Source: Halocatena salina (GTDB taxonomy: Archaea; Halobacteriota; Halobacteria; Halobacteriales; Haloarculaceae). Taken from it: a stretch of 64,000 nt of DNA. Under the pieces are notes generated by a model that had not been told where the DNA came from, did not search any database, and was given only the letters and a program-made list of their open reading frames with translations. Made by a program: the position numbers and the translations under genes. Where the stretch lies: positions 1,798,001 through 1,862,000 of the forward strand of contig NZ_CP096019.1 in assembly GCF_023115355.1 (NCBI RefSeq), read 5' to 3'. Positions 1 to 64,000 of the stretch are shown here, in pieces. Positions within the stretch are counted from its first letter, which is position 1. The number at the start of each line of letters is the position of its first letter.

Positions 1-1611
1 CACCGTGTACGTACACGCCTCTTCGGTGAACTCCACGATCGAATACCCCCAGATGCTGCTGTCGAAAAACTCGATGTGGGGATTCAAGGTGGTCACCGCC
101 CGCTCGGTGATATCGAACTGATCAAACTCGTCGATCCCCGGTACGATCTCCGAGAGATTTACGCTCGTGACGGCAGGCGTCATGAGCTCGACGCCGACCC
201 GTTCGTTGTCGCCGAAGAGGTCGTATCCCGTTCGTTGGTATCCGGCCATCGCGGTGTGGAGATCGCCGGTTAAGGTGATGAAATTCGACGTTCCGTTCTG
301 GGCGAGCCGGCGCATGATCGTCCGGTATTCGTCGCGGTACCCATCCCACGCATCCCGGTTGAGGTAGGAACCGACCGCTCCCGTTCCCATTTCGAGCGGC
401 ATCGTCAGCACCTCGTTTCCCCACACGGTCCACTGCGCCTCGTCGTCGTCGATCGTGTTCAAAAACCACTGTCGCTGGTCGTCTCCGAGCATCGTTCGTC
501 CCGAGGCGTCTCCGTTGGCGAACGCTGGTGGTGGATCACGAAACAGTCGCTCGTCGGTGAGGACGAGCGTCACGAGATCACCGAATCTGAACTGTCGCTG
601 CAACCGGAATCGCTCGTGGAGATCGGGAGTCCCTTCGTCGGCCGGTTCGTAGTCGATTCGGGCGGGTATTTGCTCGACCCATGCCGTGATGGCTGCGGCA
701 GTGATCCGCGTCGCTGCGTCGGGATCGTCCCCCTTGGGATGTGCAGGGAGTCGCGGGCTATCGGTGTCGTAATCCCAGTACCGGTTGTCCGCCACTTCGT
801 GGTCGTCCCAACCGGCGATCAGCGTATGACGTTCGAGCGCGCGCTGGAGGTGTGGATCGGATCGGTACGTGTTGTACAGATACCGGTAGTCCGCGCGCGT
901 GTGAGCGAGATCATGACCACTCGGCAGTTCAAGCTCGCGGTCTGGGTACGTGTTGCTCACAGGGGAACTGTACTGGCCGTCAGCCGATTCGTAGATGAAA
1001 TCCCCGAGGTGAATCAGGAAATCCACGTCCTCCTCGGCAACGTGGCTGTACGCTCCGTAATATCCGTTCTGGTAATCTTGACACGTCAACACCGCGAACC
1101 GGACGCTATCGGTCGCTGTGTTCGGATCGGGCAGCGTCCGACAGCGTCCGGTTCGGCTGGCCGTTCCGTCGTGGATGAATCGGTAGGTGTATTCGCTGTC
1201 GGGCGACAGCTTTCCGTCGAGATCGACCGTCACCGTGTGGTCGTGGTCGGCCGTAATTGCCTCTGGCTCCACGATCCCCCGGTGGACCGGGTCGGAGAAG
1301 GAGTCGTCCCGTCCGACCTCGACGGCGACCGGCCCTCCTTGGTACTCGCCGGGCGCGATCCGCGTCCATAGAAGGACCCCCTCCGGCGTCGGTCCCCCAC
1401 TCGCTATTGACTGGGGAAACACAGCGTCCGTGCGCTCGGTGTCGGCCGTGAACACCGACCGATCCGTGGGCTGTACGGTGTCGACCGGAAGCGCAACCCC
1501 GTTATCACCGAACACCGACGCGACCCCGCTAACGGCGGCCATCAACGTCGTTCCTTGCAGAAACGTCCGACGTCCGATACGACGTTCGTCATTATCATCT
1601 TGACTACTCAT
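1..1611 (-). CDS. phoD: PhoD-type alkaline phosphatase/phosphodiesterase, 3' end cut by window
   Basis: Exported metallophosphoesterase expected to release phosphate from phosphodiesters or monoesters outside the membrane. The 537 codons visible are open up to the window edge. The N-terminus carries a Tat signal (R14-R15-T-F-L) followed by a hydrophobic stretch, so the folded protein is probably exported by Tat. A PhoD N-terminal beta domain (about residues 45-140) precedes the catalytic part with the family signatures HLGDFIYE, WDDHE and TGDLHTA, which supply the metal ligands. The last visible part (NPHIEFFDSSIWGY) matches the usual PhoD C-terminal region, so only a short tail is missing. 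Start chosen at the ATG at 1609-1611: the ATG 4 bases further upstream runs into a stop, and a TATA-like box lies 25-34 bases upstream. Confidence 0.9.
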   Translation of the reverse strand, partial: MSSQDDNDERRIGRRTFLQGTTLMAAVSGVASVFGDNGVALPVDTVQPTDRSVFTADTERTDAVFPQSIASGGPTPEGVLLWTRIAPGEYQGGPVAVEVGRDDSFSDPVHRGIVEPEAITADHDHTVTVDLDGKLSPDSEYTYRFIHDGTASRTGRCRTLPDPNTATDSVRFAVLTCQDYQNGYYGAYSHVAEEDVDFLIHLGDFIYESADGQYSSPVSNTYPDRELELPSGHDLAHTRADYRYLYNTYRSDPHLQRALERHTLIAGWDDHEVADNRYWDYDTDSPRLPAHPKGDDPDAATRITAAAITAWVEQIPARIDYEPADEGTPDLHERFRLQRQFRFGDLVTLVLTDERLFRDPPPAFANGDASGRTMLGDDQRQWFLNTIDDDEAQWTVWGNEVLTMPLEMGTGAVGSYLNRDAWDGYRDEYRTIMRRLAQNGTSNFITLTGDLHTAMAGYQRTGYDLFGDNERVGVELMTPAVTSVNLSEIVPGIDEFDQFDITERAVTTLNPHIEFFDSSIWGYSIVEFTEEACTYTV

Positions 1612-1635
1612 TCATTTATACTATGTATTCGGTAA

Positions 1636-1645
1636 CTAAAAATAG
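1636..1645 (-). promoter_or_regulatory. TATA-like box of the phoD gene
   Basis: On the minus strand this reads CTATTTTTAG and lies 25-34 bases before the ATG at 1611. That is the spacing of an archaeal TATA box for a leaderless or nearly leaderless mRNA. Confidence 0.45.
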
Positions 1646-1907
1646 TGTGGTACGACGTCTAAGTACGGGACTGTTTGTGCAAGCGTCGATACAGGGGGGT
1701 ATCTGTGTTTGTTGTCTCGTTCATACGCAACCGACTAACGTTCCAAGAGGTTGACTGATACACCGTATAGCGCGATATGAATGAGCGCTCGCAGCTGTCG
1801 GTCTTACACTTACTAATAAGTCATCTCAGCCATTGCACATCCTCCATGGACACGTTTGGTGTGCTAGAGGAGCGATCCCAAACTGATCGGTCTCGAAGGG
1901 AGTGGGT

Positions 1908-1918
1908 GGAGGGGTGAT
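1908..1918 (+). promoter_or_regulatory. Strong Shine-Dalgarno sequence of the sulfatase gene
   Basis: GGAGGGGTGAT, five bases before the ATG at 1924, closely complementary to the 3' end of archaeal 16S rRNA. It fixes the start codon and implies a leadered transcript, unlike many genes in this window that have a TATA-like box about 25-30 bases before their start. Confidence 0.75.
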
Positions 1919-1923
1919 TACGC

Positions 1924-3375
1924 ATGCGCAATGTTGTACTCATTGTTCTCGACACGGTTCGGAAGGACGTTTTCGATGAGCAGGCGACCCGGCTCCGTTC
2001 GGCGTCGGGGACTTCTTTCGAACAGGCTCGCGCCGCGAGTTCGTGGAGCGTGCCGAGCCATACGAGCATCTTCACGGGGCAGTTACCACATACACACGGC
2101 GTTCACGCCGAAAGCTTCGACTCGTCGTTCAGCTTCTCGACGATCGACCGTGCGGAGACGTTCCTTGGTGACCTGCCGGAGTATCGAACGATCGGATTGA
2201 GCGCGAACTCCTATATGAACCGCGCGTTCGGATTCGACTCACATTTCGATGCGTTTTCGGACTTCTCTATCGGGTCACACATCCATGAAAGCCTGTTCAC
2301 GGAGGGATTAGCAGTCAAGGAATTCCTATCGAGAGACGACGGGTCGAGCGCCATAAAACGGTATCTCGACTTTCTTCGGGCCTGTTTCGACCACGATCGA
2401 TCGGTGAAAAGCCTCGCCAACGGCGTCTGGTCCCAAATCGGTCCGACGGTGAAACAGCTCCCCGTTCCGGAAGTCGTCGACGATGGCGCGCAAAACATCG
2501 CACACACGGCTCGCAATCATGCTCGGGCGGACGAGGAACCGTTGTTTCTGTTTGCGAATCTGATGGATGCTCACACGCCACTTCGGAATCTGATTCAGTT
2601 CGATCAGTCCATACACTCCGTGCCAAACGACTGGAGTTCGAACGAGTTCGACAAGTGGGAGCTGAACAAGGATGAATCAGCGACAGAGGCGTACACACGC
2701 AACTATCGGCAGCTGTACGGTGCTGCTGTCGAGTATCTCGATCGGGTGGTCGCCGATCTGATCGACAGCATCCAGCGCGTTACCGACCGTGAAACGTCGT
2801 TCGTCATCGTCTCCGATCACGGTCACAATCTCGGATACGAGGCCGATGACAGTCTCTTTCATCACACCGGCAGCATGACTGAGGGGATCATGCATACGCC
2901 CTGTGAAATCGTCAACCCACCGGCTGGCTACCCCGACACCGTTTCGGAGTTTTTCTCTCATCTCGAACTCGGTGAACTCCTTGTTCGGCTCGCTCACGAG
3001 GAACCCTTCGAGAACGACCTCACCGCAGAGCAGATCCCGGCCGAAACCGTCGGGCTGCTCGGAACGAATCCGACGTGGGACCGGGAGTTTACCGACGACG
3101 AGTACGCTCACTGGAACCGAATGATTCGGTGTGTGTATCACGAGGATACGAAACGCCAATGGAATTCACTAGAGGAGTGTTATGCGTACGAACTCGACGC
3201 TGATCGTCCGTCCTGGCAGCGACAGATCACTGACGACGCAGCGCCAACTCAACGAGCGACAGCACTGTTCGAGGAGGAACTGATGGCGTACAAACGGCAA
3301 GCTGTCGCCGACACGCAGGATCTCACATTCGATGACTCGGTCGAAGACCAACTTCAGCAACTGGGCTATCTCTGA
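1924..3375 (+). CDS. Sulfatase family protein (alkaline phosphatase superfamily)
   Basis: Predicted sulfuric ester hydrolase of 483 aa. The N-terminal metal-binding strand VLIVLDTVRKD begins at residue 5. The catalytic loop reads S42-V-P-S-H-T, a serine-type version of the sulfatase C/S-x-P-S-R motif in which the usual arginine is histidine. The metal motif SDHG follows near residue 298 and a long C-terminal region ends the protein. There is no signal peptide, so it should be cytoplasmic. The related phosphodiesterases and sugar phosphotransferases of this superfamily are alternative roles, because the nucleophile is Ser and the motif is imperfect. It stands alone, convergent to nothing and followed by a 234-base spacer. 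Confidence 0.8.
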   Translation: MRNVVLIVLDTVRKDVFDEQATRLRSASGTSFEQARAASSWSVPSHTSIFTGQLPHTHGVHAESFDSSFSFSTIDRAETFLGDLPEYRTIGLSANSYMNRAFGFDSHFDAFSDFSIGSHIHESLFTEGLAVKEFLSRDDGSSAIKRYLDFLRACFDHDRSVKSLANGVWSQIGPTVKQLPVPEVVDDGAQNIAHTARNHARADEEPLFLFANLMDAHTPLRNLIQFDQSIHSVPNDWSSNEFDKWELNKDESATEAYTRNYRQLYGAAVEYLDRVVADLIDSIQRVTDRETSFVIVSDHGHNLGYEADDSLFHHTGSMTEGIMHTPCEIVNPPAGYPDTVSEFFSHLELGELLVRLAHEEPFENDLTAEQIPAETVGLLGTNPTWDREFTDDEYAHWNRMIRCVYHEDTKRQWNSLEECYAYELDADRPSWQRQITDDAAPTQRATALFEEELMAYKRQAVADTQDLTFDDSVEDQLQQLGYL

Positions 3376-3389
3376 TTACTTCGCTATTG

Positions 3390-3545
3390 TCACGCTGGCC
3401 GGCCGTAGATCTCTCGATGGCGCTCGATGTTGCGCTTTGTCAGCTCGCGCACGGCCTCGTGGCGCTCTTCACGGTGGTGGCGTTCTTGACCGTCGTGATC
3501 AACTCCTCGTCCCGATCGCCGTGGGTACTGATGGATGTTTGTCCT
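3390..3545 (-). pseudogene. Possible C-terminal gene remnant, no start codon
   Basis: Reading the minus strand to a stop at 3390-3392 gives about 50 codons without an ATG, ending in the highly charged helical stretch RELTKRNIERHREIYG. It looks more like the end of a real protein than random sequence, but I cannot assign a family. It could also be the spurious antisense of a short hydrophobic plus-strand reading frame. The rest of 3376-3609 shows nothing else. Confidence 0.2.
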
Positions 3546-3609
3546 CTATCGTCATGTGCGCTTCTCGTGTAACCATCCTTTATCACATCTGGTGTCGTGA
3601 TCCACGCTG

Positions 3610-4740
3610 ATGGCTGTGACCAACTGTGACGTGGTGGTCGTCGGAGTGGGTGGCATGGGAAGCGCGACGGTCTCCCAGCTCGCCCGGCGAGGCTACGACG
3701 TCGTCGGTCTCGAACGGTACGATATCCCGCACGCGATGGGATCCTCCCACGGGATTACCCGTATCATCCGGCGGCCCCAGTACGAGGATCCGGCGTACGT
3801 TCCGCTAGTCGATCGGGCGCTCGATCGGTGGGCCGCGCTCGAAAAGGAGCACCCGCGTCAACTCCTCCACCGCGTCGGCAGCCTCGACATCGGTCCGCCC
3901 GAGGTGGGCGTGTACGCCGACTCGAAACGCTCGTGTGCGGTCCACGACATTCCTCATGAGGATCTCTCCAGCTCGGAGTTGAACGAGCGGTTCGGCTACG
4001 AGCTCCCGGATACCCACCGGGCAGTGTACCAGTCCGACGGTGGTTTTCTTCACTGTGAACAGTGCATCGTTGCCCACGTGCAGGATGCCCACGCCCACGG
4101 TGGAACAGTTCGGGCAAGAGAGGCTGTCGAGGAGTGGACCGCAAGCGAGTCAGGCGTCAGCGTTCGAACCGACCGGCGGGAGTACGCGGCCGACCGTATG
4201 ATCGTCACTGCGGGCGCGTGGACCAGCCAGTTTCTTCCCTCGTTCTCCCATCTGCTCCAACCTGAACGGCAGGTGTTGGGCTGGTTCCAGCCCGACCTCC
4301 CCGAACGGTTTTGCCCAGAGAACTTTCCGGTGTTCGTCTGTGAGGTCGATGACGATCACTACTACGGTTTTCCGGCCTACGAGAGACCGGGATTCAAACT
4401 CGGGAAGTTCAACCACCGTGGGGAGACCGGACCACCGGTCGAACTGGCCCGCGAACCCGACCGAGAGGACGAACGACTCCTCCGTGAGTTCGCCGAGGAA
4501 TACGTCCCGAGCGGAGCCGGACCAACGATGGGTCTCTCGACATGTATGTTCACTAACACCCCCGACGAGGATTTCCTTCTCGACACTCATCCTGATTACG
4601 AGTCCATCGTCGTGGGTGCGGGCTTTTCCGGACACGGCTTCAAGTTCGCCAGCGTGATCGGTGAAATCCTCACTGATCTCGCTGTCGAGGGACGAACGGA
4701 CCACCCGATCGATCCGTTCGCCATCGACCGGTTCGACTGA
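3610..4740 (+). CDS. solA: Sarcosine/N-methyltryptophan oxidase-like FAD oxidoreductase
   Basis: FAD-dependent amine oxidase of the D-amino acid oxidase superfamily, 376 aa, the usual length for monomeric sarcosine oxidase and N-methyl-tryptophan oxidase. The dinucleotide-binding motif VVGVGGMGSA lies at residues 10-19, and the SSHGITRIIR segment typical of this subfamily follows. A cysteine in STCMFTNTPDEDF (about residue 313) aligns with the residue that carries covalent flavin in monomeric sarcosine oxidase. The C-terminal flavin motif VVGAGFSGHGFKFA is intact. Oxidative demethylation of an N-methyl amino acid, with release of peroxide, is the likely reaction; the substrate cannot be told from sequence. 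Cytoplasmic, monocistronic. Confidence 0.8.
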   Translation: MAVTNCDVVVVGVGGMGSATVSQLARRGYDVVGLERYDIPHAMGSSHGITRIIRRPQYEDPAYVPLVDRALDRWAALEKEHPRQLLHRVGSLDIGPPEVGVYADSKRSCAVHDIPHEDLSSSELNERFGYELPDTHRAVYQSDGGFLHCEQCIVAHVQDAHAHGGTVRAREAVEEWTASESGVSVRTDRREYAADRMIVTAGAWTSQFLPSFSHLLQPERQVLGWFQPDLPERFCPENFPVFVCEVDDDHYYGFPAYERPGFKLGKFNHRGETGPPVELAREPDREDERLLREFAEEYVPSGAGPTMGLSTCMFTNTPDEDFLLDTHPDYESIVVGAGFSGHGFKFASVIGEILTDLAVEGRTDHPIDPFAIDRFD

Positions 4741-4768
4741 GCCACACCGGGCTACAGAGCCCACCGGG

Positions 4769-5920
4769 CTACACTGACAGCGGGTCGGACACTGTCTCGG
4801 TTTCGTGTTCGGCGGCGTGCTTTCGGAGCCACTTCCGTCCGCGGTCGGTCGCTCGGGGGCCGAAGTCGTTGTTTTCTACCTGAAACCGTCCGTTGCCCCG
4901 GCTCTGCTGGATGATCGACTCGCGACCGTGGCGTTCGAGCAGCGGTACCGCCTCACACCAACTGTCTCGGACCCACGAGTTGGCCCTCGGTTCCCCTCGG
5001 AGCACGACGGCGGCCGAATTCGTCGTCTCGAACACGGTGTGGTGAACGCGCAGATACTTCCCTGCCAACGGTCCGGTGTGATCATCGAGGTTTTGGCTGA
5101 GCCGATGCATGTCGAAGGCGTGTCTGACAGCGTGCGGACCGACCACATTGAATCGGGCTTCGTATCCGTTTTCCCGGTGTCCGAACGCAGCCACCGCATG
5201 CCGGTTGTAATCGAAGTAGTTCCATTCGATCAGATGGATACCGTTGCGGAGATCGAGTCCGTAGCCGAGGGTGTCCATCTGGTTGTGATGAATCGCGTTG
5301 TGGTGGACGTGTGAGCCGGTCGGTGTCTCTCCGGTTCCAAAACTGACCGCAGCGTGTGTCCAACCTGCCAGCTCGCAGTGGTCGATTTCGATATCGTCGC
5401 CGGTGAATTCGAACGCCCGCGCATAGTACGATGACGCCGGCCGAGACTTCGACCGCGGATCGAAATACTCCGTTTCGGGACCGACTACCCGCAGTCCCGT
5501 CACTCTGATTCCCGACTCAGGGGATCGAAAGACAGTCGGTGCGGTAGCTGGCACCGTGATCTGTGCCCCCGGACCATCGAGTCCGCGATCGCTGGCGATC
5601 GTGACGTTCGCTGCGATCGAAAGTGGCATCGACACCGAATCGTCCAAACGGAGATCGGTTCCGTTCGGTAGCCAGACTGTCGCACCCGGCGTCGAAAGTG
5701 CCCCACGAAGGTCTGATACCGTCTCGACCACGTGGGTCGCGTCCGCTCGTCTGACCCGCCCGCCCCGAGCGATAAAGCCCAGTGGCTCCGACTGTTTGAC
5801 GCCCGCGATCGAAAGACATCCACTGGAGAACACCCCCCCCGTGATCCCCGCTGTCAACGCGAGCACTTCCCGTCGGGTCTGGCTCACGGTCGACGACCCT
5901 GCAGGCTCTCCGTCACCCAT
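4769..5920 (-). CDS. Tat-exported right-handed beta-helix lipoprotein
   Basis: Protein of 383 aa with a twin-arginine signal (R16-R17-E-V-L) ending in a lipobox SSGC with Cys35 as the probable lipidated residue. The mature part shows short repeating strands with N, H and D turns (for example HHNAIHHNQMD and DIEIDHCELAGW), as in the pectate lyase-like parallel beta-helix (NosD/PbH1) fold. It is probably anchored on the outer face of the membrane and may bind or cleave polysaccharide. No lyase active-site residues can be claimed. A TATA-like box 21-30 bases upstream supports the start. Confidence 0.75.
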   Translation of the reverse strand: MGDGEPAGSSTVSQTRREVLALTAGITGGVFSSGCLSIAGVKQSEPLGFIARGGRVRRADATHVVETVSDLRGALSTPGATVWLPNGTDLRLDDSVSMPLSIAANVTIASDRGLDGPGAQITVPATAPTVFRSPESGIRVTGLRVVGPETEYFDPRSKSRPASSYYARAFEFTGDDIEIDHCELAGWTHAAVSFGTGETPTGSHVHHNAIHHNQMDTLGYGLDLRNGIHLIEWNYFDYNRHAVAAFGHRENGYEARFNVVGPHAVRHAFDMHRLSQNLDDHTGPLAGKYLRVHHTVFETTNSAAVVLRGEPRANSWVRDSWCEAVPLLERHGRESIIQQSRGNGRFQVENNDFGPRATDRGRKWLRKHAAEHETETVSDPLSV

Positions 5921-5940
5921 ACCAACGCCACCTGCGCCAC

Positions 5941-5950
5941 GGAGTATAAG
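5941..5950 (-). promoter_or_regulatory. TATA-like box of the beta-helix lipoprotein gene
   Basis: Minus-strand CTTATACTCC, 21-30 bases before the ATG at 5920, consistent with a leaderless transcript. Confidence 0.45.
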
Positions 5951-6051
5951 CTATCCCCTTTCCCGACCGCCTAGATCATCTAATATGTAAGAAATAAGTT
6001 GTGATAGGTGATCTTCGTGTAGAAATGTACAATTGATTCTGTCGTTTTCCG

Positions 6052-8007
6052 TTATATCTCGGTCACGCGTTGGTACTCCTGATCGACGGCAGCCGCATCT
6101 TCGGGGAGCAGCGCGACGACGAGGAACTCGGCGTAGTCGGCAACGTACTCGATGAGCGCAGCGATGCGATCGGAGTCGATCGCCTCGAGGGAATCCAGTA
6201 GCATGATCGGGACCGATTCGTGCACTTCGTGGACGAGATAGCCCGCGAGGGCAAACACCAGTCCTGTGACCTCCCGTTCACTTTCCGAGAGGTGATCGAC
6301 GGTGTCCTCGTAAGCAGTTCCCGATTCAGTGCTACGAATGACGTGGAGATCGAACGTCCGCTCGGAGACGGTTCGCCGTCCCTTGGTGACTTCGTGTTCG
6401 GTTCGTTCGATCCAGATGCGTTCGAGATTGGCGTATTCGAGCAGATCCAACACGGTTTCCATGTGGTCGTTGAACTGTTCGATCGCCTGTTTCTCGATCT
6501 GCTGGATGCGCGTTCGGAGATCGGCGAGATTCTCTTGTACCGTCTCCTGTCGCTGTTTGAGTTCGTCGCGCTGTTCGACCCGCGCTTCGATGTCGTCGAT
6601 CTCGGACTCGACGGATTCGCGCTGGCTCTGTATCCGGCCAAGCTCGAACTCGAGTTGGTTCGCTTCCTTATGAAGATCGAGAATGTCGCTGTAATCCTCC
6701 TCTTGAAGGTCCTCGACGTTGTCTTCGAGCCGTTCGATCTCCGATTCCAGTTCATCACGCTCCGATTGCAGCTCTTCGATCCTCGTCTCGCGGCGTTCGA
6801 GTTCCGTGTCGATCTGTTCGAGCCGTCGTTCGAGCCGATCGCGTTCGCGCTGGTGTTCTTCGAGCGTGTTCTTCTCCTCCTGTAGTTGGCTGATCTCGTT
6901 TCGGAGCGAGTTTCGCTCTTCGAACCGTTCCGACCGGAACTGCTGGAGCCGATCGAGCGTCTCTTCGATCTCCGATTTCGGGACCTCGCTCCCACACGTC
7001 CAACAGACGACGCTCTCGGTGTCTGCAACCAGCTGATCGGTGAGTGCTTCCGCCTCGGTGTCGCTTTCACCTCGAAGCGAGTCGACGATCTCGCGGCTCG
7101 TCCCGTCGAGCATTTCCTCGTTGAACTGGATGATCGTCTGTAGTTCGTTGACTGTGGTATCGATCGATCGTAGACGATCGCGCAGCCGTCCGATCTCCGT
7201 CTCGATCTCCTCGATATCCCCGACGGGCGTTCCTGGAAGCTCTTCGAGTTCCGTTTGAAGCTCCGATCGCTCTTTTTGCAGGGCTTGGAGGCTTTCGCGC
7301 TGGGTGTCTAGTTCGTACCGGGTGTCGTCTAAGGATGCTCGCGCGTCGTGAAGCTCGTCAAGCGCCGCCTCCAGCTCGCGTTTGTCGGCCCGACTGTCCT
7401 CGACGTCTGCGTCGGCTTCTGCTAGTTCCTCCTCTTTCGCTTCGAGGGCGTCCTGTTTCTCCGAGATCTGTTGGGTGAGCGATGTCCGGCGGTCTTCCAG
7501 CTCGACGAGCTGGTCCGCGAGCGCGTCGAGATCCGATAGCTCGGTTTCGATCTTGCGCTGCTCGGCTTCGAGTTGCTTGATTTCAGCTTGAATCGCGTCC
7601 GTATCCACAGGCCGCATGATAAGTTCTCGAAGATCCTCACTCCGAGCGACTGCTTGTCTGGCCTCGTTCGACTCCAACAGAAACGCGAACAGATCTGCCA
7701 GCTCTGTGTCATCGAGGTACGGATCCCCACCGGTGATGATCGTTCCGTTATGGCGCTCTAACGTCCGGTTGTACGTTTCATCACCGATCGTCATCTCGAC
7801 TGCTCCCTCGGTCGCGTCACCCTTCAACGAGACGCGATCGCTTCCGAAGGCAGCCATGATTGCCTGCAACAACGATGTACGATTAGTTGCGTTTCGACCG
7901 GCGAGTGCAGTGACTCCTGGTGTGAACTCGACGGTCGTGCTGTCGATACCGCCGATGTTCTCTACGGAGAGCTGCATCTTTTCCGTTCCAATCTGCGATG
8001 CTCCCAT
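6052..8007 (-). CDS. sph3: Archaea-specific SMC-related protein (Sph3-like)
   Basis: Rad50/SMC-like protein of 651 aa. N-terminal ATPase head half, a very long coiled coil (about residues 145-560) interrupted by a zinc-hook-type CWTC near residue 336, then the C-terminal head with HLSESEREVTG as signature and PIMLLDSLEAID as Walker B. Walker A reads GRNATNRTSLL: the invariant lysine is arginine, and the Walker B acidic catalytic residue is serine. I recall this Walker A form as typical of the haloarchaeal subfamily, so it is probably not a broken gene. In Haloferax volcanii the homologue sph3, next to rdfA, is needed for rod shape. Here rdfA lies directly upstream on the same strand (99-base gap), suggesting an operon. 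Cytoplasmic; ATP hydrolysis is uncertain. Confidence 0.85.
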   Translation of the reverse strand: MGASQIGTEKMQLSVENIGGIDSTTVEFTPGVTALAGRNATNRTSLLQAIMAAFGSDRVSLKGDATEGAVEMTIGDETYNRTLERHNGTIITGGDPYLDDTELADLFAFLLESNEARQAVARSEDLRELIMRPVDTDAIQAEIKQLEAEQRKIETELSDLDALADQLVELEDRRTSLTQQISEKQDALEAKEEELAEADADVEDSRADKRELEAALDELHDARASLDDTRYELDTQRESLQALQKERSELQTELEELPGTPVGDIEEIETEIGRLRDRLRSIDTTVNELQTIIQFNEEMLDGTSREIVDSLRGESDTEAEALTDQLVADTESVVCWTCGSEVPKSEIEETLDRLQQFRSERFEERNSLRNEISQLQEEKNTLEEHQRERDRLERRLEQIDTELERRETRIEELQSERDELESEIERLEDNVEDLQEEDYSDILDLHKEANQLEFELGRIQSQRESVESEIDDIEARVEQRDELKQRQETVQENLADLRTRIQQIEKQAIEQFNDHMETVLDLLEYANLERIWIERTEHEVTKGRRTVSERTFDLHVIRSTESGTAYEDTVDHLSESEREVTGLVFALAGYLVHEVHESVPIMLLDSLEAIDSDRIAALIEYVADYAEFLVVALLPEDAAAVDQEYQRVTEI

Positions 8008-8106
8008 ATATGTATTCCTCAGAGAGCCACCTATTTAACTCCTCAGACTCGTAGATGACGAGAACGTCTGTCTCGGGGTTACAGATGTAATTTCGTAACG
8101 GCTAGC

Positions 8107-8790
8107 TCAATCGAGCGATTCGACGGTATTATCATCCGTTGATACACAGTCACAGTGCCCCCGTTCGAGGAGTTCTACAACACTGTATCTGGTTCCACAG
8201 TCCTGACAGGTTACAGTCACGTCAACGAGAACGTCGAAGTCGCCGATCTTGAGACGGTCGGTGTTTTCGAGCGTCGAGAGGTTGTCCTCGGTGACACGGA
8301 GCGTTCGGTGAGAGAGGCGTTGGATCGCCTGTGTAACGCTTTCGATCCGGTCGTTGTCGTCAGTCGCCGGTGCTGAGTGGCGCGCACCCCGGTATTTCGT
8401 GAGATACGTGTGGACTGCCTGATGGGAGACGAAATCTCGTTCGAGCTTATCGATCGCGACCCCATCGCGTTTCAGGTCGTTCCGGGCCTGTGTGCGGACA
8501 CCACTGCTGACGTCATCACCCGTGAGCAACCGATACACGTTATCAACCTCGCCATCGATCGGTTGACGACCAGCCCGCGTCATCGCTACTTCGAGGAGGT
8601 GTTTGTTCAACCAGTCTGCGAGCTCGCGGAGGCTGTATCGCTCCTCGCTGTTGCCCGTCCATCGTGCCTCCATCGTCTGTCCGAGACCGTCCAAGTCGTA
8701 CTCGACCAGAACGCGACCGACTTTACTGGTGGTATGTGACTGGTCTGATTCTTTATCATCAGACTCGGTCCCATCCCCTTGATCGTTCAT
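8107..8790 (-). CDS. rdfA: Rod-determining factor RdfA
   Basis: Protein of 227 aa resembling RdfA, a factor required for the rod form of Haloferax volcanii. An acidic tail of about 25 residues is followed by the conserved segment KVGRVLVEYDLDGLG, a helical middle (RYSLRELADWLN) and a C-terminal zinc-binding motif CQDC with a later CDC. It precedes the SMC-like gene on the same strand, the arrangement known from Haloferax, so both probably act together in cell-shape control. I choose the ATG at 8790 over the GTG at 8799, because a TATA-like TTATTCGTA lies 24-34 bases upstream of the ATG. Confidence 0.8.
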   Translation of the reverse strand: MNDQGDGTESDDKESDQSHTTSKVGRVLVEYDLDGLGQTMEARWTGNSEERYSLRELADWLNKHLLEVAMTRAGRQPIDGEVDNVYRLLTGDDVSSGVRTQARNDLKRDGVAIDKLERDFVSHQAVHTYLTKYRGARHSAPATDDNDRIESVTQAIQRLSHRTLRVTEDNLSTLENTDRLKIGDFDVLVDVTVTCQDCGTRYSVVELLERGHCDCVSTDDNTVESLD

Positions 8791-8799
8791 TCTAGTCAC

Positions 8800-9480
8800 C
8801 GTAACGTCCTCAATACGAATAAGTGTTCATTTCTTAGCGTCACTGTTCGGCCCGATATTCGACTACACGGGGGTGTATCTCTCCGACGTCCCGTTTCTCG
8901 GCCGTGGGTGTGAATACCACTTCCCGCTTGCCGTATCTGTCATATGCTGTGAGTGAGTGCGGGTCGCTACCACGTCACGCTTGAGTGCTTTCTTCTCGCC
9001 CGAACGATACCTCGTGTGCACTAGGATCATATCTACTCTTATATGTTTCTGCTATACCATAGAGGGAATAAACATAAAATATTGAATTCGAACTCCGTTC
9101 GTATTGGATGTATTACTAATAGCGGTAACTCCCACCGATAGTCCCTTTCAGCTTCGCTCGTCTCGACGCGACCGAGCCGGCATTCCCTGCTCGTTGTCCA
9201 AAACTATTTACCACGTTTATACGATTGATTACTGTATATATGTAGGCGACGTACCGATCGATACAGAAGCATCTCGAACGGCGTACCACCAGTCCGTCGG
9301 TATCGGCCACCGCTGGAACGCCTCGTCTCAGGTGATTCGAGACACGACTGATGGGACGTTCAACGTGCGCTACGTTCGTCACGAGTTTGGCTCGATTTGT
9401 CGTTCTCGGTTCGGTATATCAGCATACGATTCATCCGGATGGATCGCCCGACTTTTACCGGTTTCGAGCAATGATCACAC
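8800..9480. other. 680-base region between rdfA and the DUF5783 gene
   Basis: Contains the rdfA promoter (about 8814-8824), the possible gene fragment at 8840-9040, an AT-rich patch around 9040-9110 and, at 9452-9460, a TATA-like ACTTTTACC upstream of the gene at 9481. A plus-strand frame at 9104-9484 overlaps the next start and shows no protein-like features. Confidence 0.4.
8840..9040 (-). pseudogene. Possible decayed C-terminal fragment with in-frame stop
   Basis: The minus strand has 44 codons ending at the stop 8840-8842 and reading like the end of a protein (REVVFTPTAEKRDVGEIHPRV). There is no start codon: the frame is closed upstream by a TGA at 8975-8977, and beyond it the same frame continues with plausible coding sequence (YDPSAHEVSFGREE). 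A single CGA to TGA change would explain the interruption. I do not recognise the family. The base composition differs from the AT-rich sequence around 9040-9110. Confidence 0.3.
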
Positions 9481-9816
9481 ATGACCGAGTTCGATCCCGA
9501 GCGGTTCGAGGACAAGTACGTCCACTACTTCCCGGAGCTACAGGAGGCGTACAAGCGCGCGTTCGAGACGATGAACGAGCAGTACGACTCACAGTTGATT
9601 CACGCCATCGACCAGCAGGTGCTCAATGAGTCCGAACCGTTCTACGACGACGGGTTCACTATCGAGCTACCGGAGGATCCTACCGAGCGGGTGAGCGGTG
9701 TCGTCGTATCTGACGACAAGGTCGATCGCGTTCTCGACCGATACGTCACGGAACTCCGTCGGGAACTAGCGGCCGTGTTCGATCTCGAGCCGACGGAAGA
9801 CCAACACGAAAAATGA
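9481..9816 (+). CDS. DUF5783 family protein
   Basis: Small acidic cytoplasmic protein of 111 aa, conserved in haloarchaea, without known function. It begins FDPERFEDKYVHYFPELQ, rich in aromatic and acidic residues, and its second half is a mostly helical amphipathic region. No cysteines, membrane segments or known catalytic motif. A TATA-like ACTTTTACC ends about 21 bases before the ATG, so a leaderless mRNA is likely. The NifU-type gene follows after 45 bases on the same strand and may be co-transcribed, although that gene has its own TATA-like sequence. Confidence 0.75.
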   Translation: MTEFDPERFEDKYVHYFPELQEAYKRAFETMNEQYDSQLIHAIDQQVLNESEPFYDDGFTIELPEDPTERVSGVVVSDDKVDRVLDRYVTELRRELAAVFDLEPTEDQHEK

Positions 9817-9861
9817 AACGGCGTGAAAAACCATAAGCGTACTCAGCCGCTACCGATCACT

Positions 9862-10215
9862 ATGAGCACGGAAACCCAGCGGTCGGACGACGAACTCCGA
9901 GAGGAAGTGACCAACTTCCTGCGCCGGAATTTCCCCCAGATCCAGATGCACGGCGGGAGCGCAGCGATCCAGCATCTCGACGCCGAAGCGGGCGAAGTAA
10001 CCGTCGCGCTCGGTGGCGCGTGTAGTGGCTGTGGCATCTCTCCGATGACCATCCAGGCAATCAAAAGCCGGATGGTGTCCGAAATCCCCGAGATCACGAC
10101 GGTCAACGCCGAAACCGGGATGGGCGGCGGTGGCGATCATTCGACTTCACCGTCGTTCCCCGGTGAAATGACCCGCGACGACGAGAGCGACGAAGGACCG
10201 CAGGCACCCTTCTAA
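9862..10215 (+). CDS. NifU C-terminal domain iron-sulfur protein
   Basis: Fe-S cluster scaffold or carrier of 117 aa. It consists of a single Nfu domain (residues 8-90) with the cluster-binding motif GACSGCGIS (Cys54, Cys57), plus a glycine-rich and acidic tail (GMGGGGDH) that is not part of the fold. It probably delivers assembled clusters to apoproteins together with the SUF system encoded elsewhere. The ATG at 9862 was chosen because the upstream in-frame extension is not conserved-looking and an AT-rich ACCATAAG sits about 30 bases before it. Confidence 0.85.
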   Translation: MSTETQRSDDELREEVTNFLRRNFPQIQMHGGSAAIQHLDAEAGEVTVALGGACSGCGISPMTIQAIKSRMVSEIPEITTVNAETGMGGGGDHSTSPSFPGEMTRDDESDEGPQAPF

Positions 10216-10222
10216 CCCGCAA

Positions 10223-11104
10223 TCATCGCAACCCTCGTTCGTGTTCCCACGCCCGGAGCAGTCCGGCGAGCGTCGTGTTCACCGGTGTGTCGTCGTACTC
10301 GGCGACGTATCCGTTGATGGCGTCGATCTCCGTCGGCCGTTCTGAGCGCACATCTTGGAGCATCGAGGACGTGTTATCGGCTGTCGCGTCGATGACGCGT
10401 CTGACGGCTTCGACGACTTCATCACCGGTGAGGTCGATCCCTTCCTGTCGAGCGGCGTGAGCCGTCTCTCTCGCGGCTGTTTCGGCGATCTCGGTCGCTG
10501 GTCCTGCATCCAGCTCCCCGTTTTTGATTCGTGCGAGTGCAGTCGGCGCGTTGATCCCCGTGTTGACCGCGAGCTTCTCCCAGAGCCGTCGGGGCATATC
10601 CTCGGCCACCGTTGCTATGAGTCCAGCCGCCTCGAACGCGCTGGCAACTCGATCGGCGTGCTTCGATCGTCCGCCGTCCGGTGGCCCGAGCACGATCTCA
10701 CCCACACCAGTACACCGTACACGGCCCGGTTCATACGTTGCTCCATACGTACACGTCCCGGCAAGAACGCCGTCAAGGTGCTCCGAGAGGATCCTCTCGT
10801 TACCGAGTCCGTTTTGGAGCGACAGTACGGCGTGTGGCTCACACCTCACGAGTGCTCGTGCCGCTTGGGACGTGTCGAATGATTTAACGGTCACGATCGC
10901 GAGATCGACGCTCGCACTCGCGGGCACTGTCGTCCGGGCGTTCGGCGTCACCCTGACATCCATTTTTCCTTCCACGACCAACCCCCCGTCGCGTACCGAC
11001 CTCATGTGTGGCTTCCGGCCGACCATCGTCACGTCGTGTACTCGGGCGAGCATCCCCCCGATGAGGCTCCCGAGGCTTCCCGCACCGAAGACGAGGATCT
11101 TCAT
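10223..11104 (-). CDS. panE: 2-dehydropantoate 2-reductase (ketopantoate reductase)
   Basis: NADPH-dependent reduction of 2-dehydropantoate to pantoate, in the coenzyme A pathway. The 293-aa protein starts with a Rossmann motif FGAGSLGSLIGG (residues 6-17). The catalytic lysine is in LWEKLAVN (about residue 168), and the C-terminal helical domain has the substrate-binding EIDAINGY. Length is normal for the family. It is convergent with the NifU gene, with only 7 bases between the stops. A dephospho-CoA kinase of the same pathway is encoded at 48175. Confidence 0.85.
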   Translation of the reverse strand: MKILVFGAGSLGSLIGGMLARVHDVTMVGRKPHMRSVRDGGLVVEGKMDVRVTPNARTTVPASASVDLAIVTVKSFDTSQAARALVRCEPHAVLSLQNGLGNERILSEHLDGVLAGTCTYGATYEPGRVRCTGVGEIVLGPPDGGRSKHADRVASAFEAAGLIATVAEDMPRRLWEKLAVNTGINAPTALARIKNGELDAGPATEIAETAARETAHAARQEGIDLTGDEVVEAVRRVIDATADNTSSMLQDVRSERPTEIDAINGYVAEYDDTPVNTTLAGLLRAWEHERGLR

Positions 11105-11407
11105 ATCCCCTGTTACACCACGTCTGTCCTCAGGATATCGGTCTCATGTGGTTCCCAACCTCCAAACTCGCGTTCGAACTAAATCATCATGTATGAAACA
11201 GTATTGTTGTCTCAATGCGTTTGATTCGTCGTACTTCACGAGCACGAACTTTGTACGATAATAAAATTGAGATTTATATCTACTGTATTATCGATACACG
11301 ATCTTTGAGTGATCGTCCGTACCGGTCGAGTACAGGCTTCCGACCGAGTAGCGTGTTCATACCTACCACACCACCGTTATGTAAAACGCGATCGTATTCT
11401 ACGTCGT
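11105..11407. other. AT-rich divergent intergenic region
   Basis: 303 bases between panE and the small zinc protein gene. It contains AT-rich sequence (11190-11310) and, at 11377-11386, the TATA-like TTATGTAAAA for the downstream gene. No gene or RNA recognised. Confidence 0.4.
11377..11386 (+). promoter_or_regulatory. TATA-like box of the small zinc protein gene
   Basis: TTATGTAAAA, 22-31 bases before the ATG at 11408, consistent with leaderless transcription. Confidence 0.45.
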
Positions 11408-11566
11408 ATGCCGGAATGCCAGAATTGTGGTGCATTTGTCACCCGAGCGTATGCACGCGTGTTCACCCCAATTGGCGTCCAGAATCCCCGGGTCTGTCCG
11501 AACTGTGAGGATAAGATCCGGGACGGAGCAAGCGTACGAGAGGCTCGTTCGACGCGACGAACTTAA
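11408..11566 (+). CDS. Small zinc-finger protein (DUF7563-like)
   Basis: A 52-aa protein with two CxxC knuckles, CQNC (residues 4-7) and CPNC (30-33), enclosing the segment YARVFTPIG. It resembles the haloarchaeal DUF7563 family and is a paralogue of the 50-aa protein at 14978 (shared ARVF and CPNC blocks). Function unknown; such single-ribbon proteins may bind nucleic acid or a partner protein. The ATG at 11408 fits the TATA-like box and puts the first knuckle at the N-terminus. Its stop overlaps the stop of the convergent phosphohexomutase gene by four bases. Confidence 0.75.
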   Translation: MPECQNCGAFVTRAYARVFTPIGVQNPRVCPNCEDKIRDGASVREARSTRRT

Positions 11567-12864
11567 TTTACTAATTCTGTAGCACGCTTGAGAGCCGTTT
11601 GTGCCTGCCGTTCGTCTCGTGCTTCTGCTGTGATTCGAACGAGTGGCTGCGTTCCGCTCGCGCGGACGAGAAACCACGCATCGCCGAGATCCACCCGGAC
11701 ACCATCGAGGGTCGTTACGGCCGTTTCATCGTACTCGGTGTGCACTCGCTCGCGGACTGCGGCCATGGTTTCTGCTTTGTCGTTGGTTTCGACGTTCGTG
11801 CGTCGGATCGGATAGCTCGGGATCGCCTCGATGCGCTGTTCGATCGGTTGCTCGGCAGCAAGTTCGACGAGCCGACAGGCTGCGAGTGGTCCGTCGGGAC
11901 AACGGGTCTGTTCGGGCCAGATCCATGCGCCACTGGGTTCACCACCGAAAGGAACGCCGTCGCCGACCGCCGACGCGACGTATACATCGCCGACGGGCGT
12001 GTGCTCGACTCCGACCCCTTGGGTGTCGAGGTGGTCCTCGACGGCGAGACTCGTATCGACGGGTACGGCAACCCGATCCCCGTCGTCGGTCGACGTCGCC
12101 GCCAACAGCCCGAGTAAAGCGTCTTTGGGAACGAACTGCCCCGTTCCGTCGACAGCCATCATCCGGTCGGCGTCGCCATCATGGGCAATACCGAGGTCAG
12201 CGTCGGTTTCCGATACGGTCGCACAGAGGGTAGAGAGAGTCTCAGCGGTCGGTTCGCTCGGCCGACCGGGAAATCTGCCGTCGGGCTGTGCATTAAGCGT
12301 TTCGACGTGACACCCCAACTCGACGAGGGCGTCGACGGTGACGCCCCCGGCTCCATTGCCGAGATCGACGACGACGTGGGGCGGGGTGTCGAGCGTCGTG
12401 GCGTCGACGAGCGCTTTGACGTGGCGTTCGGTCGCGTCGGCCGTGGTGTAGCTCCCTTGCTCGTCCCATCCCCGGAGTTCCGAAGCGACGCCATCACGCA
12501 CGCGCGCTTCGACCGTCTCGCGTAGCTCTGCACCGAACGCTTGTCCGTCCGGCTGCCAGAGTTTCAGTCCGTTGTCCTCCGGCGGGTTGTGAGAAGCGGT
12601 GATCGAACAGCCAGCATCGGCGTCGTACCAACCGACAGCACGGGCGACGGTCGGCGTTGCCGCCAACGCGAGGTCCACGACATCCGCACCGACTTCGCGC
12701 GCCCCGGCGGCGAACGCATCCGCTAGAATCCGTCCGCTTTCGCGTGGATCCCGGCCCATCACGATCCGGTCCGCGTCGACGCCGACTGCCCGCCCGATCG
12801 CGAGCGCAAGCTCTGCGGTCACCTCCTCTCCGACAGGACCACGAATACCGCTCGTTCCGAACAT
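11563..12864 (-). CDS. glmM: Phosphoglucosamine mutase-type phosphohexomutase
   Basis: Alpha-D-phosphohexomutase of 433 aa, probably interconverting glucosamine-6-P and glucosamine-1-P for amino-sugar nucleotide synthesis. All four signatures are present: phosphoserine loop TASHNPPEDNG, metal loop HDGDADRM, sugar-binding GEPSGAW and phosphate-binding RASGTQPL. The start SGIRGPVGEEV is typical of archaeal GlmM. A second member of the superfamily is encoded at 15633, with the sugar motif GEESGG, so the two probably have different sugars. Confidence 0.85.
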   Translation of the reverse strand: MFGTSGIRGPVGEEVTAELALAIGRAVGVDADRIVMGRDPRESGRILADAFAAGAREVGADVVDLALAATPTVARAVGWYDADAGCSITASHNPPEDNGLKLWQPDGQAFGAELRETVEARVRDGVASELRGWDEQGSYTTADATERHVKALVDATTLDTPPHVVVDLGNGAGGVTVDALVELGCHVETLNAQPDGRFPGRPSEPTAETLSTLCATVSETDADLGIAHDGDADRMMAVDGTGQFVPKDALLGLLAATSTDDGDRVAVPVDTSLAVEDHLDTQGVGVEHTPVGDVYVASAVGDGVPFGGEPSGAWIWPEQTRCPDGPLAACRLVELAAEQPIEQRIEAIPSYPIRRTNVETNDKAETMAAVRERVHTEYDETAVTTLDGVRVDLGDAWFLVRASGTQPLVRITAEARDERQAQTALKRATELVN

Positions 12865-13023
12865 GCTCGTCCCTCAACGCTCGTGATGAAAACGGCTGCG
12901 ATCCCTCTTTTTTGCGTTCGGTGTGCTTCGTTCACCCAGCGGTTTCACCCCCGACAGCGATGTTCGAAGGGTCTCTGCAGACGAAGGTGATGGTTTTTCA
13001 GCCGTCGCCCGAAACTGGCGGTC

Positions 13024-13710
13024 ATGAAAGCATCGGACGGTACCGACGAGGCAAAGCGCCGCGCCGGGGAGTCAGCAGCCCAACAGGTAGAGAGCGGCAT
13101 GGTCGTCGGTCTCGGAACGGGCAGCACGGCGGCCCACGCGATCCGAGCGCTCGGCGAGAAGGTCACGGCCGGGATGGAGATCCACGGCGTTCCGACATCG
13201 TATCAGTCTCGCAGCCTTGCCCGCGAGGTCGGGATTCCCCTCTGCACGCTCGAGGAAGCACGTCCGGATATCGCTATCGATGGCGCGGATCAACTGCGAC
13301 TCGATGGCGCGTTGGTGAAAGGCGGTGGCGCAGCCCACGCGCGCGAAAAAATCGTCGACACGAGCGCAACGCGCTGTCTCATCGTCGCTGACGACACCAA
13401 ACTCACCGACACGCTTGATCACCCCGTTCCAGTCGAACTGCTTCCTGATGCCATCTCGACGGTCGAACGCGCGATTCGCAAACGAGACGGCGATCCCACC
13501 TTACGAACCGCACGGAGAAAGGATGGTCCCGTCGTCACCGACAACGGAAATCTCGTCTTCGACTGTGCGTTCGGACCGATCGAAACCCCGAAGTCGCTTG
13601 CAACATCGCTGTCTGCGATTCCCGGCATCGTCGAACACGGGATCTTTACCGACGTGGCTACGGAGATTCACATCGGTTCGAGCGACGACGTTACTATCCA
13701 CTCCGTGTGA
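13024..13710 (+). CDS. rpiA: Ribose-5-phosphate isomerase A
   Basis: Interconverts ribose 5-phosphate and ribulose 5-phosphate, supplying ribose for nucleotides. The 228-aa protein has the phosphate-binding GLGTGSTAAHAI (residues 29-40), the acidic IAIDGADQ motif, the KGGGAAHAREKI segment with the catalytic lysine and glutamate, and the C-terminal EHGIFTDVATEIHIG block, all as in RpiA. Cytoplasmic. It is flanked by convergent neighbours and seems to be monocistronic. Confidence 0.93.
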   Translation: MKASDGTDEAKRRAGESAAQQVESGMVVGLGTGSTAAHAIRALGEKVTAGMEIHGVPTSYQSRSLAREVGIPLCTLEEARPDIAIDGADQLRLDGALVKGGGAAHAREKIVDTSATRCLIVADDTKLTDTLDHPVPVELLPDAISTVERAIRKRDGDPTLRTARRKDGPVVTDNGNLVFDCAFGPIETPKSLATSLSAIPGIVEHGIFTDVATEIHIGSSDDVTIHSV

Positions 13711-13760
13711 TTCACGACTGAGGAAAACGATACGGTGCAGTACCGTACGATACCGCGACC

Positions 13761-13928
13761 TTACAGGTCGCGAGGCTGGACTGTCTTACGATCGTTCTCC
13801 TGTGCACGACGTGCAGCGTCGTCGAGGAGATCCTGGACCTCCTCGTCGAGCGCGTCGTAGAAATCCGACGCCACGTTCATCTCATTAAGCGCGTCCTTTA
13901 CGGCGGCTTTGACGATTAGATCTGCCAT
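13761..13928 (-). CDS. DUF1931 small histone-fold protein
   Basis: A 55-aa protein, nearly all helical (KAAVKDALNEMNVASDFYDA, then an acidic helix and the end DRKTVQPRDL). It belongs to the DUF1931 group of histone-fold-like proteins common in archaea. It may dimerise and bind DNA, but the strongly acidic composition makes a classical nucleosomal role unsure. A very good TATA box lies 25-32 bases before the ATG, which implies a leaderless and probably well expressed mRNA. Convergent with rpiA, 50 bases between the stops. Confidence 0.85.
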   Translation of the reverse strand: MADLIVKAAVKDALNEMNVASDFYDALDEEVQDLLDDAARRAQENDRKTVQPRDL

Positions 13929-13952
13929 ACAGAAACCCCTTCACGGACTTCC

Positions 13953-13960
13953 TTTATAAA
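13953..13960 (-). promoter_or_regulatory. TATA box of the DUF1931 gene
   Basis: Palindromic TTTATAAA, 25-32 bases before the start codon at 13928. One of the best TATA boxes in the window. Confidence 0.7.
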
Positions 13961-14104
13961 CTTTCTCAAATACGGAACCTCTCTGTGGTGATGACGGCAT
14001 TTTCTGGTCACAGTAGATAGGAATCAAAGTATATTTCATATGACAATATGGAGAATACATCTCGGAGTCGATGCCTAGGTGTGTTTCCGGGCCTGAGATG
14101 GAAT

Positions 14105-14872
14105 ATGCGTGAGCTACTGGAGTCCGTCGCCGCGGGCGAGTTATCGATCGAACAAGCGGAGGCAGAACTGGCTGGCTACGCAACGGGGGAAACGGGACGA
14201 TTCGATGCCGCGCGCGGGTCTCGTACCGGCGTTCCCGAAGTGATACTCGCGGCTGGCAAGACGCCCGAAGAAACCGCATCGATGGCTGCGCTCGCGGTCG
14301 AGACGACCGATCGGGCAATCGTCACTCGCGTCGATTCCCCGACCGCAGCTGCGATCGAGGACCGCCTCGCCCAAGCACACCCAGAGGCCACTATCGATCA
14401 CACGGACCGCTCGGAGACGCTCGTCATCCACGGGCCGTCGTTCGATCCACCCACTCTCGACGCGGACGTCGGGATCGTTACCGCCGGGACGTCCGACGCC
14501 GGACCGGCCGGGGAGGCGGCAACCATCGTGAGCGAGATGGGGGCACACCTGACACGGATCGACGATGTCGGCGTTGCTGGTATCGCTCGACTGATCGACC
14601 GACTCGAACTGTGTCGGTCCCAAGACGTCCTCATCGTCGCTGCGGGTCGGGAGGGCGCGCTTCCAACCGTGCTTGCGGGATTGGTCGATGTGCCACTGAT
14701 CGGTCTCCCCGTTTCAAACGGGTACGGCTACGGTGGCGACGGCCGAGCCGCGCTTTCTGGGATGCTCCAGTCGTGTACCCCGATCACTGTCGTGAACATC
14801 GATGCTGGATTCACCGCTGGCGCGCAAGCCGGTCTCATCGCGCGCGGATTCGATACCGCTCGTAGCGACTGA
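14105..14872 (+). CDS. larB: LarB, nickel-pincer cofactor biosynthesis carboxylase
   Basis: Protein of 255 aa of the LarB family, related to N5-CAIR mutase PurE. LarB carboxylates and hydrolyses nicotinic acid adenine dinucleotide to make the precursor of the nickel-pincer nucleotide of lactate racemase. The N-terminal helical part (RELLESVAAGELSIEQAEAE) is followed by the PurE-like domain with VTAGTSDAGPAGEAA and the C-terminal VAAGREGALPTVLAGL and GYGYGGDG. LarC and LarE are not in this window. Start chosen at the ATG at 14105 (MRELLES), where the family begins; an ATG at 14048 would add 19 unconserved residues. Confidence 0.85.
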   Translation: MRELLESVAAGELSIEQAEAELAGYATGETGRFDAARGSRTGVPEVILAAGKTPEETASMAALAVETTDRAIVTRVDSPTAAAIEDRLAQAHPEATIDHTDRSETLVIHGPSFDPPTLDADVGIVTAGTSDAGPAGEAATIVSEMGAHLTRIDDVGVAGIARLIDRLELCRSQDVLIVAAGREGALPTVLAGLVDVPLIGLPVSNGYGYGGDGRAALSGMLQSCTPITVVNIDAGFTAGAQAGLIARGFDTARSD

Positions 14873-14977
14873 TCGTACTCTCGTTGTATTCTCTGATATG
14901 AACTATCGAAATTACGAGGATATATAGGTGTTGAATATCAAAAGGGTACTGCTGACACACACCGTGTCGGTATAACA

Positions 14978-15130
14978 ATGGCCAAGTGCGACCACTGTGG
15001 CGCGCACGTCTCCGGACGCTTTGCCCGCGTCTTCGCTGATGAGAGTGGGACGATCTTGGCGTGTCCTAACTGTTCGGCGAACGCGGGGATCGCAGAGGTA
15101 TCCCGGGACCGCGCCGGAAATATCCGATGA
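14978..15130 (+). CDS. Small zinc-finger protein, paralogue of the one at 11408
   Basis: A 50-aa protein with CDHC (residues 4-7) and CPNC (29-32) knuckles around the conserved FARVFADESG, followed by ANAGIAEVSRD. Resembles the haloarchaeal DUF7563 family. The shared spacing and ARVF core with the gene at 11408 point to a duplication or to a family with several members per genome. Function unknown. The start is fixed by the N-terminal zinc knuckle. Confidence 0.75.
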   Translation: MAKCDHCGAHVSGRFARVFADESGTILACPNCSANAGIAEVSRDRAGNIR

Positions 15131-15339
15131 GGCTATCATCGAACCGTCGTTTGAGCTTGACACACTCTCGCGGCTGAAACGGCAAGAATATGATAGTTCT
15201 TGCTGACCAGCCCAAACCCGAATTTTGGGGGATTTTGCGGGCCTGTACGGGTAACTGTTCACGACATCTCATCGTTGATATGATGGGTTTGGATGGTCGA
15301 CCCCAACGGATTTCTTGGATTCAGTCGTATCCGTTCGGT

Positions 15340-15576
15340 GTGCATTACGTGTACGTGCTGCGCTGTGGGGATGGGTCGTTGTACACTGGGTACACAACCG
15401 ATGTGAACCGCAGGCTCGAACAACACCGAGCCGGCGACGGTGCGAAATACACCCGTGGTCGTGGCCCGTTGACGGTCGTCCACACCGAGGCGTACGAAAC
15501 CCGGTCGGCCGCCATGTCCCGAGAACATGAGATCAAACAGCTCTCCCACGACGACAAGGAACAGCTCATCGACTGA
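15340..15576 (+). CDS. GIY-YIG domain protein (UPF0213 type)
   Basis: Small protein of 78 aa consisting of only a GIY-YIG nuclease-like domain: YVYVLRC, then LYTGYTTDVNRRLEQH (the GIY-YIG core with its arginine), and the conserved glutamate region around REHEIKQL. The UPF0213/SLX1-like group has unknown substrate, possibly branched or damaged DNA. The reading frame is open back to 15190, but the family starts directly before YVYVL, so I prefer the GTG at 15340. Confidence 0.75.
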   Translation: MHYVYVLRCGDGSLYTGYTTDVNRRLEQHRAGDGAKYTRGRGPLTVVHTEAYETRSAAMSREHEIKQLSHDDKEQLID

Positions 15577-15632
15577 CGGCTTCCCCGGATCGAGTGGGGG
15601 AGGTTTTTATTCGTGCCGTTGGAGAGCCGAGT

Positions 15633-17009
15633 ATGGACCCCGAAGATCAGATCGTGTTCGGCACTGACGGTTGGCGTGATACACTCGATACGTTTACCGA
15701 GCCTCGGGTGCGGATCGTCGCCCAAGCGATCGCAACCCAGATCGAAACGGGAACGGTTGCGGTGGGATACGACGCTCGTGATGGGTCGCGTGACTTTGCG
15801 GACGCGGTCGCCGACGTGCTCACCGACAACGGGATCGACGTGATCGTCAGCGAACGCGACTGTCCGACGCCGGTGCTCGCGTGGACGATCACTGACCGTG
15901 ATCTCGATGGCGGCGTGATGATCACGGCGAGCCACAATCCACCGGAGTATAACGGCATCAAGTTCCTTCCGCCGGACGGAGCACCCGCGTTGCCGTCTGT
16001 GACTGACGAACTGAGCGACCAGTTGGCAGACCCGACCGCAGTGGCGGTCTCCGAACGCGGTGATCGACACGACGATACGTTCACGACCGCGTACGGACAG
16101 CACGCCTTCGCATTCGTGGATTCTCACCTCGATCTAGAGGGAACGACGATCGCCTACGACGCGATGTACGGCAGCGGTCGCGGCGTCACCGACGCGTTGT
16201 TAGCTGAGACCGGTGCGGCTGTCGATCGGCTCCGGTGTGAGCGCGATCCGACGTTTGGGGGGACACCGCCCGAACCGAGCGCCGACCGGCTCGAATCCCT
16301 CACCGAACGCGTTACCGCCGGTCCCGCGTCGCTTGGCATCGCCAACGATGGCGACGCCGATCGGATCGCCGTCATCACCCCCGATCGGGGCTATCTCGAC
16401 CCGAACCTCTACTACGCGGTGTTGTACGAGTATCTCCTCGAAACGTCGTCCGGCCCGGCGGTTCGAACGGTGTCGACCACGCATCTCATCGATCGCATCG
16501 GTGCCGCCCACGGCGAACGCGTGATCGAGACGCCGGTCGGATTCAAGTGGGTTGCGGATGCGATGGCAGAGCACGACGCGATCATCGGTGGCGAAGAGAG
16601 CGGTGGCTTCGGTCTCACGCCCCACCTCCGGAACAAAGACGGCGTCTTGCTCGCGCTGTTGACGGCCGCCGCCCACGCTGAGCGACCGCTCGACGACCGT
16701 GCTGACGACATCACCGAGACGTACGGCGAGATCCATCAAGATCGGCTGAGCGTCGCCTGTCCCGACGATCGAAAATCCGGCGTGCTTTCCGAACTGGAAA
16801 ACGTCATTCCCGACCGCGTTGCCGGGACGGCAGTGGAATCGATCGGGACGAGCGACGGCTTCAAAATCAACCTCGAAGACGGCTCGTGGCTGCTCGTCAG
16901 ACCGAGCGGCACCGAGCCGAAGCTCCGCGTGTACGCCGAAGCGGATTCGGACGCGCGCGTCAACGAACTGTTGGTGGCCGGGGAGGATCTCACCGAGCCG
17001 CTGGTTTAA
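15633..17009 (+). CDS. Phosphoglucomutase/phosphomannomutase
   Basis: Phosphohexomutase of 458 aa. Motifs in order: FGTDGWRDT near the N-terminus, phosphoserine loop ITASHNPPEYNG, metal loop NDGDADRI, sugar loop GGEESGGFG and phosphate loop RPSGTEPKLRVY. The GEESGG form suggests glucose or mannose phosphate rather than glucosamine phosphate as substrate, which complements the GlmM-like enzyme at 11563. Its products would feed the nucleotide sugars used for glycoprotein and exopolysaccharide synthesis. The ATG at 15633 gives the usual N-terminus. It overlaps the convergent acetyltransferase gene by 20 bases. Confidence 0.85.
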   Translation: MDPEDQIVFGTDGWRDTLDTFTEPRVRIVAQAIATQIETGTVAVGYDARDGSRDFADAVADVLTDNGIDVIVSERDCPTPVLAWTITDRDLDGGVMITASHNPPEYNGIKFLPPDGAPALPSVTDELSDQLADPTAVAVSERGDRHDDTFTTAYGQHAFAFVDSHLDLEGTTIAYDAMYGSGRGVTDALLAETGAAVDRLRCERDPTFGGTPPEPSADRLESLTERVTAGPASLGIANDGDADRIAVITPDRGYLDPNLYYAVLYEYLLETSSGPAVRTVSTTHLIDRIGAAHGERVIETPVGFKWVADAMAEHDAIIGGEESGGFGLTPHLRNKDGVLLALLTAAAHAERPLDDRADDITETYGEIHQDRLSVACPDDRKSGVLSELENVIPDRVAGTAVESIGTSDGFKINLEDGSWLLVRPSGTEPKLRVYAEADSDARVNELLVAGEDLTEPLV

Positions 17010-17379
17010 CGCCTCGCCATCGATCGCCCGTCCGTTCGATGTCGAAGCCCAACGACTCGTAGAACTCGCTCACACCCGGACGGAACGCGGCGGTAAGTCG
17101 CCCGCGCGTGCTCGCGGCGTCGACGAGCGCCGTCCCGATCCCCTGTCCGCGTCGGTTCGGACGCACCGCGATCGCCTCGATGTGGGTGTCGTCCAGTACC
17201 ACCGTCCCGAGAATCCGCTCCTCCTCGGTGGCGACCAGAACGGCTCCCGACGAGAGCCTGTCTCTGACCGTTTCCACGGCGATATCGAGCAACGCAGCGT
17301 CGAGAATCGCCATCACCGTCGGAAGCGCCTCGGCTCTGGCGGGGCGAACGTCGAACTGCGGCGCGATGTGATCAGTCAC
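16990..17379 (-). CDS. GNAT family N-acetyltransferase
   Basis: A 129-aa acetyl-CoA-dependent transferase. The acetyl-CoA loop is RPNRRGQGIGTALV after the strand IEAIAV, and the C-terminal YESLGFDIERTG is typical of GNAT folds. The acceptor is unknown. It starts with GTG, which overlaps the stop codon of the samp2 gene by one base (TAGTG), so the two are probably translationally coupled. Coupling to a ubiquitin-like modifier gene is worth noting but does not prove a functional link. Confidence 0.8.
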   Translation of the reverse strand: MTDHIAPQFDVRPARAEALPTVMAILDAALLDIAVETVRDRLSSGAVLVATEEERILGTVVLDDTHIEAIAVRPNRRGQGIGTALVDAASTRGRLTAAFRPGVSEFYESLGFDIERTGDRWRGVKPAAR

Positions 17380-17579
17380 TAGCCACCTTTGATGAGCCGG
17401 AGCACGCGGACGTGTTCGGCGTCGATGGCACCGTCGTCGGGGACCGGTCGTCCGTCGACGAGGACGGTGGCCTCGTGTGGACTCAACCCGACTGCACCGA
17501 GGAGATCGCCGTATGTTGCGTTGGCTCCGAGTTCGAGCTCCTGTGTTTCACTCCCCACGATCTCGGCCGTGACGCGCAT
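17379..17579 (-). CDS. samp2: Ubiquitin-like small archaeal modifier protein SAMP2
   Basis: A 66-aa beta-grasp protein very like Haloferax volcanii SAMP2: it shares SPHEATVLVDGRPVPDD and the C-terminal VRVLRLIKGG with the di-glycine that is adenylated by UbaA. In Haloferax, SAMP2 is conjugated to lysines and also supplies sulfur for tRNA thiolation. The long in-frame extension up to 17825 is antisense to the thioesterase gene and must be ignored. The ATG at 17579 gives the canonical N-terminus. Downstream is the coupled acetyltransferase; upstream, 37 bases away, the thioesterase. Confidence 0.9.
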   Translation of the reverse strand: MRVTAEIVGSETQELELGANATYGDLLGAVGLSPHEATVLVDGRPVPDDGAIDAEHVRVLRLIKGG

Positions 17580-17616
17580 ACTCGTGTGTTCGTCCGCGAA
17601 CGCTTGAGCGTGGCGT

Positions 17617-18063
17617 TCACTCGTCTCTGCTCTCGCCGTTGAGTGCGGCCTCTTGGAGCCGCTTCCCGCGCTCGGTCGAAACGGTGAGTTCGGGCACCGA
17701 TGTCGGCTCCCGGTCCTCATCGATCGCAACGTAGACGAAATACGATTCGGTGGTCTGTTCTTGCGTTCCCGTCTGGGGATCTTCCCGGTACGCCCGCAGC
17801 CGCACGCGCATACTCGTCCGTCCAACGTCGTACACGTACGCTTCGATGAGCGCGAGATCGCCCACCATGATCGGCCGTTGGAAATCGACGTGATTGATGT
17901 GGGCGGTCACACACGATTCCTTTGAAAACCGCATGGCCGCCATCGCACCGATCTCGTCCATCCATTTCAACACGTGGCCCCCGTGGGCGGTTTCGAGGAT
18001 GTTGGCGTGATTGGGCTGGATCATCCACCGGTTTTCCATGTGCGTATCCAGCAGATCTGGCAT
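17617..18063 (-). CDS. Acyl-CoA thioesterase, hotdog fold
   Basis: A 148-aa single hotdog-domain protein of the acyl-CoA thioesterase (YciA/BFIT) type. The active-site helix region reads NHANILETAHGGHVLKWMDE, where the asparagine and the acidic residue of the helix are the expected catalytic positions. AHINHVDFQRPIMVGD is the conserved second half. It hydrolyses acyl-CoA to free fatty acid and CoA. Probably first gene of a thioesterase-samp2-acetyltransferase run on the minus strand. Confidence 0.85.
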   Translation of the reverse strand: MPDLLDTHMENRWMIQPNHANILETAHGGHVLKWMDEIGAMAAMRFSKESCVTAHINHVDFQRPIMVGDLALIEAYVYDVGRTSMRVRLRAYREDPQTGTQEQTTESYFVYVAIDEDREPTSVPELTVSTERGKRLQEAALNGESRDE

Positions 18064-18121
18064 CGTTTGTCTTTACACCGCTGGCAGGCAAGGCTCTGAT
18101 GGTGTCCACCCAGAACGACTA

Positions 18122-19051
18122 TCACCCCTCACGGTCGGTCTGGGCATCGAACATCCCTGTCGACATGTATCGTTCGCCGCTGTCCGGAAACACCGTCACG
18201 ACGAGTGGGTCGTCGGGCGTATCGTTCTCGTCTGCGAGCCGGGTGGCGACCCGTTTGGCCGCGACGTTCGCTGCCCCGCTGGACTGTCCGACGAGCAGTC
18301 CCTCCTCTCTCGCGAGCTGTCGACATTCGGCTTCTGCGGTGTCGATCGAAACCGTCTCGATCGAATCGACGAGATCCAGATCCAGATTGTCACTCACGAA
18401 CCCCGGACCCATCCCCTGAAACGAGTCTTCACCCGATTCACCGGTCGAGAGCACCGCATTGGCCTCGGGTTCGACGGCGACGACCTCCATCTCGGGAAAC
18501 GCTTCGCGCAGTCGGCGACCGACGCCGGTGATCGTCCCACCGGTTCCGACGCCCGCAACGAACGCGTCGATCGTCCGGTCTTCCACTTGGTGGAGGATTT
18601 CATCCCCGGTTGTCCGGTAGTGTGCCTCCGTATTCGCCGGGTTCTCGAACTGTCGCAGCTGCACCATCCCCTCTTCGGTGAGGTGATCGGCGCGATCTTT
18701 CGCGTCGCTGATGTCGCCGTCCACGAGATCGAGGTCGGCACCGTATGCTCGCATGATTCGTCGGCGTTCGGGTGATTTCGAATCCGGCATGACGATCGTG
18801 AGATCGTACCCCTTGGCGGCAGTGACGACCGCGAGACCGATCCCGGTGTTGCCGCTCGTCGGCTCGACGAGCCGATCGCCCGGCGATATCATCCCTTCTG
18901 CTTCCGCTCGTTCGACCATCCCCAATGCCGGGCGATCCTTTGCGCTGCCTGCGGGGTTTTTCGATTCGAGCTTCGCCCCGATCGTCGATCCCGGCGGAGA
19001 ATGGACTTCTACCAGCGGCGATCCGATGGTGTCGAGGACGGAATCGTTCAT
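18122..19051 (-). CDS. cysK: Cysteine synthase (O-acetylserine sulfhydrylase)
   Basis: PLP enzyme of the beta-replacement family, 309 aa, making cysteine from O-acetylserine (or O-phosphoserine) and sulfide. The PLP lysine lies in KNPAGSAKDR (about residue 38), the asparagine-loop motif in TSGNTGIGLA and the phosphate-binding glycine loop in GVGTGGTITGVG. Length is typical. Cystathionine beta-synthase without CBS domains is the alternative assignment. It is transcribed divergently from the thioredoxin gene at 19226, which fits a thiol metabolism theme. Confidence 0.85.
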   Translation of the reverse strand: MNDSVLDTIGSPLVEVHSPPGSTIGAKLESKNPAGSAKDRPALGMVERAEAEGMISPGDRLVEPTSGNTGIGLAVVTAAKGYDLTIVMPDSKSPERRRIMRAYGADLDLVDGDISDAKDRADHLTEEGMVQLRQFENPANTEAHYRTTGDEILHQVEDRTIDAFVAGVGTGGTITGVGRRLREAFPEMEVVAVEPEANAVLSTGESGEDSFQGMGPGFVSDNLDLDLVDSIETVSIDTAEAECRQLAREEGLLVGQSSGAANVAAKRVATRLADENDTPDDPLVVTVFPDSGERYMSTGMFDAQTDREG

Positions 19052-19225
19052 ACGTTCCGTTCCCGATGGGACGCTAAAGACGTGGCGAACCGAACAGATC
19101 TATCGTGGACGGACTGACGGCACACAGTGGCGTGGCCTTCGTGACCCACACCTTGAGATGCGTTGGTCACCGGCCGATACTGGTGCGAGCGCGTTCGTTA
19201 AGTCGCTCACCCGAATAGCCCGGAT

Positions 19226-19585
19226 ATGGCACTCGAAACGATGGCGCCGAATCCCGTTTGGGATGCGGATGCCCACGAAGAGACGGTCACGGTCCTGCGT
19301 GAGCACGACGACGTGACGTACACGATCTGGGGTGGTGATTGGTGCAAGGACTGTCGGTCACAGCTCCCCGATTTCGGCGCGGCGCTCGAGGCGGCTGACG
19401 TCGAAGACGACCGCATCGAACACGTCGCGGTCGACCGTGACAAGCAAGGTCCTGGCGTCGAGGCGTACGACATCGAGTACATTCCGACGATCGTCGTCGA
19501 GCGCGGTGGCGACGAGGTGGCCCGGTTCGTCGAGAGCGAAGACGTTCCTGCAGCGGCGTATCTGGCAGAACAGCTTGATTCGTGA
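19226..19585 (+). CDS. Thioredoxin family protein with CKDC active site
   Basis: A 119-aa thioredoxin-fold protein. The active site reads WCKDC (C35-K-D-C38) in place of the common WCGPC, preceded by the strand VTYTIWGGD. The conserved cis-proline is in YIPTIVV, and the C-terminal helix is present. A dithiol-disulfide role is likely, but the K-D pair should change the redox potential. It has no signal and is cytoplasmic. A GTTAAG element about 25 bases before the ATG may be its TATA box. Convergent with the DUF255 gene (9-base gap). Confidence 0.8.
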   Translation: MALETMAPNPVWDADAHEETVTVLREHDDVTYTIWGGDWCKDCRSQLPDFGAALEAADVEDDRIEHVAVDRDKQGPGVEAYDIEYIPTIVVERGGDEVARFVESEDVPAAAYLAEQLDS

Positions 19586-19594
19586 GCCGCTTTT

Positions 19595-21712
19595 TCACGT
19601 TCCCTGTGTGTCAGACCGCCACGCGAGCGCCTCGGCAATGTCGGTTTTCGGCGGCGAACAGGTGAAATTCTTACAGAGATACGCCGTCGGCTCGTCCGCC
19701 TGTTGGTCCCGTCCGGCCCAGATCGGTGGGATCTCGTCGAGACCCAGCTCTTCGACCCATTCGGCGACACCGTCGGTCGTCGGCGGCCGCGGTGCGACGA
19801 TCCGACGCGAGAGATAGGTCGTTGCCAGCTGTTCGCGGAACGACGGCGGGAGTTCCTCGGCCGCAACCGTGAGTTCGATCGGCCCAGCCGCGTGTTCGTC
19901 CGCAGCCAGCGCGAGCGAGAGACACCGGAGCGGATCCGACTCGATCGTCTCGGCGTGAGTCGACAGCACTGTCTCGGCGATCGATCCGAATCGGTCGTGA
20001 GAGACGAACTGGTCGAGGGCGAGCAACAGCGACGTGGCAACCCCCGCGCTCGACGGCGTCGACTGGTCGGACAACTCCTGTGGCCGGGCGATCATCGATT
20101 CGCCGCTTTCGGGAGTGAAATACAGGGTGCGCTCCGTCTCGTCCCAAAACTCCCGCTCGATGGCTGTTGCGAGGTCGATCGCAAACCCGAGCGCCTCGAC
20201 CGAACCCGTCGTCTCGTACAGATGTAGCGCCCCTCGTCCGAGAAACGCGTAATCCTCGAGGTAGCCGTCACCGCTCACATCACCGTCTTTCTCCCGGCGC
20301 GCCAACCGGCGTTCTTTCTCATCCCAGAGCTGAGACCGGACGAACGAGAGCGCACGCTCTGCGGTGTCGGCGAGCCCCGCGCCGGGACGGACCAGCGCGC
20401 CCTCTGCGAACGCGGAGATCATCAGTCCGTTCCAGCCTGCTAGCACTTTCTCGTCTCGTCCGGGGTTGGGTCGCTGCCCACGGTGCTCGAACAGCTGTTT
20501 GCGGGCCGTCTCCAGTGATGACTCGACGTCCTCGGCCGAGCGATCGTACGTCTCGGCGAGTTCGTCGATGCCGGTTTGGACGGTGAGAACGGTGTTCCCG
20601 TCCTCGAAATTCCCGGATTCGGTCACGCCGTATCGGTCACAGAACAGGTCAGCGGCCGTATCATCGTCCACTGCAGTGTCGATCTCCTCGGGCGTCCAGA
20701 CGTAAAACGCTCCTTCCTCTCCGTCGCTTTGGGCGTCCAGCGTGGCGTAAAACCCGCCGTCGGGATGGGTAAGCTCCCGTTCGACGAACGAAAGCGTCTC
20801 TCGGGCAGCACGAACGTACCGGTCGTAGCCAGTGAGCTGGTAGCCGGCGAGCAACGCCCGCGTGATCTCGGCGTTGTCGTACAACATCTTCTCGAAGTGA
20901 GGAACTACCCATTCCCTATCCGTGGTGTACCGGTGGAATCCCCCGCCAACGTGGTCGAACAGCCCGCCTCGGATCATCGCATCTAAGGTTTCCTCTGCTA
21001 CCGCTCGGTACGCTTTCTCCCCGGTTCGGTCGGCCGCGCGCAACAGTGCCCGGATCCGACCCGTCTGGGGGAACTTCTGTCCGGAGCCGAACCCACCGTA
21101 CTCCCTGTCGGCGCTTTTGACGACCCGCTGTGCAGTCGACTCGAGCACGTCGGCTTCGGGCGCTTTTCCGGGTTGGTCCGGAACTTCCTCTAGCTCTCCT
21201 GCGATCGCGTCGGTCCACTGCTCGGCCCGGGTTTCCATCTCCTCGCGCTGATCGGGATCGGTCCACGAGCCGGTGATGTTTTCGAGGAGATCTCGAAAGC
21301 CCGGAACTCGTCCACGCGCCTTGGGCGGGAAGTACGTCCCGACGTAAAACGGCTTACCATCCGGTGTGAGCCACACCGACAACGGCCACCCGCCGCCACC
21401 GGTGACGAGCTGACAGATCGTCTGGTAGATGCTGTCAAGATCCGGCCGCTCCTCGCGGTCGACCTTGATCGGAACGAAATGTTCGTTCAACACCGACGCG
21501 ACTGACTCGTTTTGGAAGCTTTCGTCTTCCATCACGTGACACCAGTGACACGCCGAATAGCCGATCGACAGGAAGATCGGAACATCGCGCTCTTTGGCTG
21601 CTGCGAGCGCGTCATCATCCCATGGCTGCCAGTGCACCGGATTGTCCGCGTGCTGTTGGAGATACGGACTCTGCTCCTCATCGAGGCGGTTGCGTCGAGT
21701 GGGATCAGTCAT
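19595..21712 (-). CDS. DUF255 thioredoxin-domain protein (YyaL/SSP411 type)
   Basis: Large cytoplasmic protein of 705 aa. The N-terminal thioredoxin-like DUF255 domain (residues 1-170) contains GYSACHWCHVME with the CHWC motif, followed by an (alpha/alpha)6 barrel resembling glycosidases and N-acylglucosamine 2-epimerase, with GGGFHRYTTDREW and HFEKMLYDNA. The length agrees with bacterial YyaL and human SPATA20. Biochemical function is not established; a thiol-dependent or carbohydrate-related role is possible. Its neighbours are the thioredoxin gene (convergent) and the MFS transporter gene further upstream on the same strand. Confidence 0.85.
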   Translation of the reverse strand: MTDPTRRNRLDEEQSPYLQQHADNPVHWQPWDDDALAAAKERDVPIFLSIGYSACHWCHVMEDESFQNESVASVLNEHFVPIKVDREERPDLDSIYQTICQLVTGGGGWPLSVWLTPDGKPFYVGTYFPPKARGRVPGFRDLLENITGSWTDPDQREEMETRAEQWTDAIAGELEEVPDQPGKAPEADVLESTAQRVVKSADREYGGFGSGQKFPQTGRIRALLRAADRTGEKAYRAVAEETLDAMIRGGLFDHVGGGFHRYTTDREWVVPHFEKMLYDNAEITRALLAGYQLTGYDRYVRAARETLSFVERELTHPDGGFYATLDAQSDGEEGAFYVWTPEEIDTAVDDDTAADLFCDRYGVTESGNFEDGNTVLTVQTGIDELAETYDRSAEDVESSLETARKQLFEHRGQRPNPGRDEKVLAGWNGLMISAFAEGALVRPGAGLADTAERALSFVRSQLWDEKERRLARREKDGDVSGDGYLEDYAFLGRGALHLYETTGSVEALGFAIDLATAIEREFWDETERTLYFTPESGESMIARPQELSDQSTPSSAGVATSLLLALDQFVSHDRFGSIAETVLSTHAETIESDPLRCLSLALAADEHAAGPIELTVAAEELPPSFREQLATTYLSRRIVAPRPPTTDGVAEWVEELGLDEIPPIWAGRDQQADEPTAYLCKNFTCSPPKTDIAEALAWRSDTQGT

Positions 21713-21795
21713 ATCCCACGTAGCGGTGCGACACTAAAGAATGGCTGCTTTAGACTTCTACGTATCCGAAACGAACTCTTCGATCGATCCGGGTG

Positions 21796-23103
21796 TCACC
21801 GCTCTTTTCGATCGGTGTGAACACCGAGCACTGTCTCGTCAGCCTCAGCTACTGACGGGAGTGACCGGAGTCGTGGATGAAGCAAGTAGTACACTCCGAC
21901 GACAGCTATCATCCCACCGATCCCATACAGCGCCACCGCGCTGCCGACGACGCTAGCGATCGCTCCACCGAGTACTCCACCGACAGGCGCTATTCCCGAC
22001 AGCACTGTTCGCATGAGTGATGTAACACGACCGAGGAGTGCGTCGTCAAGCGCGGATTGCACCATCGAGAAGAACAACACGTTGAACGTACCCAGTGGCA
22101 CTGCGGCCATGAACAGCACTGCACCGGTTGGCCAGACGCCAGGCGCGGTGACTGCTGTGAGCAACAGTGACCCAGAGCACACGTGCGAAGCGATCGCTAC
22201 CCAGCCGATGGGGAACTTCTCGATGAGAAACGCCCCACCTGCCCCAACGAGGCTTCCCGCCCCCATCGCCGCCACGAGCAGACCGTACGCTGTAGGCCCA
22301 GCGAGTGAATCCGCAACGATCGGCAGGAGTGCAGTCAGTGCTGTCGCCGCGAAATTGCTCACCATCATCCCGAACAGCATCGCTTGTAGGACAGAGCCGT
22401 GTACGTAGTCGATTCCCTTTCGGAACTCGGCGATGTACCCCTCATCGTTCTCATCGCTCTCGTCCTTGATCTCATTCTTCCCGTTGTTCCGTGGCGTCTT
22501 CGGAACGGTGACACCGACGAACAGGAGTGCCGCAACGGCGAACGTGATCGAGTTAATGACAAACAGAGGGACTGCCCCGATGACAGCGATGAGCACGCCA
22601 GCGACGGCGTTGGCGACCATATCGACCGTTCGAACAGACGTCGAGAAGAGTGAGTTTGCCTGTGTGAGTTCATCTTCCGCAACGATCTGTGGGAGTGCCG
22701 CGTTCTGTGCCGGGTAAACGAACCCGTTGACGAAATACAATACGGGAATGAGGAAGAGCACGAGCCAGACTGAGAGACGATCCACCACGGCGGCGATAGG
22801 CACAACCAGCACGCCGATACCGTTGATGAGCTGGGTGCTCAGGAGTAACCGACGCAATCGCCAGCGGTCCACGAGTGGCCCGATGAAAACGCTGAGGAGG
22901 TCGGGTGCCCGCACGAGCGCAGTGGCAAGTCCTGTGTAGAACGCTGAACCCGTCAGCTCCCCAACGAGCCACATCGTCCCGATGAAATACAGGCTATCAC
23001 CGGTGTCAGTAGTGACTCGTCCAGAGAACAGTCGCAGAAAGTTCGTGTTGGTGGCGAGACCACTGAAACCAGATCCGCTGAAACGTCGTCGAACCCATCC
23101 CAT
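21796..23103 (-). CDS. MFS transporter (enterobactin exporter/multidrug-like)
   Basis: Integral membrane protein of 435 aa with about twelve hydrophobic segments and a cytoplasmic acidic loop (NNGKNEIKDESDENDEG) between the sixth and seventh. The MFS motif A appears as GPLVDRWRLRRLL after the second segment. It resembles the EntS/MFS_3 group of drug or siderophore exporters. The ArsR-type regulator gene lies 89 bases upstream on the same strand, so the regulator probably controls this transporter. Substrate unknown. Confidence 0.8.
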   Translation of the reverse strand: MGWVRRRFSGSGFSGLATNTNFLRLFSGRVTTDTGDSLYFIGTMWLVGELTGSAFYTGLATALVRAPDLLSVFIGPLVDRWRLRRLLLSTQLINGIGVLVVPIAAVVDRLSVWLVLFLIPVLYFVNGFVYPAQNAALPQIVAEDELTQANSLFSTSVRTVDMVANAVAGVLIAVIGAVPLFVINSITFAVAALLFVGVTVPKTPRNNGKNEIKDESDENDEGYIAEFRKGIDYVHGSVLQAMLFGMMVSNFAATALTALLPIVADSLAGPTAYGLLVAAMGAGSLVGAGGAFLIEKFPIGWVAIASHVCSGSLLLTAVTAPGVWPTGAVLFMAAVPLGTFNVLFFSMVQSALDDALLGRVTSLMRTVLSGIAPVGGVLGGAIASVVGSAVALYGIGGMIAVVGVYYLLHPRLRSLPSVAEADETVLGVHTDRKER

Positions 23104-23192
23104 GCCAACGAGCAGGAAACAGCCCAGAATAAGTGTTAGCAGAAAATCACTTCTGTAAACTGTCGAGCCGAAGCCTGTTTCTGTCTGAATTC

Positions 23193-24062
23193 TTATTTGC
23201 GATACCGTTCAACGACGTTCAGATCTTCATCAACGATCAGTTCGAGTTCATCACCTAGGAGCGAGACAGTGACGCTGATTCGCAACGGGTTGTTCGAACG
23301 CACGGTCGTGTACTGGTCAACGTTGTAGACGTAGCTCTGCAGGAACTCCTCGTTGAGATCGATGCCATGGTCGTCGTACAATGCGATGACGGCGGGGTGG
23401 TAGCTGAGGTGCAACCCGACGGTAGCGGTGGCGTGGTGTTGACACCGTTCGCAGTCGTATTCGAGACCGATCTCTCGGTTGTGGTACTCGGGATCTCTCG
23501 TGATCGAGTGGGTGATGGCTCCAGCACAGTTCGGGCAAACACCGTTCACAGTGAACGAGAGCTGTGCCCGGATCCAGCGGCTGGCCGTTTCAGCGAATTC
23601 TTTGCGAGGACGACCATCAAGCACTCCCGGCGGGAACGCGAACCGCAACACCGCTTCCGTACAGTTCGGACAACAGACGACGAACTGATCGTTTTCGTAG
23701 CTCGCTTCGAGTGACGACCCACAGGCGGAACACGATGTACCGATTTCGAACGGATCGATTTCGACGCGCTTCGTGTAGGTTCCATCGAGTATTGCGCCGA
23801 TGATCCGCCGCCCGGCGTAGGTGAGTCCGTACCCTTCCTCATCGCGTTGGACGAACGTCCCGACGAGCTTCCCGAGGTGGTAGTTGAACTGACCGCTGTC
23901 AGCAACGGCAGCGCGGTCTTGCAGTTCCGAGAACGATACAGGAGTGTTTTCGGCCTGCCAGAGCGCTTGAATGATGTCGATCCGCGTCTCATTGCCGAGA
24001 ATCGAAAAGACATCTTCTGGGGGGAGCCGCTCAGTTACGTCCTGCTCGGTCGAATCTGACAT
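23193..24062 (-). CDS. ArsR-type winged-helix regulator with zinc ribbons
   Basis: A 289-aa DNA-binding protein. The N-terminal winged helix (about residues 15-95) reads FSILGNETRIDIIQALW and FNYHLGKLVGTFV, as in haloarchaeal ArsR-like regulators. The rest contains two four-cysteine ribbons: CSAC with CPNC (about residues 113-135), and CPNC with CERC (about 178-208). They may sense metal or redox state or simply stabilise the fold. Proximity to the downstream MFS gene suggests control of that transporter. Confidence 0.8.
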   Translation of the reverse strand: MSDSTEQDVTERLPPEDVFSILGNETRIDIIQALWQAENTPVSFSELQDRAAVADSGQFNYHLGKLVGTFVQRDEEGYGLTYAGRRIIGAILDGTYTKRVEIDPFEIGTSCSACGSSLEASYENDQFVVCCPNCTEAVLRFAFPPGVLDGRPRKEFAETASRWIRAQLSFTVNGVCPNCAGAITHSITRDPEYHNREIGLEYDCERCQHHATATVGLHLSYHPAVIALYDDHGIDLNEEFLQSYVYNVDQYTTVRSNNPLRISVTVSLLGDELELIVDEDLNVVERYRK

Positions 24063-24139
24063 TGTTGAACATAATCATAACTGGAGATAGATCCTACCCA
24101 TCCTGTCATAGGCGAGACCGTTCTATCCGTCGATTGCGA

Positions 24140-24350
24140 CGGCGGTAGCGGTGGCGGAGCGGACAGGTCACTCACCGCGAGCGGTAGCGAGCGGCTTTTT
24201 TTAGTCTTCCCGCGAGCGCAGAGAGGAACGAAGTTCCTCAAGCAACCGGGCGCAGCCCAGTGACAGCGAGTGGAAGCCTGCAAGAGCGAAGCTCTTGCAA
24301 TGCAGGTTTTTTGCAAGGTAGCTTCGCCACCCTCTCGTAAAAAAAGTGGA
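24140..24350 (+). repeat. Palindrome-rich dispersed repeat, copy 1
   Basis: Non-coding element with several hairpins and T-runs. Core: arms TGCAAGAGC and GCTCTTGCA (24279-24287 and 24291-24299) around a GAA loop. Other blocks are CCGCGAGCG, GAGCGGCTTTTTTT, GTCTTCCCGCGAGCG and AATGCAGGTTTTTTGC. A second, shorter copy lies at 55850-56022 in opposite orientation. It occupies most of the spacer before purD, so purD may be transcribed from within it or next to it. The T-runs after hairpins could also end transcripts from the left. The rest of 24063-24389 holds nothing else. Confidence 0.7.
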
Positions 24351-24389
24351 TGGGCAACGCTTACATCGCCGTGCCCCGCTCACTCGGTC

Positions 24390-25676
24390 ATGGACGAGAC
24401 CGTTCTACTCGTCGGCGGCGGCGGGCGAGAGCACGCGATCGCTCGCGCGCTGACCGATTCCGACGTCACCTTGTACGCCTGTGCGTCGAACCGCAATCCC
24501 GGCATCGCTCGGCTCGCGGCAGGATTCAAAACACTGGATGAGACCCACCCAACGGCGGTTGTCACCTACGCGACGGAGATCAACGCGACGCTGGCGGTGA
24601 TCGGCCCCGAGGCACCGCTGGAATCTGGCGTCGTAGACGCTCTTGAGGAGGCAGGGGTGTACGCGTTCGGTCCCCGCGAAACCGAGGCGCGAATCGAGAC
24701 GGACAAGGCGTTTCAGCGGCGGTTCATGGCCGAACACGACATTCCGGGCTGTCCGGACTTTGCGACGTTTGAGGAGATGGACGCGGCGTGTGAGTACATC
24801 GACAGCTACGACGGCGATCTCGCGGTCAAACCCGCTGGACTCACGGGTGGGAAGGGGGTGCGTGTGACCGGCGACCAGATAACGAAAGAGGAGGCAAAAG
24901 CCTACCTCCGGGAATCGGAGTATACCCGAGTGGTGCTCGAAGAGCGCTTGGTCGGCGAGGAGTTCACCGTCCAAGCGTTCGTTGCCAACGGGGAGTTTCG
25001 GGTTTCGCCCGCTGTGCAGGACCACAAACGCGCCTACGAAGGAGACGAAGGACCCAACACCGGCGGGATGGGGAGCTACTCCGCTGAGGATGATCTGCTC
25101 CCGTTTATGACGGCCAAGGACTACGCGGACGCTGTCTCGATCATCGATCAAGTCGTTGACGCCCTCAAAGGGTACAAAGGGACGCTGTACGGGCAGTTCA
25201 TGCTCACTGCGGAGGGAGTGAAGGTCGTGGAGTTCAATGCTCGGTTCGGCGATCCCGAAGCGATGAACACCCTTCCGGTGCTCGAAACCCCGTTGCTCGA
25301 CGTGCTCAAAGCCGCCCGCGACGGCGAGCCGCTCCCAGAACTGACCTTCACACAGCAGGCAACGGTGTGTAAATACGCCGTTCCGGCGGGTTATCCGACC
25401 GATCCCAGTGCGGGTGCTGAGATCACGATCGACGAAGACAGCGCGGGTGAGGCCTTGTTGTTCTACGCTAGCGTCGACGAGCGGGACGACGGAATCTACA
25501 CCACTACCTCTCGTGCCTTCGCGGTCGTCGGTCGGGCTGAGAACATCGAAACCGCCGAAGAGATCGCAGAGGAGGCGTTAGCTGTGGCCGGTGAGAAGGG
25601 ACTGCACGTTAGACACGACATCGGGACCCCCGAGTTGGTCCAACAGCGCATCGACCACATCGAAACACTCCGGTAG
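24390..25676 (+). CDS. purD: Phosphoribosylamine-glycine ligase
   Basis: ATP-grasp enzyme of purine synthesis joining phosphoribosylamine and glycine. The 428-aa protein begins with VLLVGGGGREHAIA, the PurD signature. It has the ATP-grasp elements KPAGLTGGKGVRV and the metal-binding VEFNARFGDPEAM, and ends with the usual C-terminal domain. The open frame extends upstream through the repeat, but the ATG at 24390 places the glycine-rich loop at residues 7-13 as in other PurD proteins. Confidence 0.93.
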   Translation: MDETVLLVGGGGREHAIARALTDSDVTLYACASNRNPGIARLAAGFKTLDETHPTAVVTYATEINATLAVIGPEAPLESGVVDALEEAGVYAFGPRETEARIETDKAFQRRFMAEHDIPGCPDFATFEEMDAACEYIDSYDGDLAVKPAGLTGGKGVRVTGDQITKEEAKAYLRESEYTRVVLEERLVGEEFTVQAFVANGEFRVSPAVQDHKRAYEGDEGPNTGGMGSYSAEDDLLPFMTAKDYADAVSIIDQVVDALKGYKGTLYGQFMLTAEGVKVVEFNARFGDPEAMNTLPVLETPLLDVLKAARDGEPLPELTFTQQATVCKYAVPAGYPTDPSAGAEITIDEDSAGEALLFYASVDERDDGIYTTTSRAFAVVGRAENIETAEEIAEEALAVAGEKGLHVRHDIGTPELVQQRIDHIETLR

Positions 25677-25702
25677 TTCTCACCACCCCGCTCTTACCGT
25701 TC

Positions 25703-26212
25703 ATGCCCGACGACACAGACCCCACTCGTCACGACCGTCTCGACAGACACCCGACACCGGGAGCACACAACTCCCTATGGCGGTGGCCCAGCGCCAAACA
25801 TCCGTTGCGGATCGCGTTCAACTACGCCCTCATCGTCCTCGCGCGCCACTCCCCAAGCCTGCGGCTGAAGAACTATCTGCTGGGACTCACGGGTGTTACC
25901 GTGGGGCAAGGTGTTTCGTGGGGCTTAGAGTCGACGCCGGACGTGTTCTGGCCCGAACTCATCACTGTTGAGGACCACGCCATCATCGGGTATGACGCCA
26001 CACTCCTCTGCCATGAGTTCCTCCAAGAGGAGTATCGAACCGGTGCAGTCGTCGTTCAGGAAGGAGCGATGATCGGTGCGGGTGCAATCGTGCTTCCTGG
26101 AGTGACGATCGGTGCGGGTGCGCGAGTGGCTGCCAACTCGCTGGTGACCGACGACGTCCCTCCCGACACGACCGTGGCCGGTGTGCCCGCGACCGAACAG
26201 TCACGAGCGTGA
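25703..26212 (+). CDS. Hexapeptide-repeat acyltransferase
   Basis: Protein of 169 aa with a left-handed beta-helix C-terminal half (repeats such as EGAMIGAGAIVLPGVTIGAG) ending in VTDDVPPDTTVAGVPA, the usual closing motif of LbetaH acetyltransferases. The first 60 residues are helical and partly hydrophobic (RIAFNYALIVLARH), as in O-acetyltransferases acting near the membrane. Acyl donor and acceptor are unknown. It follows purD by 26 bases on the same strand and may be co-transcribed. Confidence 0.8.
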   Translation: MPDDTDPTRHDRLDRHPTPGAHNSLWRWPSAKHPLRIAFNYALIVLARHSPSLRLKNYLLGLTGVTVGQGVSWGLESTPDVFWPELITVEDHAIIGYDATLLCHEFLQEEYRTGAVVVQEGAMIGAGAIVLPGVTIGAGARVAANSLVTDDVPPDTTVAGVPATEQSRA

Positions 26213-26234
26213 CTTTTTGGCTGCGCTGTACCGC

Positions 26235-27128
26235 TCACTGCTCGAAATGGTCCAACAGGAGTGCAGTGACCCGATCCGGATGCTCGTGAGTGATCCAGTG
26301 GGTGGCGTGGGGAAACCGTTTGAGATCTCCGTGTTCGCAGTAACCGAGGCTCCGTTCGGCCATCTCGGGCACGAGCGCCTGATCGTTCTCGCCCCACACG
26401 ATCCGCGTCGGAACCGTGACCCGCTTGTCAGGGACCGTCGGCCGGTACCGGAGGGCTCGGTACCAGTTGATCATCGCGGTCGGCGCGCCTGCCTGTGTCC
26501 ACGCACGGCGGTATCGGTCGAACGCTTCCTCGGTGAACGTTCCCGGCTGCGATCCGTCCCGCATCGCGCTCACCCACGGCTCGAAGTCGGCTCGTTTCAC
26601 GTACCACTCGGGAAGACGAGGAATCTGGAACTGAAAGATGTAGCTGCTTTTGAACAGCTGTATGAGGCTCGAACGCAGCGTATCAACGAACACCGCGGGA
26701 TGGGGCACGTTGACGATGCCGAGACGGTCGACGATCTCGGGACGACGAAGCGCCAGATCCCATGCCACGGCCGCTCCCCAGTCGTGTCCGATGATGTGAG
26801 CGGACTCGCGCCCCTCCGTTTCGAGGAGCGCAGCGACGTCCGCCGAAAGCCGAGACAGCCGGTAGGGACGGACACCGGTGGGTTTCTCGCTCAGGTTGTA
26901 GCCGCGTTGGTCGGGAACGAGTACCCGGTATCCCGAATTCACGAACGGCTTGATGTACTCCGACCACTGGTACCAGAACTCCGGAAACCCATGTAAGAAC
27001 ACGATGAGCTCCGCGTCAGTCTCACCGGCTGTGACGACGTGTAGCTCCACGCCGTCGACCGACCGAATCGCTGCTTCGGCCGAGGGAACGTCCGGAAGGG
27101 CGTCGGCTGGGGACTTCCGTGCGGTCAT
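26235..27128 (-). CDS. Alpha/beta hydrolase, epoxide hydrolase type
   Basis: A 297-aa hydrolase. The oxyanion motif HGFPEFWYQW near residue 46 and the nucleophile loop GHDWGAAVAW, with aspartate as nucleophile, are those of soluble epoxide hydrolases. Other features are VWGENDQA with the acidic residue and a histidine near the C-terminus (HATHWITHEHP). It probably converts epoxides to vicinal diols; haloalkane dehalogenase is a less likely alternative. The ATG at 27128 was preferred to a long in-frame extension to 27554, which overlaps the MscS gene. Confidence 0.83.
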   Translation of the reverse strand: MTARKSPADALPDVPSAEAAIRSVDGVELHVVTAGETDAELIVFLHGFPEFWYQWSEYIKPFVNSGYRVLVPDQRGYNLSEKPTGVRPYRLSRLSADVAALLETEGRESAHIIGHDWGAAVAWDLALRRPEIVDRLGIVNVPHPAVFVDTLRSSLIQLFKSSYIFQFQIPRLPEWYVKRADFEPWVSAMRDGSQPGTFTEEAFDRYRRAWTQAGAPTAMINWYRALRYRPTVPDKRVTVPTRIVWGENDQALVPEMAERSLGYCEHGDLKRFPHATHWITHEHPDRVTALLLDHFEQ

Positions 27129-27237
27129 GGTGTGCTCGAACGATCGAAATTCGGGAATGACGCACAAAATACCTCGGTGGAGTCTGTCAGAATAAGCACG
27201 CCGTGAATCGTTCCTGATCCTACGGTCGAAAGCGAGA

Positions 27238-28023
27238 CTAGGACCTGATTCGTACGATCCCAGAACGGAGCACGAGGTGGTTCGGGAGGATGAACTCCTC
27301 CTCGTCGCTCTCGATGTGGGTTGCGAACAGCCCCACCTCCTGTACGATGCCGCGATGGTCGTCGATGTTGACCGTGTCACCGATCGAATATGGCTCCGAA
27401 AAGATGAGGAACACACCGGCAGCCCCCGCAGCGAGGAGATCTTTGAATGCGAGTCCTCCCAATACGATGATGCCGAGCAGATAGCCACCAAGAACGACAA
27501 GCAGTGCACCGGTTTCGATTCTGAGTTGTGCGAGCGCGATGAGCGAGGCGACAAAGAGAATGCTGTATTTGACCGCAGATGGGAGCAGTGACACCTCGGT
27601 GAGCTTTACGTCCTGAAGCGACTGTTTGATCTCGACTTCGGCTTTGTCGCCGACGATGAGACCGATGATCACGACCAGCGCGGCGACAAACACCTGCAAC
27701 AGATATCCTCGAAGCAGTTCGAGATAGTACCTCGTATCGAGTACGCCACCGATGCTCAGCGTCAGTCCGACCGCGAGCGCGATGAGAAACAGCGTGATGA
27801 GCCCCGACAGCAGCCCGATCGTCGACGTTCCGAGCCGATTGACTGTCCGCTCGAATCGTGTTCCTTCGACCCCCTCGGGAACCTCGGCCGCGATGAAAAG
27901 TCGTCGGCTGAGTCGACCGATGATGATAGCGACCAACACGCCGGTGACGAACACCACGAGCGGAAGGATCGAATTCGAGAGATCTCTCAAAAACCCATCC
28001 ACTATCTGCGCTATTTCTGCCAT
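27238..28023 (-). CDS. mscS: MscS-type mechanosensitive channel
   Basis: A 261-aa membrane protein with about five hydrophobic segments; the last two include the glycine- and alanine-rich pore helix GLAFKDLLAAGAAGVFLIF. It is followed by the start of the MscS beta domain (PYSIGDTVNIDDHRGIVQEV and ILPNHLVL). The C-terminal cytoplasmic alpha-beta part is very short, so the vestibule may be reduced. It should release solutes upon hypo-osmotic shock. It follows the diadenylate cyclase gene with a single-base gap, an operon that links c-di-AMP with osmotic control. Start chosen at the ATG at 28023 for that spacing. Confidence 0.83.
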   Translation of the reverse strand: MAEIAQIVDGFLRDLSNSILPLVVFVTGVLVAIIIGRLSRRLFIAAEVPEGVEGTRFERTVNRLGTSTIGLLSGLITLFLIALAVGLTLSIGGVLDTRYYLELLRGYLLQVFVAALVVIIGLIVGDKAEVEIKQSLQDVKLTEVSLLPSAVKYSILFVASLIALAQLRIETGALLVVLGGYLLGIIVLGGLAFKDLLAAGAAGVFLIFSEPYSIGDTVNIDDHRGIVQEVGLFATHIESDEEEFILPNHLVLRSGIVRIRS

Positions 28024-28024
28024 T

Positions 28025-28837
28025 TTAATATGCCTCCGGATCAAGCTCGAATATCAGCTCCCCACCCGAAAATGCACGCACTAACCCATCGCTTTCGGAT
28101 AATACGATAGCGATGGCGTTCGTATCACGGGTGATCGCACCCGCAGCCATGTGGCGCGTGCCCAACCCTTTCGGAATGTCGACGCCCTCCGCAGCCGGTT
28201 CGAGATACCGATAGGCAGAGACGATCTTTCCGGAATCAGAGATCACGAAGGCGCCGTCCAGCCGCGAAAATTCCTTCAACATCACGTCGACGATCGGATC
28301 CCCGACGTGTACGTGTGATTTCTCGAAGGGATTGTACGACAGAGACCGCGATTTGTTCATCACCTTTCCGGCGTCACCGACTACGAACAATGCTCCGACT
28401 GGTTTGCCTTTCTGGCCTTTCTTTCCGAGTCCGATCACGACCTCCAACACGTTTCGGATGACCGATGGCTCAGCCCGGGAGTTAACGAACAGATCGTAGA
28501 TGCCTGTGTGTGTGAACTCTCCTGCTCGAATACGGATCACTGAATCGATGCCATCATCAAAGAGATTCATCGCACAGAGAATGATCGTACCCGTGTCGAT
28601 GTACTCTTGATCGATCCCTCCTTCCATCCCGAATCGGATCCGCTCTTTGATGTCGTTAAACTCGATCGGTAACTCGATGAATAGCTCCGCTCCAACCGTG
28701 TTCTCCACTGCCACCACGATGACCGGTACGTCGGACTCATCGACGATCGTTTCGTAGTCAGCGGTGCTCGGGGAGAACAAAAACACGGCATCGATATCCG
28801 CGACGAGATCCGTCACTACCCCCCCCAGTCCAGACAT
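28025..28837 (-). CDS. dacZ: Diadenylate cyclase DacZ
   Basis: Makes cyclic di-AMP from two ATP. The 270-aa protein has an N-terminal alpha/beta domain followed by the DisA_N/DAC catalytic domain (about residues 110-250), with the metal/ATP motif LDGAFVIS and the second motif LGTRHMAAGAI (the RHxxA signature). This is the archaeal DacZ arrangement, known to be essential and tightly balanced in Haloferax volcanii. Cytoplasmic. The mscS gene follows directly, suggesting that c-di-AMP level and the osmotic channel are co-regulated. Confidence 0.88.
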   Translation of the reverse strand: MSGLGGVVTDLVADIDAVFLFSPSTADYETIVDESDVPVIVVAVENTVGAELFIELPIEFNDIKERIRFGMEGGIDQEYIDTGTIILCAMNLFDDGIDSVIRIRAGEFTHTGIYDLFVNSRAEPSVIRNVLEVVIGLGKKGQKGKPVGALFVVGDAGKVMNKSRSLSYNPFEKSHVHVGDPIVDVMLKEFSRLDGAFVISDSGKIVSAYRYLEPAAEGVDIPKGLGTRHMAAGAITRDTNAIAIVLSESDGLVRAFSGGELIFELDPEAY

Positions 28838-28921
28838 ACTGTGTCTCTACTGTTGATGGAGGCGCGATACAGGAAAACCTTTCCGGCCGATTCTGCCACG
28901 TCTTCACGAGCCACACCCCTC

Positions 28922-30364
28922 TCAGCGTCCGTTCGTCGGCTCCGTGGCGTCGGTTTCTCGTTCGGACAACAGTTGTTTTGCCTCTCGAAGGAGTCCATCG
29001 AGAATTTCGGGTGTGGTCGGATGATAGGCGCGGTCGGGGATGTTCTCGACATCCATCTCGTTTTCGATGACGATCTGCATCGTCTTCGCCATCACGTCGG
29101 CGTGATAGTGAAGTCCTTGGTAGCCGAGCACCGTGCCATCGGTGTTGACGACGAGTCGCGCGAGTCCTTCTGGCGCGTCTTTTGTGGTGAAAACGCCGTC
29201 ATCGTTGGCGTGCCGGTCGACTGTGATGTGCTCGATGTTAGCCGTGCGGGCCGACGCTGCAGTGTGTCCGACGCGGACGATCGGATACACGCCGAGCCCG
29301 GCAAACACCACTCGATGAGTCACGTTCTCGTAGGATCGCAGACTCCGACCGTCCCGATGCCGAAGGATGTTGTCAGCCGCTCTGTGTCCCTGTTCTTTGG
29401 CCACATGGAGGATCGGTTCTCTGTCGTTCGCGTCCCCAACGACAAACGTGCGCTCGTCATCGCGGGTTTGCATCGTGTCTTGAACCCACTCTCCGCTCGG
29501 TTCGATCGCCGTCCGTTCGAGCCTGAGTCCGTCGAGTGCGGGCTGTCGACCCGTGAACACGAACAGCTCCTCGGCATCGATCGTCCGTGTCGTGCCCCCC
29601 TCCTCGACAGTCAGCCGAACGCCCTGTTCGGTCGTTTCGAGTGCTCTTTCGCGCGTGTTCGTTCGGATATCGACATCGAACTTCTCACGATACAGCGATA
29701 GGAGCTCGTCTCCGAACAGCGCGTCGTGGCCGTCCAGCGGACGATCGTCGTGTTCGATCACCGTCAGATCGACATCACCCGCTTCGGCCAGATACGGAAC
29801 CAGCTCGATTCCGACAGCACCAAACCCCATCACGATTCCTGAATCGGGGAACCCGGTCGCATCGAGTACGTCCGCACTAGTCATGAATTCGACGTCGTCA
29901 ATCCCCGGTAGCTCTGGGATCGATGGTTTCGAACCCGTGGCAACGACGACGTAATCCGGTGTGATCTCTCTTTCGCCGACCGCTACTGTGTGGTCGTCGA
30001 CGAACTGCGCTGTATCGTGGATGAACTCGACTCCCGTTTGGTCCGTGAGTTTCCGAACAGCTTCGCGTCGGTGTGCACCGAACTCCGCTACGTGTTCGTC
30101 TTTGGTTTCGACGGTCCGCTCGAGCGCCACGGACGGTATCGACGCTGAGAGACGGTCGTCGTGACGAGCCTGAAACCGGTGGGCAGCCGCAGATAACACC
30201 TCTTTCGACGGCATACATCCCCGGAGAATACAGAGTCCACCGGGCTCGTCGTCGTCCACAAGCGTGAGTCGAACGTCGGCGTCCGCGAGCGCGTTTGCGA
30301 CGGCTACCCCGGCACTTCCGTAGGCCCCGATGATGAGGACGTGTGTCACACAGAAAGAGGACAC
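28922..30364 (-). CDS. Dihydrolipoamide dehydrogenase-like flavoprotein disulfide reductase
   Basis: Class I pyridine nucleotide-disulfide oxidoreductase, 480 aa. FAD motif IIGAYGSAGVA; the redox-active pair is in GGLCILRGCMPSKEV (Cys-x4-Cys, normal spacing); NAD-binding VMGFGAVGIELV; FAD motif FVVGDAN; and the C-terminal catalytic HPTTPE. It may act on lipoamide, mercuric ion or another disulfide; no 2-oxoacid dehydrogenase genes are adjacent, so the partner is unknown. The start may be the ATG at 30364 or an in-frame GTG five codons later. Divergent from the dacZ operon only in function, since both are on the minus strand. Confidence 0.8.
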   Translation of the reverse strand: MSSFCVTHVLIIGAYGSAGVAVANALADADVRLTLVDDDEPGGLCILRGCMPSKEVLSAAAHRFQARHDDRLSASIPSVALERTVETKDEHVAEFGAHRREAVRKLTDQTGVEFIHDTAQFVDDHTVAVGEREITPDYVVVATGSKPSIPELPGIDDVEFMTSADVLDATGFPDSGIVMGFGAVGIELVPYLAEAGDVDLTVIEHDDRPLDGHDALFGDELLSLYREKFDVDIRTNTRERALETTEQGVRLTVEEGGTTRTIDAEELFVFTGRQPALDGLRLERTAIEPSGEWVQDTMQTRDDERTFVVGDANDREPILHVAKEQGHRAADNILRHRDGRSLRSYENVTHRVVFAGLGVYPIVRVGHTAASARTANIEHITVDRHANDDGVFTTKDAPEGLARLVVNTDGTVLGYQGLHYHADVMAKTMQIVIENEMDVENIPDRAYHPTTPEILDGLLREAKQLLSERETDATEPTNGR

Positions 30365-30428
30365 TGCCAGGCGTTTAGTTATACCGGGGGATGGCCAACC
30401 AGCAGCGGGGGAGTGTCAACGCACTATC

Positions 30429-30587
30429 CTACACCTGGGAACTGATCTCCACCGCCACATCGGATTGTATCCACGCGCGGTGGTTGTTCGGGTCGTATAT
30501 CACTACCTCACCGTCTTCGAGTTCGAGAACGATACAGTCCTGCTCGGTGTCATCGCCGTTCGTGCCGTCGTATGTTCGTGTACTCAT
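30429..30587 (-). CDS. Small haloarchaeal protein, DUF7331-like
   Basis: A 52-aa acidic protein (TEQDCIVLELEDGEVVIYDPNN, then AWIQSD). The short beta-strand pattern with VVIYD and AWIQS resembles a family of tiny haloarchaeal proteins annotated DUF7331. Function unknown. The upstream in-frame extension is hydrophobic and AT-rich and reads through the promoter area, so the ATG at 30587 is preferred. Confidence 0.6.
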   Translation of the reverse strand: MSTRTYDGTNGDDTEQDCIVLELEDGEVVIYDPNNHRAWIQSDVAVEISSQV

Positions 30588-30790
30588 TGTCCTGTCGTGC
30601 CGGGCGGATTGTTTCCATGTCCTAGTATACCACAAGATAATATAAGCTTTCAGTAACCGGAAGGTTAATGGGGGTATAATGTTAATTGATAGCACTACAC
30701 AAAATTATTTGAGCGGGCGACTTTCGCTTCCGACTCGCTTTGTGTTATACAGGAGCCGTATCGTGGTATGGAGGAATTACTTCGTTTATC

Positions 30791-30964
30791 TCAGGCCGTG
30801 GTGCGGGTATCAGATTCGATGTCGTCGATCTTCACGAACCCGTACCCACACTCCGGGCATCTCCACTTCGTTTTCTCGCCCAGTTGGACGAGCGTACTCG
30901 CCGTTCGGTAGAAGTTGTGTGTTTCCTCACAAGACGGGCAGTAATGTTCGATTTCCAGACTCAT
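30791..30964 (-). CDS. Small zinc beta-ribbon protein, DUF7838-like
   Basis: A 57-aa protein with two CxxC pairs, CPSC (residues 8-11) and CPEC (34-37), forming a zinc ribbon, separated by HNFYRTASTLVQLGEKTKW. It resembles the haloarchaeal DUF7838 proteins. Its role is unknown, although the fold is like ribbons that bind nucleic acid. Divergent from the methylthiotransferase gene, whose start lies 88 bases away. The ATG at 30964 removes an 8-residue unconserved extension. Confidence 0.7.
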   Translation of the reverse strand: MSLEIEHYCPSCEETHNFYRTASTLVQLGEKTKWRCPECGYGFVKIDDIESDTRTTA

Positions 30965-31052
30965 AGTTTCTCTTGTTGGACCGTCCACTTCACGCTTTCC
31001 ACGTGATGAAGCGTCGTGTTTTTCCCGCTACGAGCCGGAACTGACGATAGCG

Positions 31053-32315
31053 ATGGCCCGCTACCACATCGAGACGTACGGTTGCACGGCCAACCGTGGT
31101 GAGAGCCGCCAGATCGAGCGGCTGCTCCGCGATGGGGGACATCACCCGGTTGACGGTCCCGAGGAGGCCGACGTTGCGATCCTCAACACGTGTACCGTTG
31201 TCGAGAAAACCGAGCGCAACATGCTGACGCGGGCCAAAGAGCTCGAATCGGAGACGGCAGATCTCATCGTCACGGGCTGTATGGCGCTCGCTCAAGGTGA
31301 GCTGTTCGAGGGCATCGACGCGGAGGTGCTCCACTGGGATGCGGTTCCGACTGCCATTCGAAACGGTGAGTGTCCGACGACGACACCGGGCACGGAACCG
31401 GTGTTGGACGGCGTGGTAGGAATCCTCCCGATCGCCCGGGGCTGTATGAGCGACTGTTCCTACTGTATCACCAAGAAAGCTACCGGGAAGATCGACAGTC
31501 CGCCGGTCGAGGAGAACGTCGAGAAAGCCCGTGCGCTCGTTCACGCGGGAGCCAAAGAACTCCGTATCACGGGGCAGGACACAGGGGTGTACGGATGGGA
31601 TACGGGCGAACGCAAGCTCCACACCCTGCTCGAACGGATCTGTGACATCGACGCTGACTTTCGCGTTCGCGTCGGAATGGCCAACCCCAAGGGACTACAC
31701 GGCATCCGCGATGAACTCGCTTCGGTGTTCGCCAACAACGAGAAGCTGTACAACTTCATCCACGCTCCCGTTCAGTCGGGTAGCAACGACGTTCTCGGTG
31801 ACATGCGCCGCCAGCATCAGGTTCAGGAGTTCGTCGAAGTGGTCGAAACGTTCGATTCGGCGCTCGACCACTGGACGCTCTCGACGGACTTCATCGTCGG
31901 CTTCCCGAGCGAAACCGACGCCGACTACAGGCAGAGTCTCGCGTTGTTGCGCGAGGTCCGTCCCGAAAAGATCAACGTGACACGCTTTTCCAAACGTCCC
32001 GGGACCGACGCCGCACAGCGTAAGGGTCTCGGCGGTACGATCAAGAAAGAACGCTCTTCGGAGATGGTCGAAGAGAAAATGGAGATCGTCGGCGACGCCT
32101 ACCGCGACATGGTGGGAGAACGCCACGAGGTGCTCGTCGTCGAGCAGGGCACGGGCGATTCGGTGAAATGTTACGACGAAGCCTACCGACAGGTCATCAT
32201 CAAAAACGCCACCGAGCACGATATCCAACCGGGCGAGTTCGTGACGGTTGAGATCACCAGCGCCGAAACGGTGTACTGCTTTGGCGAACCCGTTTCCGTT
32301 TGCGTTTCCGAGTGA
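31053..32315 (+). CDS. tRNA t6A37 methylthiotransferase (MtaB/CDKAL1 type)
   Basis: Radical SAM enzyme that converts t6A37 to ms2t6A37 in tRNAs reading ANN codons. The 420-aa protein has the N-terminal UPF0004 domain with three cysteines for the auxiliary 4Fe-4S cluster (ETYGCTANRGE, LNTCTV, GCMALAQ), the radical SAM motif RGCMSDCSYCI (CxxxCxxC, near residue 130) and a C-terminal TRAM RNA-binding domain (about residues 360-420). The CTANRGES start and length match the archaeal and eukaryotic e-MtaB group. Confidence 0.88.
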   Translation: MARYHIETYGCTANRGESRQIERLLRDGGHHPVDGPEEADVAILNTCTVVEKTERNMLTRAKELESETADLIVTGCMALAQGELFEGIDAEVLHWDAVPTAIRNGECPTTTPGTEPVLDGVVGILPIARGCMSDCSYCITKKATGKIDSPPVEENVEKARALVHAGAKELRITGQDTGVYGWDTGERKLHTLLERICDIDADFRVRVGMANPKGLHGIRDELASVFANNEKLYNFIHAPVQSGSNDVLGDMRRQHQVQEFVEVVETFDSALDHWTLSTDFIVGFPSETDADYRQSLALLREVRPEKINVTRFSKRPGTDAAQRKGLGGTIKKERSSEMVEEKMEIVGDAYRDMVGERHEVLVVEQGTGDSVKCYDEAYRQVIIKNATEHDIQPGEFVTVEITSAETVYCFGEPVSVCVSE

Positions 32316-32370
32316 TCGTTTCGGCCGTTTCGATCGTTCCGCTCACACAACGGTTATCCAACCGTTTCCA

Positions 32371-33294
32371 TCACTCTATTCCGTTCGTATCAGTTCCGTC
32401 AGTATAGCTGTCATCGGTGTCCTTCCACTCACCGAGTTCCTTCGGGTCGAGATGCACGAACACGTCGTCGACTTCGGGGATATCCCGAATCGATTCGACG
32501 ACGTCGGTTTCGATGTCGTGGGCGTCGGTGAGCGACCGATTTCCTTCTATTTCGAGATGGAGGCTCACGTCAACCTCGGGTCCCACGTGGTGTGGTACGA
32601 CGTCGTGAACCCCGTGGACATCGGGGTGTGAGAGTGCCCGGTCGATGATCTCCTCACGGAGTTCCTCGGGTGGTGCGACTCCGATGAGATAGCCGACGTT
32701 GTCGACCACGATCTCGATGCCCGTATACATGATCCCAAGGGAAACGACAGCCCCAGCCACCGGGTCGAGCACCGGCCAGCCGACGCTCGCGCCGAGAACC
32801 CCGATCAATGCCGCGAGTGCGGTGAGAACGTCGGCGCGATTGTCCAGCGCCGTTGCTTCGATGGCTGGAGAGTGGTACGTTCGGCTCATCCGGAGGCAGT
32901 ACCGATAGAGAAGGTATTTCACGCCTGCAGCCCCTCCAAGCACGGCGATCGCGGGCAGTCCACCGACAGCGACAGCTCCCGTTTCGATGGACTGGACTGC
33001 GTTGTAGAGCACGGCGACTCCAGCGATGAGGATTCCGAGCGCGACGAACAACGAGACGAACGGCTCGATCCGCTCGTGTCCGTGAGGGTGGTCGGGATCC
33101 GGTGGCTGTGTCGTCACGTACAAGCCCCAAACGACGACGAGACTGTACACCCCATCAGCGAGACTGTTTACCGCTTCCGACCCGACTGCGATCGATCCCG
33201 TCGCAAGATACACCCCACCCTTAGCTACCACGAGGATAGCGTTGACTCCCAACACGAGGAGTCCGACGCGTCGAAGGGCTGTGGTTCGATTCAT
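32371..33294 (-). CDS. Cation diffusion facilitator transporter
   Basis: A 307-aa membrane protein of the CDF/ZnT family exporting divalent metal ions in exchange for protons. Six hydrophobic segments are visible. The metal-site residues are in the second (SEAVNSLADGVYS) and fifth (ALDNRADVLTAL) segments, i.e. D/N-rich sites that differ from the histidine-containing zinc site; manganese or iron is therefore as likely as zinc. The cytoplasmic C-terminal domain shows HDVVPHHVGPEVDVSLH with ferredoxin-like strands, ending in an acidic tail. Confidence 0.83.
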   Translation of the reverse strand: MNRTTALRRVGLLVLGVNAILVVAKGGVYLATGSIAVGSEAVNSLADGVYSLVVVWGLYVTTQPPDPDHPHGHERIEPFVSLFVALGILIAGVAVLYNAVQSIETGAVAVGGLPAIAVLGGAAGVKYLLYRYCLRMSRTYHSPAIEATALDNRADVLTALAALIGVLGASVGWPVLDPVAGAVVSLGIMYTGIEIVVDNVGYLIGVAPPEELREEIIDRALSHPDVHGVHDVVPHHVGPEVDVSLHLEIEGNRSLTDAHDIETDVVESIRDIPEVDDVFVHLDPKELGEWKDTDDSYTDGTDTNGIE

Positions 33295-33326
33295 CGTCCG
33301 TATGTGTCATCTAGTTCGACCGTCGT

Positions 33327-33866
33327 TCACTCTCTTCGTTCGATCCCGACCGCGCCCGCACCGGTGGTATCGGTCCCGTTCTGTGTGGTGAACGCCTCGT
33401 ACAGACGGTCGTAGGTGTTCTCGATGGCCTCGACGATGACTTTCGTATCGCCGATGACGGGCATGAAGTTCGTATCCTCTTCCCACCGGGGTACGACATG
33501 GGTGTGGAGATGGTCACTGATCGAACCGCCAGCTCCGTGGCCGAGGTTACACCCCATGTTGAATCCGTCCGGATCGAAGGTTTGTTCGAGTGCGGCGAGC
33601 GTCCGCTGTTTCAACCGGGCGTGGTCGAGCAACACCGAATCCGATAGCTCACCGTACTCACCCGTGTGTGTCTCCGGGATGACCATCACGTGACCCGGAT
33701 TGTACGGATAGTTGTTGAGCAACACGTACGCGTGCTCGCTCCGAGCGACGATCCGACTCTCCCGGTCCTGTTCGGCCGTCGGGAGTTCACAGAAGACACA
33801 GCCGCCGTCTTCGTCCTCGTCTCGCTCGACCCATTCGATTCGCCACGGCGCGAACACCTGTTCCAT
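33327..33866 (-). CDS. HIT domain nucleotide hydrolase/transferase
   Basis: A 179-aa histidine-triad protein. The catalytic HIT motif is HLHTHVVP, and a zinc-binding CVFC pair lies near residue 22. It has NNYPYNPGHVMVIPETHTG, the classic HIT N-terminal half. Likely substrates are dinucleoside polyphosphates or nucleotide-sugar-like AMP conjugates. The ATG at 33866 is chosen because FAPWRIEWVE is the conserved start; an upstream ATG would add six residues. The 33-base gap to the CDF gene downstream suggests possible co-transcription. Confidence 0.85.
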   Translation of the reverse strand: MEQVFAPWRIEWVERDEDEDGGCVFCELPTAEQDRESRIVARSEHAYVLLNNYPYNPGHVMVIPETHTGEYGELSDSVLLDHARLKQRTLAALEQTFDPDGFNMGCNLGHGAGGSISDHLHTHVVPRWEEDTNFMPVIGDTKVIVEAIENTYDRLYEAFTTQNGTDTTGAGAVGIERRE

Positions 33867-34080
33867 GACCGTTTTCCGTCCCACGAGCCGTTAAGCATAG
33901 CGTACCGTTCTTGCGAGATACCCATGCCTATTTAAACATAATGGCCCATTCGGATCCGTTTTCCGTCAGACCGTTTTAGAAACGGTTCTAAACGCTCTCA
34001 ACGGAACTAGAACGATTACCACCAAAATCGGCTTCCGTAATGCGAAAATCGATGTGAACTACCCCCAACGGAAATGGGTT

Positions 34081-34088
34081 TTTATACC
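34081..34088 (+). promoter_or_regulatory. TATA box of the small zinc protein gene at 34112
   Basis: TTTATACC, 24-31 bases before the ATG, preceded by GGGT as upstream element. This predicts a leaderless mRNA. Confidence 0.6.
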
Positions 34089-34111
34089 CGTTAGTCTGGT
34101 AGCAGTGATCG

Positions 34112-34318
34112 ATGAAAGCCTCCAAGCAGCAGTCGAAGCAGGCGGATGTCCACGAGATGTGTTCGGCGTGCGGACGCGAAACGCCTCACGACGTATCTGT
34201 CAAGATCCTCACTGAGAGCAGCAAGCCAGAAAACGCGCAGTTTTCTCGTGAACCGTATCGCGTTAGCGTCTGTCAGATCTGTGGTTCGGAAACGTCGCTT
34301 CGGATGAACAACGCCTAA
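34112..34318 (+). CDS. Small zinc beta-ribbon protein, DUF7835-like
   Basis: A 68-aa protein with CSAC (residues 17-20) and CQIC (54-57) zinc knuckles separated by a basic or polar beta region (HDVSVKILTESSKPENA, then QFSREPYRVSVC). It resembles haloarchaeal DUF7835. The lysine- and glutamine-rich N-terminus (KASKQQSKQ) is unusual for these acidic proteomes and could contact nucleic acid. Function unknown. Its stop overlaps the trpG stop on the other strand by four bases. Confidence 0.75.
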   Translation: MKASKQQSKQADVHEMCSACGRETPHDVSVKILTESSKPENAQFSREPYRVSVCQICGSETSLRMNNA

Positions 34319-34926
34319 ACCGTTCTGAGGAAATTCCGGACGATCTCGTGGCCCGCGTTCGTAAGCACGCTTTCGGGATGGAACTGGACGCAGCTGATCG
34401 GGTGCTCGCGGTGACGAACACCCATCACTAGATCGGCTGTTTCATGGGCTACTTCCGTGGTGGCTGTCACTTCGAAACACGCTGGTACGTCCGTGGCAAC
34501 GAGTGAGTGATAGCGTCCGCCGCGGATCGGATTGGGAAGTCCCTCGAATACGCCCTTCTCGTCGTGTTCGACTGGGACCGCTTTGCCGTGGATCGGTTGG
34601 GGTGCGTGATCGACCGTGCCGTCGTAGGCGTACACAGCGGCTTCCAGTCCGAGACAGATACCGAGCGTCGACACGGTGGTGCTCAATTCAGTGAGAACGT
34701 CGAGCGTGACGCCGACGTCTCGGTCGTTTTTTGGGTGTCCTGGGCCGGGACTGAGCACGATCGCATCCGGTTCGAGTGCACGGATGTCTTCGAGCGAGGC
34801 GGTGTTACGAACCACCTCGGTGGTCGCGTACTGGCTCACGTACTCGACGAGATTGTACGTGAACGAATCGAAATTATCGATGAAACAGACGTGCTTTCCC
34901 GTTTCTGCTGGTCGTTGGGTCGTCAT
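34315..34926 (-). CDS. trpG: Anthranilate synthase component II (glutamine amidotransferase)
   Basis: Supplies ammonia from glutamine to TrpE for anthranilate formation. The 203-aa class I amidotransferase begins FIDNFDSFTYNLVEY, has the nucleophile in LGICLGLEAAV and the His-Glu dyad in QFHPESVL. Last gene of trpDFEG; the start codon overlaps the trpE stop (ATGA). The usual GxCLGxQ motif has GLE in place of GHQ, a small deviation near the cysteine. PabA is the alternative, but the operon makes TrpG clear. Confidence 0.93.
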   Translation of the reverse strand: MTTQRPAETGKHVCFIDNFDSFTYNLVEYVSQYATTEVVRNTASLEDIRALEPDAIVLSPGPGHPKNDRDVGVTLDVLTELSTTVSTLGICLGLEAAVYAYDGTVDHAPQPIHGKAVPVEHDEKGVFEGLPNPIRGGRYHSLVATDVPACFEVTATTEVAHETADLVMGVRHREHPISCVQFHPESVLTNAGHEIVRNFLRTV

Positions 34927-36572
34927 CGTGGTGGCTCTCGTTCCGGTTGGCGTGATTCAGTCGTCTCGGCTTCGATCGCTTCGAGTGCAGTCAGTACGCC
35001 GTTCATCTTCTGTTCGGTCTCTTCGTATTCGGCGGTCGGATCGCTGTCGGCGACGATTCCAGCGCCCGCTTGGACCGTGATGCGGTCCTCCGACGCCCCG
35101 GTGTCGTTGCCCGCCTGTTCGATCGTCGCGGTTCGGATGACGATCGCCAGATCCGCGTCACCATTCCACGAGTAGTACCCGAGTCCACCACCGTAGACGC
35201 CACGCGGTTGTGACTCGAGTGCGTCGATGAGCTCCATCGCACGGATCTTCGGAGCCCCAGTCAGCGTTCCGGCGGGGAAGGCCGCGCGCGTCGCATCGAA
35301 CGCATTCGCGTCCTCGGCGAGCGTTCCGGTGACAGTGCTCTCGATGTGCTGGACGTGGCTGTATTTGAAGACGTTCATGAACTCTTCGACCGACACGCTG
35401 CCCGGCTTGCTCACACGCCGAACGTCGTTGCGAGCCAGATCCACGAGCATCGTGTGCTCTGCGCGCTCCTTTTCATCAGCAAGCATCTCACCCGCCAGCC
35501 GCCGATCCTCGACGGGGCTATCCCCACGATCACACGTTCCCGCGAGCGGATACATCGCCACTGTCTCGTGTTGGACCGACACGAGCGTTTCCGGACTAGC
35601 GCCGACGATCGTGCTGTCACCTCGATCGAGCACATACATGTACGGTGATGGATTGATCTCTCTGAGCGCGCTGTACAGCCCGAGAGGATCGATCTCACCC
35701 GAAACGTCTCGCCGTCGAGAGATGACGCCCTGATAGATGTCTCCATCGAGCACGTGTTCTTTGGCCTTCCGTACAGCCCGTTCGTACGTCGTCTTGCTCC
35801 CCGCACATGAGTCCACACGTTCGACGCCGCCGGTCTCGATATCATCGGCCGTCCGCAGCTGCCGAGTCACTCGGGTTGCTTCCGAACGAAGCGCGGTGTA
35901 CAGCGCGTTCGCGTCCTCATCAGGACGCACCACCGGCGTGAATACGAGCTCAAGGCTGTCAGTGCACTGATCGAACACGAGCGTCGAATCACTCAGGACG
36001 AACGCCGCATCGGGCACTCGCGTTTCGGGACGGTCGTAGTCCAGCTCCGACAGGAAGAGATCGTACACTGCGTCGTAGGCGAGCACCCCGACCAACCCGC
36101 CGTCCAACCGTCGCCGGGATCGGTCCGGGAATCCACACAATCTCACGTCCGGTAGGACAGCGCTGAGCCTGTCGAGAACGTCCGTTCCCGTCGGATCAGG
36201 ATCGAGCAGCCCTGTATAGCGATCGTCCAACAGATCGACGGTCACATCCGCGCCGCTTGCGGTGATAACAGCAGCCGGATCGTACCCGACGAACGAGTAG
36301 CGGGCGTGTCTGTCGTCGACTTCTGTGGCGGGTGCAAACGCTCCGTCGGGATCACTCGACGGCACCTTTTCCGCGCTTTCGAGCAAAAAGCCGTACTCTC
36401 CATGGTCATTCAACGTCGCATACGCCAGCAACGAAGAGACGTCAACATCGAGTGATGCTGCCACGCGGGCCACGACAGGGTCACCCTGATCGGTCGTCCA
36501 TTCGATGAACTCCTCTCGCGAGCAGTCGAGCATCACTCCCGCTTCATCGGTAACGGATCGTGGGTCGGTCAT
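34923..36572 (-). CDS. trpE: Anthranilate synthase component I
   Basis: Chorismate-using enzyme that makes anthranilate with TrpG. The 549-aa protein has the N-terminal domain, with a tryptophan feedback region in LLAYATLNDHGEYGFLLESAE, and the chorismate-binding domain with YQGVISRRRDV, VGASPETLV, PLAGTCDRG, DEKERAEHTMLVDLARND and FPAGTLTGAPKIRAMELI. All catalytic blocks appear intact. Its first codon overlaps the trpF stop and its last overlaps trpG. Confidence 0.93.
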   Translation of the reverse strand: MTDPRSVTDEAGVMLDCSREEFIEWTTDQGDPVVARVAASLDVDVSSLLAYATLNDHGEYGFLLESAEKVPSSDPDGAFAPATEVDDRHARYSFVGYDPAAVITASGADVTVDLLDDRYTGLLDPDPTGTDVLDRLSAVLPDVRLCGFPDRSRRRLDGGLVGVLAYDAVYDLFLSELDYDRPETRVPDAAFVLSDSTLVFDQCTDSLELVFTPVVRPDEDANALYTALRSEATRVTRQLRTADDIETGGVERVDSCAGSKTTYERAVRKAKEHVLDGDIYQGVISRRRDVSGEIDPLGLYSALREINPSPYMYVLDRGDSTIVGASPETLVSVQHETVAMYPLAGTCDRGDSPVEDRRLAGEMLADEKERAEHTMLVDLARNDVRRVSKPGSVSVEEFMNVFKYSHVQHIESTVTGTLAEDANAFDATRAAFPAGTLTGAPKIRAMELIDALESQPRGVYGGGLGYYSWNGDADLAIVIRTATIEQAGNDTGASEDRITVQAGAGIVADSDPTAEYEETEQKMNGVLTALEAIEAETTESRQPEREPPR

Positions 36573-37240
36573 GTCTTTGGATCAGTCGGTTTCGGTCTGT
36601 CGGTTCGTGTTCTGACCCGTTCGAGAAACGACCACACCGCAGCGGGATCTTTGCGTCCGCTACCGCGTTCGACGCCGCTGGCGACGTCGACCCCGTAGGG
36701 AGCGACCGTCTCGATCGCGTCACCGACGTTGTCGGGGGTGAGACCCCCGGCGAGCACGACGGGCGAATCGAGCGCCTCGACCCGATCGCGGGCGCGTTCC
36801 CAGTCGTGTGTTTCACCGGTTCCGCCGGCACCGACGTCGTCGAGCGAATCGACGACCAACGCGTCGGCCACTGGATCGTAGTCGGGGCTCTCGGTCGCTG
36901 TCACCGCAGCGATCATCGACACGTCCGTCTCATCGCCGAGCGCAGCGACGGCTGATGGGGGCAGCCCATGAACTTGCACCGCGTCCGGACCGATGCGATC
37001 GATCTGTTCGAGGGCGTCGCTCACGTCCTCGGGCATCGTCACGAGCACCGTACTCACGAACGGAGGCGTCGTCTCGACCAACGTCGCGGCCGTCTCCGCG
37101 GAAATCTCACGTGGGGTTTCCACCGGGACGTCATTGATGAATCCCACGGCGTCCGCACCGGCTGTAACCGCGAGATCCCGATCGGTGGCCGTCGTGAGTC
37201 CACAGATCTTCACCCGCGTTCGGCTGTTCGTGGTCGTCAT
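36569..37240 (-). CDS. trpF: Phosphoribosylanthranilate isomerase
   Basis: Third step of tryptophan synthesis after TrpD, an Amadori rearrangement in a (beta/alpha)8 barrel of 223 aa. It begins VKICGLTTATD, with the catalytic cysteine, and contains DAVQVHG, LAGGLTPDNV with the phosphate-binding loop, and DVASGVERG with the catalytic aspartate. ATGA overlaps join it with trpD (upstream) and trpE (downstream). Confidence 0.92.
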   Translation of the reverse strand: MTTTNSRTRVKICGLTTATDRDLAVTAGADAVGFINDVPVETPREISAETAATLVETTPPFVSTVLVTMPEDVSDALEQIDRIGPDAVQVHGLPPSAVAALGDETDVSMIAAVTATESPDYDPVADALVVDSLDDVGAGGTGETHDWERARDRVEALDSPVVLAGGLTPDNVGDAIETVAPYGVDVASGVERGSGRKDPAAVWSFLERVRTRTDRPKPTDPKT

Positions 37241-38244
37241 TGGGCGACTGAGACCGACCGGAGTTCTTCGAGCACCGACTGGGCAGATCCTGACTCGATC
37301 GCTTCCCGAGCGCGGTGGACGCCCGCCTCGATGCTGTCCGCTTCTCCCGAGACGTAGATGGCTGCCCCGGCGTTTGCGAGCACGATATCGCGTTTTGGGC
37401 CGGTGCGTTCGCCAGTGACGATCTCTCGGAGTAGTTCCGCGTTCTCCTCTGGGGTTCCGCCTGCGACTCGTTCGATCGGTGCTCGGTCAAGACCGATATC
37501 GCCGGGCGTGAGCGTGTACTCCTCGGTCTCCTCGCCCGTAACCTCTGCCACCCGTGTTTTCCCGTGGATAGCGATTTCGTCCAGTCCGGGCCCGTGAACC
37601 ACAAGCGCCCGCTCGACCGGGAGTCTGGTGAGCGCATGCGCCAGCGTTCCTACCAACTCCGGATCGTACACCCCGACGACTTGGGCGTCCGCCCCCGCGG
37701 GGTTCGTCAGCGGCCCGAGCACGTTGAAAATCGTCCGCATACCCAGCTCCCGCCGCGGCCCGATCACCGCCTTCATCGCCGGATGGAACACCGGCGCGTG
37801 CATGAAACCGATGCCGTGATCTTCGATCAACCGTTCGACGGTGGCCGGTTCGGCGGCTGCTGGTACGCAAAGCGCTTCGAGTACGTCCGTGCTTCCAGAT
37901 GAGGAGGAAACGGAGTAGTTGCCGTGCTTGGCGACCGGAACGCCCGCACCACCGGCGACGATGGCGCTGGTCGTCGAGACGTTGATCGTGTCGTGATCGT
38001 CGCCCCCCGTTCCACACGTGTCCACCAGCGGTGTCCGATCGGGAGAGATCGTATGGGCAACCCCCCGCATTCCCTCCGCAAACCCCGCGATTTCGGCCTC
38101 CGTCTCACCTTTCGACCGTAGTCCGGCCAGCAACGCACCGATCTGTGTCGCCGTCGCGTCCTCGAACACGGCGCTCGCTACCGACCGAGCCTCCTTCTGT
38201 GTCAGATCCTCGCCGTCAGTCACACGCTCGATGTAGGTGTTCAT
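37237..38244 (-). CDS. trpD: Anthranilate phosphoribosyltransferase
   Basis: Transfers the phosphoribosyl group of PRPP to anthranilate. The 335-aa protein has the signatures DTCGTGGDDHDTINVST (PRPP-binding) and VAKHGNYSVSSSSGS (anthranilate/PRPP), and the metal-binding region around GPGLDEIAI. First gene of the trpDFEG operon. The ATG at 38244 gives NTYIERVTDGEDL, a normal N-terminus; an upstream ATG at 38283 would add 13 odd residues. A GTGTGA-N7-TCACAC inverted repeat lies 71-89 bases before the start. Confidence 0.92.
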   Translation of the reverse strand: MNTYIERVTDGEDLTQKEARSVASAVFEDATATQIGALLAGLRSKGETEAEIAGFAEGMRGVAHTISPDRTPLVDTCGTGGDDHDTINVSTTSAIVAGGAGVPVAKHGNYSVSSSSGSTDVLEALCVPAAAEPATVERLIEDHGIGFMHAPVFHPAMKAVIGPRRELGMRTIFNVLGPLTNPAGADAQVVGVYDPELVGTLAHALTRLPVERALVVHGPGLDEIAIHGKTRVAEVTGEETEEYTLTPGDIGLDRAPIERVAGGTPEENAELLREIVTGERTGPKRDIVLANAGAAIYVSGEADSIEAGVHRAREAIESGSAQSVLEELRSVSVAQ

Positions 38245-38314
38245 AATGACCACTGATGATCGATATTGTCTTGCTTTGTCCAAATATGTACATTGCCTTA
38301 ATACTGTCGGTAAT

Positions 38315-38333
38315 GTGTGATATTAACTCACAC
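38315..38333. promoter_or_regulatory. Inverted repeat upstream of trpD, candidate operator
   Basis: Perfect six-base arms GTGTGA and TCACAC separated by TATTAAC, in the spacer between trpD and the tRNA-Val gene. Such symmetric sites often bind dimeric regulators; its distance from trpD (71-89 bases) fits an activator or a distal operator. The TATA-like elements closer to trpD (about 38262 and 38285) are only fair, so the true start site is uncertain. Confidence 0.3.
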
Positions 38334-38384
38334 TGTTCCGTGCGGCATCGATCCCGTCCGATCGGGCGGCGGGATTCGGAAAGG

Positions 38385-38392
38385 TTCAAGTA
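38385..38392 (+). promoter_or_regulatory. TATA-like box of the tRNA-Val gene
   Basis: TTCAAGTA preceded by GGAAAGG, about 35-42 bases before the mature tRNA. Transcription would begin about 15 bases before the 5' end, leaving a short leader for RNase P. Confidence 0.45.
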
Positions 38393-38426
38393 TCCCTCTC
38401 CAGTACAGGGAAGTGTAAGCTAAAAC

Positions 38427-38501
38427 GGGTTCGTGGTCTAGACTGGTTATGACACCTCCTTGACATGGAGGAGGCCGGCGGTTCAAATCCGCCCGAACCC
38501 A
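38427..38501 (+). tRNA. tRNA-Val (anticodon GAC)
   Basis: Complete cloverleaf of 75 nt. Acceptor stem GGGTTCG pairs with CGAACCC, discriminator A; anticodon arm CCTCC, loop TTGACAT, GGAGG gives anticodon GAC; T-loop GTTCAAATC is standard. No CCA is encoded and no intron is present. Confidence 0.93.
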
Positions 38502-38506
38502 TACAG

Positions 38507-38529
38507 TTTGTTTTTTGTTTTATTTTTTG
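38507..38529 (+). terminator. T-rich terminator after tRNA-Val
   Basis: Several T-runs (TTTTTT, then TTTT and TTTTTT) start a few bases after the 3' end of the tRNA, the usual archaeal termination signal. Confidence 0.55.
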
Positions 38530-38540
38530 TATATTTGTCA

Positions 38541-38556
38541 ATGGAGGCCGGCGGTA
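38541..38556 (+). repeat. Short duplication of internal tRNA-Val sequence
   Basis: The 13-base string GGAGGCCGGCGGT of the tRNA (38470-38482) recurs exactly at 38543-38555, followed by GC-rich sequence with short palindromes (AGCGCGTAGCGCT) up to about 38660. It may be the trace of an integration event at the tRNA or a local duplication. No integrase gene is nearby. Confidence 0.4.
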
Positions 38557-38675
38557 AGACGTGCAGCGAAGCGCGTAGCGCTGAGCGAACGTCGAAGCAC
38601 GTCAGTCCCAGAACCGAGCGCAGCAGTCCCACAGGTCGGGGCTCCCGGTGACCATTGGTCCGTGGGGAGAGGAGA

Positions 38676-39110
38676 TCATGTATCGTCTTCGTGGAGTACG
38701 TCCATGCGTGGGCCTGCACCGACAACCTCGGCCAGCGCGGTCGCCAGAACGCCCGTTGAGCAGACGGCGTCGAAACCGAGGTCGGTGAACATCGACCAGT
38801 TCCGCGGATCGTTCACCCGAACGATGAGTCGACGAACCCCGAACTGATTGCGGACGAGTTGTGCGATGAGTAGATTGGTGCTATCGCGCTCGGTAGCGAC
38901 GATGATGATCGACGTACCGTCGACATCTAGGCTATCGACCGATATCACTGAGCGGATGTCCTCGATAAGATGCGTGTCGATGCCGCGTTTTTCGGCCTGC
39001 TCACTGGCATGGGCGTTCTCATCGACGAACACCACCTCGTTACGATCCGTGTGGAGGCGCTCGGCGAGAGTCTGTCCGACGGCGCTTCCACCGATAATCA
39101 CGATATGCAT
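38676..39110 (-). CDS. TrkA-N domain NAD-binding protein
   Basis: A 144-aa protein with only the RCK/TrkA-N domain: IVIIGGSAVGQTLAERL (nucleotide-binding loop), VVFVDENA with the acidic residue binding NAD, and IIIVATERDSTNLLIAQ. It resembles the regulatory N-domain of Trk/Ktr potassium uptake systems, but lacks a TrkA-C domain and no channel gene is adjacent. A potassium-related sensor acting in trans is likely. The start is ambiguous: the ATG at 39110 is at the conserved MHIVIIGG, yet a TATTTTTATCAC sequence near 39195 sits about 30 bases before an ATG at 39167. Confidence 0.75.
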   Translation of the reverse strand: MHIVIIGGSAVGQTLAERLHTDRNEVVFVDENAHASEQAEKRGIDTHLIEDIRSVISVDSLDVDGTSIIIVATERDSTNLLIAQLVRNQFGVRRLIVRVNDPRNWSMFTDLGFDAVCSTGVLATALAEVVGAGPRMDVLHEDDT

Positions 39111-39449
39111 GACCGAGATGGAGAATCCGGTGGAAGCCGGATCACTTGGGTGATTGGTTGCCAACACATACCGTAGGAATCGTCACGTAACGTGATAAAA
39201 ATAGTGATAATATTCCTAAGACGTGAGTCAACAATGTCGATATTGATCAATTCGTTCGTATACTCCTTGTTCCAACGACATCGTCCGACCGGCCGGTAAG
39301 ACCATCACTGTCACGAAAACTCCCCGAGGTGGTCGTCGAGTGATACCGGTGATCTTCGGCTTCCGGTCGAGCGCGCCCGATCGTCATTCTCGACCGACGA
39401 TCGACTGGAGAAGCGAACCCCGAGCAACCACCAAACCTGAAAGTACGGC

Positions 39450-40283
39450 TCAATCAGTGATGACTTCTCTGAGGAGCGATGTGGGCGTGGCGTCGTAGGC
39501 AGGGTTGTCGATGATGAAGCCCTCGGCGGGTTCGAGCATCACCTCGCTCGTCGGGCGGTGTTCGTTTTCGAAGACGAAGCCGTTCTCGATGATCTTCGCC
39601 CCCGATCCGACGACCCAGACGGGTACGTCGAGCTGAGCAGCCGTCGCGGAGATCGGGAACGTCCCGACGCGATTGTACAACGTGTCGTCGACGATGCAGT
39701 CCATGCCAAAGACGACGCGATCGACGTCGGATAGGACGGTGCCACACGCGCTGTCGACGATCAAGTGGGGTTCGACGCGGTCGATGGCGGCGAGCACGCG
39801 GGCAGTTTTCCGCCCGAGATAGCGAGGACGCGCCTCGGTAACGTACACTTCGAGATGGGTGCCTTCACTGGCCGCACGCTCGATCGCTTCGAGCACCGTC
39901 GAAGAGTAGTCGTGTGTGAGAATCGTCATCCCATCCTGAAGGCGTTCCGCACCGTTTTCTGCGGCCTCTCGCTTTGCGGTTTCGACCCGATCGATCACCG
40001 ATCGTACCGCCTCGGTCGTGTGGCGTTTTGCCGCCTCGACGGTATCTGGATCGCTCTCGACGACGGTGTCGACGATGGTTCGCTGGGTGGTGTGTAACGT
40101 CGCATGTGAGGGGTTCGCGCGTCTAAGCGTACTGCTGTTGCGTTCGAGATCGCGGATGAACTCCTCAACCGTCGCAACGTCGCGCTCGGTGAGCGTTTCG
40201 AGCGCCCGTGCGGCCTTGATGGCGACGACGGACGAACTGTGTGTTTGCATCTCGCGTATCTCATCGACCGTCTCGTCTATCAT
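39450..40283 (-). CDS. eIF-2B alpha/R15P isomerase-like protein
   Basis: A 277-aa member of the eIF2B-alpha/beta/delta, MtnA and ribose-1,5-bisphosphate isomerase superfamily. N-terminal helical region, then the Rossmann-like part with ILTHDYSSTVLEAI, YVTEARPRYLG, and FGMDCIVDD containing the usual acidic residue. In isomerases the first block is THC; here it is THD, so the catalytic cysteine is missing. A role as regulatory or nucleotide-binding eIF2B-like protein is therefore more likely than isomerase activity. Cytoplasmic, monocistronic. Confidence 0.75.
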   Translation of the reverse strand: MIDETVDEIREMQTHSSSVVAIKAARALETLTERDVATVEEFIRDLERNSSTLRRANPSHATLHTTQRTIVDTVVESDPDTVEAAKRHTTEAVRSVIDRVETAKREAAENGAERLQDGMTILTHDYSSTVLEAIERAASEGTHLEVYVTEARPRYLGRKTARVLAAIDRVEPHLIVDSACGTVLSDVDRVVFGMDCIVDDTLYNRVGTFPISATAAQLDVPVWVVGSGAKIIENGFVFENEHRPTSEVMLEPAEGFIIDNPAYDATPTSLLREVITD

Positions 40284-40401
40284 ACTGCATAGCTTCGCAG
40301 TTCATGACAAAGAACTTCTGGCTCCTCGCTGGCAATAATTGTCAGTGATGAGGAGGGATAGCCCGGTGGAGTTATATTTGCTCCAACGGTAACGAGAGGC
40401 A

Positions 40402-40890
40402 GTGAGCGTTAACGTCGAGCGTTGCACCGTCCGCCCCGGTCAGGACACATACGGAGAGGCTGCGTGGGAGCTAAAAGAACAGATCCGTCGGGCGGAGGGG
40501 GTCCTCAAACAGCGCCACGGATTTTTCGCCGATGCATACCGTCGCTCGACTGTCTACTGTTACGTTACGGAGACGGAGGGTGAATCCGAGACGCTCATCG
40601 GGTTTGCGGCCGTCCGACGCGATGGATACATCCTCTTTCTTGCCGTCGCCTCCGAATTCCGTGGCGACGGGTTCGGGCGGCGCTTGATCGGTACGGTTGC
40701 GGAAAACTACAACGGCGTGAGCTGTCACGCCCGAACGACCAACGAGAGCGCTCTCCAGTTCTACGAACATCTCGGTTTCGAGATCGAGCGGCGCGTGAGC
40801 AGTTATTATGAGGACGGCGGCGACGCCTACTACCTCCGGCTCGGAGAGGACGGATTGGCGGATAAGATCTCTCGGTTCGTCGGATTGTAA
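40402..40890 (+). CDS. GNAT family N-acetyltransferase
   Basis: A 162-aa RimI-like acetyltransferase. The acetyl-CoA binding loop is SEFRGDGFGRRLIG, after the strand ILFLAVA; the C-terminal LQFYEHLGFEIERR is conserved. It starts with GTG. It lies 74 bases before the primase gene on the same strand, so it may belong to the priS-GINS transcript. Acceptor unknown; ribosomal proteins or protein N-termini are usual targets. Confidence 0.8.
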   Translation: MSVNVERCTVRPGQDTYGEAAWELKEQIRRAEGVLKQRHGFFADAYRRSTVYCYVTETEGESETLIGFAAVRRDGYILFLAVASEFRGDGFGRRLIGTVAENYNGVSCHARTTNESALQFYEHLGFEIERRVSSYYEDGGDAYYLRLGEDGLADKISRFVGL

Positions 40891-40964
40891 CCATCACTCC
40901 CTGCTTGCTCACCGGGACACGGAATGCGTGAGCTTCTTGCCGGGTGCCCGTCGATATCCGGGGC

Positions 40965-42149
40965 ATGAACGAGCGCACGCGTGAATATCTTCGTGGGCGA
41001 TTCGGGGACCACTACCGACGGTCGGACATCGCGTTACCGCCCGCGGCGAGCGCACGCGAGTGGGGATTCATCCCGTTCACGGCCGGCCCGGGAACCACGA
41101 TGGTCCGGCACAAAGCGCTCCTCGATCTCGGTGACCTTTCTGCGTTTCTCGTCGATACGTGTCCCCGTCACGTCTACTTCTCGGCTGGACAGTACGACGA
41201 TCCGGGCACGCACTCGATGGAGGACAAGGGGTGGCGCGGATCGGATCTCGTGTTCGACCTCGACAGCGATCATCTCCCGAACGTCGATCCCGAGACCGAC
41301 ACGTACGCCGAGATGCTCAGTACGTGTAAAGACGCCTTGTTGCGACTGCTCGACTTTCTGCACGGCGATTTCGGGTTCGATCCCGAACGGACGTCGGTCG
41401 TGTTCTCGGGGAGCCGGGGGTACCACGTTCACGTCCGGGAAGACGACGTTCGGACGCTCGATCGTGACGCACGCCGGGAGATCGTCGAATACGTTATAGG
41501 TGAGGGGATCGACGACATCGACCAGCTTACACGCGTCGAAACGGTGGCAGGAATGGGAACCAAAAACCCCGTCGAAAAACGCATCCTCAAGACCGAGGGT
41601 GGCTGGGGTCGCCGCGTTCACGATCGGCTCGTGAGCGTGACTGAATCGGTCCAAGCCGCCGAACGATCCGATGCCGTCGAACAGTTACGAGCGTTCGATG
41701 GCATCGGCGAGAAAGGAGCCGGGAAACTGTACCGAACGATGACGGAGCGGAGTGAAGAGATCGCCAACGGCAATTTAGACGCTGGAAAATTCATTCACCG
41801 ACTCGCCCAACGGCTGTTCGAACGGGCCGTCGATGAGGAGTCGGTTCCGATCGACGAGCCGGTAACGACCGACGTCAACCGATTGATCCGGCTTCCGGGC
41901 AGCCTCCACGGCGGGAGTGGGCTTCTCGTTACTCCGCTGGCCCACGAGGAAATCGAGGCGTTCGACCCACTCGTCGATGCGGTTCCGAGCACGTTCGAGG
42001 ACGCCGAGATCACGATCGAATCGAAGACCGAGCAGGCGGTCCAGCTAGGTGGGAAAAGACATAATATCCAAGCAGGCAATGATACTGTGCAGGAGTCAGT
42101 TGGCGTGTTCCTGATGGCCCGAGGACGCGCTGAGAAGGCACCAGAATGA
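40965..42149 (+). CDS. priS: DNA primase small subunit
   Basis: Catalytic subunit of the archaeal-eukaryotic primase, making RNA primers at replication forks with PriL. The 394-aa protein has the catalytic acidic pair in LVFDLDSDHL and the nucleotide-binding SGSRGYHVHV. A helical insertion around residues 235-290 and the NRLIRLPGSLHGGSGL block complete the family pattern. Start chosen at the ATG at 40965; the GTG at 40944 would add seven residues. Its stop overlaps the start of the GINS gene (ATGA). Confidence 0.93.
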   Translation: MNERTREYLRGRFGDHYRRSDIALPPAASAREWGFIPFTAGPGTTMVRHKALLDLGDLSAFLVDTCPRHVYFSAGQYDDPGTHSMEDKGWRGSDLVFDLDSDHLPNVDPETDTYAEMLSTCKDALLRLLDFLHGDFGFDPERTSVVFSGSRGYHVHVREDDVRTLDRDARREIVEYVIGEGIDDIDQLTRVETVAGMGTKNPVEKRILKTEGGWGRRVHDRLVSVTESVQAAERSDAVEQLRAFDGIGEKGAGKLYRTMTERSEEIANGNLDAGKFIHRLAQRLFERAVDEESVPIDEPVTTDVNRLIRLPGSLHGGSGLLVTPLAHEEIEAFDPLVDAVPSTFEDAEITIESKTEQAVQLGGKRHNIQAGNDTVQESVGVFLMARGRAEKAPE

Positions 42150-43057
42150 ACCTCGATGAGTTACAATCCGTGCAGAGCCGTGAGCGACAGATAGATAGCC
42201 TCCAGCAGCTTCACGATACGTTTTATGAGGACGCTGGACGGTTCATTCGTCAGTTGCGCGAGGAGCGCGAGCAGGTTGCAGCGGAGGCCGCTGACCCGTT
42301 CGATTCGACCGACGTTCAGCGGCTCACGGACGAGATCGACACCGCAGAACGGACCGTCGAAGCGATTTACGAGCGCCGCATCGGGAAACTCGTCAAACAA
42401 GCCAGTCTCGAAGCTGCTGGCATGGCTGCTGACGTGGAAGGTCTCACCCGCGAAGAACGATCCGCCTTCGACAGCCTCGTTTCTACCATCGAATCGAACA
42501 GGACGCGGGTGCTCGATGAGGTGCTGGCAAACGCTCCCCCAGAGCGTAATTCCGGTGCCTCCTCGACTGATCCTGAATCCGAAACGACGTCGTCTGGCGA
42601 TCCTTCCAGCGGCGAGATGTTCGAATCACCGGATGACGAGCCGGATACGTCGGCTGATGATACGAGTACGGACGCTCCTACTGCTGCCGATGTTTCCGGT
42701 GATGCGCCGAGCGCTGCCAGCGTCACTGAAACGACGACCGACGCCAGCAAGCCAGTCGCTGTCGAGTCGACCCGGCAGCCGCCTCCCGAGACGACGAGCG
42801 AGGATGCTGGAGATGTTCCCGTCCACGCACGACCGGCTAGTGACGCTTCCGACGAACCGGTGACCGCGAGCGAATCCGAGCCGGAGCATCCGGATGTGGA
42901 TCGGGTGACGGTTCGAATCACGAACGACGTGGGCGAAATCCTCTGTGTCGACGACCGCGCGTACGAGCTGTCGACGGACGATATCGTCACGCTTCCGGAG
43001 CCGAACGCCCAACCGCTCATCGATCACGACGCGGCGACTCGGCTCGAAGAAAGATAG
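42146..43057 (+). CDS. GINS complex subunit Gins51
   Basis: Subunit of the archaeal GINS complex, which joins Cdc45/GAN and MCM in the replicative helicase. The 303-aa protein has an N-terminal helical A domain (residues 1-130, NLDELQSVQSRERQ), a long low-complexity S/T/D/E/P linker (about 130-250) and a C-terminal B domain (VDRVTVRITNDVGEILCVDDRAYEL). The order A-linker-B is that of Gins51. Translational coupling with priS is a classic archaeal replication pair. Confidence 0.85.
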   Translation: MNLDELQSVQSRERQIDSLQQLHDTFYEDAGRFIRQLREEREQVAAEAADPFDSTDVQRLTDEIDTAERTVEAIYERRIGKLVKQASLEAAGMAADVEGLTREERSAFDSLVSTIESNRTRVLDEVLANAPPERNSGASSTDPESETTSSGDPSSGEMFESPDDEPDTSADDTSTDAPTAADVSGDAPSAASVTETTTDASKPVAVESTRQPPPETTSEDAGDVPVHARPASDASDEPVTASESEPEHPDVDRVTVRITNDVGEILCVDDRAYELSTDDIVTLPEPNAQPLIDHDAATRLEER

Positions 43058-43069
43058 CGCACGGCGGCG

Positions 43070-43282
43070 TCAGTCCAGTTGTGGCTGTGCGATGACGGTG
43101 GTCCAGCAGACGGGACAGTCGTACACCCGTCGCTGTCCGTCCTCGGTTGCGGTCTCAGCGATGTGCCAATCGCCAGTGAGGGGACTTTCGTGCCCACAGG
43201 TGGGACAGATGAGTACTGATTTGTGTCCTGTGGGTTGCTGTGTCCCCTCCGATCGTGGGCGGTGATGGAACGTGGTGGTCAT
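43070..43282 (-). CDS. Small zinc-ribbon protein
   Basis: A 70-aa protein with a single four-cysteine ribbon: CPTC near residue 27 and CPVC near residue 56, with GHESPLTGDWHIAETATEDG between them. The N-terminal 22 residues are basic and disordered in appearance. I do not know the function; similar proteins occur in many haloarchaea. Convergent with the GINS gene (12-base gap). Confidence 0.7.
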   Translation of the reverse strand: MTTTFHHRPRSEGTQQPTGHKSVLICPTCGHESPLTGDWHIAETATEDGQRRVYDCPVCWTTVIAQPQLD

Positions 43283-43479
43283 CAGTAGCTGCTACGCCGA
43301 GCGAGGCCATAGGTCTGGTGGCACTGGTAGGCGATCTACGGAGCTAGAGGGACTGTAACACACGAATCTGTCTTGACCGGACACCGAGCACGCCGGGGAA
43401 CCGTCTCGTTCGGTCGACGGACCAACGAGAGTGTTGGGAGAGCAACGGGAGTTATGTCCGTGGGGTCGCAGTCACTGGT

Positions 43480-44664
43480 ATGCCCGAGTACCGACCGATC
43501 TCAGAGGCGGAATACGAGGAGTACACCCGTCTTCTCCACTACGCGTTTTCGCCAGCAGAAACGTACGAACCGACCGAATCGAGAGACGATGCGCCCGAAT
43601 GGTCGACGATCGCCGAGGAACGAGGGCTGTACGCCGACGAGGAACTCGTGAGCACGGTCGCGCACTACTGGCACGCGCTTTGGCTCCGGGGTGCGTACCG
43701 CGATGTCGCCGGAGTCGCTGAGGTATCGACCCCTCCGAAACACCGTCGGAACGGATACAGCCGACGGCTGCTGTCCGAATCGCTTCGGGAGTACCGTGAT
43801 CGCGACGTGAATTTCGCCGCGTTGTGGCCGTTCAACCATTCCTTTTACAGAAAGCTCGGATGGGGTCGCTGTTCGGATCGGATATCGATCGCGTGTGGAC
43901 CGGCCGCGCTCGGGTTCGTAGATCGCATCGATCCCCCTGTTCACAGTGACTTCGTCGATCTCGAAGCCGACCGTTGGGCAGCACTGGATCGGGTGTATCA
44001 GAACGGAAACGACCACACGTTGGCCATGAACCGGTCCGAAGAATGGTGGCGAAAGCGGGTGTTCGATTGGCGGACCGACCCCTACGTCGTCGGCTGGAAG
44101 CGCGACGGCGAGCTTCGGGGCTATCTGGTGTACACCATCGACGACGACGACCAGCGAACGATGGCAGTCGACGAACTCGGCGCGCTCGACACCGAGGCGT
44201 ACACCGAACTGTTGCGATTCTGTCGGTACCACGACTCACAGGTCGACCGGGTCACGATCGACACCAACGACGTGCTGGTGTCAGATCTCGTGGATGATCC
44301 GTCCGCCGTCGAGATCGAGATTTGCCCCGGCGCGATGATTCGTATCGTAGACGTAAAGCGTGCGCTGTCGTCTCTGTCCTATCCCGCCGACGGATCGGTG
44401 GTGTTGGAGGTAATCGACGGGATTGCGGAGTGGAACGACCGGCGGTTTCGGCTCGCCGTCGAGGGCGGCGAGCCGACGTGTACGGTGACGGGTGATAGCC
44501 CCGACGTGACGGTCGATATCGCCACGCTCTCACGAATCGTCGTGGGGTACCGTGGCGTCGAACGAGCGACACGGGCTGGCGGACTGCGTGCATCACGGAC
44601 GGATCTCGAAACCCTGACAGCGCTGTTCCCCGAGACGAACCCGTATCTCCGGGAATGGTTCTGA
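43480..44664 (+). CDS. Eis-like acetyltransferase with SCP2-type C-domain
   Basis: A 394-aa protein of the enhanced intracellular survival type: two tandem GNAT folds followed by a sterol carrier protein-like domain. The active acetyl-CoA loop is HRRNGYSRRLL in the first fold; the C-terminal LRASRTDLETLTALFP and carboxyl terminus LREWF resemble Eis proteins, where the terminal carboxylate acts as base. The substrate may be an amine, including aminoglycosides or a cell component. Convergent with the acyl-CoA dehydrogenase gene (3-base gap). Confidence 0.83.
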   Translation: MPEYRPISEAEYEEYTRLLHYAFSPAETYEPTESRDDAPEWSTIAEERGLYADEELVSTVAHYWHALWLRGAYRDVAGVAEVSTPPKHRRNGYSRRLLSESLREYRDRDVNFAALWPFNHSFYRKLGWGRCSDRISIACGPAALGFVDRIDPPVHSDFVDLEADRWAALDRVYQNGNDHTLAMNRSEEWWRKRVFDWRTDPYVVGWKRDGELRGYLVYTIDDDDQRTMAVDELGALDTEAYTELLRFCRYHDSQVDRVTIDTNDVLVSDLVDDPSAVEIEICPGAMIRIVDVKRALSSLSYPADGSVVLEVIDGIAEWNDRRFRLAVEGGEPTCTVTGDSPDVTVDIATLSRIVVGYRGVERATRAGGLRASRTDLETLTALFPETNPYLREWF

Positions 44665-44667
44665 TCG

Positions 44668-45828
44668 TTACCTCGGTGATTGGCTGTAGATGAGATTGCG
44701 CTGGACCTCGTTTGCCCCCTCGTAGATAACTGGCACGCGGACATCGCGGTAGACGCGTGCGATCCGCCGATCGGTAAGGATCGATCGACCACCGTGAAGC
44801 TGCATCCCTTGTTCGGCACACATGGTAGCCGTTTCAGTGGATTTGGTTTTGGCCATCGCGGCCCAAAAGCCCGACTGCTCTTGGTTTTCGACCTTCCGGG
44901 CGGCACGCCAGTTGAGTGCTCGTGCAGCCTCGAACTCCGTTCGCATCTCCGCGAGCGTGTGTTGGACGGATTGGAAGTCGCTGATGTCCCGTCCGAACGC
45001 TTCACGGTCGTGGACGAACGCCCACGCCTCTTCGATCGCTGCTGCCGCAAGCCCGAGTCCATGGCCGCCGACCGCGATGCGGCCATGGTTGAAAAACTCC
45101 GCAAGGATGTAAAAACCGCTGCCTTCCGGACCGATGCGGTTCTCGACCGGAATCCGACAGCCATCGAGCGTGATGTGGGCTTGTTTCGACGCCCGCATCG
45201 CCATCTTTTCGGGAATGTGCTCTGCCTCATAGCCCGCCGTGTCGGTCGGGACGATGAACAGCGAGTAGTTGCCGTATCTGTTCTGTTCATCGTCGCCCGT
45301 TTTGGCGTACAGCGTTACCCAGTCGGCTTCGACGCCGTTACCGATCCAGTATTTCTCACCGTCCAGAACGTATTCGTCGCCTTCTTTGGTGGCGGTCGTC
45401 CGCATCCCCGCCAGATCGCTCCCGCTTTCGGGTTCGGACACCGCAAGCCCCGTGATCTGTGAATTCTCTGCGACCGGTCGGAGGAACTCCTCCTTTTGCT
45501 GTTCGGTCCCGTGACCTTCGAGGATCTCGGCCCCAAACGAAGCCAGCATCAGCGTCAGACCGATCCCGGCGTCAGCGCGATACAGCTCTTCTGCGATCGC
45601 AAGGAGCTGTTGGAGGTCGAATCCTCGTCCCCCGTACTCCTCGCCGATGTCCTGGGCGACCAGTCCAGCGTCCATTCCCGCCTCTAGTACCTCCCATGGA
45701 TACTCACCGCTACGGAAATACTCCTCCGCAACCGGCTCGATCTCCTCGGTTGCGAACTCGCGCGCTTGCTGTTTGACCGGCTGTGCGTGCTCAGGTACCA
45801 CGCTGTCGTCTAACAACTCCATCGCCAT
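44668..45828 (-). CDS. Acyl-CoA dehydrogenase
   Basis: FAD enzyme oxidising acyl-CoA to 2-enoyl-CoA. The 386-aa protein has the expected three-domain pattern: N-terminal helices, the beta domain with ITGLAVSEPESGSDLA and DGEKYWIGNG, and the C-terminal helices with GMQLHGG and the catalytic glutamate in YEGANEVQRN. Chain-length specificity is unknown. It is alone on the minus strand, with no electron-transfer flavoprotein gene in the window. An in-frame ATG two codons later is an equally good start. Confidence 0.88.
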   Translation of the reverse strand: MAMELLDDSVVPEHAQPVKQQAREFATEEIEPVAEEYFRSGEYPWEVLEAGMDAGLVAQDIGEEYGGRGFDLQQLLAIAEELYRADAGIGLTLMLASFGAEILEGHGTEQQKEEFLRPVAENSQITGLAVSEPESGSDLAGMRTTATKEGDEYVLDGEKYWIGNGVEADWVTLYAKTGDDEQNRYGNYSLFIVPTDTAGYEAEHIPEKMAMRASKQAHITLDGCRIPVENRIGPEGSGFYILAEFFNHGRIAVGGHGLGLAAAAIEEAWAFVHDREAFGRDISDFQSVQHTLAEMRTEFEAARALNWRAARKVENQEQSGFWAAMAKTKSTETATMCAEQGMQLHGGRSILTDRRIARVYRDVRVPVIYEGANEVQRNLIYSQSPR

Positions 45829-45922
45829 GTGGTATCTTCACGTTCGATGGTGAAGTAGATCGTGGAACGCACGACCGAGGAAAACGCGTTAAACGGACGG
45901 TCCGGTCGGTCCAGTTTCCCAG

Positions 45923-46585
45923 CTATCGTTTGTGACTCACCGCAACCCCTTCTCCAAGCGGGAGCAGTGCAGTTTCGAACGCGTCGTCGTCGTCGATCGT
46001 GTGCAAGTAGTCAGCGACTCCGCGAGTGCTCTGGTTTGCCTCGATGTCCGCTCCATCGACCAGCTCCACAAGCGCATCGAACTCGATTGAAGCGGACGTC
46101 ATGGCGTTGTCCACGACGATCAGCCCACCCGATGAAACCTTCTCACGGACCGCCTCGAACGCCTCGCGGTAACGGTATTTCTCGTTGTCGATAAGGACGA
46201 TGTCGAACGGTCCATCGTACTGCCTCACGGTGTCGATCGCGTCGCCTACCTCGATGGTCACCTGATCGAGATGTCCCCCGCGATCGAGGTACTCGCGGGC
46301 CTGATCGAGATTGTCCGGATCAAGATCGGTGAGGACGACCTCTCCATCGCTCGGCAGTTCCCGAGCGAACCAGTACGCCGAGTAGCCAAAGCCCGATCCG
46401 AACTCGAACACTGACTCCGCGCCGGTCGTCCGCACGAGCAATGACAGCCACCCGCCGACGGCGGGACCGACGTGCGGAAAGTCACGTTCCTCGGCGTGAG
46501 CGTCCATCTCTTCGATCACCTCGTCTGGCTCGGGACCGACAGCAGTTGCGAATCGCGTCACTCGGTCGGAAATGGTCTGATCCAT
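45923..46585 (-). CDS. O-methyltransferase (class I, COMT-like)
   Basis: SAM-dependent methyltransferase of 220 aa. Motif I is VFEFGSGFGYSAYWFA (about residues 60-75), the acidic motif II is VVLTDLDP, and FDIVLIDNEKYRY is the metal/SAM region seen in catechol and caffeoyl-CoA O-methyltransferases. The metabolite substrate is not known. The ATG at 46585 was chosen because the upstream eight residues are not conserved-like. Confidence 0.82.
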   Translation of the reverse strand: MDQTISDRVTRFATAVGPEPDEVIEEMDAHAEERDFPHVGPAVGGWLSLLVRTTGAESVFEFGSGFGYSAYWFARELPSDGEVVLTDLDPDNLDQAREYLDRGGHLDQVTIEVGDAIDTVRQYDGPFDIVLIDNEKYRYREAFEAVREKVSSGGLIVVDNAMTSASIEFDALVELVDGADIEANQSTRGVADYLHTIDDDDAFETALLPLGEGVAVSHKR

Positions 46586-47162
46586 GATGGGTGATCGGAC
46601 GGCGTGCATAAAAACACACGGCCGAGACGCTCACTGGCTATCCTGTTGTAGTGAACTCCCCCAGCCTACTCAGGCGCTTGGCGTTCGTTGAGGTGGGCTT
46701 TCTGGTTCTTCGACGGGACTTGCACCCGTCGGGAGGACGGCGTAGCGGTCCGGATCCCTACAGACGTTCGGGTCAACAGTCGGGCCACACGTCCAACGCA
46801 CGCTTTTTGTCGTGGTTCGAAACGTCGTCACCGTTTCGTCACTGGGTGGAGCGGACTCTACGAGGTCCGCGCAAGCGTCGTTCTTGTGAGATCACGAAAA
46901 ACGCGTCGCGTCTTTCGAACGACGTTGCCAACGCCGGACGCGACGTGATGAGGGTCTTATTACTGCTCTTGATCGCAGAAGTAGTAATATCTCGAAGAAC
47001 GTGTGAGAATTCCGTGCGGCGATGTATCTCCTTCCTGTTTACTCCTTCGGCACTCACTGAGAAAGGGACGTACCGCTCTCAATCAAAGCTAAAAGCGGTT
47101 TCATCGATCGGTTCCGATCCGGATCGATCCGAGCGATTCGAACGAATCGATTCTCCAGCGAG
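46586..47162. other. 577-base non-coding region with insertion-sequence end
   Basis: Holds the IS200/IS605-type end at 46651-46800. The remainder (46801-47162) has mixed composition with no recognisable gene; a long plus-strand reading frame crossing it runs on antisense through the gene at 47163 and shows no protein-like features. Confidence 0.5.
46651..46800 (-). mobile_element. Solitary IS200/IS605 (IS1341-type) right end, possible omega RNA
   Basis: On the minus strand the sequence ends GGCTGGGGGAGTTCAC at 46651, preceded by GAAAGCCCACCTCAACGAACGC and a stem region with CCGACGGGTGCAAGTCCCG. I recall this type of end (GGGGAGTTCAC) from haloarchaeal tnpB elements, where it forms the right end and the 3' part of the omega guide RNA. 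No tnpB or tnpA coding sequence is found upstream, so it is a remnant or an orphan RNA. Bases to the left of 46651 could act as the guide. Confidence 0.5.
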
Positions 47163-47954
47163 TCACTCTTCGGACGACTCGGTCGACGTGACCGATCGGA
47201 TGACCGGGATCGGCCCGGAGTCGTCGGCTGTGGACTGTGCCCAGTGTTCCGATCCCGGATCGTCGGTCCGTTCGACGTCGCGTTCGTCCTCCGAGGTGTC
47301 CGTCTGTTCGTCGTCGCTTTCGGTCGCCTCCTCCGTCTCGTCGGACTCCACCTCGCGTTCGTCCGTTTGGACGTCGTCACCGCGGTCGGATTCGGATCGG
47401 GCCGTCCGTGCCGTGTCCGATTCGCTTGCGGCATCGGAACCGAACGTGGACGTTGCCGTCTCGGACGTGTGTGTCGATTCGAAATCGGACCGTCGTCGGT
47501 CCGTTCTGCCGTTCGTCCGTGCCTGTTCGGACGCCACGAAGACGTTTTCGTCGTCGAGTACCTCCTCGAGGGCGTCCCGTGCGGCTGCTTCACGGCTTTT
47601 GATGACGATACTGAACTGCGTTCCGATAGCGAAAAACATCGCACCGACGCCAGCAGCAGCCAGCGCCATCGACCGAACGGTTCCGACAACGACCGAAGAT
47701 ACCGTCGCTCCGAGGAGCGCACCGACGATCGCGAGCCACACCATTCCGCGAACTCGGTTCCGGTCGCCATCAGTGAATCGACGATGGACGAGTACGATGA
47801 GTCCGATCATCCCGACTACCCCAAGCGCCCCGAGCGGTACCACGTTCACACCGTACCGCACCGTCGGCTCGAACACGACACCAGCAAACGCGGCGATCAG
47901 GGCTGCAAGCAACAGTAGTTCGAGATGAATTCGGTCGAGTTCTATCCGTATCAT
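47163..47954 (-). CDS. Membrane protein with long acidic cytoplasmic tail
   Basis: A 263-aa protein with four hydrophobic segments in the first 135 residues (for example LELLLLAALIAAFAGVVF and GMVWLAIVGALLGATVSSV). A low-complexity tail of about 120 residues rich in D, E, S, T and R follows. No known domain. The tail could be a flexible interaction region. Start chosen at the ATG at 47954, just before the first hydrophobic helix. Function unknown; similar short membrane proteins with acidic tails are frequent in haloarchaea. Confidence 0.65.
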   Translation of the reverse strand: MIRIELDRIHLELLLLAALIAAFAGVVFEPTVRYGVNVVPLGALGVVGMIGLIVLVHRRFTDGDRNRVRGMVWLAIVGALLGATVSSVVVGTVRSMALAAAGVGAMFFAIGTQFSIVIKSREAAARDALEEVLDDENVFVASEQARTNGRTDRRRSDFESTHTSETATSTFGSDAASESDTARTARSESDRGDDVQTDEREVESDETEEATESDDEQTDTSEDERDVERTDDPGSEHWAQSTADDSGPIPVIRSVTSTESSEE

Positions 47955-48174
47955 GGGTTGTCGACTCCGCAATCGCGGGCACCCATCGTATCTAGTTGTG
48001 ATCGGACCACACCGACCAACTGATGTCGGTGGGTGTCGTTCCAGCCCGAGGGGGGCTGGCTGGGTACCCGCGATCGCTAGTGACGAGTTGCATAACGGCA
48101 GGGGGGTACTTTATCTGTTTGATAGTGAACGGCGTGGGACAACTCCGTTCGGTCGTATGATATACGGCTCGTTC

Positions 48175-48723
48175 TCACTGCAGTTCACAGTCGTCACTCG
48201 TGTCCGGACTCCCAAGCAACCGCAATGCAGCTTCGTGGTCGCCGTCCATTCGTGTGAGCAGCTCACGGACGGTGGACTGTCTCCGCTCGTCGACGGTTGC
48301 CAGAACCATTCCCACATCGGGTTGGCCGTAGACGACGCTGGCACCGGGGGGTGCTGCGACGATCGCGGGCAGTGTGGCGAGGTCCTCTTCTCCATCGACG
48401 ACGATCACGGTCCGCTCGTTGGCATCGATGGCTTGCGCGAGCGTTTCCAACAGCTCCCGTGACAGCGTCGCAGCAGGGTTCTCGACCGCATGTTTGCGAT
48501 CGAACGGTGTGAGATCAACCGGCGTATCGAGCGGTGTTCGCTTCGTTTGCCCGTCGACGAGCGCTACGGCAGGAGTGGCTACCGAGAGCAGATGCTCGGT
48601 AACGACGTCGCCGACGGCGACGATCGGTGTGCCACTGGCCTCGAACAACGCCTGTGGATCGGTGTACACCGGACCGAGCGGTTCTTTCAACTCTGCCCGG
48701 AGCGATCGAGGAAGGGTAAGCAC
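48175..48723 (-). CDS. GTP-dependent dephospho-CoA kinase
   Basis: Last step of archaeal coenzyme A synthesis, using GTP rather than ATP. The 182-aa protein (DUF359 family) has VGDVVTEHLL, the acidic DGQTKR block, NPAATLSREL and VVDGEEDLATLP as conserved motifs; the acidic residues bind GTP-Mg. It ends the aIF2-gamma operon, 1 base after spt4. Panthenate-pathway partner panE is encoded at 10223. Confidence 0.87.
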   Translation of the reverse strand: MLTLPRSLRAELKEPLGPVYTDPQALFEASGTPIVAVGDVVTEHLLSVATPAVALVDGQTKRTPLDTPVDLTPFDRKHAVENPAATLSRELLETLAQAIDANERTVIVVDGEEDLATLPAIVAAPPGASVVYGQPDVGMVLATVDERRQSTVRELLTRMDGDHEAALRLLGSPDTSDDCELQ

Positions 48724-48724
48724 G

Positions 48725-48922
48725 TTAGCGGACCTTTAGCGCGTACGCCCCCGGCCGGGTGACGTTCATCTCTTCGGCAACCTCGCTCCGTTCGGGATGG
48801 GCGATCACCACGTATCCGGCCCAATCCTCGGTAAGGCTGCTCGACCCACAGGCGGTACACGTCTGTGCGTCCGGATCGTTCACAAAATGGCATTCACGAC
48901 ACGCCAATCGTTTGTTCGCCAC
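48725..48922 (-). CDS. spt4: Transcription elongation factor Spt4
   Basis: Zinc protein of 65 aa that pairs with Spt5 and rides on RNA polymerase to increase processivity. Zinc ligands CREC (residues 8-11) and CTAC (22-25); the conserved EDWAGYVVIAHPERSEVA forms the Spt5-binding surface. Two bases follow the rpo7 stop, in the usual archaeal order rpo7-spt4. Confidence 0.9.
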   Translation of the reverse strand: MANKRLACRECHFVNDPDAQTCTACGSSSLTEDWAGYVVIAHPERSEVAEEMNVTRPGAYALKVR

Positions 48923-48924
48923 GG

Positions 48925-49494
48925 TTATTCACCCGCTGCTGTCGGCTCGTTTTCCCTCTGCTCCCGGAGCCATCCGAGCTTGCCTAGACCCGGTTGTTTG
49001 GCCGTCAAGCCGATCTTGCTGTCCCGTGGATTGCGCTCGTCGATGCTCTTGGTTACGATGCGTGTCCGCACCGAGTCACCCACCCCGAGCGTGCTGTTCG
49101 ATTCTCGGGATGCGAGCTGCTGGTTCTCCTCGTCGAACGATAGATACTCATCTGAGATCTGGGAGACGTGTAACAGACCGTCGACCGGTCCGATCCCGAT
49201 GAATGTTCCAAAGTTGACAACTTCCACGACCTCCCCATCGACCACTTCCTGCATCTGTGGATCGAACGTGACGGCATCGAACACCGCTTCGTAATAGACG
49301 CCCGGCTGGTTTGGAAGCACGGTTCCTTCGCCGACTTCCACGACGTCTACGATGCTGACGACACTCCCGACGTCTTCGTCCATTCGTCCTTCGAGTTTGT
49401 CCTGCAACAGCCGCTTGACCAACGTCTCCGACACGTCTGCGAGGTGTTTCGGCGGCACCTCGACTGTATCACGTAGTCTAACCCGTTTGTACAT
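48925..49494 (-). CDS. rpo7: DNA-directed RNA polymerase subunit Rpo7 (E')
   Basis: Stalk subunit of RNA polymerase, 189 aa. N-terminal RNP-like domain beginning YKRVRLRDTVEVPP, then an S1/OB domain with GEVVEVVNFGTFIGIGPVDGLLHVSQISDEY that binds emerging RNA. Works with Rpo4, encoded elsewhere. In the aIF2-gamma operon, 2 bases after the PIN gene. Confidence 0.93.
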   Translation of the reverse strand: MYKRVRLRDTVEVPPKHLADVSETLVKRLLQDKLEGRMDEDVGSVVSIVDVVEVGEGTVLPNQPGVYYEAVFDAVTFDPQMQEVVDGEVVEVVNFGTFIGIGPVDGLLHVSQISDEYLSFDEENQQLASRESNSTLGVGDSVRTRIVTKSIDERNPRDSKIGLTAKQPGLGKLGWLREQRENEPTAAGE

Positions 49495-49496
49495 GT

Positions 49497-49862
49497 TTAT
49501 TGAATATCAAGTTTGTTCTGGCCCCTCAAACAGATTGCTCCGACGGAGAGTCGGTCACGGAGAGGCCCATCGTTCGTGACTACATACTCACACGCCCCGC
49601 GATCTGCGAGTTCCACGAGCGCGTCGTCGGCATACGACGCCTCGGTGTCGACGACGGCACAGCGCTCGGCGAGATCCCGCCCGACGGTGGCCGCCGTCGC
49701 TTCCGTCCCGTGGCCCGACGCGAGCGAGTCGAGCTCGTCGATAACTGCTCGTGGCGTGATGAGCTCGTACTCCCCGAGCAATCGGTCGAGCTGCTCGAAC
49801 ACACGAACGTCGCTTTCGACTGGCATCATCAATGCGTTGGTGTCCATCGCAACCCGATCCAT
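49497..49862 (-). CDS. PIN domain protein (FCF1/VapC-like)
   Basis: A 121-aa PIN nuclease-like protein. Acidic residues of the active site are visible: D7 in VAMDTNAL, E43 in VIDELDSL, D79 in YADDAL, and D98 in VTNDGPL. It resembles the Fcf1/Utp24-like PIN proteins always found between aIF2-gamma and Rpo7 in archaea, suggesting a role in rRNA processing rather than a toxin. It has no antitoxin partner. Cytoplasmic. Confidence 0.85.
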   Translation of the reverse strand: MDRVAMDTNALMMPVESDVRVFEQLDRLLGEYELITPRAVIDELDSLASGHGTEATAATVGRDLAERCAVVDTEASYADDALVELADRGACEYVVTNDGPLRDRLSVGAICLRGQNKLDIQ

Positions 49863-49900
49863 TGTTTACCTGTACGTTGTCATTCTATCCCGTGTCCGTG

Positions 49901-51127
49901 TTAGCCGACGAGCGTTCCGATACCGATGAGCCGCCAGCGGGTTCCCACCCGTCTGTTAATGGCGATTTTCGCACCCGGCTGGGCACACACGGGTCGTTTG
50001 AGATTCACTTCACATTCCGATTCCCGTGCACTCGTCACTGCGCCAACCGTCGTTGCCGTTCCGACGGTGAGCATCAGCGGCTCGCCGGTGTTGATCGGCT
50101 CGATCTCGTCTCCCCCGACGAGCCGTTCGAGTAACTCGACTTCGATCGTAAAGGAATCCCACGTCGGCGGCAGCGTACCGGGCGGTCCGGCGACCTGTCC
50201 GGCGAGTGCATCGCCCTTCGTGAGCGACGGATCGAGACCGGTTCCGACACCGAGGAGTCCGCCGGGGCCTACCTCTTCGAGCAGATCGTCGCCTGCTTGT
50301 AGCGACCGGATCGTCGTCGTGATCGGTCGGTATTCGGACTGTCCCTCCTCTTCGAACTCCCGACCGGGGCGGAGTTCGATCTCGTCGCCGGTGTGCAGTC
50401 GTCCCCGAACGAGACTCCCGCCCAGAACCCCGCCCATCAACTCGTCGAACGTCGTTCCCGGTCGGTTGATGTCGAAACTCCGGGCCACCTGTATCTGCGG
50501 ATCGGTGTCCGGTGCGGTTTCGGGCGTCGGTATCTCCTCTTCGATCGCCTGCATCAGCAGATCCATGTTGACGCCCCGTTGGGCGGAGATCGGCACAACG
50601 GGCGCGTCTTCTGCGACGGTGCCTTCGACGAAATCAGTGATCTGCTGGTAGTTCTCGCGTGCGATCTCGTTGTCGACGAGATCGATCTTGTTTTGGGCGA
50701 TCACGATGTTCTCGATCCCGATGATGTCCAAAGCCATCAGATGCTCTGCCGTCTGGGCTTGGGGAACCGGTTCGTTCGCCCCGATGACGAGCACCGCCCC
50801 GTCCATCATCGCTGCCCCCGAGAGCATCGTCGCCATCAGCGTCTCGTGACCGGGCGCGTCGACGAACGAGACCGTTCGGACTACCTCGCTTTCGGACCCG
50901 TCCGGACACGTCTCCTCGACGGTGTAACACTCCGGCGCGTCCGTATCGGGGCACCGACGGAACGTGGCGTCGGCGTAGCCGAGCCGAATCGATATCCCGC
51001 GTTTCATCTCCTCGGAATGCTGGTCGGTCCACTCGCCGCTGAGCGCCTGCACCAGCGTCGTTTTGCCGTGGTCGACGTGGCCGACGAGACCGATGTTCAC
51101 CTCCGGTTGTCGGTGTTCCCTTGTCAT
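49901..51127 (-). CDS. eif2g: Translation initiation factor aIF2 gamma
   Basis: GTPase subunit of aIF2 that brings Met-tRNAi to the ribosome. The 408-aa protein has [10 protein letters not shown] (G1), the switch region around [19 protein letters not shown] (G3) and NKID (G4), and two C-terminal beta-barrel domains ending in the typical [14 protein letters not shown]. The real start is the ATG at 51127 ([14 protein letters not shown]); a 33-residue upstream extension lacks conservation. First gene of the operon aIF2g-PIN-rpo7-spt4-dephospho-CoA kinase. Confidence 0.95.
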
Positions 51128-51143
51128 CTCGATAGTAATACGG

Positions 51144-51362
51144 TTATATCTCTCCGTCGTGAGCATAAACCTGCTGTTCTTCGAACCGTCTTCTGTCTCT
51201 GCGGTGTACACTCTCGAATGAGACACATGCCACAGAGGGGATTGTGAGTCCCCATCTGATGTTAGTCCCCCCTGCGACGTGCTGTATCACGTGATCACAG
51301 AGTGCGCAATCACTCACTTCCACGCGATGATCGTCGGTCTCTGTTTCCGGTCCGATCCGCAT
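51144..51362 (-). CDS. Uncertain small ORF between aIF2-gamma and a divergent regulator
   Basis: Possible 72-aa protein starting at the ATG at 51362, three bases from a perfect palindrome. It has one CALC pair and the basic tail [13 protein letters not shown] recognise no family. It ends 17 bases before the eif2g start, so the sequence could instead be the eif2g leader. If real, it is transcribed away from the HTH gene at 51402. Confidence 0.3.
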
Positions 51363-51364
51363 CA

Positions 51365-51385
51365 GTGTTTGTGAAGCACAAACAC
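51365..51385. promoter_or_regulatory. Perfect inverted repeat, candidate operator
   Basis: Arms GTGTTTGTG and CACAAACAC (nine bases, no mismatch) around AAG. It lies 16 bases before the GTG of the winged-helix protein at 51402 and 3 bases from the ATG of the opposite ORF, so it could be bound by that regulator to control both directions. Confidence 0.45.
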
Positions 51386-51401
51386 ATGGCCTCTGGGTGT
51401 C

Positions 51402-51662
51402 GTGGCGACCAAGCTGGATGGATGCGCCACCATCCATCTACAATCATGCACGCAGTGGGATCGTGAGCCGACCAACAGACAGTTTTCTGATGATGACTTC
51501 GTCGCGGTGGTACAAGCCCATGAGCCGATCGGAACACGGGAAGTTGCCGAACACGTTGGCTGTGTGCGGGAGACGGCCCGACTTCGATTGAACGAGTTGG
51601 AACGGCAGGGCACTATCAGTAAACGAGAAATAGCACTCGGTGATGTCTGGTATACCGAGTAG
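51402..51662 (+). CDS. Small winged-helix DNA-binding protein
   Basis: Predicted 86-aa protein whose residues 25-86 form one winged-helix domain: FVAVVQAHEPIGTREVAEHVG, the recognition helix region RETARLRLNELERQG, and the wing SKREIALGDVWYTE. This agrees with the short haloarchaeal HTH proteins. The start is a GTG at 51402; the first 25 residues look unconserved and an alternative non-ATG start further in is possible. The perfect palindrome just upstream suggests autoregulation. Confidence 0.6.
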   Translation: MATKLDGCATIHLQSCTQWDREPTNRQFSDDDFVAVVQAHEPIGTREVAEHVGCVRETARLRLNELERQGTISKREIALGDVWYTE

Positions 51663-51809
51663 TTCGCTGACGCCGTTTTCTGTATCGATTGTGTGACGAA
51701 CAAGCCGTTTGTCGTGATTCTATCATCGTCTCTGTGGGTATAGTAGGCGCGATAGTACCTGTAGATACCAACCGAAAATCATAATCGCAATCGTGGAGAT
51801 CGCAGTGGC

Positions 51810-52250
51810 GTGGGAACGACAGCTCGCGTCGCCGAATATTCGATTGCCCTCTGGTTTGCGATGAACAACGTGATCGAAATCTTTCTCCAGCGGCTAGTAG
51901 GAATGGCGGCGTGGGCAGCGGTCCCGTACTGGTTGGGTCCGACGGCGTTCGATCTGTACGTCCCCGTGATCGTTGCGAACCTCGTCGTTCTCCGGTATCC
52001 GTCGGTCTCTCGCCGTCGCTTCTGGGTGTTCTGTCTCACAACGAAGCTCGTTTCCGGGTTCTTTATAATACTGCTCTCCATCGCGTTTCAGCCCACTGGA
52101 CCCACGGAAATCTCCCCGCGCCAGAGCCCGTTGAAAGCAATCACTTTTCTGGGAACGTGGAGCGTGGTAGCGGCGCTCTCATACGCGTTCGTGACTAACG
52201 ACGGCTATCGACGGGTATTCCGGCGGTTCGAAGCGCAGTTTCGGGTGTGA
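51810..52250 (+). CDS. Predicted integral membrane protein
   Basis: A 146-aa hydrophobic protein with four or five membrane segments (LVGMAAWAAVPYWLG, DLYVPVIVANLVVL, FWVFCLTTKLVSGFFIILL, FLGTWSVVAALSYAFV) and a basic C-terminus (YRRVFRRFEAQFRV), which is probably cytoplasmic. No family recognised. The GTG at 51810 is used; the ATG at 51861 is a second choice. Convergent with the PH-like membrane protein gene (8-base gap). Confidence 0.5.
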   Translation: MGTTARVAEYSIALWFAMNNVIEIFLQRLVGMAAWAAVPYWLGPTAFDLYVPVIVANLVVLRYPSVSRRRFWVFCLTTKLVSGFFIILLSIAFQPTGPTEISPRQSPLKAITFLGTWSVVAALSYAFVTNDGYRRVFRRFEAQFRV

Positions 52251-52258
52251 TGAGCAAG

Positions 52259-52726
52259 TCACTCACTCCATCCGTCGCGGTCGAATCGCTGTAGCGCCGT
52301 CATCAGTTCCTCTGGGCGTTGTGTTCCCACGAACAGGTCTCGATCGTCCCGTCGAATTCTGACTCCGTCGGTTCCAGCGACGGTGTACGTCCACCCCGCA
52401 CGCGTCCACCCCACGCCGTAGCTGCTTGCCGAGAGCTGGACCTGTTCGACCGATTCGATCTCCGAAAACGGAACCCATCGTGCCCGGAGATGAAACGGGA
52501 ACAACTGAACCGAGAGACCGCTCTCTGTCACTTCAGCCGTGAGCCGCGCGGGAACGAACAACGCGAGCGGAGCCAAAGCGACCACGGTTCCGAGCAACAC
52601 CCCCCGAACACCCATTTCGACGCTCAACACGACCGGTACTGGCACTCCGGCTACGACGATCAGCATGGAGATACACGGCTCGAACCGTTGTTCTTCACTG
52701 AACACGGGGACTTCTGGGACAGCCAC
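52259..52726 (-). CDS. Membrane protein with PH-like domain (DUF6141-like)
   Basis: A 155-aa protein with two adjacent hydrophobic helices (residues 19-59) followed by a small beta-rich domain (FPFHLRARWVPFSEIESVEQVQ and TYTVAGTDGVRIRRDDRDLFVG) typical of bacterial/archaeal PH-like domains attached to membrane anchors. It ends with a helical TQRPEELMTALQRF. It may sense or scaffold at the membrane. Function unknown. Divergent from the DUF5787 gene with 78 bases between starts. Confidence 0.65.
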   Translation of the reverse strand: MAVPEVPVFSEEQRFEPCISMLIVVAGVPVPVVLSVEMGVRGVLLGTVVALAPLALFVPARLTAEVTESGLSVQLFPFHLRARWVPFSEIESVEQVQLSASSYGVGWTRAGWTYTVAGTDGVRIRRDDRDLFVGTQRPEELMTALQRFDRDGWSE

Positions 52727-52804
52727 AGTTCGAAATTATCATTTTGATGCTCAAATATTTTGTCACGACGTGCGGCTTTTGCTTGTTCCACTCCAACGCC
52801 TACT

Positions 52805-53785
52805 GTGCGCGAGTTCGGGTTCGAGATGGTTCTCTGTGGCATGCTTGAAGGCGGTGATCCACCGCTGATCGTGAGCCGACAGCTCGGAGCGAGTACGCGC
52901 GGTCGTCGAGTCGTCGACATTCTCACCGTCACGCCCGGCCCGGAGTTCGACGCCCGCACGACGATCACCGCTGAATCCATCCCCGAAGCGGCCATCACCG
53001 CCGACGTGGGCGTCGGTCGCTTTCGATACTGGAAGGACTGTTTCGACTGTCACCCCGATCGCGCCCGTCGGGCCACGGAGCGCGCCATCGAGATCGGCTT
53101 TTTCGAGCACGAGCGACGAAGCGGGCGGACGCACGTCCGCCAAACCGCGCGCTATCCCGACTGGTTCGGGACGCTACGAGCCATCGAGAACAAACCCGAT
53201 CTCGATCGACCGGGCGAGTTGGCTCGACAGCTCCGGACTGACGTTAGCCTCGCGGTTTGTGACGAAGTGATCCTCGCAACCCGATCCCACGTCACCGGCG
53301 CGCATCTGAACCGTATCCCTTCGGAGGTGGGCGTCTGGCGGTTCGATCCCGACACTGGCGAACGCGACGTCATCCGTGCACCTGAACGGCTCTCGATCGA
53401 TAGTGGCATTGAGCCTCTCGAACGACACCCCTCCCGCACTGACATCGCCGTGGTGAACGCCGACGAAACTGCTCGCCTCAGACGACAGCTCGCCGAACGT
53501 GCTTACGGCAAGGGGTGGCGCGTCGAATTTCCCTCGTGTCCCCACGTGGAGAACTGGACAGTGCCCCCCGCGAGCAACGAGAGCGCGAGTGTCGACGGCG
53601 TTCCCTACTGCACCCGGCAACGACGGATCGTCCGGCCATCAGATGCTTGTAATTCCCCTCCATCCGCCGATTCCGATGTCGATCTGAGATCGCTGCGAGA
53701 TCGACACTCGCCGTGGGTTCGGAATCCACCGGGAACTGCCACTACTCAGTCCTCGCTCGCTCACTTTCGAACGAATCAGCGGTAA
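52805..53785 (+). CDS. DUF5787 protein with PD-(D/E)XK nuclease-like motif
   Basis: A 326-aa haloarchaeal protein annotated as DUF5787, function unknown. I notice a PD-(D/E)XK-like signature: D38 at the end of strand RRVVDIL, E128-N-K130 in LRAIENKPDL, followed by a helix with Q142 (ELARQLRTDV) and a hydrophobic strand (DEVILATRS). This is the order of catalytic residues in restriction-endonuclease-fold nucleases. A cysteine pair (DCFDC) sits at residues 78-82 and the tail beyond 260 is poorly conserved. The GTG at 52805 gives REFGFEMVLCG, the family's N-terminus. Confidence 0.7.
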   Translation: MREFGFEMVLCGMLEGGDPPLIVSRQLGASTRGRRVVDILTVTPGPEFDARTTITAESIPEAAITADVGVGRFRYWKDCFDCHPDRARRATERAIEIGFFEHERRSGRTHVRQTARYPDWFGTLRAIENKPDLDRPGELARQLRTDVSLAVCDEVILATRSHVTGAHLNRIPSEVGVWRFDPDTGERDVIRAPERLSIDSGIEPLERHPSRTDIAVVNADETARLRRQLAERAYGKGWRVEFPSCPHVENWTVPPASNESASVDGVPYCTRQRRIVRPSDACNSPPSADSDVDLRSLRDRHSPWVRNPPGTATTQSSLAHFRTNQR

Positions 53786-54007
53786 ACGCAGTCGTCTGTT
53801 AGGTATGTTTTCGTATACGTTCCGAAAGCTCTTTGAGGTAGTTTAGGCTATCCAAAAACAGAGACCGAATGGTGATCGAAACGGCTGTGTCACCCAACCG
53901 CACGGCACGGTGCGATGGGCGGGACCTCGACGGCGTCGGGCACGCGGCTCACGAACCACGGGATCCGGGAAACCGATGCACGAAACGGAGTTCCAGACGG
54001 TGATTTG

Positions 54008-54877
54008 ATGTCCGATACAGAACACGTGGGTGGGGTCACGGAACCGAACGAGAACAGGGACGGAGCGTATCACACCGGTGTGGATGATACCGAAAGCGCG
54101 CTTCATGGCAAGGATCTATCTATTTCGTATCCGACGAGCGACGGTCCCGTAGTGGAGTGTGACCGCATCGACGTTCCCGAGGGAGCGATCACGGCGCTGG
54201 TCGGTCCCAACGGGAGCGGCAAAAGCACGCTGTTGAAAGCGCTGTCCGATCATCTCGCGCCAGATAGCGGCTCAGTCGTGTTGAACGGACGTGAGATCCA
54301 GCAGTACGGAAGCAAGGAGCTAGCGCGTGCGCTCGGCCATCTTTCCCAAGAGAACGAGTCGCCCGAGAGTTTGACGGTGGGTGATCTCGTCGCTCACGGG
54401 CGGTATCCCCACCGTGGCTTTTTCGATGCCGTCAGTGACAGCGACCGCGAGGCGATCGATCGAGCGCTTGATCTGGCCGGTGTCGAACACCTCCGAGAGA
54501 CGGAGATCGGAAACCTCAGTGGTGGGCAAAAACAGCTCGCGTGGATCGCCATGGTGCTCGCTCAGGAAACCGATACGCTGTTGCTCGATGAACCGACCAC
54601 GTTTCTCGATCTCCACCACCAGCTTCGCGTGATGGAGACGATCAGTCGACTCAACGAGACCGAAGGGGTAACCGTAGCGATCGTGCTCCACGACATCGCA
54701 CAGGCGGCTCGGTTTGCGGATTATCTCATCGCGCTCGATGACGGTGCCGTCTACGATTGGGGACCGCCACGGGAGGTAGTGACCGAGGAGTTGCTGGCGG
54801 ACGTCTTCAAGATCGACGCCGCCGTCACCTACGGACCCGATCCCCAGATCCTCCCGAAACGATCCATCACCGAGTAG
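54008..54877 (+). CDS. ABC transporter ATP-binding protein (iron-siderophore/B12 type)
   Basis: A 289-aa ATPase of the FecE/BtuD group. Walker A GPNGSGKSTLL (about residues 77-87), Q-loop LSQENESPESLTVGD, signature LSGGQKQLAW, Walker B TLLLDEPTTFLDLHH and the switch histidine in IVLHDIAQAA are all present. An unusual N-terminal stretch of about 45 polar and acidic residues precedes the domain. No permease or binding-protein gene is next to it, so it must pair with one encoded elsewhere. Followed after 63 bases by a flavoprotein gene on the same strand. Confidence 0.85.
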   Translation: MSDTEHVGGVTEPNENRDGAYHTGVDDTESALHGKDLSISYPTSDGPVVECDRIDVPEGAITALVGPNGSGKSTLLKALSDHLAPDSGSVVLNGREIQQYGSKELARALGHLSQENESPESLTVGDLVAHGRYPHRGFFDAVSDSDREAIDRALDLAGVEHLRETEIGNLSGGQKQLAWIAMVLAQETDTLLLDEPTTFLDLHHQLRVMETISRLNETEGVTVAIVLHDIAQAARFADYLIALDDGAVYDWGPPREVVTEELLADVFKIDAAVTYGPDPQILPKRSITE

Positions 54878-54940
54878 TATGTATCGAACACCACACCGCG
54901 TTGTCGGCTTCGTATCGCCGTTCGGTAGCATCTTGTCACG

Positions 54941-55843
54941 ATGAGCACACAACCCACTGGCCAGAAATCGGACGAACCAAGCACAGATGAATACGACGTG
55001 GCGATCGTCGGCGGCGGTGCCTCCGGGCTGGCTGCGGCCGTGTTCACCGCCCGGTATGGGTTCGAGACGGTCGTGTTCGACCGCGGACCGTCCGCGATCC
55101 ACCGCTGTTACAGCATCGGGAACTATCTCGGCTTTCTCGGTATCGATCCAGCGGCGTTTCTCGAACTCGGGCGCGCGCACGCCCAGTACGAAGGCAGTGA
55201 GATCGTCGATGATTTCGTCGTGTCGGTCGAGCGAGACGCTGATACGGACGGATTTCGGCTACGCACTCAGGACGGCTGTGATCTCACTGCCTCCTCGGTG
55301 ATCGCCGCCTCGGCGTACAACGCGGACTATCTGAGCGAACTCGATGGCGGGGAGTTTCACGAGTCGGGCACCCATCCCGTCGACTGTGAGGAGGCGACTG
55401 GACGAACGGCGATCGATGGGCTGTACGTCGCTGGCTGGCTGTCGGGCAGCCCCCATCAGGTGCTCATCAGCGCGGGCCACGGTGCCCGCGTCGCCAAATC
55501 ACTGATCGAGGACCGTCGCTTGGCAAACGGCTTTTGGGAGGAGGTCGCCCAGTACTGGGACTGGCAGGTCGAAGGCGGCACGTACGGAGATGAGTCGTGG
55601 CGACAGCACATCGACGACTGGGTCGAAGAGACGATTCCAGACGACAAATCCATCTCCGAGGAGCGACGCGAGCGTGTCACCGAGGCGGTCACCGAGGAAC
55701 GGCTGGATTTCCAGCTCTCGGACGCAGAACGGGAACAGCGAATGGCCGACGGAACCACACTGCTCCGTGAACACGTGCTCGGAGAGGACCCACAACAACA
55801 GGACCCAAAACAAAAACAGGATCACGAACAGCTCGAAGCCTGA
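54941..55843 (+). CDS. Thioredoxin reductase-like FAD oxidoreductase
   Basis: A 300-aa flavoprotein. FAD-binding VAIVGGGASGLAAAVF (residues 20-35) and the C-terminal FAD motif GLYVAGWLSGSPHQVLISAG are present. There is no CxxC redox pair, and the middle NADPH domain seems to be reduced or missing, so it is not a true thioredoxin reductase. The C-terminal 70 residues are charged and end in a glutamine-rich tail. Following an iron-type ABC ATPase, it might reduce a ferric complex, but this is inference from proximity only. Confidence 0.75.
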   Translation: MSTQPTGQKSDEPSTDEYDVAIVGGGASGLAAAVFTARYGFETVVFDRGPSAIHRCYSIGNYLGFLGIDPAAFLELGRAHAQYEGSEIVDDFVVSVERDADTDGFRLRTQDGCDLTASSVIAASAYNADYLSELDGGEFHESGTHPVDCEEATGRTAIDGLYVAGWLSGSPHQVLISAGHGARVAKSLIEDRRLANGFWEEVAQYWDWQVEGGTYGDESWRQHIDDWVEETIPDDKSISEERRERVTEAVTEERLDFQLSDAEREQRMADGTTLLREHVLGEDPQQQDPKQKQDHEQLEA

Positions 55844-55849
55844 GCACCC

Positions 55850-56022
55850 ACCTTTTTTGCGCTCGGGTGGCCTTCGGCCACCACTCCCGCAAAAAATCTG
55901 CATTGCAAGAGCGAAGCTCTTGCAGGCTCCCACTCGCTTCGCTCGCGGGAAGACCAAAAAAAGCCGCTCGCTGACGCTCGCGGGGAGTAACCTGTACGCT
56001 CCGCCTCCACAACCGCTGACTC
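55850..56022 (-). repeat. Palindrome-rich dispersed repeat, copy 2 (inverted)
   Basis: Opposite-orientation copy of the element at 24140-24350. Palindrome arms TGCAAGAGC and GCTCTTGCA at 55904-55912 and 55916-55924; a second perfect hairpin GGTGGCC-TTC-GGCCACC at 55866-55882. Minus-strand order GCGGAGCG, CAGG, CCGCGAGCG, GAGCGGCTTTTTTT, GTCTTCCCGCGAGCG matches copy 1, but the middle is shorter by about 40 bases. It separates two convergent genes and could end both transcripts. Confidence 0.7.
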
Positions 56023-56030
56023 TGTTGTTT

Positions 56031-56564
56031 TTAGTCGTCTGCGTGGACGACTGGAGCCTCGCCAGCGATACGCGCGACCTCTGGATACTGCTGGCGCAGG
56101 CTATCGAGATCGCCGCGCTGGCGATAGTGGCAGTACGCCGCCAACGTTGTGACCAACGCGGCGGGTGCACTCCCCGCCTCGGACTGTTCAGTCACCTCGG
56201 CTGGCTCTCGATCGTTTTCGGGTGTGAACACCGACTGCACGACGGTGCCATCACGCTGTTCGTGATACCGCACTCGGCCGCCGTTCTCGAACCACCCGGC
56301 GACGACCAACTCTTTTGCCGCGTCGTAGCGCGTAACGTTCGCAATACTGGGCAGGTCGTCGTACTCCAGTTGTGATCGGCCAAGCCCGGCGGTCGCCAGT
56401 ATCTCCTCGATCTGCGTCGCATGGGGACAGCCTGTACTCCGGCACGGTCTACACCACGTTCCTGTCCCCACGTCCACGACGTGGTACAGCTCCGCTTTCG
56501 AGATCGTCGAGAGGTTTACCGACTCACCCAGCCGATCCCAAAACTGAAACACTGGCAACGTCAT
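56031..56564 (-). CDS. Unrecognised cysteine-motif protein, second gene of a two-gene operon
   Basis: A 177-aa cytoplasmic protein without a family I know. The notable part is WCRPCRSTGCPHATQIEEIL (about residues 38-57), a compact C-x2-C-x4-C cluster that may bind metal or a cluster. The middle is beta-like (YHEQRDGTVVQSVFT) and the C-terminus helical (LAAYCHYRQRGDLDSLRQQY). Its ATG at 56564 overlaps the stop of the upstream 48-aa zinc protein (ATGA), which fixes the start and shows translational coupling. A radical-type or DNA-binding role cannot be claimed. Confidence 0.65.
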   Translation of the reverse strand: MTLPVFQFWDRLGESVNLSTISKAELYHVVDVGTGTWCRPCRSTGCPHATQIEEILATAGLGRSQLEYDDLPSIANVTRYDAAKELVVAGWFENGGRVRYHEQRDGTVVQSVFTPENDREPAEVTEQSEAGSAPAALVTTLAAYCHYRQRGDLDSLRQQYPEVARIAGEAPVVHADD

Positions 56565-56707
56565 CGACGGCCCTCCAATAGGGGGCAATCAACCCGATGT
56601 GCGTACCGCGACCGAACCGGCCGCCCACAGTTCCGACACCGCTGGCGCTGTTTGGTTTTCTGATACGATTCGACACCGTTACATGTCTCTGCTTCGTTCC
56701 CAATCAT
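56561..56707 (-). CDS. 48-aa zinc-finger protein coupled to the next gene
   Basis: Tiny protein too short for normal gene callers: the N-terminal half is polar (CNGVESYQKTKQRQ), then CRNC at residues 24-27 and, after GRPVRSRYAHRVD, a cysteine at 41 with a nearby histidine. A zinc finger of the CxxC...H/C kind is likely, and the basic region suggests nucleic-acid binding. The stop codon overlaps the following start in ATGA, strong evidence that both are real genes. Confidence 0.6.
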   Translation of the reverse strand: MIGNEAETCNGVESYQKTKQRQRCRNCGRPVRSRYAHRVDCPLLEGRR

Positions 56708-57001
56708 GGGTTTTCCTCTAGCGAGAACCCCAGCGTCGGGTGCCTCTACACCCGGCGCGTTTCAATGAACGCGCCCCGTCTCGTGGCTGGCGTTCCCATT
56801 TATCGTTCGTTACTCCATCACATATAAAGGTACTGATGAAATGAGGTTATTATAATATAGCAACATTTTCTTTAAGGCCGTACAGGAGACCTGCATCCCC
56901 AAGATATCACCACACACCGATCTCGGATATAAGGTGATATTCATCACCTCCGAAGAATCTCTTCCCTTTATAGAACCACTATACATCAACCAATAGATCG
57001 A
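56708..57001. other. Spacer with hairpins and AT-rich sequence
   Basis: After the hairpins at 56737-56775 the sequence becomes AT-rich (56820-57000). No gene seen. It separates two minus-strand genes and probably holds the promoter of the 48-aa gene. Confidence 0.4.
56737..56775. repeat. Two adjacent perfect hairpins
   Basis: CGGGTG-CCTCTA-CACCCG (56737-56754) followed directly by GGCGCGTT-TCAATG-AACGCGCC (56754-56775). They lie just upstream of the 48-aa zinc protein gene on its strand. They may be an RNA structure in its leader, a terminator, or the end of a mobile element; hairpins with a TTCAATGAA centre are reminiscent of IS200/IS605 ends, but I cannot confirm this. Confidence 0.4.
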
Positions 57002-57547
57002 CTATCCCCTGCGCGGAAGATATGAGAGTCCAAAAATTATAATAGCAGTTAGCAAGCTGAGAGTTATGACAGCCCACAATCCACGAAATCGCTCGTTGAG
57101 AGCGTTAGTCGAGGAAAGTTCCTGACTATGAACTTCACTGGTCATCAGTTTCACAGAATTGTTATTTGGATAATAGGCACCATACTCGTTACCACCCAAC
57201 GTTACAGTATCTGTGCTAGGCGTGTACGAGACCGTTGTCGGTAAGCCACTACGTATTACCAACATAGTGATCGAATCAGAATCAGAGAAACCAATCGATT
57301 CTCCACTCCCCGGGCTTTTAAAGGATGCTGAGCGCAAAACATTTCCACTATCGTCCGTGGATGTGGATATATCTGAGACTGTATACTGTTGACCGTTAAC
57401 CGAAAAGTTATCACCTTTCTGTAGAGAATACTCTGGAGAGTCACTCACGGGGACTGTCGTGGCAGTGTTGACAGCCATCGTGATACCACTTCCCACCACA
57501 ACTACGATGAGAAACAGGCCATACAAAGCAACTGCTCGACGTTGCAT
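57002..57547 (-). CDS. Exported or membrane-anchored hypothetical protein, AT-rich gene
   Basis: A 181-aa protein with a hydrophobic N-terminal helix (ALYGLFLIVVVVGSGI) and a second one near the C-terminus (WAVITLSLLTAIIIFGLSYL) followed by LPRRG. The region between them (residues 27-150) is rich in S, T, G, N and beta-strand-like and is probably outside the cell. No known domain. The base composition and codon use (many A/T-ending codons) are clearly unlike the neighbours, suggesting recent transfer or relaxed selection. Function unknown. Confidence 0.6.
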   Translation of the reverse strand: MQRRAVALYGLFLIVVVVGSGITMAVNTATTVPVSDSPEYSLQKGDNFSVNGQQYTVSDISTSTDDSGNVLRSASFKSPGSGESIGFSDSDSITMLVIRSGLPTTVSYTPSTDTVTLGGNEYGAYYPNNNSVKLMTSEVHSQELSSTNALNERFRGLWAVITLSLLTAIIIFGLSYLPRRG

Positions 57548-57776
57548 ATCTCAATAGAAACATAAGGTACACATAATAATGACGATTGCATTTATCGTTT
57601 TCATATCTCACTTGTTGTTATAGCTCATACCGTCAAGAGGGACTCCGCTCCGTTCAATCTCGATTTAGCGGTGTCGTTCTACGATGTTTTCTCACGTACA
57701 GCAAACGAAGTGAACTGGGAGGCAAAGCCAGCCCCAACGGAACACCGTTTTACGCGCTGACGTTCTCCGTCTTCGT

Positions 57777-59558
57777 ATGACCGACCCGGCGACAGAGGGA
57801 CACGATGCCCCTCAAGCAGTCGGACGTAGTCCGGCGACACTCGACGTGACGATCGTGGACGGCTACGTCGACGAGCCGGCGCATTTCGGCGTTCCGCCGT
57901 ACATTTCTACGTATCCGCGCTACACTGCTGGCGCGCTCGTCGACGCCGGTGTTCCGAAAGAACGGATCACCTACCACACCATCGACGCGCTCCGGGAGGA
58001 TCCGTCCCGCCGCGAGGACATCGAGACCGCCGATCTGTTCATCTACGTCGGCGGCATGACCGTCCCCGGAAACTACGTGGGCGGGACACCGGCGGAACCG
58101 GAGGAAGTCCGCCGGATGGCGTGGACCGCGACCGGCACGACCCTCGTCGGTGGCCCGGTCCGGTTCGGTGTCGGATCCCAAAACGAAGGGGCAACCGACA
58201 CCGAACGCGACGATCTCGACTACGATTTCGTTGCGAAAGGCGACATCGAGGCCGCTGCCTACGATCTCGTCACGAACGGGCTGGAGGGCTTTGGCAACCG
58301 CATCCGAGAGACCGAGGAGGTCACTCGCTGGGCCAGCAAGGGCGCGTTCGTCGTCGAAAGCCACCCCAACCACCCCGACTATCTCATCGCGGAGCTCGAA
58401 ACCGGGCGTGGCTGTCCGTACCGCTGTTCGTTCTGCACGGAGCCGCTGTACGGAAACCCGACGTTCCGCCCGCCCGAAACCGTCGTGAGCGAAGTTAAGG
58501 CACTCGCCGACCACGGGGTGCGCCACTTCCGGCTGGGACGGCAAGCCGATATCCTCGCGTACGGCGGCGACGGCGAACGGCCCAATCCCGACGCGCTCCG
58601 TTCGCTGTACGGCGGGATCCGTGCGGCGATCCCCGACGACGGCCCGAGAACGATCCACCTCGACAATATGAACCCGATCACGATCGTGAACTGGCCCGAA
58701 CTGGCTCGGGAGGGGATTCGGATCATCGCTGAGCACAACACGCCGGGGGATACAGCCGCGTTCGGGCTCGAAAGCGCCGATCCGGTCGTACAGGAGGAGA
58801 ACAACCTCAACGTGAGCGCCGAAGAATGCTTCCAAGCAGTGAAGATCGTGAACGAGGCCGGCGGCTGGCGACCCGGCGAATCGCCCGGCGACGGTCCAAC
58901 GCACGGGACACGAGCCAAACGCCTGCCGAAACTGCTCCCCGGTATCAACCTTCTCCACGGGCTGAAAGGCGAGCGCGAGGAAACGTACGAGCACAATCTG
59001 AACTTTCTCCATGAGGTGTACGACGCGGGACTGATGGTCAGACGGGTGAACATCCGGCAGGTGATGGCCTTCGATGGCACCGACATGAGCGATACGGGCG
59101 CTGAGATCGCCCACGACCACAAACGGCAGTTCAAGCAGTACAAACAGACGGTGCGCGAGGAGATCGACAATCCGATGCTCGAACGGGTCGCCCCCCGAGG
59201 GACCCGTCTGCCGGACGTCCATTTGGAGTATCACAAAGACGGGAAGACGTTCGGTCGCCAGCTCGGAACGTATCCGCTGCTCGTCGCAGTGCCGGGTGAA
59301 CGTCCGTTGGGTCGTTCGATCGACGTCGCCGTCACGGACCATGGCTACCGATCGGTCACCGGCGTTCCATATCCACTCGATCTCAACAGCGCTTCGATGG
59401 ATGAGCTGACCGCGGTTCCGGGTGTCGGACGGAGCCGAGCCGGAACGATCGTCGTGAACCGGCCATACTCCTCGATCGATGACGCCACCGGAGAACTCGA
59501 CGTCGATATTCACGATTTCACGACAGTCGATCGAGCCGGCGAAGGAACGTCATCCTGA
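57777..59558 (+). CDS. Radical SAM protein with C-terminal helix-hairpin-helix
   Basis: A 593-aa protein. The N-terminal part (residues 1-190) resembles the cobalamin-binding-like domain that precedes many radical SAM proteins. The 4Fe-4S motif is GRGCPYRCSFC (CxxxCxxC, about residues 214-221), followed by the TIM-barrel with AFGLESADPVVQEENNLN. The C-terminus carries a helix-hairpin-helix, LNSASMDELTAVPGVGRSRAG (about 540-565), a DNA- or RNA-binding element. The combination suggests a nucleic-acid-modifying radical SAM enzyme of unknown reaction. It is separated from the next gene by 85 bases on the same strand. Confidence 0.75.
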   Translation: MTDPATEGHDAPQAVGRSPATLDVTIVDGYVDEPAHFGVPPYISTYPRYTAGALVDAGVPKERITYHTIDALREDPSRREDIETADLFIYVGGMTVPGNYVGGTPAEPEEVRRMAWTATGTTLVGGPVRFGVGSQNEGATDTERDDLDYDFVAKGDIEAAAYDLVTNGLEGFGNRIRETEEVTRWASKGAFVVESHPNHPDYLIAELETGRGCPYRCSFCTEPLYGNPTFRPPETVVSEVKALADHGVRHFRLGRQADILAYGGDGERPNPDALRSLYGGIRAAIPDDGPRTIHLDNMNPITIVNWPELAREGIRIIAEHNTPGDTAAFGLESADPVVQEENNLNVSAEECFQAVKIVNEAGGWRPGESPGDGPTHGTRAKRLPKLLPGINLLHGLKGEREETYEHNLNFLHEVYDAGLMVRRVNIRQVMAFDGTDMSDTGAEIAHDHKRQFKQYKQTVREEIDNPMLERVAPRGTRLPDVHLEYHKDGKTFGRQLGTYPLLVAVPGERPLGRSIDVAVTDHGYRSVTGVPYPLDLNSASMDELTAVPGVGRSRAGTIVVNRPYSSIDDATGELDVDIHDFTTVDRAGEGTSS

Positions 59559-59643
59559 ACGTCACAGAACGACATCATACCTACGCAACCGTTTTGAATC
59601 TAATGCGGAACGCTCTTTAGGAAGTGTGCTGCACCACACAGCA

Positions 59644-61437
59644 ATGAGTGTTGAGGTGAGTGTCGTCCTCCCCGCGTACAACGAGGAGTCGAGGATCGAG
59701 CGGACGGTTCAGACGACACTCGATACGCTCGCCTCGTTTCTCCCAGAGGGGAGCTACGAGGTGATCGTCGCAGAGGACGGTTGTGATGATGCCACGCCGG
59801 AAATAGCAACGCGCATCGCCGAAGAGACGGACGCCGTCCGGCACGTTCACAGCGATAGCCGTCTCGGTCGCGGTCGAGCGCTCGAATACGCGTTTCGCCG
59901 CTCGGAGGGAGAGACCCTCGTCTATTTCGACACCGATCTCGCAACGGATATGTCCCATCTTCGGGAATTGATCGAGAGCGTTCGCTCCGGAGAGTACGAT
60001 GTCGCGACCGGTTCTCGGTGGATTCCGGGATCGGTTGCCGACCGTCCAATCAAACGCAGTTTTCCGAGTCGAGGATTTAACTGGCTCGTCAGACAGTTGC
60101 TCGGCTCCGAACTCCGGGATCATCAGTGTGGTTTCAAAGCCTTCGATCGAACGGCGCTGCTTTCCGTGCTCGATGCTGTCGAGGACGAACACTGGTTTTG
60201 GGACACTGAGGTGTTGGTCCACGCTCAACGACAGGGATACCGCGTCAAGGAGTTCGCCGTCGATTGGGAGCCCGTCGAGGACACGAAAGTCGATCTCGTC
60301 CGAGACTTGCTCGGGATGGGAAGCCAGATCCTCCGGTGTTGGTGGACGTTCACCGTCCAACCCCGCATCACACGAGGGGTGACGATCGCGGGCGGCGCGT
60401 TGCTCGTCATCGTAGCCATCGCTCTCATGTCTGTTTACATCGATCCGAGAGCAGTCATCGACGAGATACAGCGGGCGAATCCGTGGTATCTCGCCGGCGG
60501 AGCGGTCGTGTATCTCCTCTCGTGGCCGCTGCGAGGAATGCGTTACCGCGACATCCTCAGAGAGCAAGGATACACCGAAAACACGTGGTTTCTCACGGGA
60601 GCGGTGTTCATCAGTCAGACCGGCAATCTCGTCATCCCGGCGCGGATCGGTGACGCCGTTCGTGCGTATGTGGTGAAGATGCGCCGAGGGATCCCATACG
60701 CCTCCGGATTCGCCTCGCTCGCCGTCGAGCGCGTGTTCGATCTCCTCACGATCACTGTCCTCTCGACGGTCGTGTTCCTCGGACTAGCCGTTTCGAACGT
60801 CGACGTGTGGCAGCTCGGTTCGGTCTCCCAAACCGGATCGGAAAGCGGTCGCACCGCGCTCATCGTCGCGCTCGGGGTCGGCGTGGCGGCGATCCTCGCT
60901 ACGTTTGCTATCATTCTGAGTGCGCGGTCCGATCGGAACTACGTCCGATCCGCGATCACGGCTGTCAGTTCCGATACCTACGCCGACTACGTGGCAAGCG
61001 CAGTCGAACGGTTTGCTGGCGACATCCAAACCGTGACCAGTTCTCCCGCCGCGTTCGTTCAGGTCGCTGCAAGTAGTATCGCCATCTGGACACTTGATGT
61101 CGTGACGGCGTTGTTCGTCTTTGCCGCCTTCGATATCGACCTCGCGTTGATGACGTTCATCTCGGTCGGATTTTTCGCCGTGAGCGTCGGCAATCTCGCG
61201 AAGGTACTCCCTCTCTCACCCAACGGCGTCGGGCTGTACGAAGGGGCGTTTTCGATCATCGTCGTCGTGTTCACACCAGTTGCTGGTCCGACAGCAGCAG
61301 CAGCGGCGATGGTCGATCACGCCATCAAAAACATCATGACTGTGGTCGGTGGCATCGTCTCGACGCTCGTGTTGAACGTTTCGCTCACCACCGCCGTCAA
61401 GGAGAGCCGGGACATCCAACCGAGCGAAACGGATTAA
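59644..61437 (+). CDS. aglD: AglD-like glycosyltransferase with flippase-type membrane domain
   Basis: A 597-aa two-domain protein. The N-terminal family-2 glycosyltransferase (residues 1-235) has VVLPAYNEESRIE and the metal-binding YFDTDLATDM; the C-terminal half is the UPF0104/LPG synthase-like domain with about eight membrane segments (VTIAGGALLVIVAIALMSV and others). This architecture is that of Haloferax AglD, which works in the last step of S-layer glycoprotein N-glycosylation using dolichol phosphate-linked sugar. The ATG at 59644 gives the right N-terminus; a longer frame overlaps the radical SAM gene. Confidence 0.78.
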   Translation: MSVEVSVVLPAYNEESRIERTVQTTLDTLASFLPEGSYEVIVAEDGCDDATPEIATRIAEETDAVRHVHSDSRLGRGRALEYAFRRSEGETLVYFDTDLATDMSHLRELIESVRSGEYDVATGSRWIPGSVADRPIKRSFPSRGFNWLVRQLLGSELRDHQCGFKAFDRTALLSVLDAVEDEHWFWDTEVLVHAQRQGYRVKEFAVDWEPVEDTKVDLVRDLLGMGSQILRCWWTFTVQPRITRGVTIAGGALLVIVAIALMSVYIDPRAVIDEIQRANPWYLAGGAVVYLLSWPLRGMRYRDILREQGYTENTWFLTGAVFISQTGNLVIPARIGDAVRAYVVKMRRGIPYASGFASLAVERVFDLLTITVLSTVVFLGLAVSNVDVWQLGSVSQTGSESGRTALIVALGVGVAAILATFAIILSARSDRNYVRSAITAVSSDTYADYVASAVERFAGDIQTVTSSPAAFVQVAASSIAIWTLDVVTALFVFAAFDIDLALMTFISVGFFAVSVGNLAKVLPLSPNGVGLYEGAFSIIVVVFTPVAGPTAAAAAMVDHAIKNIMTVVGGIVSTLVLNVSLTTAVKESRDIQPSETD

Positions 61438-61598
61438 TCCCGATCAGCCCTGACGTGTGGCTGTGAGCGCGGAGTATCGTTCCCCCGATTCGGTCGGTAT
61501 TGAGGGTTAATGGAGGAACAAATGAACTCCTGTTCCGTCGTAGCGAGTGTATATCCCGTACAGTAGATACCGGAACGGTTAAGAAGGTTTCGACCGAA

Positions 61599-61607
61599 CA
61601 TAAAAGT
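61599..61607 (+). promoter_or_regulatory. TATA-like box of the TFB gene
   Basis: CATAAAAGT, about 61-69 bases before the ATG at 61668. Transcription would start around 61630, leaving an untranslated leader of about 40 bases. Confidence 0.35.
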
Positions 61608-61667
61608 ACTGAGCGGACATCCGGGGGTTTCGGGGAGTGGTCTGCCCGGATAGCACCCGCCCTCATC

Positions 61668-62630
61668 ATGAGCGATTCGAACACGCGAATCCGAGAACGT
61701 ACAGAGGAACAGGAGACGGAGGACACAGGAGAGACGGTAAACTGTCCGGAGTGTGGTGGCAAACTCGCAACGGACAGCGAACACGGTGAGACGGTTTGTA
61801 TAGAGTGTGGGCTCGTCGTCGAGACTGACGAGATCGACCGTGGACCAGAGTGGCGGGCGTTTGACGCCACAGAGAAGGACAAGAAGTCCCGCGTTGGGGC
61901 CCCGACAACCAACATGATGCACGACAAGGGGTTGTCGACCAACATCGACTGGCGGGATAAGGACGCCTACGGCAACTCGCTTGGATCGCGCCAACGCGCG
62001 AAAATGCAGCGGCTGCGCAAGTGGAACGAGCGGTTCCGGACACGGGACTCCAAAGAGCGCAACCTGAAACAGGCATTGGGTGAGATTGACCGCATGAGTT
62101 CGGCTCTCGGTCTGCCCGAAACCGTCCGCGAGACCGCGTCAGTGATCTACCGGCGCGCGCTGGATGAGAACCTTCTGCCGGGGCGCTCGATCGAGGGCGT
62201 CGCTACGTCCGCGGTGTACGCCGCTGCACGGCAGGCAGGGGTTCCCCGGAGTCTTGATGAGATATCCGACGTATCCCGGGTCGAGAAGAGTGAGATCGCG
62301 CGCACCTACCGGTACGTCGTCCGGGAGCTCGGTCTCGAAGTCAAACCTGCCGATCCGGAAAGTTACGTGCCACGTTTTGCATCGTCGCTCGGTCTCTCTG
62401 ATGAGGCCGAAAATCGGGCGCGCCAACTCCTTCGTAGCGCCAAAGAACAGGGCGTTCATTCGGGGAAAAGCCCGGTCGGATTGGCTGCCGCTGCGGTGTA
62501 TGCTGCTGCCCTCCTCACGAACGAGAAGACGACACAGGCGGCTGTCAGCGAAGTCGCTGATATCTCCGAAGTCACGATCCGTAATCGGTATCACGAACTA
62601 CTTGAAGCTGAGCAGGATCTACCGGCGTAA
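61668..62630 (+). CDS. tfb: Transcription initiation factor TFB
   Basis: Archaeal TFIIB homologue, recruiting RNA polymerase to TBP-bound promoters. The 320-aa protein has the N-terminal zinc ribbon with CPECGG and CIECG (about residues 26-49), the B-finger/linker region GPEWRAFDATEKDKKSRVG, and two cyclin folds with the repeats RALDENLLPGRSIEGVATSA and KEQGVHSGKSPVGLAAAAVY. It ends with the HTH TQAAVSEVADISEVTIRNRY that contacts the BRE. Haloarchaea carry several TFBs; the paralogue type cannot be determined here. The ATG at 61668 is the canonical start. Confidence 0.93.
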   Translation: MSDSNTRIRERTEEQETEDTGETVNCPECGGKLATDSEHGETVCIECGLVVETDEIDRGPEWRAFDATEKDKKSRVGAPTTNMMHDKGLSTNIDWRDKDAYGNSLGSRQRAKMQRLRKWNERFRTRDSKERNLKQALGEIDRMSSALGLPETVRETASVIYRRALDENLLPGRSIEGVATSAVYAAARQAGVPRSLDEISDVSRVEKSEIARTYRYVVRELGLEVKPADPESYVPRFASSLGLSDEAENRARQLLRSAKEQGVHSGKSPVGLAAAAVYAAALLTNEKTTQAAVSEVADISEVTIRNRYHELLEAEQDLPA

Positions 62631-63037
62631 TACTTCCATCGTCGGGACTTCTTTCAGCCATCCCTCGATAGCTGTTGCGACTTCGAAATAATATCATCTT
62701 CAATATGGTCAATACAGAAAAGTAATTGATAAGTATGTGTAATAATGGCCAGAAACGGATTTTACCATCCTATATCGAACAGATATTTATCATAAAACGT
62801 CGGTGGTGACTCTTTTTTGAAGATATAGTTCTCTATTTGATGATTAATGTTTTCGCATACCATGCGTTATACTACGGGTAGAGGCGCTTAGACGGCTGTT
62901 TATCTGACTCCGTTTTGCATACCAATTTCATATAATTGTATATGGACGTAAAATAATCCGTCCGGGTAATACATCATAACAAAAAGGGTTTTTACCCTAT
63001 CGAAATACCATACTGATGGGTGTAACAGCTAACGATA
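62631..63037. other. 400-base AT-rich intergenic region
   Basis: Clearly AT-rich (62690-62980) with no reading frame that looks coding. Near 62985-63000 GGGTTTTTACCC is a small inverted repeat including a TATA-like TTTTTACC, about 47 bases before the ATG at 63038, possibly its promoter. Confidence 0.4.
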
Positions 63038-63616
63038 ATGGTTGGAAACGAACAATCAAACGATAACACACGACGAACGTTCTTACAACTACTCGGAGTG
63101 ACAGGAGCTGCCACTGCCGGGATCGGTACGTTTAGTACCAGTGCGGCTGCGGAATCCTCATCCACGACTGCGAAGATGCCACTCGACCTCACCGCTGATG
63201 ACCTCGTACCGGCCAACAAATTTCTCTCGCTCTCGTTCACGGAGCTTGCTACCGACGAGATCGAGACGTTGACCGTCCTGGTCGATGGGACACCGACCTC
63301 GAACGTCCAGATGTACCAGGCCAACGACGACGCTGCTGGTGCCCTCGTCAGTGTGTTCGACATGATAACGAACCACGATCTGAAACCGGGCCAAACCATG
63401 TCCGTCGAAGTGAAAGGCGAGACAGTGTCCGGAAAATCGTTCACCGGAACCGATACTATCAACATCATGGATCCGACCAACGTCCTCGATAGCGCACGCG
63501 CCAATAGCGATGCGTCCGACGTCGAGGATACGGCGAGTAAGATAACGGATACTGTCGATTCGTCCGGCATTCTCGGCAAACCATCGGATGGGACGTATCG
63601 ACAGCAGATGTACTAA
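63038..63616 (+). CDS. Tat-exported hypothetical protein
   Basis: A 192-aa protein with a twin-arginine signal (R12-R13-T-F-L) and hydrophobic region GVTGAATAGIGTFSTSAAA, likely cleaved near AAAE. The mature part is rich in T, S and D, with beta-like segments (MPLDLTADDLVPANKFLSLSF and TMSVEVKGETVSGKSF), and may be an exported beta-sandwich. No known domain. It is isolated between AT-rich spacers and may be strongly regulated. Confidence 0.7.
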   Translation: MVGNEQSNDNTRRTFLQLLGVTGAATAGIGTFSTSAAAESSSTTAKMPLDLTADDLVPANKFLSLSFTELATDEIETLTVLVDGTPTSNVQMYQANDDAAGALVSVFDMITNHDLKPGQTMSVEVKGETVSGKSFTGTDTINIMDPTNVLDSARANSDASDVEDTASKITDTVDSSGILGKPSDGTYRQQMY

Positions 63617-63755
63617 CAGGTGAATTTGCAACACTACTACCCAGTGTTCGACATTTTCTGACGGCCAGTATTTATTGAAACCGTTGCCGTAAGCCGGTGC
63701 TGTCGGATTAGATGTAAAACAATTATTAAAAACAATATCGATAGCGTTGGGTGTC

Positions 63756-64000
63756 TTACTTGCCTCTTCCGTCGTCGCTCCGGATACTCGGACGGGTGTG
63801 TTCGGACCCTTTGCCGCGTTGTCCGAGTCCGCGCCCGCGCTGGCCTGCGCTGGTCGTTCCGTGGAACGCGCGGCTCTTCTGTGTATCGTCACAGATCCAA
63901 CTGAGATCGTCGTCGGATTGGATCGCGCCGTGTTCCGGATCGAGCAGGATTACCTCGAACCATTTCTGTGAACCGTCTTCACCCACCCAGTAAGAGTTGA
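63756..64000 (-). CDS. rpl15e: Ribosomal protein L15e, C-terminal part (5' end beyond window)
   Basis: The 81 complete codons visible match the conserved C-terminus of archaeal L15e: [20 protein letters not shown], then [27 protein letters not shown], and the end [14 protein letters not shown]. The frame runs off the right edge of the window, so the remaining N-terminal half is not shown. A component of the large ribosomal subunit. Confidence 0.92.

Follow-up and report, generated by a model that had tools for sequence, protein, structure and literature searches.

Does the pair of adjoining rdfA-like and SMC-like genes carried by Halocatena salina specify a switch between rods and disks? In Haloferax volcanii the loss of either rdfA or sph3 abolishes rods (PMC10869688, PMC11276520), and a preliminary description of the DNA, which cited this role of the homologues correctly, proposed that the organism likewise possesses a programme for switching shape, in which the two genes play the same role. 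We analysed the pair within a stretch of 64,000 nucleotides, hereafter the window, which lies on the chromosome (C1, 1798001-1862000) of a 4.0-Mb genome. The gene identities, their adjacency and the Haloferax role all held, but the rod/disk switch in this host found no support. The reading that we favour, with moderate confidence, is that the window holds the chromosomal core RdfA-Sph module of a Halocatena-type haloarchaeon that forms hyphae and lacks CetZ, that its Sph is of a scaffold type, and that the module is not a rod switch.

The rdfA and asrp genes and the spread of their families

The rdfA gene (8107..8799, minus strand) has a GTG start and encodes 230 aa, and an in-frame ATG at 8790, which would give 227 aa and at which the preliminary description had ended its interval, fits a leaderless transcript. 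Downstream of rdfA on the same strand, after an intergenic gap of 99 bp, lies asrp (6052..8007, minus strand), which encodes an Sph-type SMC-related protein of 651 aa. The window RdfA scored 262.8 bits against PF21811 (curated cut-off 27) and the window Sph scored 711.7 bits against NF045487, the archaea-specific SMC-related protein or ASRP family (curated cut-off 300), and both scores are far beyond chance. The two genes thus adjoin on one strand as had been described, and the Haloferax-like order of rdfA followed by sph was seen, yet this order is the commonest arrangement in the family; at several other haloarchaeal loci rdfA and sph are convergent or divergent. Predicted structures were built on shallow alignments (11 and 6 rows), and the RdfA model (pLDDT 76.5) comprises a helical core, a long helix and a C-terminal zinc-ribbon whose four cysteines, C198, C201, C216 and C218, are at least 90% conserved among 50 sequences. 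Foldseek returned no significant match to the RdfA fold (best E about 1; VIA Z at most 4), nothing matched it in the PDB, and a search of phages and IMG/VR gave no match to RdfA. The dN/dS values, 0.03-0.08 for rdfA and 0.05-0.12 for asrp, indicate strong purifying selection. The distance matrices of RdfA and ASRP correlated with an r of 0.66-0.75, of which species history is a part, while the permutation maximum was 0.41, and this is in line with a working pair. RdfA and Sph would be partners acting as a single unit.

Membership in these families is by itself a poor guide to function. RdfA was found in 340 of 392 haloarchaeal genomes, often in several copies, and 133 plasmid records also carry it. 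The genome of H. volcanii encodes four paralogues of RdfA (PMC10869688) and four paralogous Sph proteins, and deletion of its sph2 gives mostly rods while sph1 and sph4 deletions are similar to the wild type (PMC11276520). Since the family is near-universal and multicopy and the shape phenotypes of its paralogues are opposite or absent, the presence of RdfA-Sph says little, and with four H. volcanii Sph proteins of differing phenotypes the same role as sph3 needs to be shown and not assumed. With a multicopy family of opposite paralogue phenotypes, and with an orthology to HVO_2174/2175 that is doubtful, a shape-switching programme is left unsupported. The name rod-determining factor has nevertheless spread by homology to very many paralogues, though the paralogue deletions of one species act oppositely. 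It may be added that PMC13286277 states that Sph3 promotes plate shape, which contradicts the primary results of PMC10869688 and PMC11276520, in which deletion of sph3 abolishes rods.

The ATPase motifs of the window Sph and the maintenance of the genome

The window Sph resembles other ASRPs (Sph, coalescin ClsN) in its zinc hook and in the N- and C-terminal ATPase half-motifs that flank a coiled coil. These are, all on the minus strand within asrp, a Walker A motif GRNATNRTS (7873..7899), a Rad50-like zinc hook CWTCG at residues 335-339 (6991..7005), whose CxxC sits midway along the coiled coil, a signature motif LSESER (6274..6291) and a Walker B motif LLDSLEAID (6175..6201). It departs from ASRPs in that Walker A is degenerate, with Lys replaced by Arg, and that in Walker B the catalytic Glu is replaced by Ser, so that it is without both of the motifs of active SMC/Rad50-type proteins (Walker A GKS/T, Walker B DE), which the SMC and Rad50 of the host genome retain. 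Nearly all of the main-clade haloarchaeal ASRPs examined have GRNATNRTS and LLDS(L/V)EAID or a close variant and retain CWTCG. Zinc hooks and Walker motifs in ASRPs are described in passages of PMC9389158, and these passages make no mention of Walker degeneracy. With Rad50 the window Sph shares the CxxC zinc hook and coiled coil, but it is shorter than canonical Rad50, its ATPase motifs are degenerate and it has no Mre11-like neighbour. The window Sph is thus apparently a hydrolysis-defective ATPase; the degeneracy of Walker A and Walker B predicts that it hydrolyses little ATP, if any. Most likely it would work, together with its partner RdfA, as a scaffold or bridge dimerised through the zinc hook and not as a motor driven by ATP, and, if the four H. 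volcanii paralogues are a guide, RdfA-Sph may contribute to the maintenance of genome copies and to cell morphology. In Sulfolobus, ClsN compartmentalises chromosomes; we know of no such compartmentalisation in haloarchaea.

A tentative alternative, which we consider somewhat unlikely, is that the main job of the pair is the maintenance of a polyploid genome through intermolecular gene conversion, recombination and chromosome bridging, and that effects on shape are indirect. Efficient intermolecular gene conversion in H. volcanii needs all four Sph proteins and not SMC, and sph2 and sph4 could not be deleted jointly (PMC11276520). Purification of Cas1 brings down Sph2 along with repair proteins (PMC9051519). 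The Rad50-like zinc hook and the many plasmid-borne pairs would also suit such a job. The degenerate ATPase motifs, however, speak against a Rad50-type repair motor, and deletion of sph3 and of sph2 alters shape specifically and in opposite directions (PMC11276520).

Other RdfA-ASRP genes differ in these motifs. A second pair in the same genome (G000:C3:172028-174631; L134, L011), on a 415-kb replicon, is 35% identical to the window pair, has Walker A GENASNKSS and Walker B VDAVEMLD, and falls into a clade shared with pairs of other haloarchaeal families. An RdfA gene of about 280 aa without an adjoining ASRP (G000:C1:133436-134011; L113) is shared with YIM A00010 (L143). Deep-branching pairs of the Sph1 type, with little or no intergenic gap (L111, L112, L130, L131, L147-L150), retain the Walker A Lys (GKSS) and LSEGE, and in their Walker B D[GQR] replaces DE.

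The pair in a hypha-forming genus

Identity of the window RdfA to its counterparts is 97% in Halocatena pleomorpha, 94% in YIM A00010 and 83-84% in H. marina, Actinarchaeum halophilum YIM 93972 and YIM A00013, and outside these five relatives it was at most 50% in the same scan. The host is a member of the Halocatena/Actinarchaeum hypha-and-spore clade. A study of H. pleomorpha and the YIM strains reports hyphae and spores as differentiated forms, the loss of CetZ and the archaellum, and no observation of rods (PMC10067837). In agreement with the loss of CetZ, each of the six genus genomes has exactly two tubulin-family genes, as compared to 6-8 in three Haloferax-like genomes, and those of the host are FtsZ1 and FtsZ2, CetZ being absent. 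The archaellum marker PF04659 is represented by one diverged ORF per genus genome as against three in Haloferax, and as this ORF remains, the marker alone gives no proof of archaellum loss. The window ASRP, the only one that the seven genus genomes have in common, is full-length in each of them (76-100% identity); in H. pleomorpha the sole other match is a weak SMC-type one.

A third gene belongs to the cassette of the genus. It lies directly 3' of asrp on the same strand (4769..5920, minus strand) in 6/6 genus genomes compared, with 53-84% identity, and encodes a predicted Tat lipoprotein of 383 aa that may be parallel beta-helix-like. No Pfam family matched it, and the gene was not found at three other haloarchaeal rdfA-asrp loci checked. 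Its model is of low confidence, and the Foldseek matches, which are weak, are nearly all parallel beta-helix polysaccharide lyases and tailspikes.

The two genes of the pair have separate promoters. The rdfA promoter element AAATGAACACTTATTCRTATTGAG (8809..8832, minus strand) is conserved and the asrp promoter element GAGTCTGAGGAGTTAAATAG (8031..8050, minus strand) is identical in six genus genomes, and each is unique in the window. A TATA-like box lies about 28-30 nt from the ATG in both (about 28 nt for asrp), a spacing that is consistent with leaderless transcripts. Between rdfA and asrp there is in addition a dyad, GTTACG-N10-TGTAAC (8078..8099, minus strand), also conserved in six genus genomes. 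When 36 independent locus groups were scanned over the 150 nt on the 5' side of asrp, 12 of them had TWACA-N10-TGTWA, one mismatch being allowed, whereas other spacers of 5-15 gave 0-1 groups and shuffled sequences gave 0.25 on average and never more than 3. Exact GTTACR-N10-YGTAAC occurs at 9 sites in the host genome (control 0) and at 3-10 in its relatives (controls 0-1); these sites are mostly intergenic, and several of them, not all, lie beside IclR-family and sugar-metabolism genes. Of 40 locus groups, 14 have IclR genes no more than about 6 kb from rdfA. The dyad of the window is thus probably an IclR-type operator, although a putative one, and because no IclR gene is present within the 64-kb window the regulator would act in trans. 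We also considered whether the dyad might be a parS-like site at which Sph is loaded, but copies that are mostly intergenic genome-wide, several of them beside IclR and sugar genes, make an operator likelier. The third conserved gene beside sph, the dyad linked to sph and the degenerate ATPase are the new details of what is otherwise an ordinary member of a known and widespread family.

It may be asked whether the module was recruited to the hypha and spore programme of the clade in place of CetZ-dependent shape control, the Tat lipoprotein acting at the envelope. No other Sph is shared by the hypha-forming genus as a whole, this one is under strong purifying selection, CetZ is missing, the third gene is conserved throughout the genus, and the locus has its own promoters and operator. 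Related pairs, however, are equally widespread in haloarchaea that form no hyphae, and the main text of PMC10067837 names neither RdfA nor SMC/Sph. We consider such a recruitment possible and rather improbable, and any role of the pair in hyphal growth would be an extrapolation from this pattern of conservation. A bolder version, which we put forward as a speculation that is unlikely to be right as a whole, would have RdfA-Sph combine with the envelope lipoprotein, which is specific to the genus, into a rewired module of morphogenesis, with Sph as a non-hydrolysing scaffold for filamentous growth under IclR-type, that is carbon-source, control. A lineage that lacks CetZ, forms hyphae and has one shared pair in each genome offers a natural setting in which to ask if RdfA-Sph depends on CetZ.

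Relation to the RdfA-Sph pairs of Haloferax

The genomes that we take as Haloferax are those of group g60, so assigned from plasmid relatives in H. mediterranei and H. gibbonsii with 79-81% DNA identity, and they contain four classes of RdfA-ASRP pairs. The identities of the classes are inferred from ddfA/HalOD1, the CsmR motif and the gene order near the presumed HVO_B0113, and not from H. volcanii sequence. In class ii a HalOD1 ORF (ddfA) follows asrp directly, and a perfect CsmR site, TATCA(N4)TGATA (motif from PMC13286277), is located at -69 from the called rdfA start in 6/6 loci; from the HalOD1 ORF and the CsmR site class ii is therefore the HVO_2174-2176 type. Class i has the gene order enolase, luciferase-family, IclR, FAH, SDR, rdfA and sph. 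HVO_B0113 is distantly homologous to Rv0132c, an F420-dependent enzyme, and when it is taken as the luciferase-family gene of class i, counting genes from it would make the class i sph HVO_B0118, that is Sph2.

The window pair is closer to class i, with 51% identity for RdfA and 58% for ASRP, than to class ii, with 42-44% for RdfA and 47-49% for ASRP, and class ii ranks only 22 and 24 of 31 in similarity to the window pair. By this measure the window pair, which belongs to the central part of the family, is nearest to the Sph2 type among the Haloferax classes. It has the same gene order as class i (putatively HVO_B0117/B0118) and, as in class i, a dyad between the two genes, which in class i is TTACA-N10-TGT(A/C)A; unlike the window pair, which is chromosomal and has no IclR neighbour, class i is found on secondary replicons in a sugar-catabolism cluster with IclR genes. 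With the rdfA-sph3-ddfA locus of H. volcanii (HVO_2174-2176) the window shares both families, their order and the single strand. It differs from this type in its identities of 43% and 48%, in having neither ddfA nor the CsmR operator, in a host without CetZ and in the extra lipoprotein gene. No ddfA (HalOD1) was found beside the window pair, where the downstream gene is that of the 383-aa lipoprotein, and a perfect CsmR site was present neither in the window nor in its relatives nor in any non-class-ii locus scanned, the best match to the motif at the window having 2 mismatches at -244. In one Haloferax-like genome an rdfA of the Sph3 type has an in-frame TAG (G379:C2:682945-683529; L105) and may be a pseudogene or reflect a sequencing error.

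That the pair is nevertheless truly orthologous to HVO_2174/2175 and helps this host to grow as rods or in another elongated form is, in our judgement, quite doubtful. Besides the shared families, order and strand and the loss of rods in the Haloferax mutants, a hypha is an elongated form, and in the concatenated RdfA and ASRP data forcing Halocatena together with class ii costs 0.99 log units and is not rejected (p-AU 0.46). In the tree of ASRP only, Halocatena is placed away from class ii and the forced grouping costs 25.8 log units (AU p 0.065), which disfavours orthology, although the backbone of these phylogenies is weakly supported, the class ii branch is long and the AU tests disagree between the data sets. 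Low similarity to the Haloferax pair, which the preliminary description had named as a result that would go against its proposal, is largely what the identities of about 43% for RdfA and about 48% for Sph amount to, and the comparison of neighbours for which it had called turned up neither the ddfA nor the CsmR site of the HVO_2174/2175 type. Together with the absence of CetZ from a clade of hyphae and spores in which rods are unseen (PMC10067837), this weakens the proposed shape switch further, and a Haloferax-like rod/disk switch is unsupported and in part contradicted. The module that we favour would be wired unlike the HVO_2174/2175 rod switch, lacking ddfA, a CsmR site and CetZ and having separate promoters and an IclR-type operator instead. 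The locus also shows how paralogues can be separated, namely by the neighbouring gene, the CsmR site, the paralogue class and the presence of CetZ, and the ATPase degeneracy and the operator linked to sph are specific leads on a poorly understood SMC family. Finally, an SMC-based defence system of the Lamassu or Wadjet kind is very improbable, as the LmuB/JetC matches of Sph are weak, the best of them falling on the coiled coil and a few weaker ones on the N-terminal AAA motif with low scores, RdfA and the lipoprotein have no PADLOC match so that no system partner genes stand beside the SMC gene, and the pair is ubiquitous, chromosomal and vertically conserved in the genus.

Other occurrences of the dyad

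In H. marina three GTTACA-N10-TGTAAC dyads lie about 12 kb apart (G283:C1:1888257, 1900006 and 1912559) in a sugar-catabolism region with dihydrodipicolinate-synthase-like, LmbE-like and isomerase-like ORFs. The dyad is also present near a small conserved ORF with INADDIDVWIAALR in three genus genomes (L208, L225 and L223, the last having IDADDIDAWINALH), and at L208 and L225 its sites are G000:C1:101004 and G378:C1:756426. MoxR/vWA modules have been linked to multicellularity (PMC10067837), and in L208 the ORF next after the small one encodes a MoxR-like ATPase.
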